From: Bacteroidota bacterium
GTDB lineage: Bacteria; Bacteroidota; Bacteroidia; B-17B0; Aurantibacillaceae
NCBI GenBank assembly: GCA_013287545.1
Contig: JABDDQ010000006.1
Span: forward strand, 8,056 to 58,286
Direction: 5' to 3'
Length of the DNA stretch: 50,231 nucleotides
Shown here piece after piece: positions 1-50,231 of the stretch; the first letter of the stretch is position 1; every line of letters starts with the position of its first letter. The translations under genes were made by a program, and so were the position numbers. The notes under the pieces were generated by a model. The model was not told where the DNA came from. It saw nothing but the letters and a program-made list of their open reading frames with translations, and made no database searches.

Positions 1-1
1 A

Positions 2-352
2 AAAAGAAGTGAAGTACCTGTTTATATTTCATGTTTAGATATTGGCTTATTTTTTATCAAACCTTTATATTCTAAAAAAGGGTCGTCACCTACAAAGCTT
101 GCAGAGCTACTGGCATGTGGCATCCCTATTATTACAAACACCGGAGTTGGTGATGTAGATGAGTTAATATCAAACACCAATTGTGGTGTTTTAATTGATT
201 CTTTTACTACTGAAGCATATCAATCAGCTATAAATAAAATAGGCAACCTCAATCTATCTAAACATTATTACAGAGATGTAGCCTTGGCCAATTTTTCTTT
301 GCAAAAAGGAATTGATTCGTACAAAAAGATATATGATGCAGTATTTTCATAA
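2..352 (+). CDS. Glycosyltransferase family 4, C-terminal fragment (5' end outside window)
   Basis: An open frame runs from the left edge to a TAA at 350-352, giving 116 residues of a protein that starts outside the window. The stretch SSPTKLAELLACGIPIITN followed by GVGDVDELI is the donor-nucleotide-sugar binding part of GT-B (GT4-type) glycosyltransferases, where the conserved S-P-T-K-x-x-E pattern contacts the sugar nucleotide. The tail is a helical closing segment ending in YKKIYDAVFS. It resembles the C-terminus of the glycosyltransferase at 18835-20004, but it lies on the opposite strand and is separated from the main polysaccharide cluster by unrelated genes. Substrate cannot be told. 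A short inverted repeat (AATGCT/AGCATT, 351-370) follows the stop and could be a weak terminator. Confidence 0.85.
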   Translation, partial: KRSEVPVYISCLDIGLFFIKPLYSKKGSSPTKLAELLACGIPIITNTGVGDVDELISNTNCGVLIDSFTTEAYQSAINKIGNLNLSKHYYRDVALANFSLQKGIDSYKKIYDAVFS

Positions 353-393
353 TGCTTGTAAAAAAGCATTCATAAATATATAATTTCCTTTTT

Positions 394-401
394 TACTTTT
401 G
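394..401 (+). promoter_or_regulatory. Candidate -7 promoter element (TAnnTTTG)
   Basis: TACTTTTG at 394-401 fits the Bacteroidota sigma-ABfr -7 consensus TAnnTTTG. No TTTG is seen at the -33 spacing. The G lies only five bases before the ATG at 406, so the transcript would begin at or next to the start codon and be leaderless. Confidence 0.45.
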
Positions 402-405
402 TAGA

Positions 406-753
406 ATGCAAACATCGAGATATAAAAAACTACCCGAAAGGAAACACTTTTTAACTAAACTGGCTAAAAATTTTTTATTGGCTATGACTTTACTAATTAT
501 TTCTTTACTAATCGGCATGTGGGGGTATCATTATTACATGAATTTAGGTTTTGCCGACTCGCTTATTAATGCTTCGATGATATTAAGTGGTATGGGGCCT
601 GTAGACCATGCAGATACAAATGGAGCTAAAATTTTTGCATCACTTTATGCTATATATAGCGGAGTAGCTTTTATAAGCAGTATGGCTTTTTTATTTATCC
701 CTGTTGTACATCGTTTTTTACACAAAATGCACTTAGAAATAGAAAACAATTAA
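406..753 (+). CDS. Small two-helix membrane protein with K+-channel-like layout
   Basis: This 115-residue protein has a basic N-terminus (residues 1-25), a first hydrophobic helix (about 26-46), a re-entrant-like segment FADSLINASMILSGMGPVD, then a second hydrophobic helix (about 74-99) and a charged tail. The order helix, pore-like helix, short G-rich loop, helix matches the pore module of two-TM potassium channels, but the canonical T-x-G-Y-G filter is replaced by SGMGP. From memory, similar short proteins with a GMGP loop occur in other Bacteroidota, mostly as uncharacterised proteins; I cannot confirm this here. Ion conduction is only an inference. The stop codon overlaps that of the convergent lipoprotein gene by three bases. 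A later in-frame ATG inside the first helix is a less likely start. Confidence 0.75.
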   Translation: MQTSRYKKLPERKHFLTKLAKNFLLAMTLLIISLLIGMWGYHYYMNLGFADSLINASMILSGMGPVDHADTNGAKIFASLYAIYSGVAFISSMAFLFIPVVHRFLHKMHLEIENN

Positions 754-1673
754 GGTTTATTATATATTCTTAATTGCAAAGATTGTATTACTTCGTATGT
801 AGTTGCGTTATATATATATGCTACTACATAACATTGCTTTGTATTACAGGAGATTGGAGCATTACTGGAAGTAGCCGCACCGTAAGTAGATTTTATGGTG
901 TAATTATACGTTTTTGTAATTGTTTTATTTAAAGCTGCTCCGTTAGACACAAGGGTGTCACCCCAATCGCTATTAATGGCATCACGTAAAGCAAAACGAT
1001 GTTGATAGTTTACTATTTCACCGACTCCATATTTTAATTGTGGTGCTTTAATACTATCTTGTGTTAGCAAAACAACTAAATTATACTTGCCAGAATTAAG
1101 GGTTGCTAAAAACTTAGAGGTGACTGTAACACTTAGAGCTCTACTTACGGTATCAAAAGTAGTGTTAAGATTAAGCTTAATAAAGGAAGTATCATTTTGA
1201 ATACTGCTATATACCAATGCATCCCAGTTTCCATAGGTTTGTACTTGAGTTTGTGTTGGATAACCTTTTCTGTTAACCATTCCGTTTGGGTTAGAGCTTA
1301 TTCCGAAAAACGTATTATAATCTTCTCCGGTTGGGCAAGTAAAATCAATATTATAATAAGATGGTGCAAGCGGAGGGTCTGCAAAACTACCTGCATTAAC
1401 TGCCATTGGCACTATACGATTTCCATATTTTTTTATAAGCGTATCTAGTTCATCGGCAGCATAAGGACAATTGCCACAAGTAATACCGGTATAATCTTCT
1501 ACCAAAACATTTTTTAAACTGGTACTATCCGATGCTTTTACTGCAGTTGTATTATTTATTACCCCAACAGGTCCACTATTTGGATTTTTATACGGAGAGC
1601 TAACATAATCGCAGGCTGAAAAATAAATAACCAGAACAGCAAACAACAATATTTTAGTTGATTTAATCATCAT
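750..1673 (-). CDS. Omp28-related lipoprotein with CxxC motif
   Basis: The chosen start (ATG at 1673) gives MMIKSTKILLFAV followed by the lipobox YFSAC, so a lipoprotein anchored through Cys21 is predicted; an ATG at 1688 would add five residues. Around residues 60-80 the sequence VLVEDYTGITCGNCPYAAD is the conserved thioredoxin-like CxxC segment of Omp28-type envelope proteins (Cys66 and Cys69 from this start). The rest is beta-rich, with no T9SS sorting domain at the C-terminus. It is the last gene of a three-gene unit after a TlpA-like protein and a DUF6029-type barrel protein, 25 bases behind the latter. The role is unknown; a redox or substrate-binding function at the outer membrane is an inference from the CxxC and the neighbours. 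Confidence 0.8.
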   Translation of the reverse strand: MMIKSTKILLFAVLVIYFSACDYVSSPYKNPNSGPVGVINNTTAVKASDSTSLKNVLVEDYTGITCGNCPYAADELDTLIKKYGNRIVPMAVNAGSFADPPLAPSYYNIDFTCPTGEDYNTFFGISSNPNGMVNRKGYPTQTQVQTYGNWDALVYSSIQNDTSFIKLNLNTTFDTVSRALSVTVTSKFLATLNSGKYNLVVLLTQDSIKAPQLKYGVGEIVNYQHRFALRDAINSDWGDTLVSNGAALNKTITKTYNYTIKSTYGAATSSNAPISCNTKQCYVVAYIYNATTYEVIQSLQLRIYNKP

Positions 1674-1698
1674 ATTAAAATTATACAATTTTTTTCAA

Positions 1699-3345
1699 TT
1701 AAAAACTGGTTGATATAGTCATTGATAATCCATCTGATGCAGGAACGGTACGACAGACACCACCTACACAAAATATACCTGCCCTTTGTTTACCATAAGA
1801 AAGTGTTATGCGCATAGCATCGCGTATAAAACCAACTGTTGCCAAATAATAATGGTAACGCTTTGAAGGGTCTGAGTTTCCGTAATTATATTGATCTAAA
1901 ATGGCTGCAAAAAAGTTAGAACTTGGTGTCCACTCTACCATACCAACAACCCACGAACCCTTATCTTGCTTAGTTTGCATAGTTTGTCCTTCAAAACGAA
2001 TAGAAGAGGTTGGTTTATACTTATAAGTTATATCAGCCACAAGAATATTTGTTTTGATATTCGGATATTCTGACACAGAATTGTTAAACTGAACAATGTT
2101 TTTGTTGTAAAATTGATTGGAGTACAAAAAAGTGCCCTTAACTTTTTTCGTAAATTTTTTATTGATTTCTATATTAAAATCATGGAAATACTTTTGTCCT
2201 GGGTTAAACGATCTTACTACGTAATGATACTGCCTGGTATCGTTTTGTGGTGCTATGTTAACACTATCTATGCCATAAGCCATAGATGCATTACCTGCTA
2301 TTTCCATGCCATAAGCACCTCCAAGGGGCGTACCTTTTTTAAATTTATACTGTATCTCCCCTTGCGCTGCCATTTCACCATTGGGTTGGGTTGCATATGG
2401 ATAATAAGCTGCCATTAGATACGTATGGTATTTTGTGAGTGCAGGCATATAGTTAATCATAGCCGCATTAAGTGTTTGGTCTCTATCGCTCCTAAAGCTC
2501 ATATTATCTACATATTTACCTGCCAGCATAATAGAGAAACCTGATTTTGCATACGAAGTAGTAAGATAAGCACCTTGCCCGTTTTTAAAACTATATTTAT
2601 TTATATAGGATGGGTCGTTAATTTTATAGGCATACTCACCATAAATACTAAAACCGCCCCGGTTAACAGTTATTCTGCCACCACCACACCCAACATTTTC
2701 AGGCTCGTTTAAGGTTGGGCTTAGATTAGCTTGATATTTGCTAACAAAGCTCCCACCAATAGTTACTTTTGTTTTTTTGTTGGCTAACGCAGAATCAATT
2801 AGTTCGTTTAGGTTTATGTCAATGTCACCGGCACGTACTATACCGGGGCTTACAGTAAAAAATGTACGCTGATGCCCAATTAAGCCTTTTACGGTTACAC
2901 CTCTAAGGGGAGTATAAATTGCTCTAAAACCATCAATGGTGTTATCGTATAACAATCCTCGTTCTTCATATACACGTAAAATCATTCCACTACCAAATTG
3001 GTCATAAAAGTTTCCGGCAGTAACATCTAATTTGCCCTTTTTATATCTGACATAACGATAGGGAACTCCGGAACCTTGATAACGAGGATCAAAACCTTGC
3101 ATAACAGGGTTATAGCTTTCATAACGCAAACCAGCCGAGAAATTTCCACGGATATAATTTAAATTACCAAACCCGTTCGACAACACTTTTTGAGGAACAA
3201 TAGGAGCGCCAATTGATGTATCCTTACTATAATATTGGGCATCTATTTGAAAGTTACCATGTATAGACTCTACAATATCTTTAACCTGTGAGAACATAGA
3301 AGTGCTATAAAATAGTACCCCTACGTAGTATAAAAATTTTTTCAC
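1699..3345 (-). CDS. DUF6029-type outer-membrane barrel protein
   Basis: The 548-residue product begins with a signal peptide (MKKFLYYVGVLFYSTSMFSQ). It continues as alternating polar and aromatic strands (for example GNLNYIRGNFSAGLRYESY and FYDQFGSGMILRVYEERGLL) and ends in a phenylalanine (TISTSF), the usual end of Bacteroidota outer-membrane beta-barrels. The segment YRYVRYKKGKLDVTAGNF and the early GSGMILR block are what I associate with the DUF6029 family, which to my knowledge has no assigned function. It sits between the TlpA-like gene (15 bases upstream) and the Omp28 lipoprotein gene (25 bases downstream), so the three are probably one transcript. A transport or assembly role for the Omp28 partner is only a guess. 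Confidence 0.75.
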   Translation of the reverse strand: MKKFLYYVGVLFYSTSMFSQVKDIVESIHGNFQIDAQYYSKDTSIGAPIVPQKVLSNGFGNLNYIRGNFSAGLRYESYNPVMQGFDPRYQGSGVPYRYVRYKKGKLDVTAGNFYDQFGSGMILRVYEERGLLYDNTIDGFRAIYTPLRGVTVKGLIGHQRTFFTVSPGIVRAGDIDINLNELIDSALANKKTKVTIGGSFVSKYQANLSPTLNEPENVGCGGGRITVNRGGFSIYGEYAYKINDPSYINKYSFKNGQGAYLTTSYAKSGFSIMLAGKYVDNMSFRSDRDQTLNAAMINYMPALTKYHTYLMAAYYPYATQPNGEMAAQGEIQYKFKKGTPLGGAYGMEIAGNASMAYGIDSVNIAPQNDTRQYHYVVRSFNPGQKYFHDFNIEINKKFTKKVKGTFLYSNQFYNKNIVQFNNSVSEYPNIKTNILVADITYKYKPTSSIRFEGQTMQTKQDKGSWVVGMVEWTPSSNFFAAILDQYNYGNSDPSKRYHYYLATVGFIRDAMRITLSYGKQRAGIFCVGGVCRTVPASDGLSMTISTSF

Positions 3346-3360
3346 TACAAAGGTTTATTT

Positions 3361-3876
3361 TTAATGTTCTAATTTTTCGCCTTTAATAAGGTGCTTAATG
3401 TTTTCGTAAAGATATATCTCATCGCCTTCGGCATATGAATTATGCGACCAAACAATTTCTCCGTTTCCATCAACAATAAAAACGTGTGGCACCACGTTTA
3501 CATTCATGGCACGTTTAAAATCTTGATTATCATCTAAATAAACTTCATAAGGCCACTCTTTTGTTTTTACATCGGTTACCACTTTGGCGCTTGTACGAGC
3601 ATCATCAATAGATACAGCAATAATTTTTACACCTGTTTCTTTTTGCCAATCAGCATAATCATCTAAAATGTTATCTAACTCTTTTTTACAAGGCTTACAC
3701 CATGTAGCCCAAAAACTAATAATGATAGGTTTACCATTATTAGTAAATGTAGAAGTACTTACTTTAGACCCATCCAGATTTTTAATTACCACCGTTGGGA
3801 GTTTACCCCCTCCATCAAAAGTAAAGCCCATTGAACAGATAACTACAATTGCTATTGCAATAATTATTTTTTTCAT
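3361..3876 (-). CDS. TlpA-like thiol-disulfide oxidoreductase
   Basis: This 171-residue protein has an N-terminal signal or anchor (residues 1-19) and a thioredoxin fold of the TlpA/ResA type. Its active site is FWATWCKPCKKE (Cys60, Cys63), with the cis-proline region VNVVPHVFIVDGNGEIV near residue 130. Such proteins face the periplasm and reduce or rearrange disulfides in exported proteins. The gene heads a unit with the DUF6029 barrel and an Omp28 lipoprotein that itself carries CxxC, so the downstream products are plausible clients. The gap to the preceding gene contains a strong terminator (3893-3925) but no recognisable TAnnTTTG element, so its promoter is unidentified. The 12-base palindrome AATAAGCTTATT (3877-3888) lies directly before the start codon. 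Confidence 0.92.
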   Translation of the reverse strand: MKKIIIAIAIVVICSMGFTFDGGGKLPTVVIKNLDGSKVSTSTFTNNGKPIIISFWATWCKPCKKELDNILDDYADWQKETGVKIIAVSIDDARTSAKVVTDVKTKEWPYEVYLDDNQDFKRAMNVNVVPHVFIVDGNGEIVWSHNSYAEGDEIYLYENIKHLIKGEKLEH

Positions 3877-3892
3877 AATAAGCTTATTATTT

Positions 3893-3925
3893 AAAAAAAT
3901 CCCTCCGTTTTTTCGGAGGGATTTT
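3893..3925 (-). terminator. Intrinsic terminator after the T9SS Omp28 gene
   Basis: AAAATCCCTCCG (3896-3907) pairs perfectly with CGGAGGGATTTT (3914-3925) across a six-base loop. On the minus strand the stem is followed by a run of seven Ts (3899-3893). It lies seven bases after the stop of the upstream minus-strand gene. Confidence 0.9.
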
Positions 3926-3931
3926 AATTAA

Positions 3932-5968
3932 TTATTTAATAACGCTAACCTTGGTTTGATATGAACCACTGGTTGAGGAAACCAGCACAGTATATATACC
4001 GTTAGCCAATTGATCTACAGGAATGTTTACTAAATTATCTCCTACATTAAAATCATAGTTTTTAGTAAGAACAACTTGCCCCATTATATTATATAAGGAA
4101 ATATTTGTTTTTTCGGAAGAGCTAAGATTTACATTAACATTAAACTGGTTATTTGCCGGATTAGGATAAACTTTAACATTACTAATATTACCCTGATTTT
4201 GTTTAATGACTACCGTAGTAGAAATGTTTATATTATCAACATACAAATCATTACCATTGTTATTTATAGCTGAGAATTTAATTAACGCCTCGGTTGATGA
4301 AGCATAAGCACTTAAACTAATATAGCTGGTTTTCCATTCGGTGCTTGCAGGAGTATATTCGTTAGAATCTCCTGGCGTTAAAGCGGTTGTTAAACCTTGA
4401 CCACCTTTATAGAAAAGTTGATGCCAAGTAGCTCCGCAATCCGTAGAAATTGAAACAGCTAATGAGTCATCTATCTCGCCATAATTAGAATCATAATAGT
4501 AATTATACGCATAATCAAAACGTAATTGAGGACTTGTTACAGAAGTAAGGTCAATTGTTTGCATATACATATCATCTACATCAGGATAAGTTGCGTACGA
4601 GTAAAATGGGTATAATGCAGAGTTAGTTGATGTTCCGTATCCGCCATAAGTCCCACTTCTTTTCCATTGACTAGGACCTCCTGCAGCATTAGATAACACC
4701 CAATTTGCAGGCGGAAATGTAGTGGTTGTAAATCCTTGTACAATAGGTGCTGGCGTAGCTGTAGGCTCTATAATAACGTTAATGGTTTGAGAATTGTTAT
4801 TCAAATTTTGATCTGTACCACTATTTGGAGAGTTTACTGATATATATACAGCATGACTGCCGGATGTGGTTACTGTAGGAGTTAAACTAACTGTTGCTGT
4901 TTGGTTAGTAGTTAAGTTACCTGTCCAGCTATAGGTTTGAACAGTACCGGCGTCTATTTTATAATTAATAGTACAAGATGTTAAAGTAGTTGCTCCTGCA
5001 TTTTTAACAATAGCAACAGGGGTTAGTGTTGTAGTACATTGTATTGTTGCATTACCTACAAGTGCAGCTGCATCTAAATTAAGAGGAACAGGTGAACTAT
5101 ATGCGGCCTGATGAATTCGGCGTGCATAGGCTGTATCATAAGGAGCACCTATCCCACTCGAAGAAACACTTACTGTATCACAAAAATAAGGCGCGTCATT
5201 TTGAATCCAGCCAGCAAAAGCAATTTGACTCTTATCAAAGATATAACTTGGTATAGCTATTTTAAAAGTAAGATTTTGTATCTGTCCGTTTGTCCATGTA
5301 TTGTTAAGCACTGTTCCTTGTAACGAAGGAACCATTTTACGCATTACATCGTAAAAAACTTTTTCGCCATTAGACCCAGGTGCTGTTGTATAAGTTATTA
5401 CAGCTTCCTCTAATGCCATGTAAAACTTTAAAGCATAACCTGCAGTTTGATTATATACTTGGGCAGCCGTTATTTTTGCATTTATAGTAATAGAATCTGC
5501 TGTTGGGTTTATTGTGTGTGTTATGCTAAGCGCAAAAGGCGAGTTTACAATAGCGCTATCATTAATCATGGTTTGTGAAAGCTCATAAGGTGCGCCCGGA
5601 TAAGCATTCCCTAATGCATCAGGCAATTCTATACCGTTAAAGCGCGTATAAGGTGCCTCTGGAATACCATAAGGAGAAAAATAATAATACATTTCCTTAT
5701 TAATTTCGGCGCTATCTTGTATATACTGAGAATTACTGCCTAAACCGGTAGCATCAGGAATAGGTACCGGATAAGAAACTTTTACAATTTTATTTGGATA
5801 ATTGCCAGGAGCATGTACTATGGGATAAAGATACTGGTTTGCCGGAGGGCAATTGGGGCAAGTCTCCCCAGTCCATTCTTCATATAAAATGGTTCGTTGT
5901 GTTTGAGCTATTGTAGTTGCGCTTAAGCATAATGCGATAGCTAATGATGTTAATGTAGTTTTTTTCAT
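3932..5968 (-). CDS. Omp28-related surface protein with T9SS sorting domain
   Basis: From the ATG at 5968 the product has 678 residues, beginning with a typical signal peptide (MKKTTLTSLAIALCLSATTIAQ). The longer frame back to 6022 is rejected because the promoter (5992-6023) lies inside it. An Omp28-type thioredoxin-like segment follows directly, EEWTGETCPNCPPANQY (Cys37, Cys40). Next come a beta-rich middle with a CARDB-like stretch (AIVKNAGATTLTSC) and a jelly-roll or MAM-like region (WVLSNAAGGPSQWKRSG to SAINNNGNDLYVDNI). The last 80 residues are a type A sorting domain (VYPNPANNQFNVNV, NIMGQVV, LANGIYTVLV). The protein is therefore predicted to cross the outer membrane through T9SS and be anchored at the surface. 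It is transcribed alone, between its own promoter and terminator, beside a second Omp28 gene set. Confidence 0.9.
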   Translation of the reverse strand: MKKTTLTSLAIALCLSATTIAQTQRTILYEEWTGETCPNCPPANQYLYPIVHAPGNYPNKIVKVSYPVPIPDATGLGSNSQYIQDSAEINKEMYYYFSPYGIPEAPYTRFNGIELPDALGNAYPGAPYELSQTMINDSAIVNSPFALSITHTINPTADSITINAKITAAQVYNQTAGYALKFYMALEEAVITYTTAPGSNGEKVFYDVMRKMVPSLQGTVLNNTWTNGQIQNLTFKIAIPSYIFDKSQIAFAGWIQNDAPYFCDTVSVSSSGIGAPYDTAYARRIHQAAYSSPVPLNLDAAALVGNATIQCTTTLTPVAIVKNAGATTLTSCTINYKIDAGTVQTYSWTGNLTTNQTATVSLTPTVTTSGSHAVYISVNSPNSGTDQNLNNNSQTINVIIEPTATPAPIVQGFTTTTFPPANWVLSNAAGGPSQWKRSGTYGGYGTSTNSALYPFYSYATYPDVDDMYMQTIDLTSVTSPQLRFDYAYNYYYDSNYGEIDDSLAVSISTDCGATWHQLFYKGGQGLTTALTPGDSNEYTPASTEWKTSYISLSAYASSTEALIKFSAINNNGNDLYVDNINISTTVVIKQNQGNISNVKVYPNPANNQFNVNVNLSSSEKTNISLYNIMGQVVLTKNYDFNVGDNLVNIPVDQLANGIYTVLVSSTSGSYQTKVSVIK

Positions 5969-5991
5969 GAGGTTTTTAAATTTGAATAACA

Positions 5992-6023
5992 GCAAATGTA
6001 GTGTTACTGTTAATTTATCCAAA
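5992..6023 (-). promoter_or_regulatory. Bacteroidota-type promoter (TTTG-20-TAnnTTTG)
   Basis: Read on the minus strand, TTTG (6023-6020) is followed after 20 bases by TACATTTG (5999-5992). This matches both the -33 and -7 elements of the Bacteroidota consensus with normal spacing. The transcript should start near 5986, giving a leader of roughly 20 bases before the ATG at 5968. Confidence 0.8.
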
Positions 6024-6151
6024 TTTATTTACCACTATTTTACATCATTTAGCCTAAATTATTGCTTTTACTTAAAATGTTAATTTCCATTTTTAATTAA
6101 ATTGTAAACACTATATTTACATGCAGCATTAACACATTCAAATCTAAACTC

Positions 6152-6910
6152 ATGAAAAAAAATCTACTTATCCTATCTATTTTACTTGTAAGTTTTTACA
6201 AAAGCAAGTCTCAAAGTATTCAGTTGTTAGATACAACAGGGGGAGCAATGAATCAAGCCCAATCCAGCTATACTTTTTGGGTTGATAACGATTCAGCCTG
6301 TAACTATATGTTTGCAGTTAAAAATTTAACTTCGTCTCAGTTAACTATTAAGGTAAAAAAACATGTCATTTCTAATGTCGGAAGTAATTCGATAACATTT
6401 TGTATAGGCAGTTTATGTTATGGCGCCACTACAACATTAAGCGGTAGTGTTACTATTCCGGCTAATTCATTTATCCCCCCTGTTCACCCGACCCCCGGTA
6501 CTTTTGGTTTAAGCACCGAGTTTGCTGCTATGGTAGCAAGTGGAACTGCCCAGGTTATGTACACCATATTTAATGCAAATAATGTAAATGATTCTGTTTC
6601 AGTTACGATAAATTATAATTTAACTGCTGCTGGTATTAAATCTATAGCTACTAATTATTTTGTTTCAAATATTAGCCCTAACCCAGCAAATACAAACGTA
6701 TCAGTTAACTACGATTTGAAAAACACATTGCAACCGGCTTCAATTAAAATATACAATATGCTTGGTACGCTTGTAAAAACAGTTTCTTTAGAAACCTATT
6801 CTAACAATACTAAAATAGATATAACTTCTTTAGAAGAGGGTATATATTTCTATTCTGTAATAGTTGGTGAAAAACCTATTAAAACAAGCCGTTTAGTTGT
6901 TTCAAGGTAA
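6152..6910 (+). CDS. Secreted protein with T9SS type A sorting domain
   Basis: The 252-residue product starts with a signal peptide (MKKNLLILSILLVSFYKSKS). Its beta-rich central domain (residues about 25-165) shows no family I recognise; it contains CNYMFAVKNLTSSQ and two Cys near CIGSLCYG. The last 80 residues are a type A sorting domain: NISPNPANTNVSVNY, then KIYNMLGTLVK, then LEEGIYFYSVIV. It is thus a T9SS cargo exported to the cell surface or medium. The gene diverges from the Omp28 gene. The upstream region has only an imperfect -7 element (TATATTTA, 6112-6119) and no clear -33 box. An AT-rich hairpin follows the stop. No catalytic motif is visible, so a structural or adhesive role is only a possibility. 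Confidence 0.85.
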   Translation: MKKNLLILSILLVSFYKSKSQSIQLLDTTGGAMNQAQSSYTFWVDNDSACNYMFAVKNLTSSQLTIKVKKHVISNVGSNSITFCIGSLCYGATTTLSGSVTIPANSFIPPVHPTPGTFGLSTEFAAMVASGTAQVMYTIFNANNVNDSVSVTINYNLTAAGIKSIATNYFVSNISPNPANTNVSVNYDLKNTLQPASIKIYNMLGTLVKTVSLETYSNNTKIDITSLEEGIYFYSVIVGEKPIKTSRLVVSR

Positions 6911-6939
6911 ATTTAGTTTTCTCCTTCTTACAGTTTAAC

Positions 6940-6970
6940 TCAATTTTTTATAAAAAGTTGATATTTTTTG
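6940..6970 (+). terminator. Weak AT-rich terminator candidate
   Basis: TCAATTTTTT (6940-6949) pairs with AAAAAGTTGA (6952-6961), with one G-T wobble, and is followed by TATTTTTTG. The stem is AT-rich, so stability is modest, but it is correctly placed 30 bases after the stop at 6910. Confidence 0.4.
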
Positions 6971-7012
6971 ATGTTTCGGCTAATAAGTGGCTTTTTATTG
7001 CCAAATATCTGC

Positions 7013-7020
7013 TATTTTTG
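7013..7020 (+). promoter_or_regulatory. Candidate -7 promoter element of the acyl-CoA dehydrogenase gene
   Basis: TATTTTTG matches TAnnTTTG exactly and lies 53 bases before the ATG at 7073. No TTTG lies at the ideal -33 spacing; only a T-rich stretch (6992-6996) does. Confidence 0.5.
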
Positions 7021-7072
7021 AGACCGCACATTTAAATACATTACGTTTTAAACCATATAATATTTTAATAGC

Positions 7073-8212
7073 ATGAATTTTACACTGAACGAAGAGCATT
7101 TGATGATACAAAAAGCCGCACGTGATTTTGCGCAAAATGAGCTTAAACCAGGTGTTATTGAGCGTGATGAACACCAAAAATTTCCGGCAGAACAAATTAA
7201 AAAAATGGGCGAGCTTGGTTTTTTGGGTATGATGGTTGACCCTAAATATGGCGGAGGTGGAATGGATACTATTTCTTACGTATTGGCTATGGAAGAAATT
7301 TCTAAGGTGGATGCTTCGTGTTCAGTGGTTATGAGTGTAAATAACTCGCTTGTTTGCTGGGGTTTAGAGCATTATGGTACCGAAGAACAAAAATTAAAAT
7401 ATTTAGTTCCGTTAGCTAAAGGCGAAAAAATTGGAGCTTTCTGTTTATCAGAACCAGAAGCCGGTAGCGATGCTACTTCACAAAAAACTACCGCAATTGA
7501 TATGGGAGACCATTATTTATTAAACGGTACAAAAAACTGGATTACAAATGGTAATAGCGCGTCTACTTATTTAGTAATGGCACAAACTAATGTAGAGGCA
7601 GGTCATAAAGGCATTAATTGCCTTATTGTAGAAAAAGGAATGGAAGGTTTTGTAGTAGGACCTAAAGAAAATAAAATGGGTATACGCGCCAGCGATACGC
7701 ACTCACTTATGTTTACCAATGTAAAAGTACCTAAAGCTAATCGCATTGGGGAAGATGGTTTTGGGTTTAAATTCGCCATGAAAACATTATCTGGTGGACG
7801 TATAGGCATTGCCTCTCAAGCATTAGGAATAGCAAGCGGAGCTTATGAATTAGCTTTAGCTTACTCAAAGGAGCGTAAAGCTTTTGGTAAAGAAATTTCT
7901 AACCACCAAATTATTCAATTTAAACTGGCAGATATGGCAACCCGCATTGATGCTTCTCGTTTACTTTGTTTAAAAGCAGCTTGTCAGAAAGATGCACACG
8001 AAGATTATACACAAAGTGGAGCTATGGCAAAAGTATTTTCTTCGGAAACTGCTATGTGGGCTACTACCGAAGCTGTACAAATACATGGTGGCTACGGTTA
8101 TGTAAAAGAATATCATGTAGAACGCCTTATGCGCGATGCAAAAATTACACAGATATATGAAGGTACATCAGAAGTACAACGTATTGTAATTTCTCGTAGT
8201 GTATTAGCTTAA
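7073..8212 (+). CDS. Acyl-CoA dehydrogenase (short-chain/butyryl type)
   Basis: The 379-residue length and the three-part fold are those of FAD-dependent acyl-CoA dehydrogenases, which oxidise acyl-CoA to trans-2-enoyl-CoA and pass electrons to an electron-transfer flavoprotein. Visible signatures are AFCLSEPEAGSD (about 125-136), the FAD-binding NGTKNWITNG segment, the QIIQFKLADM helix and the C-terminal GGYGYVKEYHVERLMRDAK. The final IYEGTSEVQR carries the expected catalytic glutamate position of the short/medium-chain group. Chain-length preference cannot be fixed from sequence alone. It is a single-gene unit between a candidate promoter and the strong bidirectional terminator at 8230-8265, and has no functional link to its neighbours that I can see; a housekeeping role in fatty-acid or amino-acid catabolism is likely. 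Confidence 0.96.
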   Translation: MNFTLNEEHLMIQKAARDFAQNELKPGVIERDEHQKFPAEQIKKMGELGFLGMMVDPKYGGGGMDTISYVLAMEEISKVDASCSVVMSVNNSLVCWGLEHYGTEEQKLKYLVPLAKGEKIGAFCLSEPEAGSDATSQKTTAIDMGDHYLLNGTKNWITNGNSASTYLVMAQTNVEAGHKGINCLIVEKGMEGFVVGPKENKMGIRASDTHSLMFTNVKVPKANRIGEDGFGFKFAMKTLSGGRIGIASQALGIASGAYELALAYSKERKAFGKEISNHQIIQFKLADMATRIDASRLLCLKAACQKDAHEDYTQSGAMAKVFSSETAMWATTEAVQIHGGYGYVKEYHVERLMRDAKITQIYEGTSEVQRIVISRSVLA

Positions 8213-8229
8213 ACTATTAAATCCTAAAT

Positions 8230-8265
8230 AAAAAGCCCCTTCATAAATTATGAAGGGGCTTTTTT
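8230..8265. terminator. Strong bidirectional terminator
   Basis: A 16-base perfect stem (8230-8245 with 8249-8264; core AAGCCCCTTCATA) closes a three-base loop and is flanked by an A-run on the left and a T-run on the right. It lies between two convergent stop codons (8212 plus, 8280 minus) and can serve both genes. Confidence 0.95.
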
Positions 8266-8279
8266 ATGATTAAACAATT

Positions 8280-9977
8280 CTATTTATTAATAATTATTTT
8301 GCTTGTATAAGTTTGAGTACCAACACTAACTTTCATAAAGTAAGCACCATTGGCTATACTTTGTAAATCTATTTGTTTAGCAATAGTACCGTTACTTACT
8401 TGTTCTTCCGTACTATAAACAACTTCTCCTAAAATATTGCTAATGTTTATTTGTGCTTTTGCAACAGCAATATTAGTTAAACTAAGTATAAACACACCTG
8501 CACTTGGGTTAGGGTAAATTGATACTTGCGCAGCTTCCTGAATAGTAGTCTTAATTCCAGTTGCAGTAGCATTAATTACTGTTACCGATATAATGGAATT
8601 AGCATTATTTGACAAACGGAATAAGCTATCATTTTGGCAAACAGTAGTTGAGTCTCCACAAGATGCATAGGCCTTTACACAAATATTATAGTGCCCGGCA
8701 ACAGTATATGTATGTGTAGGATAAAGCCCTGTTGTAGATGTACCGTCTCCCCAACTCCAAACAGCACTCGTAATTTGCGATGAGTAATTTGTACTAACTT
8801 GCCAAATACCAGGTTGTGGGTGTAAAGAATCTTGATGCATGTTAAAAGTAACCGAAGCCACGCAAGGTGCAGGACTTGTGTTGCCAATAATTACAGAATC
8901 AGTAACTGAACTGAAGCACGAGTTTAGTGAATCAGTAATATTTAATGAAACCACATATAAACCATTATGAGCATAAGTATGCGATGGATTTAGTAGATTA
9001 GAAGTACCGCCATCGCCAAAAGACCAAGTGTAAACAGTAGTACCCGAAGTTCCCCACGATTGGTTAATAAAGTTAACTAACCCTGTTGGTCGTAAACTAT
9101 CACTAAAAGAGGCACCGCATACCGGAGCGTTTGTTGCATTAGTAATTTTAATAGTATCACTATGAGAGCCAGAACACAGAGATAAAGTATCGCCCATATG
9201 CAAACTTACATAGTACGTTCCATTATATTGAAACGCATGTGAAGGTGATAATTGAGTAGAAGAACCATCGCCAAAATTCCAATTAATAGAAATATTACTT
9301 GTATCACCTCCAGTGGTGGTGTTTGTAAAAAACACCTGGCCATTGGCTCCTAATGTATAAGTATAATTTACATGTAGGTTACACGTATTACCATTAGTTA
9401 CCGTAACTGTTTGAGCTATTGCATTATTGCAGAAGCCATTAGAATCGGAAACATATAAATTAACAGTATATGAGCCATTGTAACTATAAGTATGCGAAGG
9501 TGATACTATGTTAGAAGACGTACCATCACCAAAACCCCACGAGTAAATAGCATTTGAAGGTGTATTAGATGAAGTATTTGTAAAATTTAATTGCCCACCA
9601 CTTCCAATGCTATATGAAAAACTGGCAGCTATGTTACAAGTTAATCCATTAGTTATATTAATGATTTGCGATATAGAATCGAAGCAAGTTCCTGAAGTGT
9701 CCCACATTGCTAAATTAACATTATACGTGCCATTATATAAGAATGTGTGTGTAGGTGATACGGCAAATGAACTTGCACCATCGCTGAAATGCCAATTATA
9801 TCTCGTACTTCCCACTACTCCTGTAGATGTATTAGTAAAATTTACCGAACCCGAACTACCCACTGTGTAAGTATAGCTTGCATGACACTGCGCAATAGTA
9901 ATTTGGTTTAAACCTAAGCATAGAACTACTATACTAAGTACATTTTTAAAGCTGATTTTTTTTGTAGTTTTTTTCAT
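8280..9977 (-). CDS. Five-PKD-domain surface protein with T9SS sorting domain
   Basis: The 565-residue product has a signal peptide ending near ITIAQC and then five PKD domains at about 86-residue spacing. Each is marked by the W-x-F-x-D-G core and a PSHTY-like strand: NWHFSDGAS, SWGFGDGTS, NWNFGDGSS, TWSFGDGGT, VWSWGDGTS. The C-terminal 80 residues are a type A sorting domain (SIYPNPSAGVFILSL, NILGEVVYS, IANGAYFMKVSV). PKD domains are beta-sandwiches common in extracellular adhesins and glycan-interacting proteins; no enzyme domain is present. It is the last gene of the sigma-factor unit, 83 bases after the PKD lipoprotein gene with no obvious promoter between, which suggests both surface proteins are targets of the same regulator. 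Confidence 0.92.
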   Translation of the reverse strand: MKKTTKKISFKNVLSIVVLCLGLNQITIAQCHASYTYTVGSSGSVNFTNTSTGVVGSTRYNWHFSDGASSFAVSPTHTFLYNGTYNVNLAMWDTSGTCFDSISQIINITNGLTCNIAASFSYSIGSGGQLNFTNTSSNTPSNAIYSWGFGDGTSSNIVSPSHTYSYNGSYTVNLYVSDSNGFCNNAIAQTVTVTNGNTCNLHVNYTYTLGANGQVFFTNTTTGGDTSNISINWNFGDGSSTQLSPSHAFQYNGTYYVSLHMGDTLSLCSGSHSDTIKITNATNAPVCGASFSDSLRPTGLVNFINQSWGTSGTTVYTWSFGDGGTSNLLNPSHTYAHNGLYVVSLNITDSLNSCFSSVTDSVIIGNTSPAPCVASVTFNMHQDSLHPQPGIWQVSTNYSSQITSAVWSWGDGTSTTGLYPTHTYTVAGHYNICVKAYASCGDSTTVCQNDSLFRLSNNANSIISVTVINATATGIKTTIQEAAQVSIYPNPSAGVFILSLTNIAVAKAQINISNILGEVVYSTEEQVSNGTIAKQIDLQSIANGAYFMKVSVGTQTYTSKIIINK

Positions 9978-10060
9978 ATTGTTAAATATAAGATTAATCT
10001 TTTACCTTCTTATTATACTATTACGTATTAATTTTAGTAAAGGTTGGGTTTATTATAAAA

Positions 10061-11185
10061 TTACTTATAGGCCACAGCAATAATTGCATCTGCATTGGTA
10101 ATTTGTATAGGCGGTTGTGTGCTATTATATACCCAACAATTAAACTTTACATGCAGTTTTTTAGTATGCTGATTATTTGTATTGTTTTGATAATTATCTA
10201 CCGATATAATTTGGAAGCCACTACTTGAGGGTTGAGCGGCATTTTTTGAAGTATAAACATTGCCAACAGCATCTGTCCATATAATAATAACATTTCCAGT
10301 TTCAACTCCATAATTTGGTGTTACATTGGGAATAGCCTGAATATTTGCTACACTAAAATTTGTAAGACAAGATTGTGTTGCATTAGCGGTGGTAACATTA
10401 TATTTAGCTATAGCTATATTGCCATTAGCATCTTTAACATGTAAGGAAACTTGATACGTACCCGGTTGTATATAAGTATGGGTTATAGTATCTGATGATG
10501 TAGTTATATTGTTTACGATACTATCTCCAAAATTCCATGAATATAAAAACGGAGGAGTGCCGGTTGCTACACTTCTAAAAGTAATTCCATTAGTGCCAAA
10601 AGGCGTTGAGGATATTGTTGTATGATTAACATATGCTGTAGACGACGCCAGATTTACTGTATCGCAAACGCTATTTGAACATGAACCAGAACCTGTAATA
10701 TTTAAACATACATTATAATAACCCATTTGCGAATATGTATGCGTTGGAGTGGGTAATGTAGAGGTGCCTCCGTCTCCAAAATTCCAATTATAGGTTTGTG
10801 CCGTACCATTTGTATAAGATGAGTTAAATTGTACTTGATATGATGTAGATGTTGGAGAAATTGTTACTGTGCCAGGGATAGAATAAGGGTAACTTCCTGA
10901 CGCTAATGAAAATGAATCGTTTATCTGAATTTGAATGCTATTAAAATCAGACGTTGTTTGCTTTAAATCTCCAATAAAACTATAAACAGTTGTACTATCT
11001 TGTATATAAGACGAGTACATGTAATAATTATTTATTCCGGCATTTAAAGAGGTTGATACACCGCCCACCGTTCCATTAAAATAAAACTCAGGTGCACTTA
11101 CACTCGAAACTGCATGCTCTTTTTTACAACTAAAAGAAAGAAAAACTATTATCAAAAAAGAAAGAAAAAATTTAATCGTTTTCAT
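10061..11185 (-). CDS. PKD-domain lipoprotein
   Basis: The 374-residue product begins with a lipoprotein signal (MKTIKFFLSFLIIVFLSFSC; lipid-attachment Cys20) followed by KKEH. Two PKD domains are recognisable, centred on NWNFGDGGTSTLPTPTHTY and SWNFGDSIVNN with a later THTYIQPGTYQVSLHVKD strand. The N-terminal part (about 25-100) and the last 100 residues are beta-rich and unassigned. No T9SS sorting domain is present, so the protein is probably held by its lipid at the outer membrane. Its start codon follows the stop of the upstream sigma-factor partner by a single base, which points to translational coupling and shared regulation. Confidence 0.88.
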   Translation of the reverse strand: MKTIKFFLSFLIIVFLSFSCKKEHAVSSVSAPEFYFNGTVGGVSTSLNAGINNYYMYSSYIQDSTTVYSFIGDLKQTTSDFNSIQIQINDSFSLASGSYPYSIPGTVTISPTSTSYQVQFNSSYTNGTAQTYNWNFGDGGTSTLPTPTHTYSQMGYYNVCLNITGSGSCSNSVCDTVNLASSTAYVNHTTISSTPFGTNGITFRSVATGTPPFLYSWNFGDSIVNNITTSSDTITHTYIQPGTYQVSLHVKDANGNIAIAKYNVTTANATQSCLTNFSVANIQAIPNVTPNYGVETGNVIIIWTDAVGNVYTSKNAAQPSSSGFQIISVDNYQNNTNNQHTKKLHVKFNCWVYNSTQPPIQITNADAIIAVAYK

Positions 11186-11186
11186 G

Positions 11187-12620
11187 TTATTTATGTGATA
11201 TGTTATACGATAAAGTAAGTTTTAATCCACTATTATGTTCTGATTTATTAAGCCCAAATACCGAGTTATTCTTTATATCCATCAAGCCATAATATACTTC
11301 AGCACTTAGACTTAAGCATTTAACAATTCTTCGTCGATAAGCCAACGCCGGTTGTATATCCCAAGTAGAAAAACCATCCATATATCCGGTTTTGGTAGAT
11401 ACACTTGTCGTAGATGCTCCAAAAGTACTTTGCGTATAAGTATCAATTTTACTACTTGTATTTAAAAGGTACAAGGTGTTTAAACCAATAGATAAGCTGT
11501 TTTTTTCGTTAAAATGATATTGTAGTTTTATAGGAATGGCCAAATAATAAAGTATAGTAGGTGTTATTACAGTTTTTATTTGATTATATCCAAAGTCATA
11601 ATGCATATTAGTACTGCTATAATTACTATAATTTAAATGAGCTAAACTGTTGTATTGTGCTCCTGCCGATATACTCCATTTTTTAGTGAATTGATGCATA
11701 ACACTTATACCAAAAATTGCATTAAAACCTGCGGCTTCTTTTGTTATGTTATTCGTCCATCCAAAAGCATAATTTGCCCCGACATCAATACTGAATACAG
11801 TGCTTTTTTTAAAGGTTTCAATATTATCTTTTACAACAGATTTAGCAGAATCAATCTTAGCTTTAACAATGCTATCTTTTGTAGTTGCCGTAGTATCTTT
11901 TTTAAAATTGTTAACTATAGAAGTAGAATCTTTTTTTGAATCTGAGGTTTTAGTAACAACTATGGGATTTTCATTTTTCGCCATAGTAGTATTTTTCGTT
12001 TCTTTTCCTATGTCAGATCTATCCGATTCTCTGCTATTGCTTGCTCCTGCCTCTTTAACTTGTTTTGTTGATTCACCTAAATTAAGTTCTTCACTTCTAC
12101 TCTTTTGAGCATTAGCACTTTGGTCTTTTCCAGCTTTTTTGGAAATTTCATCTTCATATTTAGTTTTCTGTATAGGATTAGAGTTTAAATCGGTTACTTT
12201 CTCTTTACTCAAGTCTACTTCTTTGTTTACATTTTCATCAGGTCCATTATTTGAGTTTGATAAAGAAGCAGTTTGTTCACTATTTTTCAACGTTTCGCTT
12301 GTTTTTATACCCTCATTATTTTTCTCGGTTTTATCCTCAATCTTAGGTTTGGTTTCATTTCCAATTTCCATATCATTTTTCTTGCTGCTTACCTCTTTTT
12401 TCTTGCTATCATTCTTATCAATAACAAACGGAATCATTATACAAACACCTAAAATCATTCCTATAAAAAATATAAAGCCAATACGTCTTCTTTTACGTTT
12501 TTTTTCAGCTTGTATAATAAGTTCTTCTGCCTTATCCCAATTAGCCTCATTAAATTCAAACTCGCTTTCGCTTAGTTTAGATTTAAATAAATCATCAAAA
12601 TTTTCTTGCTCTGTACTCAT
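11187..12620 (-). CDS. Putative sigma-factor regulator: cytoplasmic N-terminus, one TM helix, long linker, C-terminal outer-membrane-type barrel
   Basis: The ATG at 12620 forms ATGA with the sigma-factor stop and yields 477 residues; the frame back to 12695 only overlaps the sigma gene and is rejected. Residues 1-46 are polar with the motif FDDLFKSKLSESEFEFNEA and a conserved-looking W, then KRKRRR. A single TM helix follows at about 47-67, so by the positive-inside rule the N-terminus is cytoplasmic. Residues 68-270 are a Lys/Ser/Glu/Asn-rich, apparently disordered linker. From about 275 (FSIDVGANYAFGW) alternating aromatic strands resemble an outer-membrane beta-barrel, ending in LKLTLSYNISHK. 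There is no classical anti-sigma zinc motif. Acting as the anti-sigma partner is inferred from coupling to the sigma gene and the short cytoplasmic segment. Confidence 0.75.
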   Translation of the reverse strand: MSTEQENFDDLFKSKLSESEFEFNEANWDKAEELIIQAEKKRKRRRIGFIFFIGMILGVCIMIPFVIDKNDSKKKEVSSKKNDMEIGNETKPKIEDKTEKNNEGIKTSETLKNSEQTASLSNSNNGPDENVNKEVDLSKEKVTDLNSNPIQKTKYEDEISKKAGKDQSANAQKSRSEELNLGESTKQVKEAGASNSRESDRSDIGKETKNTTMAKNENPIVVTKTSDSKKDSTSIVNNFKKDTTATTKDSIVKAKIDSAKSVVKDNIETFKKSTVFSIDVGANYAFGWTNNITKEAAGFNAIFGISVMHQFTKKWSISAGAQYNSLAHLNYSNYSSTNMHYDFGYNQIKTVITPTILYYLAIPIKLQYHFNEKNSLSIGLNTLYLLNTSSKIDTYTQSTFGASTTSVSTKTGYMDGFSTWDIQPALAYRRRIVKCLSLSAEVYYGLMDIKNNSVFGLNKSEHNSGLKLTLSYNISHK

Positions 12621-13177
12621 GATGCAATTTTTTTTGGTGAAACTATTTTCGTAACCATCTCTTTTAATTGTTGTCTCGAAAAACTTAAATGCCACTTAGA
12701 TGTTCCTTCGCTCATATTTAGCATTTCAGCAATTTCTTTATGTGCAAATCCATCAATAGCATATAAATTAAAAACTTTCTGACTCATTGGTGGGAGTTGC
12801 TTTATCATCGTATAGATTTGATCAGTATTCATTTTAGTAAGTGCGCTATTTACGTCAGCAAAATCACTTGTTTCAATGTAATTTTCTATATATTTTATTT
12901 GTTCATTATGTATTTTCTGTTTTCTATAAGCATCAATTAATGTATTCACCATTACTTTTCGCATCCACACTTTGAATGGTATTTCAGTTTTATACTTAGT
13001 TAAATTATTTAATATTTTCAAAAAACCAGTATTTAAAGCCTCTTCAGCCTCTTCTTTATTATTGGTATATCGTACACAAATACTCATCAAATAGCTATAC
13101 GTAAGCTTATAAAGCTCATATTCAGCCCGACGTTCCCTATTAATGCATGCAGTTATTAAATCGAGGTCTATATTCAT
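12617..13177 (-). CDS. ECF-type RNA polymerase sigma factor
   Basis: The 186-residue length and two-domain build are those of extracytoplasmic-function sigma factors. Region 2 covers about residues 20-90 and includes NNKEEAEEALNTGFLKILNNL, the equivalent of the usual D-A-E-D helix, followed by FKVWMRKVMVNTLIDAYRK. Region 4 covers about 125-175: LPPMSQKVFNLYAIDGFAH with the helix-turn-helix HKEIAEMLNMSEGTSKWHLS. It directs RNA polymerase to a small regulon. The stop overlaps the start of the membrane-spanning partner (ATGA), and two PKD surface proteins follow, so the unit looks like an envelope-sensing module controlling surface proteins, probably including its own promoter. A 7-base inverted repeat lies upstream at 13210-13239. 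Confidence 0.93.
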   Translation of the reverse strand: MNIDLDLITACINRERRAEYELYKLTYSYLMSICVRYTNNKEEAEEALNTGFLKILNNLTKYKTEIPFKVWMRKVMVNTLIDAYRKQKIHNEQIKYIENYIETSDFADVNSALTKMNTDQIYTMIKQLPPMSQKVFNLYAIDGFAHKEIAEMLNMSEGTSKWHLSFSRQQLKEMVTKIVSPKKIAS

Positions 13178-13209
13178 TAAAATATGTAAAACACAGGTTT
13201 CATATACTT

Positions 13210-13239
13210 AACCTTTACGAAGTTCGAATAGAAAAGGTT
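13210..13239. repeat. Inverted repeat upstream of the sigma-factor gene (possible operator)
   Basis: AACCTTT (13210-13216) and AAAGGTT (13233-13239) form a perfect 7-base inverted repeat around a spacer that contains the palindrome TTCGAA. It sits 33-62 bases upstream of the sigma-factor start. The rest of the 239-base gap (13178-13416) is AT-rich with no TAnnTTTG element I can find. A role as operator or 5' leader hairpin is a guess. Confidence 0.3.
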
Positions 13240-13416
13240 GGGTATTAAAATAAACTGGTTATCAATGATTTAATATATTTTATTGCCCTTAACTACAGAA
13301 AAATAGCTAATATCGCTTAAATACTTAATAAGCAACCCAAAATGTTAAATAAAAAGTAAGAGTTAGGGGAACCTGTAAAGACAATTTCAACTTATTGCCT
13401 TAAAATATACTCAGAA

Positions 13417-14514
13417 CTATAAATTTAATAGTTCGGTAAAAATACGCTCAGTAGCTTTACCATCCCATAATTTTGGGATTTTACCTTTTTTATATGTACC
13501 ATTTTCTATTTCAGAAATTAATTTACTAATCTCGTCAATATCAAATTTAACTAATGTGTTTGTACCTTCTATACAAGTTATAGGTCGTTCAGTATTATTT
13601 CTAAGTGTTAGGCAAGGAACTTGTAAAAAAGTAGATTCTTCCTGTATACCACCACTATCTGTAATAATAAACTTACTATATTTTATTAATTTTTGAAAAG
13701 CAAAATAATCAAGGGGCTCTGTTGTAATCAAGTTGTTGTTTTGAATTAATTTTTCATACAATCCAAATTTTTTAAGGTTACTTACTGTGCGCGGATGTAT
13801 AGGAAAAACTATTTTGTATTTTTTTGCAATGTTTTCGAAAAGTTCAATTAGTTTTTTTAATCCTGCTTCAAAATCAACTGTAGCAGGACGATGTAATGTA
13901 GCTAAAACATATTGTTTCGGTACAAGTCCACTTTTCTCTAAAATACTTGCTCTTTCTATTTTATCAGTAAACCCAATTAAAGTATCTATCATAGTGTTAC
14001 CCACAAATTTAATTTTACTGCCTTGTACGCCCTCTTTTTTTAGATTTTCCATCCCGCTTGGTTCTGTAACAAAAAACAAATCACACAACTTATCGGTGAG
14101 AATTCTATTTATTTCTTCCGGCATAGTTTCATCAAAGCTACGCAAACCACTTTCTATGTGAGCCAATTTTATATTTAATTTGTTAGCTGTTAAAGCTCCT
14201 GCCAAGGTAGAATTTACATCTCCCACTACTAAAATTAAATCGGGTTTAAATTTTGTTGTAATGAGTTCTTCCAATTTTATCATTATATCTGCAATTTGAA
14301 AATTGGGAGACCCCGAACCTACATTTAAAAAATAATCGGGAGTTAAATTAAACTGCTGAAAAAACACATCAGCCATAGTTGCATCGTAATGCTGCCCCGT
14401 GTGTACAACTTTTAAATTAATATTATTGTAATTGGCTGCTACCTCCTTAAAGCGTGTAACTTTAATGAAATTAGGACGTGTACCTATAATCAAAAGTAAA
14501 TTCATATTAGTCAT
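13417..14514 (-). CDS. wecB: UDP-N-acetylglucosamine 2-epimerase (non-hydrolysing)
   Basis: The enzyme interconverts UDP-GlcNAc and UDP-ManNAc. The 365-residue sequence carries the family signatures in order: GTRPNFIK (11-18), HTGQHYD (38-44), GDVNSTLAGAL (Asp99), AHIESGLRSFD (Glu121), MPEEINRILTD (Glu134), LHRP (His208), and the uridine/phosphate-binding TDSGGIQEES with a later NTERP. These correspond to the catalytic residues described for E. coli WecB. Two starts are possible: ATG at 14514, overlapping the upstream gene by eight bases, or ATG at 14505 just after it. It is the last gene of the polysaccharide cluster. The dehydrogenase WecC that usually acts next is not in this window. A 7-base inverted repeat straddles the stop (13414-13434) but lacks a T-run. 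Confidence 0.95.
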   Translation of the reverse strand: MTNMNLLLIIGTRPNFIKVTRFKEVAANYNNINLKVVHTGQHYDATMADVFFQQFNLTPDYFLNVGSGSPNFQIADIMIKLEELITTKFKPDLILVVGDVNSTLAGALTANKLNIKLAHIESGLRSFDETMPEEINRILTDKLCDLFFVTEPSGMENLKKEGVQGSKIKFVGNTMIDTLIGFTDKIERASILEKSGLVPKQYVLATLHRPATVDFEAGLKKLIELFENIAKKYKIVFPIHPRTVSNLKKFGLYEKLIQNNNLITTEPLDYFAFQKLIKYSKFIITDSGGIQEESTFLQVPCLTLRNNTERPITCIEGTNTLVKFDIDEISKLISEIENGTYKKGKIPKLWDGKATERIFTELLNL

Positions 14515-15517
14515 TATTGGGTATCATTTCTTTAAAATCAGTACTCAATTTATGTTTAGATAAAACTTTTTTCAAAAAAACTTCTAAACAAGTTAAGTTA
14601 TGTGGATTTAACATTTTTGGATGAGATATGAAATGTAAAAAATCCATTTTTTCAAATTTTCTAATATAATCTGTAATATTTATAACAGTAAGTAACTCTA
14701 TAGATGCCATCTCACTATTACCAGATTTAGATTCTTTTACAGATGCAGAAGTTGTACTGAGTCCATCTCCATAATTTGTAATACCTTTTTTGTACAAAAA
14801 TTTAATAAAAATACTGTTCAATATTTTTGTGCTTAATGATCTTTTTATATTTGATATAGGGATTTCTGTGAACATTCCGTTATTATCTTCTATCAAAACA
14901 TCATCATTAAATTTATATATTTTCTTTTCAGGTGCTTTTACAAAATTAAAATTTTGAAAATCTGATATACAACTATACCCTTTTAGTACGCTAAATTCAT
15001 ATAACACATTATATTCTTTGAAAAAAGATTTGAAATCGCTAAATGGTTGAATACACCACCCACCGGCTCTGTACCCCCATTCATTTTGATGCCCAATAAT
15101 GTCTTCTAATACTTTTATCGATTGAGAAAAACTATAGCGCTTTTCATCTTTATTCAACGCTGAAAACGAGTATTTTTTTGTATCAGACAAGTCCCATTGG
15201 TTAATTTCTGGCAAATATTTCGCATCCAGCCAATGCGGGTGCAAATGTGGAAACACATAGTGCCCAGCATCTTTCATATCTTTGATTTGCTTTTCTATTT
15301 TTTCAAAATCATCTTGACAGTTTTTATTATCATTATTCTTCAATGTTATTAAATAAGTTGTATCAACAAAAAAAATAGCGCCGGTAATTTTATAAAGTTT
15401 AAGTATTTCTAAAACTTTTTTTGTTGGAATAATGATGCAATTGTCTACGCTACCTGAACGAGAGCCCAAAAACAATTCATAATCAAACGTCAATAATAAT
15501 TTCTTTTTACTTAGCAT
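14507..15517 (-). CDS. NodB-like polysaccharide deacetylase family protein
   Basis: From ATG 15517 the product has 336 residues; an ATG at 15541 adds eight but deepens the overlap with the upstream gene to 35 bases. LLLTFDYELFLGS (Asp12) corresponds to the TFDDG metal/catalytic motif, and FPHLHPHWLD (His91, His93, His95) supplies the metal-binding histidines. EWGYRAGGWCIQPF matches the conserved R-x-x-G/P segment of carbohydrate esterase family 4, and FISHPKM near the end may provide a further His. There is no signal peptide, so it would act on a cytoplasmic, lipid- or nucleotide-linked glycan and remove N-acetyl groups. It lies between the WecB epimerase and a FemAB-type protein. The second Asp of TFDDG is Tyr here, so activity is not certain. 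Confidence 0.75.
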   Translation of the reverse strand: MLSKKKLLLTFDYELFLGSRSGSVDNCIIIPTKKVLEILKLYKITGAIFFVDTTYLITLKNNDNKNCQDDFEKIEKQIKDMKDAGHYVFPHLHPHWLDAKYLPEINQWDLSDTKKYSFSALNKDEKRYSFSQSIKVLEDIIGHQNEWGYRAGGWCIQPFSDFKSFFKEYNVLYEFSVLKGYSCISDFQNFNFVKAPEKKIYKFNDDVLIEDNNGMFTEIPISNIKRSLSTKILNSIFIKFLYKKGITNYGDGLSTTSASVKESKSGNSEMASIELLTVINITDYIRKFEKMDFLHFISHPKMLNPHNLTCLEVFLKKVLSKHKLSTDFKEMIPNND

Positions 15518-16514
15518 AAGCTTTTCTATTTTCCTGATCAATAATATCTAATGGGATTTCCCTTCCCTTTAGTTTAGTTTTAACATTTAATAATGCATCA
15601 TAAATATTACATTTATTATTATTTAAATCCATTTTCCACAAAAAACCTTCTTCAAGTTCAGCACCGAAACGCTTTTTAAATTGTTGTATTCCATCTAATT
15701 TTGTACCAGAAACATCACTTAATCTTGCCCCAACAAAATCGTACCGTTTAACTCCCTTTTTTTTAAGATATTTTATTGTTTTCCAATGCAAATAATTTAT
15801 CGAGCCATTTATTTCTATTTTTTCTGCAGATGCTCCATACAAATAAAAGGCTCCGTATTTAGTATACGGAATAAATATTCCTCCTTGCGGTTTACTCTCA
15901 AAATAAACTACACCACAAATAACAGACTGATTTAAATAAGTAAAAAAGTTATTGAAATAAGAAATATCGTGGCAAAACATATTTGAGCGTTTCATCGTTT
16001 GTTGGTATAACAAATAGAAATCATCTATACACTCTATTCCATATTTAAGTATCATATTGTGCTTTTCCGCATTCCTGATTACATTTCTATGCTTTGGATG
16101 AATTTTTTGAAATAATTCTTGTTCAGTATTTTTATCAAGATTTATGTAATAAGTGCCAAAAGGAGCGAACTTAGAATTTTCAGGAACACTTTTAAATATG
16201 GCAAAATTTTCAGGCTGTACAATTCTATGTGTAATTTTATTTTTTATAAGAAATCGAATCCACTTATTTAAAAATTCAAACTCTTGTTGCTTACTTAAAC
16301 GCTCTCCATTTTTTGCCAGTGGCGGGTACAAAGGTTGAATTATTTTTAAAAACTTATTAATCCATATATTACAAACTATAGTAGTATTAAATTCGTCAGC
16401 AAAAATAATTACATTTCTACTTTCAGTTTTTTTTACGAAGGAAGTATATTCTTTTAAATAAAAATATGGGTAATTAGGTTGCTCTTTTATTTCATTTATA
16501 CTTATAATTTTCAC
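15507..16514 (-). CDS. FemAB/GNAT-fold acyl- or aminoacyl-transferase
   Basis: The 335-residue protein shows the C-terminal GNAT half seen in FemX/FemAB and PEP-CTERM-associated relatives. KHRNVIRNAEKHNMILKYG (about 140-158) is followed by the YLLYQQTMKRSNMF segment. Then come VYFESKPQGGIFIPYTKYGAFYLYGAS split over strands, HWKTIKYLKKKGVKRYDFVG, and FKKRFGAELEEGF. Members transfer aminoacyl or acyl groups, from charged tRNA or CoA, to amino groups of cell-wall or surface sugars. Here it sits between a DegT aminotransferase, which makes amino sugars, and a NodB-like deacetylase, which frees amino groups. N-acylation or aminoacylation of an amino sugar is therefore a reasonable inference. It overlaps the next gene by 11 bases. 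The donor cannot be identified. Confidence 0.8.
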   Translation of the reverse strand: MKIISINEIKEQPNYPYFYLKEYTSFVKKTESRNVIIFADEFNTTIVCNIWINKFLKIIQPLYPPLAKNGERLSKQQEFEFLNKWIRFLIKNKITHRIVQPENFAIFKSVPENSKFAPFGTYYINLDKNTEQELFQKIHPKHRNVIRNAEKHNMILKYGIECIDDFYLLYQQTMKRSNMFCHDISYFNNFFTYLNQSVICGVVYFESKPQGGIFIPYTKYGAFYLYGASAEKIEINGSINYLHWKTIKYLKKKGVKRYDFVGARLSDVSGTKLDGIQQFKKRFGAELEEGFLWKMDLNNNKCNIYDALLNVKTKLKGREIPLDIIDQENRKAYAK

Positions 16515-16518
16515 TTTA

Positions 16519-17559
16519 TTATTTATAATTATTTAATAAAATGGCTATCCTAACTATTTCACTCTCAGGAATGCAGGATTCACATGATATTTCTATAAAA
16601 TTTAAAGCGTTTTTTTTAAAATACACAAGTTTATTATTTTCCTCAATTTTATTAAATAAAGTAAAATAAGGGATACCATTCATCTCTAAAAAATTTCTAA
16701 ACTTTTTCACCCCATCTTTCACAAACAAGATAATTTTAAAATATAACCCTGTATCATTATCATAAGCAATTTCAAGCAAAGGATTTTTAGTTATAGCTTC
16801 TTTTAGTATAGCGTATCTTTTCTTTCTAAAGGGTGTAATTTGTTTTAAGATAGAAATTGAATAAGATGCCATTTTCAACTGGAAACTACTCATACTGAAA
16901 ATTGTATCTGAATGGAATCTATTCAGTATTCGATTTAAAAAAATTTCGTATTTACTTAATCTATAATTAAAAATTCTTGACTTTAAGAATAATTTAGCTT
17001 TCATATTTTGAAAAGAAAAAATAGATGGCTTATTTAAAATAAAAAAACTTCCATTTTTTTTTGAAAATTTTATCCATGCACCCCCAGCCGCGGTGGTAGA
17101 TTTACCAGGGCCAAAAGAGTAAACAGTTCCATTTCCTTGACTTAAAACTTTTTCATCTATACCATAACTTTGTGCTGCATCATGAATTAATTTGATATTA
17201 TTATTCTCACAGAAGTCAACTATTTCTTTAGTATCAGGGTGCACAAACCCGTATAAATGAACCAAAATTACAACCTTAATATTTTCCGATTTTATAAAAT
17301 TTAAATTATAAAATGTCCAAAATGAGTTATCAGATTTTAAATCTAAAAGTACCGGAGTAAGTTTCTTTTGCTCAACAGCATATCTAACAGAGTTGCAAAC
17401 AAAAGCCGGGATACATACTTTGTCATTAACTGATAAATTAAAACTTTGCAATAATAAACGAAGTGCATTAGTACCAGAATTTACAGTTATTTCCAGTTGC
17501 GACAAAGGTTCATGTTCAATTTCGAAGCGTTCTATAAATGAAGGAAAAAAATAATTCAT
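16519..17559 (-). CDS. DegT/DnrJ/EryC1-family aminotransferase (divergent)
   Basis: This 346-residue PLP-dependent enzyme has the family pattern: NSGTNALRLLLQ (28-39), CIPAFVCNSVRYAV, VILVHLYGFVHPDT, IHDAAQSYG (Asp127 region) and the PLP-lysine segment YSFGPGKSTTAAGG (Lys153). The usual F-H-x-x-K and GEGG signatures are altered to FGPGK and AAGG, so it belongs to a divergent branch. It also lacks the common N-terminal signature with G-x-F-x-x-x-F. It likely aminates a keto sugar nucleotide for the polysaccharide, though a non-sugar substrate is possible. Its neighbours are a GT4 glycosyltransferase upstream and the FemAB-type transferase four bases downstream, suggesting the amine it makes is then acylated. 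Confidence 0.82.
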   Translation of the reverse strand: MNYFFPSFIERFEIEHEPLSQLEITVNSGTNALRLLLQSFNLSVNDKVCIPAFVCNSVRYAVEQKKLTPVLLDLKSDNSFWTFYNLNFIKSENIKVVILVHLYGFVHPDTKEIVDFCENNNIKLIHDAAQSYGIDEKVLSQGNGTVYSFGPGKSTTAAGGAWIKFSKKNGSFFILNKPSIFSFQNMKAKLFLKSRIFNYRLSKYEIFLNRILNRFHSDTIFSMSSFQLKMASYSISILKQITPFRKKRYAILKEAITKNPLLEIAYDNDTGLYFKIILFVKDGVKKFRNFLEMNGIPYFTLFNKIEENNKLVYFKKNALNFIEISCESCIPESEIVRIAILLNNYK

Positions 17560-17580
17560 TGAATAAGTAAAAAATTCAGA

Positions 17581-18813
17581 TTAAATAAGGTGGGTAATTA
17601 GTTTTTCCGTTATTGCCCTCATTGAATAATGACTGGCATCAAAATTGTAATTATAGTTTAACCCGATTTCTCCATTTAATATTTTTTGAAATTCATTTTG
17701 AATTTGGTCTTTTTCAATAATAATTCCAAGATTATTTTTTTCTAAAAAAATAGATATAGTCCCTTTAGCCCCAATATAAATAATAGGGATTCTGCAATAA
17801 ATAATTTCAAATATTTTTGTAAAAAAATAATCTTTCGCATGATCAGGACAAACTAATATATAATAATTAGTTTCTATTAACTTCTTATATAATTCATTTT
17901 CAGTTAATGGATTGTGATAAAATACATTTTCATTTAGTACGTTATGTTCTTCAAAAATTGAGGTATATTTTGGTGAAAAGCAATATACATCAAGCCTGCT
18001 TGTATTTATATTATTTTTTAACACCTCCGCTAAATTAGATATCTCGTTTTCAATAGTTATGTACATTGTACCGAACATTATAAATTTAACTACCCCTAAG
18101 TTTTTATTTTCAGTTTTAAAACATGATTCCTCTATGTCATAACCGTGCGGCAGTTCTATAAATTTGTCCTTATACTTAGGATAAAGCAATGATATTTCTT
18201 CAACCATTATATTTGAAGGCATCGTGATTAAATCGCTTTTCTCTACCACAAACGCCTCTTTCTTTTTTTCTTCGTTCTGTCTATCTATAGACATTTTATC
18301 TAAACTATATGAGTTCTTCCACGTCCAAGGGTCTCTAAAATCTGATATTATTTTTACACCTGAAAGGTCTGGTTTCAATTTACAAATAAAATAATTTAGG
18401 TAAAAAGGAAAGCCGGAAACTATAATATTCTTTATTTTCTTTTCTTTAACTACTTTTAAAACAGATTCTTTAAGGTTTTTTTCTATAAAAGCCGCCTTGT
18501 CAAAGTAATTCCCTTTTATTCTACATTTAACTTCAAGTAATTTTATTCTATATAAGATTTTTTCGATAAGACTTTTTGGATTTGTAGAAATAATTTTTGG
18601 ATACTTTGAATTAAGTCTAATAACCTCTATACCTTCTACATCTGATATCCATGTAGATATTGCATCATCAACTACTTCGGCAGAAATAACATATACATCT
18701 ATACTTTTTTTTCTAAGATATTTTGCAAACTTAGCCCACCTTCTACCTCCAATACCAGGCGCAGGAGGGAAAATATAAGATATTATAAGTACATTCTTCT
18801 TTTCTTCAATCAT
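17581..18813 (-). CDS. Glycosyltransferase, GT4-like
   Basis: The 410-residue protein has the N-terminal GT-B fold signature of GT4-like enzymes, NVLIISYIFPPAPGIGGRRWAKF (residues about 7-29, split here for the family pattern F-P-P-x-x-G-x-x-R). It continues with IIVSGFPFYLNYFICKLKP and the interdomain FRDPWTW. The C-terminal domain has IELPHGYDIE, KFIMFGTMY and a donor-binding region YFFTKIFEIIYCRIPIIYIG. This layout is typical of cytoplasmic transferases that build surface polysaccharides from nucleotide sugars. The acceptor and donor are unknown. It is 20 bases downstream of another glycosyltransferase gene and 21 bases upstream of the DegT aminotransferase gene, consistent with one long transcript. 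Confidence 0.85.
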   Translation of the reverse strand: MIEEKKNVLIISYIFPPAPGIGGRRWAKFAKYLRKKSIDVYVISAEVVDDAISTWISDVEGIEVIRLNSKYPKIISTNPKSLIEKILYRIKLLEVKCRIKGNYFDKAAFIEKNLKESVLKVVKEKKIKNIIVSGFPFYLNYFICKLKPDLSGVKIISDFRDPWTWKNSYSLDKMSIDRQNEEKKKEAFVVEKSDLITMPSNIMVEEISLLYPKYKDKFIELPHGYDIEESCFKTENKNLGVVKFIMFGTMYITIENEISNLAEVLKNNINTSRLDVYCFSPKYTSIFEEHNVLNENVFYHNPLTENELYKKLIETNYYILVCPDHAKDYFFTKIFEIIYCRIPIIYIGAKGTISIFLEKNNLGIIIEKDQIQNEFQKILNGEIGLNYNYNFDASHYSMRAITEKLITHLI

Positions 18814-18834
18814 ATCAATTAAAACTAATATATT

Positions 18835-20004
18835 TTACGTATCTAAAATAGTTTTTATTAATTTTTTATAAGATGTGTTATTTATCTCTGCTTCTTTTTT
18901 AAAATAAAAATTGGCTAATTCAAAACATTTTCTCTTTTTGTCTACATCTACTTTTTTAAGTACAATACTCTTTAAATTATTTTCATCAACTATATATCCA
19001 CAATCTTGTTCTATTACAAAAGAGCTAAAATCACCAAGGTTTTCTGAAACAAGCACTTTTAAACCAGCATATAAGTATTCTGCAAATTTAGTTGGAGAAG
19101 CTACTCTGTTTGTTTCAGACTGTTCTCTAACTAATATACCGTAATCGCAGCATTGCAAATAAGTTAACACTTCATGATGCTCTACCCATTTAATAAAAAC
19201 TTGTTCAGAGAATTTCTCTTTGAAATTTAAATTCTCTTTATTTTCCTTTGAAAGGAAAATAAGTTTAATTTTTTTATCAGCATTTAAAATAGGTGAAAAA
19301 GTTTTTTCTAAAAGCTCAAACGATTGCCAAGGTGCTGTAGAGCCTGAATAAATAAGCACTATGTCATCTTTCTTTATTCCTAACCCTTCTTTAATTTTTT
19401 CTACATTATTATTAAATGTATATGCTTCGTTATTAAAATATTTTCTATCTAAAGTACAAGGAATAACTACATGGCTATTTTGATAGTACTCGAAATTTTG
19501 CCGCCAATAATTAACCAATTGCTGCGAAACAGCCATTCTGAAATCAACATTTTTAACAACATAAGATTCAAATGATTTTACGTTTTTTCTTAAATAATCT
19601 ACTGGAAAAACATTATACTCTAAAATCTCAGCAGACATTGCGCTTCTTCCGTCAAATACAATTTTTTTAAGTAAACCGACATTTTTAACACATAAGGCCA
19701 TTTTAGCACAAAAAACATTTCTGCAAATAGCCACACGCTCCCCTGTAAAAAGGCAAACAAAAAATAGTAGCAAAGCTGTATATTGAAAATTTCTCAATCC
19801 TGGAAATGCAGGTAAAACTATTGCTGTGGGAGATAATTTCTTAAGTCGTTTTTTTGCATCCGTTTTCATTAATTCGCGAATAGAAAGAAAAGCAACTATC
19901 CTTACTTTCGCATTATGTTTTGCATTTAAATAATCGCAAACATCTATAACCTGACTTGAATAAATACCAGGATGAAACTGATCGAGGAGGGTAACGTAAA
20001 TCAT
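18835..20004 (-). CDS. Glycosyltransferase, GT4-like
   Basis: The 389-residue protein is a GT-B type glycosyltransferase. The N-terminal domain (MIYVTLLDQFHPGIYSSQV) is less conserved. The C-terminal domain has VVIPCTLDRKYF, IVLIYSGSTAPWQSF (the loop after the domain linker), and RVASPTKFAEYLYAGLKVLVSEN, matching the S-P-T-K-x-x-E donor-binding pattern also seen in the partial gene at the left edge of the window. YGILVREQSETN precedes it. It probably adds a sugar during cytoplasmic assembly of the glycan. There are 24 bases to the upstream gene of unknown function and 21 to the downstream GT4 gene. Linkage and sugar cannot be predicted from sequence. Confidence 0.85.
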   Translation of the reverse strand: MIYVTLLDQFHPGIYSSQVIDVCDYLNAKHNAKVRIVAFLSIRELMKTDAKKRLKKLSPTAIVLPAFPGLRNFQYTALLLFFVCLFTGERVAICRNVFCAKMALCVKNVGLLKKIVFDGRSAMSAEILEYNVFPVDYLRKNVKSFESYVVKNVDFRMAVSQQLVNYWRQNFEYYQNSHVVIPCTLDRKYFNNEAYTFNNNVEKIKEGLGIKKDDIVLIYSGSTAPWQSFELLEKTFSPILNADKKIKLIFLSKENKENLNFKEKFSEQVFIKWVEHHEVLTYLQCCDYGILVREQSETNRVASPTKFAEYLYAGLKVLVSENLGDFSSFVIEQDCGYIVDENNLKSIVLKKVDVDKKRKCFELANFYFKKEAEINNTSYKKLIKTILDT

Positions 20005-20028
20005 TTAAGGAGCTAAATGTATAAGTAC

Positions 20029-21009
20029 TTATTGCGTATTTAAGGCCTTATCAGCATCCAAAATATCTTTTACCATCATTCTTCCATTAGGAACATTAAT
20101 TACTTCTTTTGCGTAGGTATCCGGAATAGGTTGATTGTTTAACAACATGTCAATCCATTTATGATAGTATTTTGGGACATCGTTATTGGTCTTTAGCAAT
20201 TTTAAAAAATCATAATTATTAAATTGCATTCGCTGCATAAAAGCAAATAGAGTTTGAACAGAATAATCATTTACATTTTCTCCATCTTGTTGACGAGTTG
20301 GGGCAAAGTAATCTTCTTCTAATACGGCATAAAATTTATTATCGGTTACATAAAATTGATAGGTTTCTTTAGCTGCTATTCCCACCTTTTTATCTATACC
20401 CAAAGTATAAATAAGTTTACGCAAAGGTGCTTTTATTGCCTTCAAAATAGGATTACTCCTAAAGCTATCGGTTGTTCTTTTTTTATCAGGACTCCATAAA
20501 ACAAGTGTTGCTGATAAGGATGTTGGGTTTATAACAACATGAGGCTCCCAAGCATCTACCATATGTAAAGGTTTATCCGTTTGTGTAAAATGTTCTTTAA
20601 TTTTAAGTTTAACTTCTTTTGTTATTGGGTTAATTTCTACATTTTTTTCAAAAAGTATTCCTTCATAACCAGAGCCATAAGCTGCAAATGAAGAAAGAAT
20701 ATAATTATTATGATGATGTATTGCAGAAGCTACCACATGAGGTTCATACGTTTTTAAAGGCACAAACAAATGTGCTTTTACATAAAAATCATTGTTTTCA
20801 TATATATAGAAAAAAGGAATTTCATACATTGTCCATTTTCTTTGTAAAAATCCTTTATCTACCAAATTTGCTTTAAAGACTTCAAACCAAAAACCTTTAT
20901 CCTGCCCCATTTTGATGAGCAAATTACCGGCTTCTTCATGAAACTTCTTTCTATCATCTATCTTATCACTAAGATTAATAACCTGCCGAATATATTGGTT
21001 GTTTTTCAT
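20029..21009 (-). CDS. Unrecognised protein, possibly cupin-like
   Basis: I do not recognise the family of this 326-residue protein. It has no signal peptide or TM helix. The middle contains AIHHHNNYILSSFAAYGSGYE (split as HHHN and GSGYE for orientation), and about 70 residues later HMVDAWEPHVVINP followed by SATLVLWSPDKK. Two histidine-bearing strands at this spacing within a beta-rich region resemble the metal-binding motifs of cupin or cysteine-dioxygenase-like folds; this is an inference. The last 100 residues look helical (FMQRMQFNNYDFLKLLK). It lies between two glycosyltransferase genes inside the polysaccharide cluster, 24 and 50 bases from them, so a role in modifying a sugar intermediate is plausible. 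Confidence 0.6.
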   Translation of the reverse strand: MKNNQYIRQVINLSDKIDDRKKFHEEAGNLLIKMGQDKGFWFEVFKANLVDKGFLQRKWTMYEIPFFYIYENNDFYVKAHLFVPLKTYEPHVVASAIHHHNNYILSSFAAYGSGYEGILFEKNVEINPITKEVKLKIKEHFTQTDKPLHMVDAWEPHVVINPTSLSATLVLWSPDKKRTTDSFRSNPILKAIKAPLRKLIYTLGIDKKVGIAAKETYQFYVTDNKFYAVLEEDYFAPTRQQDGENVNDYSVQTLFAFMQRMQFNNYDFLKLLKTNNDVPKYYHKWIDMLLNNQPIPDTYAKEVINVPNGRMMVKDILDADKALNTQ

Positions 21010-21059
21010 TTCTAATGTAGTTTACTATTGGACAATAATATTATAATCACTGAGTTGTT

Positions 21060-22274
21060 TCATATTACATTTAATTGTGTCATAAATTTGGCGTAGTTAC
21101 TTTCATAGTAAAAATTATTTTTCCAATATAATCTTGCTTCATTTCTTACATTCACGATGTTTTTATTATTTTTAAATTCCAATATAGAATTAGCAACTTC
21201 TTTTGGGTTAAACTCTTTATTAATTAAAATACCATTAGATTTATTTACAATATCTTTAGTTCCCCCCACATTTGTTGCAATAACAGGAATGCTAAAACTC
21301 ATTGCCTCCATTATAGAAACAGGTAGCCCTTCTGAGGAGCTACAATTAATAAAAAAATCTATTGAGATTGTTCTGTAAAAATCAAAAATTTGCTTTTGTG
21401 TCCATTTGCCCTTAAAATCATATTTAATATTTTCAGGTAAAATTTTCGCTTTTTCAATAATTATTTTATTTAAGGGGCCATCCCCAATATGAGTCCACAA
21501 AACACTTATTTTAAAGTGTTTAAGAATTTCAATAATTAAATCAATTCTCTTAACCTCAATAATGTTTGAACAAGAAACAATGTGCATATAAGAAGGATTT
21601 TGCTGAAAAGGATTTATTCCAAAATCTTTTGTACCCAAATACTGATGAAGGATTTTTTCTTTATAGTTCGGGTAAATGTTTTTTAAATAAGCTTCGCCCA
21701 CCTTTGAAACCGGAAAAATATAATCAGTATTATTTAAACAAAATTTCCTAGAAGGTAAGTAATTGGGTTTGCCATTATTCTCGTACAAATCGTACCCATG
21801 AGCCCTGGTACAATTTTTCCTAATTATATTTTTATACTTTAAAATGGAAAGAGAGAAATTCCAATCAAAAAACCAATAAGAATAAAAAATAGCATTATTT
21901 AATGTTTCCTTACTTAGTTTAGATTTCAGTCGTTCTGAATAATATATACAATTTAAAATGTGACTAAGATTATATTTTAAATTTTTTATAAACGCTAATT
22001 TTTGCCTGGAAAAAAAAAGTTCGTTAAAAACTAAAAACAGAAAAAGGAACGATTGTTTTTTTATTACCATTTTTTTTTCTTCAGCTCGGGGGCCTTCAAT
22101 ATAATTTAACACTACATTTTTTGGGACTTCACGCAAGCCAGTTTCTTGTGTTTTATAAAACAGATAAATAGTATCATAAAATGGCGCTATAAAATTAAGT
22201 TCGTTTTCAATAAAAATTTCTCCATAACCATATGGGTACGTATTTGTAAAAAAAACGAGCTCTTTTTTTTGCAT
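21060..22274 (-). CDS. Glycosyltransferase family 4
   Basis: The 404-residue protein begins VFFTNTYPYGYGEIFIENEL, the N-terminal pattern of GT4 enzymes with an acidic E-x-F-I-x-x-E. The C-terminal half has VSCSNIIEVKRIDLIIEIL, WTHIGDGPL, and the donor-binding EGLPVSIMEAMSFSIPVIAT followed by NVGGTKDIV, where the two glutamates of the E-x7-E motif are visible. This is the most canonical GT4 enzyme of the cluster. It lies directly after the WecE-like aminotransferase gene with one base between them, which suggests that it may use the sugar made by that enzyme, for example a 4-amino-4,6-dideoxygalactose derivative; this is inference only. A T9 tract occurs in the coding strand near 22010. Confidence 0.92.
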   Translation of the reverse strand: MQKKELVFFTNTYPYGYGEIFIENELNFIAPFYDTIYLFYKTQETGLREVPKNVVLNYIEGPRAEEKKMVIKKQSFLFLFLVFNELFFSRQKLAFIKNLKYNLSHILNCIYYSERLKSKLSKETLNNAIFYSYWFFDWNFSLSILKYKNIIRKNCTRAHGYDLYENNGKPNYLPSRKFCLNNTDYIFPVSKVGEAYLKNIYPNYKEKILHQYLGTKDFGINPFQQNPSYMHIVSCSNIIEVKRIDLIIEILKHFKISVLWTHIGDGPLNKIIIEKAKILPENIKYDFKGKWTQKQIFDFYRTISIDFFINCSSSEGLPVSIMEAMSFSIPVIATNVGGTKDIVNKSNGILINKEFNPKEVANSILEFKNNKNIVNVRNEARLYWKNNFYYESNYAKFMTQLNVI

Positions 22275-22275
22275 T

Positions 22276-23403
22276 TTACTTCGCTTTATAAAAGCTTAGT
22301 ATTGAGGATGATACCTCTAAAACTTGTTGATTTGTAAGTTCAAAATACATTGGTAACCTTAATAAGCAATCCGTATAATAGTCTGCATTAACTAAATCAC
22401 CTCCTTTATGTTTATTGCTATAATATGGGCTTTTGTGAAGCGATAAATAATGGAAAACAGTATTTATTTTTTGCTCTTTTAGATGTTTTATTAACTGAGT
22501 TCGTTCATTTAAATTTTTGCAAACTATGTAGTACATGTGGGCATTATTTGTTGCCCCAGTTGGTATATAAGGCAATTTAACTCCTAATTTTTGAATGGAT
22601 GTCAATTCTTTATTATAAATGTCCCATATTTCTTTTCTCCTTTTTTGAATAGTTTCTAAATTCTCTAACTGAGCATACAAAAAAGCTGCAATAATATCTG
22701 ATGGTAAAAAAGAAGAACCGATATCAACCCATCCATATTTATCTATTTCGCCTCTAAAAAATGCAGAACGATTAGTTCCTTTTTCTCTAATAATTTCTGC
22801 CCTTTTAACAAAACGTTCATCATTAATAACCAACATTCCTCCTTCGCCCGAAATAATATTTTTGGTCTCGTGAAAAGAAAAAGCTGCAAGATGTCCAATG
22901 CTTCCAAGAGGTTTACCTTTGTAAAAACTATCAATGGCTTGTGCAGCATCTTCAACAACAAATAAATTATGTTTTTTTGCTAAAGCCATAATTTTATCCA
23001 TATCACAGGCAATTCCAGCATAATGAACCGGAAGTAATACTTTTGTTTTTGGGGTTATTAATGCTTCGATAGCATCTATATCCATATTTGGGTTCTCCTT
23101 ATCTGAATCGATAAAAACAATTTTAGCACCACGTAAAACAAATGCGTTTACTGTAGATACAAAAGTATAAGATGGAGCAATAATTTCATCTCCTTCTTTT
23201 ATATCTAACAAAATGGCTGCCATTTCAAGGGCATCAGTGCACGAGGTCGTTAATAAAACTTTTCTAAATCCATATTTTTCTTCGAAATACTTGTGACATT
23301 TTTTGGTAAATATGCCATCACCCGATATTTTCATTGAAGCTACTGCATCTTGAATATATTGTGTCTCTTTACCAGTTAAATAAGGCTTATTAAAATCTAT
23401 CAT
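22276..23403 (-). CDS. wecE: dTDP-4-amino-4,6-dideoxygalactose transaminase
   Basis: This 375-residue PLP enzyme is strikingly similar over its whole length to E. coli WecE (RffA) as I remember it: ILLDIKEGDEIIAPSYTFVS, VLRGAKIVFIDSD, PVHYAGIACDMDKIMALAKK, HNLFVVEDAAQA, FSFHETKNIISGEGG with Lys181, AEIIREKGTNRSAFFRGEID, and DIGSSFLPSDIIAAFL. The reaction converts dTDP-4-keto-6-deoxyglucose with glutamate to dTDP-4-amino-4,6-dideoxygalactose (dTDP-Fuc4N). The substrate pathway genes rmlA and rmlB are not in the window and must be elsewhere. The downstream neighbour is a GT4 glycosyltransferase and the upstream one an acyltransferase that could acylate the new amine, although Acyl_transf_3 proteins usually act on polymers. 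Confidence 0.93.
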   Translation of the reverse strand: MIDFNKPYLTGKETQYIQDAVASMKISGDGIFTKKCHKYFEEKYGFRKVLLTTSCTDALEMAAILLDIKEGDEIIAPSYTFVSTVNAFVLRGAKIVFIDSDKENPNMDIDAIEALITPKTKVLLPVHYAGIACDMDKIMALAKKHNLFVVEDAAQAIDSFYKGKPLGSIGHLAAFSFHETKNIISGEGGMLVINDERFVKRAEIIREKGTNRSAFFRGEIDKYGWVDIGSSFLPSDIIAAFLYAQLENLETIQKRRKEIWDIYNKELTSIQKLGVKLPYIPTGATNNAHMYYIVCKNLNERTQLIKHLKEQKINTVFHYLSLHKSPYYSNKHKGGDLVNADYYTDCLLRLPMYFELTNQQVLEVSSSILSFYKAK

Positions 23404-23415
23404 AGTATAATTAAT

Positions 23416-24517
23416 TTATCTTGGAAACAATTTGTCTTTAAAACTTAATATTCTTAATTCTATAAAATGATAACTTATCATACTCACTGCTACAGTAGCT
23501 ACTAAGCACATTGCACTTACATGTATGCTTATAACTGTAGTATTTAAAAAATAGCATACTAATGCAATAACAGGGAAATGATATAGATAAAGTCCGTAAC
23601 TAATTTTGCCGAAATAGTCTAAAATATTATTTTCAAAGATTGAAGGAAAAAACTCCCTTTTTTTCATTTTGTATAAAATTAAAGCAAAAATTAAATTAAA
23701 TGCAGTATACCCCCAGATATACTTATAAGCCTCATCCATAACTGGTAGATACCCTAATCCACTTAAATCGCGCAAATCTAATTTTCCTTGAATAAAATAA
23801 TTTATAGCTAATCCAAGTCCAACAACAAAAGCAGATAAAATAAAAATCCATCTTATTCTAATCTCTTTATTTACAAAAAGACTGAAATATCCACCTATAG
23901 CAAAGGCATCAAAATAAGAGAATGGAAGGACATAAACAGCTAAGGTCATTTTTTGAGGGGAAATAACACCTGCAAAAAAAACCATAGTAAATAAGCAAGC
24001 TCATAATTGCTCTTATTACCGGCCCTATGAAAATAATATATAATAGCCATTTTCTTAATTTGCTAAGGGCAATTAAGAAAATAAAAAATGGCCAAACGAT
24101 ATAAAATTGCTCTTCGACAGCCAATGACCATAAATGAGCGATTAATGAATTTCTTTCGTAACTATCTGTTGAATTAATAAAATTGTACGAATACGTAACA
24201 GCATAAATGAACTGATGATAAAAACTGGCAGCAAAAGGAATTTGTTTATAATCTATAAAATAACCTAAAACAAATAAAATAATTAGCAACAGATAATATA
24301 TTGGAAAGATTCTTAAAAACCGTCTACCCATAAAATTTATCCAATACTTTTTAAAATTCATTTTAGATTTCATATTAACCAAAATTGGAGTAATAAGAAA
24401 TCCCGATAACACAAAAAAAGCTTGCACTCCTAAATAGCCACATCCTAAAAGATGAATATGAAACAAAAAGACTACAAAAAATGCAATTGCTCTAAATGAA
24501 TTTAAACTTTTAATCAT
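23416..24517 (-). pseudogene. O-acyltransferase (Acyl_transf_3 family), split by a +1 frameshift
   Basis: Two overlapping minus-strand frames form one protein. The first (from ATG 24517) has the family start SFRAIAFFVVFLFHIHLLG, then YLGVQAFFVLSGFLIT, RRFLRIFPIYY and HLWSLAVEEQFYIVWPF, and then derails after LLIYYGFF. The second frame resumes at AGVISPQKMTLAVYVLPFSYFDAFAIGG and continues to the normal membrane-helix end. Removing one T from the T8 tract at 23974-23981 fuses them into a 366-residue protein, the usual size for OafA-like integral membrane acyltransferases, which acetylate or acylate surface polysaccharides. The break may be a real mutation, slipped-strand phase variation, or a sequencing error. 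The flanking gene spacing (3 and 12 bases) is normal for this cluster. Confidence 0.88.
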
Positions 24518-24520
24518 ACT

Positions 24521-25213
24521 CTATATTTTTCTTCCGGTTTTAAGTCCTTCAGAAATATAATCATCAAATCCTTTTTCTTTCATCGCACTAATTACTAAAT
24601 TGTAGTTATATGCAACCCGGATAAAAGAAGGGGTTAACTCTTCATCCAAAATTAAATAAGATGCTTTATTGTTTCCATCTCTTGGCTGCCCAACAGAACC
24701 CGGGTTTAACCATACTTTACCACTATAAAATTTTTTATATGAAATCAAATGCGTATGACCCGAAATAAGAATGCTTTCTTTAAATTGATTACTTTCAAAG
24801 TACAAATCACTTACATCAAACAAATATTCATCAATATTATCTTTTAAACCTGCATGAATTAGTTTCATTCTATTATTAGCATGAACTACTTCTCTATGAG
24901 TTGGTAGTGATTTTAAAAAATCAATTGTTTCTTGCTTTGCATTTTTTAACTGCCATTGCAAAATATTAGTACATGTTTTTGATCTTTCAATTACACCTTG
25001 GTGATTAATTAAAGCATCATCATGATTCCCCAATACAGTTTGTATTTTTAAATCATTTAATTTTTCAACTACTTCATTAAAAAAACAATAATAACCAACT
25101 ACATCGCCCAAGCAATATATGGTAGTTATATTTTTTGATTTTATATCATCTAAAACAGCTTCTAATGCCGGAAGATTTCCATGTATATCAGATATAATTG
25201 CTATCTTATTCAT
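24521..25213 (-). CDS. YfcE/MJ0936-type metallophosphoesterase
   Basis: The 230-residue protein shows all calcineurin-like phosphoesterase blocks: AIISDIHGN (Asp8, His10), YCLGDVVGY, VLGNHDDAL, LIHAGLKD, ISGHTHLISYK and NPGSVGQPRDG. Such small enzymes hydrolyse phosphodiesters or phosphomonoesters using two metal ions. Presence in a polysaccharide cluster suggests action on a sugar phosphate or a phospho-intermediate, but the substrate is unknown. The gene overlaps the upstream ATP-grasp gene by eight bases and is followed three bases later by the acyltransferase, so it is tightly coupled to the ATP-grasp and SDR genes, which form a small block that may share a pathway. Confidence 0.9.
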   Translation of the reverse strand: MNKIAIISDIHGNLPALEAVLDDIKSKNITTIYCLGDVVGYYCFFNEVVEKLNDLKIQTVLGNHDDALINHQGVIERSKTCTNILQWQLKNAKQETIDFLKSLPTHREVVHANNRMKLIHAGLKDNIDEYLFDVSDLYFESNQFKESILISGHTHLISYKKFYSGKVWLNPGSVGQPRDGNNKASYLILDEELTPSFIRVAYNYNLVISAMKEKGFDDYISEGLKTGRKI

Positions 25214-26171
25214 AAATAACTTTATCTGCTATATATCTTATAGCCTTACCATCTTTTTTATCTTGAATAGAATATGTTTTATCCTCTAAGTAATATTGAA
25301 TACACAATAATGGGTCGTTATATCCGAATTTTGCTCTTAACGAACATGCACTCGATATTCTCGGGTTTATTTCTAACAAATAAACTTTTTCCTGTTGTTT
25401 TCTAAATTGAAAATTAGTCGGCCCTTGAGGATTAAATATTTTCACTAATTCCTTTACTGCCTTTTCAAGCTGGCTATCTTCTTTTATAGTAAAAACTTTT
25501 TCTGATGCTCCAGCTTTAGATAAGTACCTTCTCAATATTAAACTATCTACAAAACCTCCATTTCCGTCTCCAAATAAAGAAATTGTATACTCTTCATCAT
25601 CTGTGCCTACGTATGGCTGAAAAAGAGTGCTCTCACTAACTTCATCAGCAAATATGGTAAAGTCCTCTTCATTTTTAATAATATGAAAACCTTTGGCGGC
25701 ATAAGAGCTCTTAGGTTTAATAATAAAAGGAAGTCCAATTTTGTCAACAGCTGTTTTGTAATTTAATCCGGTATAGGTTGGGATTAAAAAACTGTAAGAT
25801 TTACCTTTTAAAAATTCGTACATCTTCCATTTGTCTCTAGAAAGGTGTACCAGTTCCGTTTTATTCAGCACTATTTTTGCATTAAATAAATGATGATTAT
25901 CTATAAAGTAGTATAAATCTTGCTCTATACCTGGAAAAATTATATCGATTTTAGAATCATCAATTATTTTTGATATAACTTTTTTATACTCAGGATCGCT
26001 TGTATATGGCACTTGTACAAATTTATCACAAACATATTTACCATAATTTTCTTCGAAAACATCTACTCCAACTATTTTACAATTTACATTAGCTAATTTT
26101 AAGCTTTCTATAATGCCATAACCAATAATTGCCCCCACCCCAGTAACTAATATATTGTAAGTCTTTTTCAT
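25206..26171 (-). CDS. ATP-grasp ligase (carbamoyl-phosphate-synthase-like)
   Basis: This 321-residue protein combines an N-terminal nucleotide-binding-like domain (YNILVTGVGAIIGYGIIESL) and an ATP-grasp domain. Visible ATP-grasp parts are KWKMYEFLKG, the lysine strand GLPFIIKPKSSYAAKGFHII, LFQPYVGTDDEEYTISLFGD, and the magnesium-site strand VYLLEINPRISS. ATP-grasp enzymes activate a carboxylate as acyl phosphate and join it to an amine or thiol. In polysaccharide clusters they may attach amino acids or other carboxylates to sugars, but the substrates here are unknown. It overlaps the SDR gene upstream by one base (TAATG) and the phosphoesterase gene downstream by eight bases. It is a different subfamily from the second ATP-grasp protein at 41354-42574. 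Confidence 0.88.
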   Translation of the reverse strand: MKKTYNILVTGVGAIIGYGIIESLKLANVNCKIVGVDVFEENYGKYVCDKFVQVPYTSDPEYKKVISKIIDDSKIDIIFPGIEQDLYYFIDNHHLFNAKIVLNKTELVHLSRDKWKMYEFLKGKSYSFLIPTYTGLNYKTAVDKIGLPFIIKPKSSYAAKGFHIIKNEEDFTIFADEVSESTLFQPYVGTDDEEYTISLFGDGNGGFVDSLILRRYLSKAGASEKVFTIKEDSQLEKAVKELVKIFNPQGPTNFQFRKQQEKVYLLEINPRISSACSLRAKFGYNDPLLCIQYYLEDKTYSIQDKKDGKAIRYIADKVIYE

Positions 26172-26983
26172 TAAATCAGGTTATAGGCATTTGTAAAATA
26201 ATACATCAAATCATGTTGTCTATTAATTTTTAATACCAACTCATTGCTTTGCTTGGGTATATAATAAGGCAAACCCTCTTTTTCCCCTACCACAATTAAT
26301 TCTTTTGAACTATAATTTTTGTTTAAACTCGTTAACTGCCTAATTAGCTCGTCAAAAGAAAGTGTAAAAACATCTAAATGCGCATTAAATACTCCCGTCA
26401 TTTTTTTTGATATAATTTCTTCTATTATACTTATAGCTAATTCAACAGGCATATAATTTCGATAACATACTTTATTGTTTGAAAAAATTGTAATTGGATT
26501 ACCAGATTTAATTTCTTTTAGTAAATAATAAAGGCCTGCTTGTGATTTTCTTGACAGCCCTTTTGCATCAAACAACTGAGTAAATCTTAAAATCGAATAA
26601 TTATCACTATTCATTTCTGTTTGTATATAATCTTCAGGAATTGCTTTCTTTAAATTATAACAATTTGAAAATCGATTTTCAAGTAAGGCAGAAATACTTG
26701 ATATATGAATTAATTTTGCACCTGAATGGTTACAAAACGAAACTACATCTTCTATACACTGAAGGGTTTGTATATATGATAAATTTAATGGATTAATATT
26801 ATTAATTACAATATCATACTTTTTACTGGTAACCTCGCTTAACAAATCTTTACCGGCGCTGTATTTTATTCCATTTTTATTTAACTGATTTGCATATGTA
26901 AAATCCAAGTGATTTTTTTCACTAAAATATTGATTCAAATAACTCCCTAAAAATCCGGTACCTCCAATTAGTAAAATGTTCAT
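26171..26983 (-). CDS. NAD-dependent epimerase/dehydratase (extended SDR)
   Basis: The 270-residue protein starts with the Rossmann dinucleotide motif ILLIGGTGFLGSYLNQ. It continues with VINNINPL, IHISSISALLE, the catalytic pair CYNLKKA (Tyr-x-x-x-Lys) and YSILRFTQLFDAKG. It is shorter than typical GalE-like enzymes (about 310-340) and lacks much of the C-terminal substrate lid. Members act on nucleotide sugars as epimerases, dehydratases or reductases; NAD or NADP and the exact substrate cannot be told. It is coupled to the ATP-grasp gene through a one-base overlap and lies 37 bases after the methyltransferase gene. Confidence 0.85.
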   Translation of the reverse strand: MNILLIGGTGFLGSYLNQYFSEKNHLDFTYANQLNKNGIKYSAGKDLLSEVTSKKYDIVINNINPLNLSYIQTLQCIEDVVSFCNHSGAKLIHISSISALLENRFSNCYNLKKAIPEDYIQTEMNSDNYSILRFTQLFDAKGLSRKSQAGLYYLLKEIKSGNPITIFSNNKVCYRNYMPVELAISIIEEIISKKMTGVFNAHLDVFTLSFDELIRQLTSLNKNYSSKELIVVGEKEGLPYYIPKQSNELVLKINRQHDLMYYFTNAYNLI

Positions 26984-27020
26984 TAGTTAAATAAATCTAT
27001 TAATTTAAAGTGTAGATTTA

Positions 27021-27872
27021 TTATTTTGTAGCAACAAAGCCTACATATTTATATAAATGTCTTGCCAATGGCATTGAGTTATGCAGTACCTCATTGAAAA
27101 ATTTTGCCGTTACCAAATTACTATCTTTGTCAAAATTTGGATTATTTACAACCAAAGTTTCACCTAAAAACCAGTGGTACTTAATATCAACTTTAGAAAA
27201 CCCTGCCTCTAAAAGTGTTTCTGTTAACTCTTCTTCTCTAAATCCACCCTTGATATTCTTACCATACTCTGCGGTATTGTATATTTCCTTATTCACACCA
27301 AAGGTTTTTTCAATATCCTCATCTTTATGATTTACCTCTTCTACCTCGCGCTTTACTAAGGGCGAATAGTTTCCGTTTCTCTCTAACTTATTAACTGCTT
27401 CCCAAAAATAATAGTTAGGATCTAATTCATTTACAAAAATGCCCCCTTTTCTTAATGCTTTTGCAGCTGTTTCTATAGTTGGTTTTATATCATATAGATG
27501 ATGAAGAAAGGAGTGAGCCGTGGCCATGTCATATTTTCCCTCTTGCACAGGATATGAGCCTGTATCATGATTAATTAACTCAATTTTAGCATGTCCCGAT
27601 TTATCTACTCTATCAAGCATTACTTGTGTAACATCAACTCCTGTAATTTCATCCACAAATTCTTTCATTAGGTTAATCATAAAACCTGTGCCACATCCCA
27701 AATCCAACACTTTTTTAACCCCAACAGCGTCAATTTCTTTTTTAAGAAGAGCTTTTACTCTTTTTAGATTTTCTGGTCTGTATTGAGGCTCTAATTTTTC
27801 GTACTCATGAGACGATTTAGTATATAGCTCAATGTTAGCATTTATTACCTCTTTGTATTTTTCTATATTCAT
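27021..27872 (-). CDS. Class I SAM-dependent methyltransferase
   Basis: The 283-residue protein has a Rossmann-type SAM domain with motif I VLDLGCGTGFMINLMKEF (about 56-73), the acidic motif II residue in EITGVDVTQVMLDR, motif III KYDMATAHSFLHHL and the post-motif KALRKGGIFVNELDP. The family includes O- and N-methyltransferases of small molecules and sugars. The target is probably a sugar of the glycan or its nucleotide precursor, given the place between an SDR gene and a PhyH-type dioxygenase gene. The N-terminal 45 residues are helical (YKEVINANIELYTKSSHEYE). It is not closely similar to the two other methyltransferases in the cluster, which share their own pattern. Confidence 0.88.
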   Translation of the reverse strand: MNIEKYKEVINANIELYTKSSHEYEKLEPQYRPENLKRVKALLKKEIDAVGVKKVLDLGCGTGFMINLMKEFVDEITGVDVTQVMLDRVDKSGHAKIELINHDTGSYPVQEGKYDMATAHSFLHHLYDIKPTIETAAKALRKGGIFVNELDPNYYFWEAVNKLERNGNYSPLVKREVEEVNHKDEDIEKTFGVNKEIYNTAEYGKNIKGGFREEELTETLLEAGFSKVDIKYHWFLGETLVVNNPNFDKDSNLVTAKFFNEVLHNSMPLARHLYKYVGFVATK

Positions 27873-27895
27873 GTCTTTAATTATTTAATTATAAA

Positions 27896-28702
27896 TTATT
27901 CCTGCCCACCTTTATAAAATCTTTTTTCTTCCGGCTGAAAAAATTCTTCTAAAGTCGAAGGTAATCTGGTATCAAAACCAATAATACGCCTTGCTTGACT
28001 ATTTAATTGATTTGAAATTTCAGGTGGAATAAACCGCACCCAATCCATTCTTTGTTTCATATATGGCCTACACATATTTATGGTAAGTGCATGTCTAAAT
28101 GTATTTGTATTGTTAACGCCAGCAGCGTGCCATAGCCGTGCGTTTAATACAACAATTGAACCTTTTTTACATGTTAATCTAATACTTTTCTTTTTAAATA
28201 ACTCTTCGGAAGGAACCATATCTGTATTGTGAGATCCAGGCAAAACATAAGTAGCTCCATTTTCGAGTGTAAAATCATCTAAGGCCCAAATAACACCTAA
28301 ATTAGTTGGATAATTGGGAATAAATCTTGGACAATCTATATGCATTCTACTACCATAATTATTCCCATTAGGAGGCAATGAAGATGACGTATAGGCATAC
28401 ATTATCCAAAAATCTCCCAATATAGAAGCAATTAATTGTTGCAATCTTGGGTCTTCAAATGTTTTGCCAAATACAATATCTTTACATAGTAAATCATGCA
28501 TATGATACTTATCTAATATACTCCTCTCTGATTGGTCAAAAGGAATATACTCGCTAATTGCTTTTTCTAATCTTGCCCTTAAAAAATCGCAATGTTCCGT
28601 TTTAAAAAAATCAGGTACAACATTATATCCTAAAGTAGTCATGTTAAAAACATGATCATCAATAAATTCTTTAGGATACTTATTAAAATGTGAAAACTCC
28701 AT
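27896..28702 (-). CDS. Phytanoyl-CoA dioxygenase (PhyH) family oxygenase
   Basis: The 268-residue protein has the double-stranded beta-helix layout of Fe(II)/2-oxoglutarate oxygenases. The iron facial triad is visible as RMHIDCPRF (His121, Asp123) and RLWHAAGVNNT (His192), and an Arg two lines further (FRHALTINM, Arg203) fits the 2-oxoglutarate carboxylate. DFTLENGATYVLPGSHN is the typical strand-turn between them. Such enzymes hydroxylate unactivated carbons of small molecules, lipids or sugars. In this cluster a hydroxylated sugar or acyl substituent is the natural guess, but nothing in the sequence fixes it. It lies between a methyltransferase and a lipid-linked-sugar-type GT2 gene, 23 and 11 bases away. 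Confidence 0.88.
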   Translation of the reverse strand: MEFSHFNKYPKEFIDDHVFNMTTLGYNVVPDFFKTEHCDFLRARLEKAISEYIPFDQSERSILDKYHMHDLLCKDIVFGKTFEDPRLQQLIASILGDFWIMYAYTSSSLPPNGNNYGSRMHIDCPRFIPNYPTNLGVIWALDDFTLENGATYVLPGSHNTDMVPSEELFKKKSIRLTCKKGSIVVLNARLWHAAGVNNTNTFRHALTINMCRPYMKQRMDWVRFIPPEISNQLNSQARRIIGFDTRLPSTLEEFFQPEEKRFYKGGQE

Positions 28703-28713
28703 TCAAATAAAAA

Positions 28714-29655
28714 TTAAAAGTTAATTTTTTCATTTATAATATATAAAGGCCTGTTTTGTACTTCTTTTAAAATTCTTCCTATATACAAGGAAGCAAACCC
28801 TATCACCATAATTTGTATACCTCCTAAAAATGTGATTAATGAAACCGTAGAAGTATAACCTGCCTGATAATCGATAAAAAACACTTTAGAAGTCATTAAA
28901 AATATAGTCATTAAAAATCCAAGTACAGCAATTAAACTTCCTAATCCAACAATCAACCTCAAAGGGTAATCAGAAAAAGAAATAATTGAATCAATAGCCA
29001 TTAATAATCGCTTCTTAAAGTTATACGACGACTTACCCACTTCTCTTTCTTTATGTATTATAGGTAAATATCCATGTTTAAAACCTATCCAAGTTTCTAA
29101 TCCTGGTATATATCTCGATTTTTCGGTTAAAGAATTATATGTGTCAACAAATTTACGATTCATAATTCGTAAAGTAGTAACATTAAGAGGCATATTACTC
29201 TTTGTAAGAAAATTAAGTACAAAGGCAAATGATTTAGATGTGAAACGATTTACCATGCTCGTTTTTCTCTCTTCGGCTAAGCCATATACTATATCAAACT
29301 TACTTTCAATCATAAAATTTAATAGTTTTGGTATTTCGGATGGAGGTTCCTGCATATCAACATTCAACATACCAACATACTTGCCTGATGCATTTTTATA
29401 TCCGCAGCTTAATGCAATATGTTGCCCAAAATTTCTACTTAAGTCGATTACCTTTATAAATTTCTTTTCTTTTGACAGCTTAACTAAATAATTCATAGAA
29501 TCATTTGAACTGCCATCATTTACAAAAATTAACTCTACCTCATTTTCAATATTTTCTTTACCGATATACTTTTGAAATATTTTTTCATACTCTATAGAAA
29601 AAGCTTCAGCTAAAAAACCATCATTATATATTGGAACAATAAAAGAATAAAGCAT
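28714..29655 (-). CDS. GT2 glycosyltransferase, DPM1/GtrB-like
   Basis: The 313-residue protein has a GT-A domain (SFIVPIYNDGFLAEAF, FVNDGSSNDSMNYL, GMLNVDMQEPP as the metal-binding D-x-D region, YGLAEERKTSMVNR). Two TM helices near the end follow (about 231-256 and 265-292; LIVGLGSLIAVLGFLMTIF). This architecture is that of enzymes transferring a sugar from a nucleotide to polyprenyl phosphate at the inner membrane (DPM1, ArnC, GtrB). The product would be a lipid-linked sugar donor for a periplasmic GT-C transferase, and two multi-pass candidates lie next in the cluster (30473 and 32059). No GtrA-like small flippase gene is present in the window. The gap after it (29656-29752) is AT-rich with no motif I recognise. 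Confidence 0.9.
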   Translation of the reverse strand: MLYSFIVPIYNDGFLAEAFSIEYEKIFQKYIGKENIENEVELIFVNDGSSNDSMNYLVKLSKEKKFIKVIDLSRNFGQHIALSCGYKNASGKYVGMLNVDMQEPPSEIPKLLNFMIESKFDIVYGLAEERKTSMVNRFTSKSFAFVLNFLTKSNMPLNVTTLRIMNRKFVDTYNSLTEKSRYIPGLETWIGFKHGYLPIIHKEREVGKSSYNFKKRLLMAIDSIISFSDYPLRLIVGLGSLIAVLGFLMTIFLMTSKVFFIDYQAGYTSTVSLITFLGGIQIMVIGFASLYIGRILKEVQNRPLYIINEKINF

Positions 29656-29752
29656 TTGTAATTTTACAGGTAAATATCGTTCTTTTTTAAGAATTCTTAT
29701 ATAAAATTCAAAGGATTTCGAGTATTATAAATAATTATACTAAAAATACTTC

Positions 29753-30445
29753 TTAAACAACATATTTCATATAGTTTTTGGCATTGTTACCAGTATTAAA
29801 AATCAAATCAAGTATGGTAACTCCATGAGCAAACGGGCCATATACCTGTTTATATTCTTTATATCCACTATAATCCATCCACTCAATATCTATAGACTCT
29901 TCTTTAAACAAATTAGTTTGTAAATAATTTTTTGCTGCTGGGCCAGATATGTAACTATTAGCATTAAGCTTCTTACAAGCCTCTATTAATCTCATATTTC
30001 TATCGCCCTGCAAATTAAGTTCTCTTGAGTCAATAATTTGAGTTTTAATTTCAAGTATTTCACAAATAGCTTTTATAAATGAAATATTTATTTCCGAAAT
30101 TAAATTACTTTGATTTTCATATAGACTAAATATGCTCTCTTTAAATTGATTAAAATGAGCAGCTCTCGAATAGCTCCCTTGCAATGAAGAGATGTGTTTT
30201 CTCTGCCAATTATTAGTAGAAATTTTAGATTCAAATATTTTCTGGCCTAGATTTTCCTGCCTTACAGGTATGGTTAACCACTGTAATCCGTTTTGAGTGC
30301 TAATTAAATTTCTGTTTCTCCAATCATTTTTTGTATACTGCACTTCATCATATATCACAAAAACATCTGACTTGGCTATTAAATCAAAATACCCTTTCCA
30401 TGGTATATAGTTAGATTGAAGTATAGAAATTTTTCTTTTTTCCAT
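29753..30445 (-). CDS. WbqC family protein
   Basis: The 230-residue protein matches the WbqC-like family in its N-terminal signature ISILQSNYIPWKGYFDLI, then VFVIYDEVQYTKNDWRNRN, LTIPVRQ, and the C-terminal SYISGPAAKNYLQ with IEWMDYSGYKEY. WbqC proteins occur in O-antigen and other surface-sugar clusters; the biochemical function is not established as far as I know. No metal or nucleotide motif is obvious, but the Q-x-N-x-I-P-W-x-G-Y-F segment is nearly invariant in what I recall. A second, diverged copy lies at 36460-37185. The upstream neighbour is a GT-C-like membrane protein. I give no reaction. Confidence 0.88.
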   Translation of the reverse strand: MEKRKISILQSNYIPWKGYFDLIAKSDVFVIYDEVQYTKNDWRNRNLISTQNGLQWLTIPVRQENLGQKIFESKISTNNWQRKHISSLQGSYSRAAHFNQFKESIFSLYENQSNLISEINISFIKAICEILEIKTQIIDSRELNLQGDRNMRLIEACKKLNANSYISGPAAKNYLQTNLFKEESIDIEWMDYSGYKEYKQVYGPFAHGVTILDLIFNTGNNAKNYMKYVV

Positions 30446-30472
30446 TTTTTAATTCTTTGTTACAACAAAAAA

Positions 30473-32059
30473 TTATCCTTTTTTCGATATATATACTCCA
30501 TAAACTCCCAAAAATAAAACAAAAAAGATAATAGCAATTACTTTCAAAACTTGAATCCATTTTGTTTTACTATTAATTAGGTGATTAGCATTCATGCCCA
30601 TTATTAAAAATGCAGGATAATAACAAAATAATCCCCTTTGCTCTTTTACTGTAAAATAAGCCACATACAACATAATTAAAAAAACAGACGGTATATATAT
30701 ATAATAATATGTTTTAAAATTATTTACATTAATAAATGCAAAAATTGATACTAAAATAATTAGGGATATAAAAAACACATTTAAAAAAGCATTTAAGTAT
30801 AGGAATATAATGTTAAAGAAGCTAGTACTCTTATTAAAAACATCTTGAGTTGGTTGGTATAAAAAATTTATTGCTTCATCTTTTTTGGTTTTAATTTTAA
30901 ATGCCATGTTTATATTATTTTCAAGTACATTTTTAGCTCTTTTTATCTGCATTTCAAATTTTTCAAACAGCTCCTTCCGTCTATCTGATTTTGGGGTTGC
31001 TTTTAATACAGATTCAATAGTCGTTCTGATACTTTGTAAGGAGTCTATAGTAAACCCATCTCCAAAAACGACAGAAGGAAATACTGTATTTGGAGGTCTC
31101 TCTAATTTAGCTTGTTTCAACATATCGTCAGAATAAAACCAAAGCCAATTTGACGTTTTACTATTATAAGATGTTGTATAAAAATCACCACCAAAATCAA
31201 CAATATAATTTTTTATTTCAGGAGCACATTCTGAGAATTCTGATATTTTATCTGGTCTAATAGAATATTCCATAAATATGAACTCTTTTGTTTTTACGTA
31301 ATTACGTAATGTCCATAAGCCAGTAAAAAAGATTATAATACCAATTAATAAGATTACTGGTTTATTTGATTTGATAAAAAAACTGACTCCTTGTTTGATG
31401 GAGGGAAATTTTGCAATCCTTATACAAAAAAGAGGTAAAAAAACAATCATAAAAGGCCGTAAAAAAAACAACCAAGTAAATAGCATACAAATTAAAAAAA
31501 AAACAAGATTAATTTTAAACTCTTTTTGTTGAAGCAAATAACAACTTACTATAATAAATAGAGAAATAGCTATAGTTTCAGATAAAATAATACTACTGTA
31601 CTGGTTTAAATATGAACCAATTGATAAAAATAAAAATAAAAATAACGCTCCATTTATAATTTTATATCTGCACTTGTTTTTTAAATAAAAAAACAAATAG
31701 GTTACCGCAATTGACAATAGTAGTACTTGAAATATTATAAAAATTTTAATTGCCGAAGAAATAGAAAATAAAAATAAAAGAGGCGCCAATATAGATGCCA
31801 TACCTGGCATTCTGTAAACATATTCAGTTACACCATCATTAAACCCCGACCGATACTCTCCATTATTAACCAAATTTAAAGATGTTTTCAAATAATCAAC
31901 CCCATCTCCATGAAAGTCTTCTAATGTATATTTTGTTGTTAAGCTAAAATTAAATACTATAACTAAATAAAATATCTTTAGAATAAATATTAAAGAAAAA
32001 ATAACTAATCTTTCCTTATTTATTTTTAGGCGATTTACTATTGAGTCAATAATTATCAT
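30473..32059 (-). CDS. Multi-pass GT-C-like glycosyltransferase (ArnT/GT39-like)
   Basis: The 528-residue protein has about ten or more hydrophobic helices. Directly after the first helix comes an extracytoplasmic loop with DFHGDGVDYLKTSLNLVNNG and then EYVYRMPGM. The acidic residues at this position and the Y-R-x-P pattern are what is expected in GT-C enzymes that use polyprenyl-phosphate sugars on the periplasmic side (ArnT, PMT family). A large soluble loop (about 255-385, including FGDGFTIDS) separates the helix blocks. Together with the DPM1/GtrB-like enzyme it could decorate the glycan after export. It overlaps the upstream gene by one base (TAATG). A T10 run lies in the coding strand near 31494-31503, a possible slippage site. 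Confidence 0.75.
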   Translation of the reverse strand: MIIIDSIVNRLKINKERLVIFSLIFILKIFYLVIVFNFSLTTKYTLEDFHGDGVDYLKTSLNLVNNGEYRSGFNDGVTEYVYRMPGMASILAPLLFLFSISSAIKIFIIFQVLLLSIAVTYLFFYLKNKCRYKIINGALFLFLFLSIGSYLNQYSSIILSETIAISLFIIVSCYLLQQKEFKINLVFFLICMLFTWLFFLRPFMIVFLPLFCIRIAKFPSIKQGVSFFIKSNKPVILLIGIIIFFTGLWTLRNYVKTKEFIFMEYSIRPDKISEFSECAPEIKNYIVDFGGDFYTTSYNSKTSNWLWFYSDDMLKQAKLERPPNTVFPSVVFGDGFTIDSLQSIRTTIESVLKATPKSDRRKELFEKFEMQIKRAKNVLENNINMAFKIKTKKDEAINFLYQPTQDVFNKSTSFFNIIFLYLNAFLNVFFISLIILVSIFAFINVNNFKTYYYIYIPSVFLIMLYVAYFTVKEQRGLFCYYPAFLIMGMNANHLINSKTKWIQVLKVIAIIFFVLFLGVYGVYISKKG

Positions 32060-33927
32060 TAATGATTTTTTTTAGAAAGAAAAAGAAATTTGCTTTCACT
32101 ATCCGAAATAATAGTTACTAACGACGTATCAAAATTCAATAATTTTTTAGAACAAATTAAATAATCTATCTTATTGCTTTTAAAATATTCATTCACATTA
32201 CATTCTTCTGTATATATAGGAAAAGCCTCTATCCATTTCTCCACTTTTTCAAAAGAATCTTTATTTTTAGAATTTTTATCGCTTAATAATGTATCCTTAC
32301 AGGTTAAATTAGGTAAATTACAATTATCTGTTAAATAAGAAATAAAGCTCCCCATCTGTATAGTTACACAGCTTCTGGATTTTGGATCTAAATCATTTAA
32401 ATCAGCTTTACATAATACAAAGCCACCTTTTAACTTTTCATTTGTATTAAGGTAAGTCCTTACTTGTTGTACCCAATTACCGCTAACATTATTTTGTAAT
32501 AAATTTTTATTTTCTAAACTTACAGATAGTGTTTTAAGGCTATAGGACGAGTTAAAAACATATAAACAAAATATAATAAGTATACCCACAACAGAAAATT
32601 TAACGCTATTATTTTTAAAATAATCGATAGCTACTAAAATTGTTATAATTACTATAAAACCACAAGATGAATAAGAAAAATAAGGGAACTGATATGAATT
32701 ATCTAATCTATTCAGTCCCTGAAAAAGAATTACTCCAATTATAACTTGTAGTATGATAAAATAAAATATATTCTTAAATTCATTTGTTTTTACTACATAT
32801 TTACTAATTAAAAAAGCGCTTAAAATAAGCAATGAGCATTCAATAAATAAAGTTGTTATACTATGTAAAACCGCTTTCCATATACCTAAACTTTGAAATA
32901 CAATGTCTTTAAAAGAGTGATTAATTACTAAATTAACAATCGGTGCAAATAATTTAAAAAGAAAAAAATTTAGCACACATGCTACTATTAACAATGTATT
33001 TAGTAAAATAAAATTCTTCCTGAAAATAACTTTTCGGTACACCAAAAATAAACTTAATAAAAAAGTACTCCCGAAGAGACATGGGATTATGATTACAGAA
33101 ACAGTTCCTCCCAAAATAACAGTTAAATATAAATTAAACCATTTTTTCTCAATTATAAAATAAAATAAAGGTAACAAAATATAATAGTAGGTAATAAAAT
33201 TAGGTCGCATCCAAAAATCAGTATACACCGGAAAACCAGAACCAAATATACTTATCATATACAGGGGCAATGTAGAAAGACATAGAAAAAGTAAGAAGGT
33301 TAAAAATCTATTACTTCTAATAAACCCTAAAACACCAAAAGAAATACTTGATATAAAAAATGGATAAGTAACGTACTTAAGAGCAATTATCGCCTTAATT
33401 GAAAAAGGCAAGGTAATTAATGAAGTTATCCACATTTCAAAATAATGATATGGTGTAACACCATGAAAAAGGGTGTTATATTGATTGTAGAAATGGTAAA
33501 AATTTTCCTGCTTAAATTCTCTAAATGAATAAGCAATTTTTGAGTAAAACCTCACATCATATTCAATTGAGGTTGGTAAGGTATAACAACCATATAAAAT
33601 AAATACAACAGGAAAAATATACAGTATAGGAATCAACTCTTTATAATTTAATTTATCAAATTTAAATCGATTATTATTTTTAAAACATAAATAAGTAAGC
33701 ACAATACTCGAAAGAAGATTTATAGTTTTAAACTCAGTTATTATACAAGAATATAGGCAAACAATAGTAAAAATCCCCAAAAACGAATTTAAAAAATATG
33801 TTTTTATAGTATTGTTTAGCTTAACATTATAAAGCATTAATCCGACTAATAAACTTATTACAAATAATAGCAAACCAATGCAAGAGAAAATTAGAAGTTG
33901 GATTATACTATAGCTTGAGCCAATCAT
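32059..33927 (-). CDS. Large multi-pass membrane protein, possible GT-C transferase
   Basis: The 622-residue protein has roughly a dozen hydrophobic helices (residues 1-475) and a soluble C-terminal domain of about 140 residues (NNVSGNWVQQVRTYLNTNEK onward). After the third or fourth helix a loop reads SIEYDVRFYSKIAYSFREFK and then GVTPYHYFEMWI. An acidic residue in this first large outward loop, followed by aromatic and proline positions, is common in GT-C enzymes, but I cannot assign a family. A Wzy-like polymerase or lipid-linked sugar transferase are alternatives. It shares a one-base overlap with the GT-C-like gene downstream and a 20-base overlap with the NodZ-like gene upstream, so the three appear coupled. 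Confidence 0.65.
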   Translation of the reverse strand: MIGSSYSIIQLLIFSCIGLLLFVISLLVGLMLYNVKLNNTIKTYFLNSFLGIFTIVCLYSCIITEFKTINLLSSIVLTYLCFKNNNRFKFDKLNYKELIPILYIFPVVFILYGCYTLPTSIEYDVRFYSKIAYSFREFKQENFYHFYNQYNTLFHGVTPYHYFEMWITSLITLPFSIKAIIALKYVTYPFFISSISFGVLGFIRSNRFLTFLLFLCLSTLPLYMISIFGSGFPVYTDFWMRPNFITYYYILLPLFYFIIEKKWFNLYLTVILGGTVSVIIIPCLFGSTFLLSLFLVYRKVIFRKNFILLNTLLIVACVLNFFLFKLFAPIVNLVINHSFKDIVFQSLGIWKAVLHSITTLFIECSLLILSAFLISKYVVKTNEFKNIFYFIILQVIIGVILFQGLNRLDNSYQFPYFSYSSCGFIVIITILVAIDYFKNNSVKFSVVGILIIFCLYVFNSSYSLKTLSVSLENKNLLQNNVSGNWVQQVRTYLNTNEKLKGGFVLCKADLNDLDPKSRSCVTIQMGSFISYLTDNCNLPNLTCKDTLLSDKNSKNKDSFEKVEKWIEAFPIYTEECNVNEYFKSNKIDYLICSKKLLNFDTSLVTIISDSESKFLFLSKKNH

Positions 33928-34870
33928 AACAATTAGTTTTATTTGCGTGATATACTTTTGAGATATTAGAAAAGGTTGAATTGCCTTGATAATATAAATA
34001 TTGGCATTTGCTCAATAAAAACATCTCTATAACACTTTCCTCATAAAGTGTATATTTCAATTCTTCAGTTGGGTCGTTATGTAATGCCCACTGATGCAAA
34101 CCTTCACCATTTAGTTTAGGTTTTATTTTAGGAAATAAAACTATGTCAGATATTTTGTCTAAAAATAGAGCTTCCACCTCGGTTGAATCGGTTGATAGGT
34201 AAATTGAAGATCCTTTATGTTTTATTAATATATAATCGATAACTTTTTGCATATCAGTAGTAGGACGCTTATCTGTATTTCGAATATGAACTCCTATTAC
34301 CTTATTCAAATTATTTTCATTTATAAATTGTTCGATTTTTTCGACTATAAAGGGCTTTAAACTCAAATATTTGGGTAGTTCGTCGTAATTCATATAAGGC
34401 AGAAAGTCTACATAATAAAGTATCTGCTCACTTATGTTATTTGGCAAATCGCTACCAGAATTTAATGAATTAAAATAATTTCCACCATTAATAGGCTGCC
34501 ATCTTCTTCTCAGTTTTTTTAGCCAAGCAAATACAAATAATTTATTGGGTAATTTCCTCCAAAATTTAGGTTGTATATTAATATACAAATCATATACCCC
34601 TTTTGATTTATGTTGCTCAAATAATTTAGAACTATGGCTACAATTTGACCAATCGTCTATATTCTCTATCTCTTCACGTTGTATATAATTTAATTCAAAA
34701 CATTTATTGAAAGCATTAATTCCCTTTTTATCAAACTGCCCATCGCTCCAATCAATTACCAATATTCTATTGTTTATTTCGCAATATTTAATAGCAGCAA
34801 AAACAGTAACCAATCTATTACCTAAACCAGCACAACCTTTTATTATTAAATATTTTGATTTTTGTAACAC
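33908..34870 (-). CDS. NodZ/O-fucosyltransferase-like GT-B protein
   Basis: The 320-residue protein starts with YLIIKGCAGLGNRLVTVFAA (G-x-x-G-L-G-N-R-L, residues about 11-20) and has VIGVHIRNTDKRPTT (195-202 core) followed by SIYLSTDSTEVEAL. These blocks are shared by the alpha-1,6-fucosyltransferase NodZ, FUT8-type and related GDP-fucose-using enzymes, in which the H-x-R-x-T-D-K segment binds the nucleotide. Fucose or a similar GDP-deoxysugar is therefore a candidate donor, but genes for GDP-fucose synthesis are not in this window. There is no signal peptide, so it acts in the cytoplasm. Near the end LLSKCQYLYYQGNSTFSN matches the conserved S-x-F-S segment. Confidence 0.7.
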   Translation of the reverse strand: MLQKSKYLIIKGCAGLGNRLVTVFAAIKYCEINNRILVIDWSDGQFDKKGINAFNKCFELNYIQREEIENIDDWSNCSHSSKLFEQHKSKGVYDLYINIQPKFWRKLPNKLFVFAWLKKLRRRWQPINGGNYFNSLNSGSDLPNNISEQILYYVDFLPYMNYDELPKYLSLKPFIVEKIEQFINENNLNKVIGVHIRNTDKRPTTDMQKVIDYILIKHKGSSIYLSTDSTEVEALFLDKISDIVLFPKIKPKLNGEGLHQWALHNDPTEELKYTLYEESVIEMFLLSKCQYLYYQGNSTFSNISKVYHANKTNCYDWLKL

Positions 34871-34904
34871 GTTAAATTTAAATATTACAGCTATGAGTTA
34901 AGTT

Positions 34905-35813
34905 CTACTTTTTTAAAAATTTAAACATAAAATCCTTTATAAATAATATACTTATAGAAGGGTATTGTATAGATAAAAGTATATATTTAAAAAAAACACT
35001 ACTCTTTTTATTTGGAAGAATCTTTAGTAACAATAGAAACTTACAGATAGAATCTGTTTTTTTTGTTTTGTTAGACTGTATATAATCTTCTCTGTTAAAT
35101 TTTCTCCTTTTATAAAAAAATAACACCAAATCATGCCCTATAAGGGCTTTCGGGTTTTTATGAGTTGCCGTTATTGAAGTGGGATGCTTACGATAATAAT
35201 ATAATTTATCCGAGATGTTAGCTACTTTAAATTTCTCTATCATTAATGAAAACCAATATACATCTTCAGATCCTATTCTATCAAAATACTCATTATATAA
35301 TCCAATGCTATCAATCACTTCTTTTTTTATCAGTAGTGTTGAATAGTGACATGGGACTGAATAATTTTCAAAACAATTAACCATATCATTATTCGCTAAT
35401 AAAAAATTTGAATCTGAAATAATAGATCCCTCAAAGTCAATCTTAATTATGTTTGTTCCAACACAAGATATCCCTTCATTTTTTTTTAAAAATTCAATTT
35501 GTTTGTTAAATCGATCATAAGAATTAATGTCATCAGCATCTAAGAAAGTATAATAACTCCCATTAGCTTTCTTTGCTAAAAAATTACATGTTTTTAAATA
35601 TCCAAGGTTTTTAGAATTATGAAATTTCCTTATTCGAACATCGGTATATGAATCAATTATTGATTTAGTTGAATCCATTGATCCATCATCAGCTACTAAT
35701 AGTTCAAAATTAGTATATGTTTGATTTAAAACACTATCAATGGCTACTCCAATATACTTTTCGCAATTGTATGCAGGCATTATTATTGAAACAAGAAGTT
35801 CTTGTTTACTCAT
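34905..35813 (-). CDS. Glycosyltransferase family 2
   Basis: The 302-residue protein has a GT-A domain of family 2: VSIIMPAYNCEKYIGVAID (about 8-26), SVLNQTYTNFELLVADDGS, the D-x-D region YYTFLDADDIN, ENYSVPCHYSTLLIKKEV, and the catalytic-base region FDRIGSEDVYWFSLMIEKF. A short helical tail (SVFFKYILLSIQYPSISIL) may associate with the membrane but is not a clear TM pair. It probably adds one sugar during cytoplasmic chain assembly. It overlaps the upstream methyltransferase gene by four bases (ATGA), indicating translational coupling, and is separated by 34 bases from the NodZ-like gene. Confidence 0.93.
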   Translation of the reverse strand: MSKQELLVSIIMPAYNCEKYIGVAIDSVLNQTYTNFELLVADDGSMDSTKSIIDSYTDVRIRKFHNSKNLGYLKTCNFLAKKANGSYYTFLDADDINSYDRFNKQIEFLKKNEGISCVGTNIIKIDFEGSIISDSNFLLANNDMVNCFENYSVPCHYSTLLIKKEVIDSIGLYNEYFDRIGSEDVYWFSLMIEKFKVANISDKLYYYRKHPTSITATHKNPKALIGHDLVLFFYKRRKFNREDYIQSNKTKKTDSICKFLLLLKILPNKKSSVFFKYILLSIQYPSISILFIKDFMFKFLKK

Positions 35814-36448
35814 TTGAAAGAACTGTAGAAATCATCTTTGTAGCAGAAAATAGTAAAATCATGAGGAAGATAAGAATGATCTAATCTATAATTATTACAC
35901 ATTTTTTCAGCATGATTAACAATCACTTTAGGGTCGAAAAAAAAAGTATCATTATCTTTTACTTTAGAATGGATAGAAGTCATAGATAATGCACAACCAA
36001 TTTTTGAATGTTTAAATAAACCATCCATTAATTTAAAGGTCATTTGATAATTAGTTTCTTCATCAATTAATAAATTTAATGGGCCTATGCTAATTGAATA
36101 ATCAAATTCTTGTCCCATTACTTCTTCCACCAAATCAACACGACTAAATCTGTTGGCAATTTCACTATATTTTTTAGAAGCTCCTTCCAACATCTTTTCA
36201 TTAATGTCTATGCCATAGTAATCAGATTTAATATCATTTTGATTCAAAAAAGAATAAAATGCTCCCAATCCACAACCTACATCTAAAACACTTTTCCCTC
36301 TTAAATCACCAATATCCAACATTTTTTTGAACCTCTTTTCATGTGAAATACGAGATTGCCCAACAGCTGTATGTTCATCTGTAGATTGTTTAATTAGTTT
36401 ATCAAAAAAATCATTATTTACTTGTTTAAACTTATCGTAGTTTTTCAT
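35810..36448 (-). CDS. Class I SAM-dependent methyltransferase
   Basis: The 212-residue protein has the SAM-binding motif VLDVGCGLGAFYSFLNQN (about 55-72) followed by DYYGIDINEKMLEGA, the acidic-motif strand and helix. Its C-terminal part contains SMTSIHSKVKDNDTFFFDPK and LDHSYLPHDFTIFCYKDDF. This same layout occurs in the methyltransferase at 42592-43230, so the two are probably paralogues of one family, each preceded by a helical K-x-x-x-H-x-x-R-F-x-x-x-x-D-I-G segment. Targets may be sugar hydroxyls, amino groups or carboxylates. The gene lies 11 bases downstream of the second WbqC gene and overlaps the GT2 gene. Confidence 0.88.
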   Translation of the reverse strand: MKNYDKFKQVNNDFFDKLIKQSTDEHTAVGQSRISHEKRFKKMLDIGDLRGKSVLDVGCGLGAFYSFLNQNDIKSDYYGIDINEKMLEGASKKYSEIANRFSRVDLVEEVMGQEFDYSISIGPLNLLIDEETNYQMTFKLMDGLFKHSKIGCALSMTSIHSKVKDNDTFFFDPKVIVNHAEKMCNNYRLDHSYLPHDFTIFCYKDDFYSSFK

Positions 36449-36459
36449 GCCTTTATTTA

Positions 36460-37185
36460 TTAATTTTCTCTTTTAAGTAATACTATTGCTTTTGGTCCAC
36501 AATTAAATAGCGCATCTAATACAGAAAGATTTGACAAAAACTCCTGCCCATTAACTTGTGGATAAGTTACTGGGTTATAATCCGAGTATAGTAATTCTAC
36601 CTTATTCTCTTTATATAAACTTTCATCATTATATTGTTTCGCCCCACTACCCGATAAATAAGAGTTTGCACCAAAATGCAAACAAATATTAAGATTGCGG
36701 TTATTTTTCACTCCAAAATTACCTTTATCAAATTGAGAAGCTACTTCTATTTTTGTATTTATTTCTAAATGTTTAAGTACCCATTTTATGATAGTAATAT
36801 TTAATTCCGCGAGGTTAGAAAATTGGGTTTTAAGAATAGTCTCAAATTCAGGGAAATATTGATTAAAATAAGGGGATTTTATATAAGCATCTTTTATTTG
36901 ATTAAGATGTTTAATATTCCATTTTGAGCTATAATCTAATTCAATTTCGTTATAATTTTGAAAGGCTCCTTCCGATTTCTTTACAGAAACACTTAGCAGA
37001 ACTTTGCTCCCATTCTTACCCTTGATAAAATTTCTTGCCGCCGCACTCTCTTTAGGAAATTGAACATTATCTAATAGCACAAAAATATCTGACTTATATA
37101 TTTTATAGAAGAATCCTAACCAGGGTATAAAATTGGGTTGATGTATAGCAACAATTTTTTTGTTATCAAGTTGTCCATTAATCAT
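36460..37185 (-). CDS. WbqC family protein (second copy)
   Basis: The 241-residue protein shows the family start KIVAIHQPNFIPWLGFFYKI and VFVLLDNVQFPKESAAARNF, with SVSVKKSEGAF, then SYLSGSGAKQYNDE and VELLYSDYNPVTYPQV near the end. It is clearly related to the protein at 29753-30445 in order of motifs but diverged in detail (H-Q-P-N-F versus L-Q-S-N-Y), so the two probably have different substrates. Its neighbours are a GT4 gene three bases upstream and a methyltransferase gene 11 bases downstream. Biochemical role unknown to me; occurrence beside glycosyltransferases and methyltransferases suggests sugar modification or ligation. Confidence 0.88.
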   Translation of the reverse strand: MINGQLDNKKIVAIHQPNFIPWLGFFYKIYKSDIFVLLDNVQFPKESAAARNFIKGKNGSKVLLSVSVKKSEGAFQNYNEIELDYSSKWNIKHLNQIKDAYIKSPYFNQYFPEFETILKTQFSNLAELNITIIKWVLKHLEINTKIEVASQFDKGNFGVKNNRNLNICLHFGANSYLSGSGAKQYNDESLYKENKVELLYSDYNPVTYPQVNGQEFLSNLSVLDALFNCGPKAIVLLKREN

Positions 37186-37188
37186 TAC

Positions 37189-38364
37189 TTAATTTTTACT
37201 AACTACTTCTTTAAAAAATGATTCTATCTCGTCAGAGAAATTTTTCACGTTATGATGTTTAGTTGCTAAATCAATGCTATTCGCACTCATTATCTTAAAC
37301 TCGGCTTCACTTAATAAAATAGCATTTCTTATAGCAAGTGCTACATTTTTATAATCATCTCCTTCGTACAAAAAACCATTTTTAGCTTCTTTTACAAACA
37401 AATTTGTTTGTCCAATATTTTTTGCAATAATTACATTGCCACAAGCCATGGCTTCGAGCATTGAAAGAGATGTAAAATTTTCAATAGGTTGTGTTGAAAT
37501 AAATATTTTAGAAACACCAAAAATATTTTGCATGGATGAGCTAAAACTTAACGTAAAGTATTTATTCAAATCATATTTATTAATAAGCACTTCCATTTCT
37601 TTGCTTAACTCTCCCTTACCATAAACAAGAAATTTATAATTACTTATATCTTCAATAAAATTTTCTTTTAAATATTTAACTGCTTCTACCATAAGTAATG
37701 GGTTCTTTTCTACACATAATCTTGATGCATAAACAACATGATTCTGTTTATTTGGCAAAGGCACAAATTTGCGCAAATCAGTAAAACAATATTCCGAACT
37801 TTTAACTACGCATTTTTCTGTATCAATCAAATTAGATTTTTTCAACTCATCTGCAACTACTTTATACCAAGTATAAACTCCGGTTGGTTTTATATTTTCT
37901 AATAAAATCTTAATAGAATTCATATATCTGGTCATTAAAGTACCTGATTTATTGTATTCTTTTAGGTCATCAATCAATTCTGCAACTTCGTTATTAATAG
38001 ATAGTTTCACTTGAATTAGTTGATGTATTTTTTTAAATTTAAAAATTAAATTAAAATTATGATGCGTATACGTATTAACTATATGAAGTAAATTAATTCT
38101 ATTAATAAACAATTGAAATATAAAATTCAATAAATTAAGAATAGTAAATTGATAGGTTTTTAAAACAATAACATTTACATCATTTTTTATAATATCCGCA
38201 TTTTTTAAATTTTGCAACGAATCTTTATCAGTTATGAGATATAATTTATTTTTAGAATGGTTTGAAGGTGAATTAAAATATTCATAAAAATTACAGAACT
38301 GGCGCTCAGCACCACCACTACCACTAAGGTCCGGTACAGCGACTAAAAAAAGAGCGACATTCAT
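37189..38364 (-). CDS. Glycosyltransferase family 4
   Basis: The 391-residue protein begins MNVALFLVAVPDLSGSGGAE, including the G-G-A-E-R motif typical of the acceptor-binding loop of GT4 enzymes. The C-terminal half has HVVYASRLCVEKNPLLMVE, FLVYGKGELSKEMEVLINKY, LSFSSSMQNIFGVSKIFIST, and the donor-binding segment NFTSLSMLEAMACGNVIIAK, with the E-x7-E glutamates partly altered. It is a cytoplasmic transferase that likely adds a sugar to the growing chain. It is followed by WbqC after three bases and preceded by the NodB-like gene with a six-base gap. Donor and linkage cannot be told. Confidence 0.92.
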   Translation of the reverse strand: MNVALFLVAVPDLSGSGGAERQFCNFYEYFNSPSNHSKNKLYLITDKDSLQNLKNADIIKNDVNVIVLKTYQFTILNLLNFIFQLFINRINLLHIVNTYTHHNFNLIFKFKKIHQLIQVKLSINNEVAELIDDLKEYNKSGTLMTRYMNSIKILLENIKPTGVYTWYKVVADELKKSNLIDTEKCVVKSSEYCFTDLRKFVPLPNKQNHVVYASRLCVEKNPLLMVEAVKYLKENFIEDISNYKFLVYGKGELSKEMEVLINKYDLNKYFTLSFSSSMQNIFGVSKIFISTQPIENFTSLSMLEAMACGNVIIAKNIGQTNLFVKEAKNGFLYEGDDYKNVALAIRNAILLSEAEFKIMSANSIDLATKHHNVKNFSDEIESFFKEVVSKN

Positions 38365-38370
38365 CTTATT

Positions 38371-39120
38371 TTATTCGATTTTAACAAGCATTTTCCGCGC
38401 TTGCCCATAAGCTCGCTCGGTAGAACAAACTTGTTTTTCTTCTCTCTTAAAATTGCTGATAATAGTTTTCGACCAAATTTCTTCGGTCGATAAATCTTCA
38501 TTTGTCATCCACCACATTGGATGAATAAGTAAATGCATTTTTGTATATTTTGATTCGCCAAACATATCCCAAGGTGTGCCCTCTTTCCATACTTTATTTG
38601 AATCCGATATATAAGTTATCCCAACCAAATCCTGTTTATCATATGTATTAATGAATTTCTTGATCTTAATTTCGTTATTAATTATTTTTAAACTTGGTTG
38701 ATGGAATGAAACTACATTTATCTTTTTCTCAAACATATTTTCAAGAATAAATGCCTCTTCTTCAATTAAACTATTCAATCCTTTATTCTTTGCATAAAAC
38801 CCTTCATCATAATGAATGCCTATTTCATGCCCTAAATCAATTATTTTTTGAACAAAAGTGTGGTTTGTTCTACTAAACAAATTATAGATGGGAGACCTAA
38901 GCATTATAAAGTAAGTTGCTTTTACTCCAAGTTTAGCTTCTATAGAAGCCATTTCATAAGCAGCGTCTAAATCGGCATCTATATCATGCCTCAAAACACA
39001 AAATTTTTCAAGTGTATAAGATTTTGCTTCATTAAAACTAATAAAGTTATATCTGGCATTAATTGCCGTTTCTAATAAATTTGTGTACCCTTTGTATGTA
39101 AATTCTTTAATCGTTTGCAT
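38371..39120 (-). CDS. NodB-like polysaccharide deacetylase family protein (second)
   Basis: The 249-residue protein carries FCVLRHDIDADLDAAYEMA (Asp46 and Asp48), VKATYFIMLRSP, and LGHEIGIHYDEGFY (His98, His103). It also has NVVSFHQPS and a late MHLLIHPMWW with the candidate catalytic His. These are the carbohydrate-esterase family 4 motifs in their R-H-D-x-D form, which is common among cytoplasmic sugar-modifying members lacking signal peptides. The enzyme may remove an N-acetyl or N-formyl group from an amino sugar. It overlaps the SDR gene upstream by 14 bases. It is not closely related to the other NodB-like protein at 14507, whose motif is TFDYE. Confidence 0.85.
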   Translation of the reverse strand: MQTIKEFTYKGYTNLLETAINARYNFISFNEAKSYTLEKFCVLRHDIDADLDAAYEMASIEAKLGVKATYFIMLRSPIYNLFSRTNHTFVQKIIDLGHEIGIHYDEGFYAKNKGLNSLIEEEAFILENMFEKKINVVSFHQPSLKIINNEIKIKKFINTYDKQDLVGITYISDSNKVWKEGTPWDMFGESKYTKMHLLIHPMWWMTNEDLSTEEIWSKTIISNFKREEKQVCSTERAYGQARKMLVKIE

Positions 39121-39991
39121 GTATAATCTCCATTATTCCGTCTTCAAATTTAATAGCGGGTTCTATCAATAAATCTTTCATACGATTTATATTACTAAAT
39201 AAGTTTTTAGGTTTAACATTTTCGTCGCATGCAAATACAGGAGTTTTATCAATTTTGTTTCCAATAATGGTGCAAATCTCTTTTAGGCTCATTAATTGAT
39301 TACCTCCAATGTTTATTTTATGATTTTCCTTTAATTCTAAACATTTTTCTATCCCCATCACAGCATCCTTTACATGAATTGGATTTATCATAATACCCTC
39401 AGTACCCTGTAATTGAATGGGAGCACCATTTTTAATGCTTTCAACTAAACGAGGGATTAGCATAGATTTTTTTTGCCTTTTACCGTATACAAAAAATAAT
39501 CTGGAAATAATAATATTGAAAAATTGAGAATAGTTTTCTACTAAAACTTCAGAACACAGTTTTGTGCTTAAATAAAAACCTAATTCTCCATGAGGTGCAA
39601 CATGATCTTCCTCATCAAATCCTTTTTCACTGGTTCCATATATACCGCCCGATGAAGCGTAAATAAAATTAGAGCCGCCTGCGTTTCTACAATACTCAAG
39701 TAATTTTAATGTGCTGCTAACATTTACATCGAAAATATTTTGTGCTTTATTTGGAAAATCCCTAAAAAATTCTGATTGCGCTAAATGTGCAACAACATCT
39801 ACTTTTTCTGGAAGCAATTTTTCAAAATCCTTTTGGGTAAAATCAGCATATATATGATGAAAATTAGGGTTTTCTATTAACGGTTTAGTTCTTGAAATTC
39901 CATATACATTAAAATTACCATTTTCAGATAACATCTTTGACAACTCAAACCCAATAAGCCCATTGCAACCAGAAATTACTATTGTTTTCAT
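39107..39991 (-). CDS. NAD-dependent epimerase/dehydratase (extended SDR)
   Basis: The 294-residue protein has the Rossmann motif IVISGCNGLIGFELSKML, DVVAHLAQSEFFRDF, the active-site Ser strand FIYASSGGIYGTSEKG and the catalytic YLSTKLCSEVLVENY (Tyr-x-x-x-Lys). A later RLFFVYGKRQKKSMLIPRLV and GTEGIMINPIHVKDAVMGI supply the usual substrate-domain features. It most likely acts on a nucleotide sugar as an epimerase, reductase or dehydratase. It abuts the downstream end of the GT4-like gene (one base) and overlaps the NodB-like gene by 14 bases. Substrate unknown. Confidence 0.9.
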   Translation of the reverse strand: MKTIVISGCNGLIGFELSKMLSENGNFNVYGISRTKPLIENPNFHHIYADFTQKDFEKLLPEKVDVVAHLAQSEFFRDFPNKAQNIFDVNVSSTLKLLEYCRNAGGSNFIYASSGGIYGTSEKGFDEEDHVAPHGELGFYLSTKLCSEVLVENYSQFFNIIISRLFFVYGKRQKKSMLIPRLVESIKNGAPIQLQGTEGIMINPIHVKDAVMGIEKCLELKENHKINIGGNQLMSLKEICTIIGNKIDKTPVFACDENVKPKNLFSNINRMKDLLIEPAIKFEDGIMEIIHAND

Positions 39992-41299
39992 CTAATTAAT
40001 GTTACTATAATACTGAAGTGGGATTTTATTTTCAAATAAAGGGTGCTCAATTTTAGGCATTGAGTTATTATATGATTCAGGATTTAATGGGTGATACAAA
40101 TTCATTAAATCAACTTTTTTATTATACCATATTTTATCATATATTTTTTCAAACATGTATACAGCAGATTTAGGTGAATGATATTTTGCAACATACTTAG
40201 TACCTGCCACTCCAAGTTCTCTTCTTAAATCTGGATTTTTAACCAAAAGTCTAAGTTCATTTACAATACTTTCAGGCGTTGAAGATAATATCGGGCACTC
40301 ATTTAAGTATGAGTATCTGCGATAAGGCCTTACATAACTTTCATTTTCCAAATTAGATATTACAGGCAGACCTAAAGCCATACCTTCAATGCCACTTAAA
40401 GCATACCCTATAATTAACTGCTCTACCAATATATCAGTTTTTTTTGATAAAACTATCTTTACCTCCTCATTCATCATTTTCTCCAATAACAATAGTTCCA
40501 CCTTTAATCCTTCTTTTTTCAATCTATCTACTGCATCAATAACAAATTCTGTTCCTTTGAGTGCCCTATGGTTAGGGCTATGCGCTATATAAACAGTTTC
40601 ATTTATTCCATCTGCATCCGAATAGGTTGTTTTTGGAATCCATTGTTCTATATCAATACAAAGGCAGGAGAATGGCACAACTCCCCAATTAGGTTTACAT
40701 TCTGGTACAACTGTCAAAACCAACATTTCAGAATACTTTGTCCAATAATCAACTTCAGATTTAATTTGAGCTTCATTTAAACCTGCTTCCGGATAATGGG
40801 TCCAAAGCCCAAATAGATACGAATATATAGTAATACGCGAATACTGAATATAATCGTATCCATAAGGAATCATAATTACTTTTTTCTCGAATTTTTTCAA
40901 CCAATAACCTTCATTAAAATACAAATTAGGGGATGATGTATAAAGACCTCTAAATGACAAATGAAAAATATCGTAATTTTTTATTGCGTAATCAAAAAAA
41001 AGATAGTTAACAAGTTCTTTCCTTAAAAATGCAGGGAATGCTTTATAATTTTTTTCAACTACTTCATTTATATACAAATCAAAATCTTCTCTTTTATGTA
41101 TCCTCCAAAAGCCAACCATTACGGTATCACTTTTATAACCTGCCTGTTTTAAAGCATTACTCCAATATTTATTATTTATTAAAGGAACAGTACCAAAAAA
41201 TAAACGAGGTTTTAAAGAGGTTTTTAATTTATACCTATTTTTCCTATGCAGGAAATTTAGATAAAATGTAAATATTATGCGATATAATTTTATTTTCAT
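39992..41299 (-). CDS. Glycosyltransferase, GT4-like
   Basis: The 435-residue protein has a GT-B-like build. The N-terminal part (RLFFGTVPLINNKYWSNAL, YDIFHLSFRG) is diverged. The C-terminal domain has VYIAHSPNHRALKGTEFVID, DILVEQLIIGYALSGIEGM and ALGLPVISNLENESYVRP, followed by the terminal-helix segment NPDLRRELGVAGTKYVAKYH typical of GT4 proteins. It probably works in chain assembly. Its ATG at 41299 is directly preceded by a TAA (41302-41300) in the frame of the upstream ATP-grasp gene. That TAA seems to be the ancestral stop of that gene before an 84-base insertion moved its present stop to 41354, so the two genes were once coupled more tightly than now. Confidence 0.82.
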   Translation of the reverse strand: MKIKLYRIIFTFYLNFLHRKNRYKLKTSLKPRLFFGTVPLINNKYWSNALKQAGYKSDTVMVGFWRIHKREDFDLYINEVVEKNYKAFPAFLRKELVNYLFFDYAIKNYDIFHLSFRGLYTSSPNLYFNEGYWLKKFEKKVIMIPYGYDYIQYSRITIYSYLFGLWTHYPEAGLNEAQIKSEVDYWTKYSEMLVLTVVPECKPNWGVVPFSCLCIDIEQWIPKTTYSDADGINETVYIAHSPNHRALKGTEFVIDAVDRLKKEGLKVELLLLEKMMNEEVKIVLSKKTDILVEQLIIGYALSGIEGMALGLPVISNLENESYVRPYRRYSYLNECPILSSTPESIVNELRLLVKNPDLRRELGVAGTKYVAKYHSPKSAVYMFEKIYDKIWYNKKVDLMNLYHPLNPESYNNSMPKIEHPLFENKIPLQYYSNIN

Positions 41300-41320
41300 T
41301 TATTCCACTATTATTTTAAC

Positions 41321-41423
41321 TTTTTCCTGCAACTCATTATCCACGCCTATTTTTCAAAAATTTAAATTGGCAGATGTAATTAATGGATTGTTTAATTGGG
41401 ATAATTTTTCCTGCAACTCATTA
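41321..41423. repeat. 19-base direct repeats bounding an 84-base insertion
   Basis: TTTTTCCTGCAACTCATTA occurs at 41321-41339 and again at 41405-41423, offset by exactly 84 bases. The segment between the copies is the inverted copy of an internal part of the same gene. Collapsing one repeat plus the intervening DNA restores a plausible gene end. Confidence 0.95.
41337..41408. repeat. Inverted repeat arm A (72 bases, perfect)
   Basis: These 72 bases are the exact reverse complement of 42161-42232. With one extra T at 41409 the identity continues seven more bases (CCTGCAA, 41410-41416, against TTGCAGG, 42154-42160). The arm contains the present stop codon and last 16 codons of the ATP-grasp gene. 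Confidence 0.97.
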
Positions 41424-42574
41424 ATTAATTTATCTACTGTAACTTTATCTTTTGCCTTAACTAAAAAATATACTGGACGTTCCATGTCATTTTTAAAATT
41501 GGCATTTAACTTAGTTCCAACAGGCAACAATATTTCACTAACAACAACATTTGGATGTTTTTTTATTTCATCCATACCTCTAACTTCTTTTAAAATACCA
41601 GTTGGCGTTTCCAAAAAAAACCAACCTAACTGAAATGTTTCACCATTCTTTTTTAATAAAGGAGGTTCTCCCGTTAAAACTCTTACATATTCTAATGGAT
41701 AATCATAACCAGTAGAAAGAAACCCAATTGGAAAAAAATTAAGCCCTCCGCCAGGCCTACCACCCACTTCAAGCAAATAAATTCTTTTAGTTGTTATAAT
41801 AATTTCAAAATGAACACAGCCCGTTTCAATGCCTAATGCTACACACGCATCTTGAATAAGGGCATCGATTTTACCCTTTTGTTCATTTCCTATAGGCCCA
41901 GGAAAATATAACTGTTGTACCACCGTTGCACTAAATGAATAATTTTTTTTATCTGAGATTGATATAATATGGCTTTTGCCTTTATAAAGAATGGCTTCTA
42001 CCGTATGTTCTGTCCCAGAAATAAATTCCTCAACAATTACATCATCGTGCAAGTAAAATTGTTGGCTATTTAGAACATGTTCTGTAATTTCATTTTTACT
42101 ATTTACTTTAAAAACCCCACGAGATGCGCCACCAGCAAATGAAGGTTTTACAATTGCAGGAAAATTATCCCAATTAAACAATCCATTAATTACATCTGCC
42201 AATTTAAATTTTTGAAAAATAGGCGTGGATAAATTCGCTTTTAACCAACTTTCTTTCATTGCCCTTTTACTTGTCACATTTAAAGCTGCTTCTTCGCTTA
42301 ATCCAGGAAGTTTTCTTTCAATTGATAGTTTTGATGCCGTTTCAATTCCAAAGTCATTTATTGGCATAACAGCACATAATTCGTGATTTTTCACAGCATC
42401 AATAACTTCTTTAGGTTTCATAATATCAGCTACAATAACTAAATCAGCTATTTCATAAGCTTTTTCACACGGTTTCCTATCAATTATAATGACTTTATAA
42501 CCATGCATCTTCAGTCTTTCTACCGAAGGCATTGCCATTGTATTACCACCTAAAAAAGCAACGTATTTATTCAT
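41354..42574 (-). CDS. ATP-grasp ligase with 3' end replaced by an inverted internal copy
   Basis: The 406-residue protein has an N-terminal nucleotide-binding domain (VAFLGGNTMAMPSVERLK, VMPINDFGIETASKL), the ATP-grasp lysine strand FPAIVKPSFAGGASRGVFKV, DDVIVEEFISGTEHTVEAI and the magnesium-site strand RIYLLEVGGRPGGGLNFF. The enzyme should ligate a carboxylate to an amine with ATP; the substrate is unknown. Its last 16 residues (LSQLNNPLITSANLNF) and stop come from an 84-base insertion. Without it the frame would end NELQEKVKIIVE and stop at 41300-41302, right before the next ATG, giving 396 residues. The catalytic core is intact, so the enzyme may still work. It lies 17 bases after a methyltransferase gene. 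Confidence 0.88.
   Translation of the reverse strand: MNKYVAFLGGNTMAMPSVERLKMHGYKVIIIDRKPCEKAYEIADLVIVADIMKPKEVIDAVKNHELCAVMPINDFGIETASKLSIERKLPGLSEEAALNVTSKRAMKESWLKANLSTPIFQKFKLADVINGLFNWDNFPAIVKPSFAGGASRGVFKVNSKNEITEHVLNSQQFYLHDDVIVEEFISGTEHTVEAILYKGKSHIISISDKKNYSFSATVVQQLYFPGPIGNEQKGKIDALIQDACVALGIETGCVHFEIIITTKRIYLLEVGGRPGGGLNFFPIGFLSTGYDYPLEYVRVLTGEPPLLKKNGETFQLGWFFLETPTGILKEVRGMDEIKKHPNVVVSEILLPVGTKLNANFKNDMERPVYFLVKAKDKVTVDKLINELQEKLSQLNNPLITSANLNF
42161..42232. repeat. Inverted repeat arm B (72 bases, original locus)
   Basis: This arm lies inside the ATP-grasp gene and encodes the segment STPIFQKFKLADVINGLF and following residues, which continue into the conserved lysine strand. It makes sense in the protein family, so it is taken as the source, and arm A as the inserted copy. 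Confidence 0.95.
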
Positions 42575-42591
42575 ATAAAATCAATAAATTT

Positions 42592-43230
42592 TCACTTCTT
42601 ATTTGCCCATCCTGTAAAATCAGGATATAAATACATTAAAAATTCATACATAGGATAATCATGCCTTAACATTACTCGTTTTGTTATTTTTTTACAAATT
42701 GTGAATATTTTTTCAGGCTCGTAATAAAAAGCATAATCAATCTTAAAATCTACATAAGAGGACATAAAATCTATAGCAACTCCTTTGTTGCTCATTTCAT
42801 AACTAGTTCTTAAAATTTTTTCGGTAAAATCGTAATTATTTTGATGTTGTAATTTAAGGTTAAAACAACTTGTTGATAAAATAAAATCAAATCTATCTAG
42901 TAATTTATCTTCTGTTATATCACACACTAAAAAATCAACTCCAGGAAGCCTTTTTTTTGCTTCATTAATTAAAATAGGATTTATGTCAATTCCTTTATAC
43001 CTAAAATTACCTTTACCCAGTTTTTTTTCTAGAAAAAAATAAAAATCTCCAAAACCGCATCCAAGATCTAAAATATAGTCATTGGCTTTTATTCCTATAT
43101 CAAATAAATTTTGAAACCTTTCTTGCCTTCTCTCTTCTTTTCCAGAAGCTAAAGCATCAATACTAACTCCATGCTTCTTCAATCGTTCGTTATATCTATT
43201 ATTAATATTATCTATATCTTCTTGATTCAT
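42592..43230 (-). CDS. Class I SAM-dependent methyltransferase
   Basis: The 212-residue protein has YILDLGCGFGDFYFFLEKKL (SAM motif I, about residues 52-71), FRYKGIDINPILINEAKKR and VDFLVCDITEDKLLDRFDF. A C-terminal segment contains YEPEKIFTICKKITKRVMLR and HDYPMYEFLMYLY. It shares length, motif spacing and the F-Y-x-F-L and G-I-D-I-N signatures with the methyltransferase at 35810-36448, so both likely derive from one family, with separate acceptors. It overlaps the DegT gene upstream by four bases (ATGA). In ABC-exported O-antigens, methylation can act as a chain-end cap; whether this enzyme does so is not visible. Confidence 0.88.
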   Translation of the reverse strand: MNQEDIDNINNRYNERLKKHGVSIDALASGKEERRQERFQNLFDIGIKANDYILDLGCGFGDFYFFLEKKLGKGNFRYKGIDINPILINEAKKRLPGVDFLVCDITEDKLLDRFDFILSTSCFNLKLQHQNNYDFTEKILRTSYEMSNKGVAIDFMSSYVDFKIDYAFYYEPEKIFTICKKITKRVMLRHDYPMYEFLMYLYPDFTGWANKK

Positions 43231-44243
43231 AAAATAGTATTTATTTTGTTAATAATTGTTTCTACTTCATTATCAGTTAAAGCGGGATAAATAGGAATGG
43301 ATAAGGTATGATTAAACGCATTTACAGAATTTGGAAAATCTTTATCATTTAAATTCAAGTAACGATGTAACATTGAATCAACACCTCTTCTCACAGCAAT
43401 ATTCTCTTTACCAAATACACCTACTACTTCATTAATATCTCTGTCTGTTATTAAAGGAAACCTATAAAAAATAGTTTTTTTAGCTATCTTATTTATTTTA
43501 GTTAAAGTAGTCTGATTTAGGTTATTTAAATACTTTTCAGCAATCAAGTTTCTTCTATTAAGAAAATTACAATATCTATTCAATTGAGAAAGCCCGAGTG
43601 AAGCTTGTACATCAGTTATCACAGGAGTGGCAGCTTTGTTAATAAAACTTTTTTTATACTTTTCAAATAGTGCCTCGTCATTTAAAACCAACATACCGCC
43701 CTCACCCGTGGTTAAGCACTTTGTGGCGTGAAACGAGAAAAAACTCATTGTACCTTTATGCCCAAATACTCTTCCATCAGGTAAGTTTCCAATTGAATGA
43801 CAACAATCTTCAACTATTGGCACACCAAGTTTATTAAATTCATCAACATCTGCCCAAATGCCATATATATGCACTATTATAATGGCTTTTGTTTTTGAAT
43901 TTATATGTTTCATCACATTTTCTGGAGTAACTACCCAATGGTCACAAATATCACATATAATTGGAATAGCGCCTACGTTTACAACAGCCTCCAATACATT
44001 ATTACAAACATATGTTGGTATAATTACCTCATCGCCACTTTTTATTCCCAATAGTTTTAAACCAATAACAAGAGCATAAGTACCACTTGAAGTTGCTATA
44101 GCATTTTGATATTGAAATTGCTTAGCAAATTCATTTTCAAATTTTTTTACATATTTACCTTTAACAAGATTTAATGAGTCAAGCACGTCATTAACTGCTT
44201 TTTTATCTTCGAAATTTATGTCTGGTTTAGAATGATTTATCAT
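43227..44243 (-). CDS. DegT/DnrJ/EryC1-family sugar aminotransferase
   Basis: This 338-residue PLP enzyme has LVKGKYVKKFENEFAKQF, ATSSGTYALVIGLK (phosphate loop), GDEVIIPTYVCNNV, IIIVHIYGIWADVDEF, VPIVEDCCHSIG and the PLP-lysine segment FFSFHATKCLTTGEGG (Lys175). Such enzymes transfer an amino group from glutamate to a keto sugar nucleotide. The product sugar cannot be predicted. It is coupled by a four-base ATGA overlap to both the AsnB-type gene upstream and the methyltransferase gene downstream, implying a shared step sequence. It is clearly distinct from the WecE-like enzyme and from the aminotransferase at 46136. Confidence 0.92.
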   Translation of the reverse strand: MINHSKPDINFEDKKAVNDVLDSLNLVKGKYVKKFENEFAKQFQYQNAIATSSGTYALVIGLKLLGIKSGDEVIIPTYVCNNVLEAVVNVGAIPIICDICDHWVVTPENVMKHINSKTKAIIIVHIYGIWADVDEFNKLGVPIVEDCCHSIGNLPDGRVFGHKGTMSFFSFHATKCLTTGEGGMLVLNDEALFEKYKKSFINKAATPVITDVQASLGLSQLNRYCNFLNRRNLIAEKYLNNLNQTTLTKINKIAKKTIFYRFPLITDRDINEVVGVFGKENIAVRRGVDSMLHRYLNLNDKDFPNSVNAFNHTLSIPIYPALTDNEVETIINKINTIL

Positions 44244-46135
44244 CCTACTAAATTTTCATTATTTAAAAACAACCTACACCACCATTCAAAATTCATAAAA
44301 GACCAAATAAGTAATCTATGATTAACTCTATGGTTTATGTGTTCGTTAACAATTTTCTCAATAAATTTTGGGTTTATAAATTCGGCAGATGTTGTTTTTT
44401 TATTTAGAAGCAATTCTTTAACATAGTCAGCATTTTCGCCTCTATACCAGCTTTCGTCCGGAGCTGAAAAACCTTGCTTTTTTCTATTTATAATAGATTC
44501 AGGTATAAAATCCAGCATGGCCTTACGTAACACATTTTTACCATCATCAAATTCTTGATATTTATTTCTTTTTGAGTTGATGTTTTCATCAATCTTTTTC
44601 ATTTGCTGCAGATTACCTAACTTGTGTTTTACAGGTATTTTTTGAGCAAAGTTAACTAATTCATTATCTAAAAACGGAAAACGCTCTTCAAGCCCATTTG
44701 CCATAGCCAGTTTATCGCCAACTAAAAGCAACCCCGGTAAAAAAGTTTTTATTTCAAAATATAAACTGTTATTAATGTGTTGCTCGGGCGTATCGTATTT
44801 TAATTTTTTATTGAAAGTAAAAACACGTTCAAAAACATCACGGGGTTGGTTTATATTTACTTGAGAATAAACCGAGTTAGTAAATAAATTTTGTTTGTCT
44901 TCATCAGAAACTAAACGTTGCCAAAAGCCATAATAATTATCAAAAAACGATTTCTGATCGAGCGATTGGAAAACTCTATAGTATCTCCACGGGTAACCTC
45001 CATATAATTCATCTCCTCCTGTGCCCTGTAAGCAAACCTTTACAAACTTAGATGCTAAACGACTAATGTAATAATTAGGATAACTCATTCCAACACGTAA
45101 ATCCTCCAAGTGCCACACTACACGAGGCAAAGACCAAGCTAAATCTCCAGCATTTATAACCTGCTCATAATGTTCGGTTTTAAAATAATTTGCCATTAAC
45201 TCGGCATCTCTTCGCTCATCGTAGTTTGCTTCAACCCCAGTAACAGATGACATATCAAAACCCGCAGTAAAAGTTGTCATTCGTTTTACATGCTGGGATG
45301 CAATAGCAGTTAATGAACCTGAATCCATTCCCCCCGATAGATAGCTACCAACCGGAACGTCAGCAACCATTTGTTTGGCAACAGCATTTTTTAATAATCT
45401 CTCCGTCTCATTTTTAGCATCTTCAAAAGTCATTGATTCATCTGTTGCAGAAAAATCATAATTCCACCACGAATTGTGTTTTAAAGTTTTTACATTACTC
45501 GAATCTACTTTTACTGTATTGGCAGGAGGTAACATAATTACTCCTTTGAACAATGTTTGAAAATCGAATAAGTTTTGGAAAGTAAAATATTCATTTAGAG
45601 CATCCATATTTAACTCAACCTTAAAATCAGGATGAGCCATAAATGCTTTAATTTCAGAGGCAAATAAAATTGTTTTGCCGTTAATCCAATAGTAAAGTGG
45701 TTTAACTCCAAATCTATCTCTGCTTAAATAAAGTGTTTTAGTAGGTTTATGCCAAGCAGCAATAGCAAACATGCCATCAAATTTTTCAAAAAATGAAACG
45801 CCGTAAGCTGCCAGTCCTTCTGATATAATTTCTGTATCAGTGGTAGAAATAAATGTATGCCCTTTTGATTTTAATTGCGATTTAAGTTCTAAATAATTAT
45901 AGATGCATCCATTAAATACCACTACCCACTCTCCATTCTTAGATTCCATAGGTTGGCTGCCCTTATCAGAAGTATCTAATATAGCAAGCCTTCTATGCCC
46001 TAGGGCAATATTTTCTTCAACATAAAAGCCTTCTCCATCTGGTCCACGATGAGCAATTTTGGTAGTCATTGCCTTTATGGTACTTAGCGAAGTCGGGCTT
46101 CCACTAATATTAAATATGCCTGCTATACCACACAT
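44240..46135 (-). CDS. asnB: AsnB-type glutamine-dependent amidotransferase
   Basis: The 631-residue protein has an N-terminal Ntn glutaminase domain starting at the nucleophile Cys2 (MCGIAGIF), with AHRGPDGEG, GHRRLAILD and FNGCIYNY. A C-terminal synthetase domain follows, with the PP-loop SYLSGGMDSGSLTAIAS (about 264-280) and GTGGDELYGGYPWRY. Glutamine ammonia is passed to an acyl-adenylate. In housekeeping form the product is asparagine. In O-antigen clusters close relatives (for example WbpS-type proteins) are thought to amidate sugar carboxyls, which fits its position between two DegT aminotransferase genes, abutting one and overlapping the other. Which carboxylate it uses is not visible. 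Confidence 0.93.
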   Translation of the reverse strand: MCGIAGIFNISGSPTSLSTIKAMTTKIAHRGPDGEGFYVEENIALGHRRLAILDTSDKGSQPMESKNGEWVVVFNGCIYNYLELKSQLKSKGHTFISTTDTEIISEGLAAYGVSFFEKFDGMFAIAAWHKPTKTLYLSRDRFGVKPLYYWINGKTILFASEIKAFMAHPDFKVELNMDALNEYFTFQNLFDFQTLFKGVIMLPPANTVKVDSSNVKTLKHNSWWNYDFSATDESMTFEDAKNETERLLKNAVAKQMVADVPVGSYLSGGMDSGSLTAIASQHVKRMTTFTAGFDMSSVTGVEANYDERRDAELMANYFKTEHYEQVINAGDLAWSLPRVVWHLEDLRVGMSYPNYYISRLASKFVKVCLQGTGGDELYGGYPWRYYRVFQSLDQKSFFDNYYGFWQRLVSDEDKQNLFTNSVYSQVNINQPRDVFERVFTFNKKLKYDTPEQHINNSLYFEIKTFLPGLLLVGDKLAMANGLEERFPFLDNELVNFAQKIPVKHKLGNLQQMKKIDENINSKRNKYQEFDDGKNVLRKAMLDFIPESIINRKKQGFSAPDESWYRGENADYVKELLLNKKTTSAEFINPKFIEKIVNEHINHRVNHRLLIWSFMNFEWWCRLFLNNENLVG

Positions 46136-47284
46136 TTACTTGATAGATTTTAATGCGTAAACAACATATTCGTAATCTTCTTTTGTCATTTTATTAAACA
46201 AAGGAATAGACATAGAATAGTTATTACAATCTTTTGCCCCCGGAAAATCATCTGCTTTTATATCATATTTTTCAGCATAAAAACCCAACATATGAGGAGC
46301 ATGTGTACCTGGTCTTGTTGAAATGCCCATTTGTTGTAGTTTTTCCATAATCTCATTTCTTTTTAAAGGAGATTTTTTTTCATCAATATATACTACGTAC
46401 GATTGCCAACCATGTTTATAATTTTCTTTAACTTCAGGTATTTTAATCCAAACTATATCTTTTAATTGTTCATTATAAAATTTAGCCCATTGCTCTCGTT
46501 CATCAATAAAAATATCTAATTTTTTTAATTGAACTATACCAACTGCAGCCTGCAAATCCGTCATACGATAATTATATCCAAGCATGTTAAATTCAGGAAG
46601 GATATATGGTTTTGGACCATGATGCCGCTGTTCCTCTGAAACAGAAGCTCCATGATTTCTTAAATTAGAAATTAGTTCAGCTAATTTATCATCATTCGTT
46701 GTAATCATTCCACCCTCACCGGTTGTAACCGATTTACGCGGATGGAAAGAAAAACAACCCAAAGTCCCCAAACTCCCAGCAGGTTTACCCTTATACCCAG
46801 CCCCTGCTGCACAAGCACCATCTTCTATTAAAGGAATGTTTCCGGCAACTGCCTTAACGGCATCTATATCGGCACATAAACCAAATAAATGAACCGGTAT
46901 AATTGCTTTTGTTTTCGAGGTAATTTTCTTTTTTAAATCAGCTACATCTATATTAAAAGTAGTTCTATCAACATCAACAAATACTACTTTAGCGTTACAA
47001 TACAATACAACATTCGCAGTCGAAATCCACGTGAAGGCTGGCACAATTACCTCATCACCTTCTTTAATTCCCAAAGCAACTAATGCTAAATGAAGTGCCG
47101 TTGTTGCACTGGTAACAGCCATAGCATGTTTTACACCATGTCGTTTAGCAAAAATTTCTTCAAACTCTCTCACTTTCGGACCAGCTGTTAACCAGCCACT
47201 CATAATTGGTTCTTTAGCTGCTAACCACTCTTCTTCGCCAGTATGTGGTAACGATATAGGAATATTTCTTTTTACTACTTCCAT
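46136..47284 (-). CDS. DegT/DnrJ/EryC1-family sugar aminotransferase
   Basis: The 382-residue PLP enzyme has IPISLPHTGEEEWLAAKEPI, SGWLTAGPKVREFEEIFAK, AVTSATTALHLALVALG, GDEVIVPAFTWISTANVV, IPVHLFGLCADIDAV, IPLIEDGACAAGA and FSFHPRKSVTTGEGG (Lys184). It resembles the ArnB/PseC/PglE group that aminates UDP-4-keto sugars. It follows an SDR epimerase/dehydratase gene by 11 bases; together they could make a UDP-4-amino-sugar, a common sequence of reactions, though the specific sugar is unknown. It directly abuts the AsnB-type gene. All active-site signatures are present and the length is normal. Confidence 0.93.
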   Translation of the reverse strand: MEVVKRNIPISLPHTGEEEWLAAKEPIMSGWLTAGPKVREFEEIFAKRHGVKHAMAVTSATTALHLALVALGIKEGDEVIVPAFTWISTANVVLYCNAKVVFVDVDRTTFNIDVADLKKKITSKTKAIIPVHLFGLCADIDAVKAVAGNIPLIEDGACAAGAGYKGKPAGSLGTLGCFSFHPRKSVTTGEGGMITTNDDKLAELISNLRNHGASVSEEQRHHGPKPYILPEFNMLGYNYRMTDLQAAVGIVQLKKLDIFIDEREQWAKFYNEQLKDIVWIKIPEVKENYKHGWQSYVVYIDEKKSPLKRNEIMEKLQQMGISTRPGTHAPHMLGFYAEKYDIKADDFPGAKDCNNYSMSIPLFNKMTKEDYEYVVYALKSIK

Positions 47285-47295
47285 TTGTGATTTAT

Positions 47296-48264
47296 TTAAT
47301 TATTTTTATCTCTCCAGTCGATTAATTTTAATAAGCCTTCTTGTAGAGAATATTTATATCTAAAGCCCAATTCTTTTTCAGCTTTAATAGCAGAACCAAT
47401 ACGGTTTTGTACTAAAGCTCGTGCATCATCAGCACTATAAGGTTTATAAGTAACTTTTAAATTTGATTTTTTCAGTGATAAAATTAAATCGCACAATTCT
47501 TTTATAGATGTTTGCACTTCAGTGCCTACATTATAAAAACCATGGTCAATATTTGATTTTAAAGCCTGAACATTGCAGTGCGCCACATCTTCAACATAGA
47601 TAAAATCGTAAGCCTGACTACCATCTCCATTAATAACAGGGGCTTCGTTAGCATCAATTTTATTGAGCATAATAGGAACAACACCCGTATATGCAGCTGT
47701 TTGATCTTGATGTGGACCATATACATTCATATATCGCAGGCCGATTACTTTTAAACCATATCTATCATTAAAAGCAGTTGCCATAGCCTCTCCGGCTATT
47801 TTAGTTGCTCCATAAAAATTTTTGTTGTTAAATGGGTGAGACTCAGTCATAGGTAATTGCACAGCATCTCCGTAAACAGAAGCAGAAGATGACCAAATAA
47901 GTTTCTTAATATTATTTTTCACACAAGCTTCAAAAACATTGAAAGTACCGGCTATGTTAACATCAAAAGCGGTACGAGGAAAATCTTTGCAATGCAACAA
48001 CCACATAGCTGCCAAACAAACAACATAATCCATGCCTTCCATAGCCTTATTAAGAATATCAATTTCGCGTATGTCTCCTCCTATAGGAAAAAGCTTACAA
48101 CGTTTATCTTTTAAAGACTCTGACAGATAATCTTTCTTACCTCTGGCAAAATTATCGTATACAATTACCTCAGCAACATCTTCTTTTAATAATTCAGCTA
48201 CAACAAAGCTGCCTATAAAACCGGCACCACCAATAACAAGTACTTTTGAGTTTTTTAATTCCAT
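47296..48264 (-). CDS. NAD-dependent epimerase/dehydratase (extended SDR)
   Basis: With the ATG at 48264 the protein has 322 residues. The longer frame to 48315 overlaps the Wzt gene by 47 bases and adds residues without family similarity, so it is not chosen. The start MELKNSKVLVIGGAGFIGSF shows the dinucleotide motif. YVVCLAAMW, LIWSSSASVYGDA, FYGATKIAGEAMA (Tyr-x-x-x-Lys) and GLRYMNVYGPHQ follow, with the substrate-domain INGDGSQAYDFIYVEDVA. It looks like a UDP-sugar 4-epimerase or 4,6-dehydratase of the GalE/WbpP kind. It starts four bases after the Wzt stop and precedes an ArnB-like aminotransferase. Confidence 0.92.
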   Translation of the reverse strand: MELKNSKVLVIGGAGFIGSFVVAELLKEDVAEVIVYDNFARGKKDYLSESLKDKRCKLFPIGGDIREIDILNKAMEGMDYVVCLAAMWLLHCKDFPRTAFDVNIAGTFNVFEACVKNNIKKLIWSSSASVYGDAVQLPMTESHPFNNKNFYGATKIAGEAMATAFNDRYGLKVIGLRYMNVYGPHQDQTAAYTGVVPIMLNKIDANEAPVINGDGSQAYDFIYVEDVAHCNVQALKSNIDHGFYNVGTEVQTSIKELCDLILSLKKSNLKVTYKPYSADDARALVQNRIGSAIKAEKELGFRYKYSLQEGLLKLIDWRDKNN

Positions 48265-48268
48265 ATTT

Positions 48269-49561
48269 TTATAATTTATTAATTTTCCAATTTGTTTTAG
48301 GACGTATGTATCCATGTATAGTAGCCCAGGGGTACTCCATGTTTTTAACCTTAGATTCCTTACTTACAGTAAACGTATAAAAGCTTTCAATAAAATCTAT
48401 TGAACTACCTGTATGAAAATACGCAATAGAAAGCCCTAAAGAATAATTACCGGGCATTAAATTTTCTTCGAAGGCTACTGTTGTTGAATAACGGCCTTTT
48501 TCAAAACTTTGGGGTTTATACTTTTCATCTTCAACAGCCATTAACACTCTTTCACCATATTGATTGACTATGCATAATATTAAAGAACAATCAACAATAG
48601 GTTTGAAAACTTCCATTTCAAATTGAACAGAAAACGGTTCCAAAAAATCTAACACATCTGATTTATTTTGTTCAGCATTTAAAACAAATGCCTTTTTAAA
48701 CTTAGCTTCTCCTGTGTTATATAAGCTTAAGTCTGAAGGGATCTCATCTTTTTCGCCAGTTTGTATAATCTCGTTTGATGACAAATATGTCCCTATAATA
48801 GTATCTGTATCTCCGATACTTTTTAACTGACCTTTTTCTAAAAACATGCATTTATTGCAAAGCATTCTTATAGACGCCATGTTATGACTAACAAATAAAA
48901 CAGTTCTGCCTTGTCCGCTAACATCTTTCATTTTGCCCATACATTTTTTCTGAAATTCGGCATCGCCAACAGCCAACACTTCATCAACAATTAAAATTTC
49001 GGGTTCTAAATGGGCGGCTACAGCAAACCCGAGTCGTACCATCATGCCCGAAGAATATCGTTTTACGGGAGTATCAATATATTTTGCTACACCGCTAAAT
49101 TCTATAATCTCATCAAGCTTATTTTTAATTTCAGCTTTCGACATACCTAAAATAGCTCCATTTAAAAAAACATTTTCACGTCCAGTAAGGTCAGGGTGGA
49201 AACCAGTACCTACTTCTAACAAAGCAGCAATTCTTCCTTTAACATTCACCTCTCCGGTGGTAGGTGTAGTAACTTGAGATAATATTTTTAACAGCGTTGA
49301 TTTTCCTGCTCCATTTTTCCCAATAATGCCAAGTACTTCACCTTGTTTTATTTCAAAATTAATGTCTTTTAATGACCAAACATAGTCACTTCCACCTAAC
49401 TTACTTCTATCATTTGTATCTCCAATCTTTAAATACGGGTCTTCTTTACCCCTTACTTTGTGCCACCACCGGTTTACATCATGAGATATAGTACCTGTAC
49501 CCAATTGTCCAAGTCGGTATTGCTTTGAAATATTTTCTGCTTTTAGCACAATGTTGCTCAT
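48269..49561 (-). CDS. wzt: Polysaccharide ABC exporter, ATP-binding subunit
   Basis: The 430-residue protein is an ABC ATPase with Walker A GIIGKNGAGKSTLLKIL (about 78-94), Q-loop region, signature YSSGMMVRLGFAVAAHLEPE and Walker B ILIVDEVLAVGD. An extra C-terminal domain of about 150 residues (FLEPFSVQFEMEVFKPIVD through SFYTFTVSK) has a beta-sandwich pattern. This is the Wzt arrangement of ABC-type O-antigen exporters. In characterised cases the C-terminal domain binds the modified, non-reducing end of the glycan. Together with the permease 15 bases upstream it should export a complete, lipid-linked polysaccharide across the inner membrane. Confidence 0.95.
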   Translation of the reverse strand: MSNIVLKAENISKQYRLGQLGTGTISHDVNRWWHKVRGKEDPYLKIGDTNDRSKLGGSDYVWSLKDINFEIKQGEVLGIIGKNGAGKSTLLKILSQVTTPTTGEVNVKGRIAALLEVGTGFHPDLTGRENVFLNGAILGMSKAEIKNKLDEIIEFSGVAKYIDTPVKRYSSGMMVRLGFAVAAHLEPEILIVDEVLAVGDAEFQKKCMGKMKDVSGQGRTVLFVSHNMASIRMLCNKCMFLEKGQLKSIGDTDTIIGTYLSSNEIIQTGEKDEIPSDLSLYNTGEAKFKKAFVLNAEQNKSDVLDFLEPFSVQFEMEVFKPIVDCSLILCIVNQYGERVLMAVEDEKYKPQSFEKGRYSTTVAFEENLMPGNYSLGLSIAYFHTGSSIDFIESFYTFTVSKESKVKNMEYPWATIHGYIRPKTNWKINKL

Positions 49562-49576
49562 GTTTTATCGAAGGAT

Positions 49577-50231
49577 TTAAACCGTATCCATAAAGGATTT
49601 TTCAACTCTATGAAAAATAACCAAGCTGATAAAAAACAATAAAATAGTAAACACTAAACTATAAGCTAAATAAAACCAGTTAAACTCTCCTACACCTAAA
49701 AAAGCATATTTAAAGGTTTCTATAATACTGGTAACGGGGTTAGCAGCTATAATCCATTTATATTTTTGTGGAACAATTGATAAGGGATAAACAATAGGTG
49801 ATGCATACATCATTAACTGTACACCAAATGTTACCAAAAATTTAAGGTCGCGGTATTTAGTTGTCATAGAAGATATAAGAATACCGAAACTTAAACCCAT
49901 AAAACCCATTAGCACTATTAGCAATGGAATAATAAGTATATATAAATTAGGGTGAATTTTATCGCTTTGCATTAAATAATATATCCATACAGAAAAAAAC
50001 AATAAAAACTGGACGCCCAATTTAATTAAATTGGAAACTACCACGGATAATGGAACAATCATTCGAGGAAAATATACTTTACCAAATATGGAAGCATTAG
50101 CTGTAAACGTATCAGAAGTTTTTGTTAAAGTATCCGAAAAATAATTCCACAAAGTAAGTCCACTCAAATAAAAAAGTATTTGAGGTAAACCATCCGTGGA
50201 TATATTAGCCAAGTTGCCAAAAATAACTGCA
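49577..50231 (-). CDS. wzm: Polysaccharide ABC exporter, permease subunit (N-terminus outside window)
   Basis: The frame is open to the right edge; the residues there (AVIFGNLANISTDGLPQILF) continue the protein, so an apparent TTG start at 50212 is not taken as real. Visible are the ABC2-membrane features GLTLWNYFSDTLTKTSDTF, FPRMIVPLSVVVSNLIKLGV and five or so helices ending in a basic tail (FHRVEKSFMDTV). Length present is about 217 residues of an expected 260-290. It is the membrane half of the Wzm/Wzt exporter, immediately upstream of the ATPase gene. The first part of the gene and the promoter of the cluster lie beyond the window. Confidence 0.94.
   Translation of the reverse strand, partial: AVIFGNLANISTDGLPQILFYLSGLTLWNYFSDTLTKTSDTFTANASIFGKVYFPRMIVPLSVVVSNLIKLGVQFLLFFSVWIYYLMQSDKIHPNLYILIIPLLIVLMGFMGLSFGILISSMTTKYRDLKFLVTFGVQLMMYASPIVYPLSIVPQKYKWIIAANPVTSIIETFKYAFLGVGEFNWFYLAYSLVFTILLFFISLVIFHRVEKSFMDTV

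Follow-up and report, generated by a model that had tools for sequence, protein, structure and literature searches.

The ATP-grasp gene in the window (the whole stretch of DNA that was analysed, 50,231 nt) carries near its end, as deposited, an 84-base insertion with a perfect inverted copy of the interior of the same gene. This insertion is probably a chimera of whole-genome amplification (multiple displacement amplification, MDA) and is most likely absent from the chromosome of the organism. We favour an artefact because two more of the loci sampled in this assembly bear similar scars, and that we are dealing with an artefact of some kind can be said with slightly more assurance. Amplification of the sample DNA, and an event in vitro, are what we infer.

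Geometry of the insertion

Features of the window (positions, strand, description):

41321..41339, plus strand: first copy of the direct repeat, 19 nt, putative departure and return site of the switch (repeat comparison)
41337..41408, minus strand: inserted inverted copy, 72 nt, reverse complement of 42161-42232 (exact match)
41405..41423, plus strand: second copy of the direct repeat, 19 nt, including the 11-nt junction homology TTTTCCTGCAA
42161..42232, plus strand: source of the 72-nt copy, within the same ATP-grasp gene (unique in the 1.38 Mb sampled)
41354..42574, minus strand: ATP-grasp ligase-like ORF with an LAL_C2 C-terminal domain, 406 aa as deposited and 396 aa without the insertion
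39992..41299, minus strand: next ORF downstream, its ATG directly after the original TAA

The initial annotation had described an exact 72-base reverse complement and an 84-base insertion flanked by a direct repeat of 19 bases, and both were confirmed at these positions. The two arms are 100% reverse-complementary, with 752 nt between them, and form the only inverted pair of at least 30 nt in the 50-kb window; by chance, an exact inverted pair of 72 nt in 50 kb has an expectation of about 1e-30. The sequence of each arm occurs at a single place within the 1.38 Mb of the genome that was sampled. Deleting 84 bases at either copy of the direct repeat gives an identical empty site.

One junction has a homology of 3 nt (TTA), the other one of 11 nt (TTTTCCTGCAA). 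Together with the positions, this homology fits the proposed out-and-back template switch, with four points: departure at 41339, copying from 42232 to 42161 on the opposite strand, and return at 41321. A chromosomal inversion was rejected on our own reading of the junctions, the second of which has the wrong partners.

The ATP-grasp gene and its unmodified end

The ORF at 41354-42574 matched both the ATP-grasp core (PF13535, 60.7 bits) and the LAL_C2 C-terminal domain (PF18603), the latter over profile positions 2-73 of 78 and with 29.0 bits in the deposited protein, for a cut-off of 29.4. When the insertion is collapsed, the frame has 396 aa and ends ELQEKVKIIVE, its TAA abuts the ATG of the downstream ORF, and LAL_C2 is matched full-length (positions 2-78, 35.1 bits). 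In the deposited form, the last 6 residues of the collapsed protein are replaced by 16 C-terminal residues, LSQLNNPLITSANLNF, which derive from the inserted antisense copy.

The closest homologue in the 395 genomes of the class that were searched (L044, 54% identity) ends APKVEFIVEF. The collapsed protein aligned with it through its last residue, and the alignment of the deposited protein stopped at residue 391. Since L044 aligns to the collapsed end and LAL_C2 is full-length without the insertion, the insertion is, as judged from these comparisons, the derived state and the 396-aa ORF ending KVKIIVE the unmodified one. The shorter ancestral end proposed in the initial annotation thus gains independent backing from the homologue (KVEFIVEF) and from the domain profile. 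The insertion alters the last residues only, outside the ATP-grasp core. As for the rewriting of the C-terminus that had been claimed, the antisense origin of the 16 residues holds for the deposited sequence; rewriting by evolution is unsupported, given the scars at two other loci.

A search of genome contigs with the ATP-grasp protein returned no close relative, and a search of plasmids nothing but distant matches. The same-genus genomes held distant ATP-grasp matches only. These searches, together with that of the 395 genomes of the class, yielded no close relative that carries the locus and hence no orthologous empty site at the DNA level. The ORF lies in a co-directional cluster (36460-46135, minus strand) that resembles cell-surface sugar clusters, with a DegT-type aminotransferase, a methyltransferase, a group-1 glycosyltransferase and an asparagine-synthase-like ORF as members.

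Similar scars elsewhere in the draft genome

The window is part of contig C6 of a draft genome of 2.15 Mb in 102 contigs, 56.7% complete and with 0.11% contamination. We scanned 1.38 Mb of this genome in stretches, about 64% of it, for perfect inverted copies. Besides the window, the scan retrieved three further perfect local inverted copies of gene interiors with short junction homology, at two loci:

Contig C4 (L028), first copy, inverted, 70 nt: 3453-3522 and 4086-4155
Contig C4 (L028), second copy, inverted, 58 nt: 4018-4075 and 4333-4390
Contig C40 (L066), inverted, 92 nt: source at 3374-3465 in a neighbouring ABC-transporter permease gene, insert at 5690-5781 within purD

The arms of these three are 257-2224 nt apart, so that all four copies fall within 0.3-2.3 kb. 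The 70-nt and 58-nt copies in C4 are the two contig ends facing a 10-N gap, whose flanks have a 46-nt overlap in common. Junction homology, read by eye, is about 13 and 8 nt in C4 and about 4 and 4 nt in C40. Several 10-N gaps are present in the draft assembly, and the remaining ones that were examined had no inverted ends. The C4 gap region (L028:3985-4193) sits just upstream of dapB.

In C40, the 92-nt copy replaces roughly 90 nt of purD, when compared to the relative G002, and leaves a truncated frame of 343 aa. This near-universal gene of purine synthesis had intact frames of 422-451 aa in all 12 relatives searched.

As controls, we used about 1.69 Mb of DNA from nine relatives (1.07 Mb), E. 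coli K-12 (0.25 Mb), named Bacteroidota-rich loci (0.23 Mb) and homologue loci (0.14 Mb), in which local inverted copies of gene interiors of the kind seen in the window were absent. If the rates were equal, three loci in 1.38 Mb versus none in 1.69 Mb would arise with a probability of about 0.09. This difference is modest, and the argument is therefore mainly anatomical: tails from the opposite strand that face an assembly gap, and the disruption of a near-universal gene. Direct repeats showed no excess in the same genome; the excess is specific to the inverted orientation.

Origin of the insertion

Among the 475 MDA chimeras sequenced by Lasken and Stockwell (2007), the inverted kind made up 85%. 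In 337 of 406 inversions the joined segments lay less than 10 kb from each other, and a complementarity of 2-21 nt was present at most junctions (PMC1855051). The insertion resembles these chimeras on each point: the second segment is inverted (100% reverse complement over 72 nt), the source is nearby (752 nt here, 257-2224 nt for the copies in C4 and C40), and the junction complementarity lies within the published range (3 and 11 nt at the insertion, 3-13 nt over all copies). However, the published junctions are single switches, whereas the copy in the window has two junctions in one contig.

During MDA, a growing 3' end may have quit its template and used a short homology to anneal to the opposite strand of the same gene nearby. 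There it would have copied 72 nt, before it was rejoined to the original template 19 nt behind the departure point. Either one molecule would have switched twice, or the assembler would have joined two single-switch molecules through the source segment that they share. The assembly of such chimeric molecules would be an alternative stage of origin.

The draft itself can be read in two ways. A completeness of 57% together with 0.11% contamination is frequent among single-cell genomes and counts for an MDA chimera, and a single-cell genome project found draft mis-assemblies from chimeras that needed correction (PMC2859065). Nevertheless, the same figures would be in keeping with an ordinary metagenome bin as well. 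Moreover, the copy is internal to its contig and needs two switches, unlike the assembly differences in a study of MDA reproducibility, which were mostly at contig ends (PMC3842359). The scars at the C4 gap ends and the disrupted purD in C40 lead us to favour what the initial annotation had offered as its alternative, a chimeric molecule or an assembly artefact.

A genuine and recent template switch during replication in vivo, which would have put the copy into the chromosome and left a near-normal ATP-grasp protein, seems rather unlikely to us. The geometry and the junction homology suit out-and-back switching, the ATP-grasp core is spared, and the ORF is still open. However, similar perfect scars at other loci (the broken purD, the contig ends at a gap), which are perfect and therefore recent, point to an event in vitro, and the distance, which at about 820 nt is long for switches of the hairpin type, also counts against it. 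Short-range replication template switches (PMC7954356) and quasipalindrome-associated mutations in E. coli, a precedent for switching at short inverted repeats (PMC7202029), share with the insertion the out-and-back copying of the opposite strand and, where the return point is behind the point of departure, an inverted copy together with a direct repeat. The insertion differs from them in its source (~820 nt away) and in that the similar recent scars at other loci of the draft suggest an in-vitro cause. It is very improbable that this bacterium has unusually active long-range (0.3-2.3 kb) template switching that recently rewrote the ATP-grasp end and disrupted purD. Least credible is an assembler or read-level artefact without MDA, in which library reads that were chimeric, or errors of the assembly graph where coverage was thin, made the join: insert and tail lengths of 58-92 nt, shorter than short reads, and the several 10-N gaps agree with it, but supporting chimeric reads would be needed at each of three loci, and MDA is the simpler explanation for both the recurrence and the inverted orientation.

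If the insertion is an artefact, as in the amplification chimera that we prefer, perfect local inverted copies of gene interiors with short junction homology can mimic gene evolution in drafts, and a simple scan for inverted copies flags both such scars and falsely broken genes, for example purD. Neither the antisense-derived C-terminus of 16 residues nor the hairpin that the mRNA might form should be claimed as biology, and the disrupted purD of this draft should be taken with the same caution as the ATP-grasp end. If the insertion is real, it would be a well-preserved case of a strand switch over a long range in a wild bacterium.

Other inverted repeats

Several candidates for further scars were set aside by inspection as being of a different kind. 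The GGGAGAAAT-type repeat was found in L057 of the same genome as the window and in L152 of G002. At L057:18508-19303 and L152:12088-16892 lie inverted copies of a repeat similar to ATTTCGACC-GGGAGAAATC; present in two same-genus genomes, it is apparently a natural dispersed repeat. The repeated palindromes of L132 (16908-17982, contig C26), several copies of AACCTTAGACAAATTTGTCTAAGGTT with a spacing of about 300-700 nt, and the 30-nt pair of L040 were likewise regarded as natural repeats. So was a 47-nt inverted pair at L128:11845-12185 (contig C12), with ends TGGGTGGGTGG and CCAACCCACCCA and 247 nt apart, which could be a natural element. Among the controls, the last 104 nt in contig C9 of a same-genus draft (G005, L097:16973-17076) are an inverted copy, with its arms 15 kb apart.
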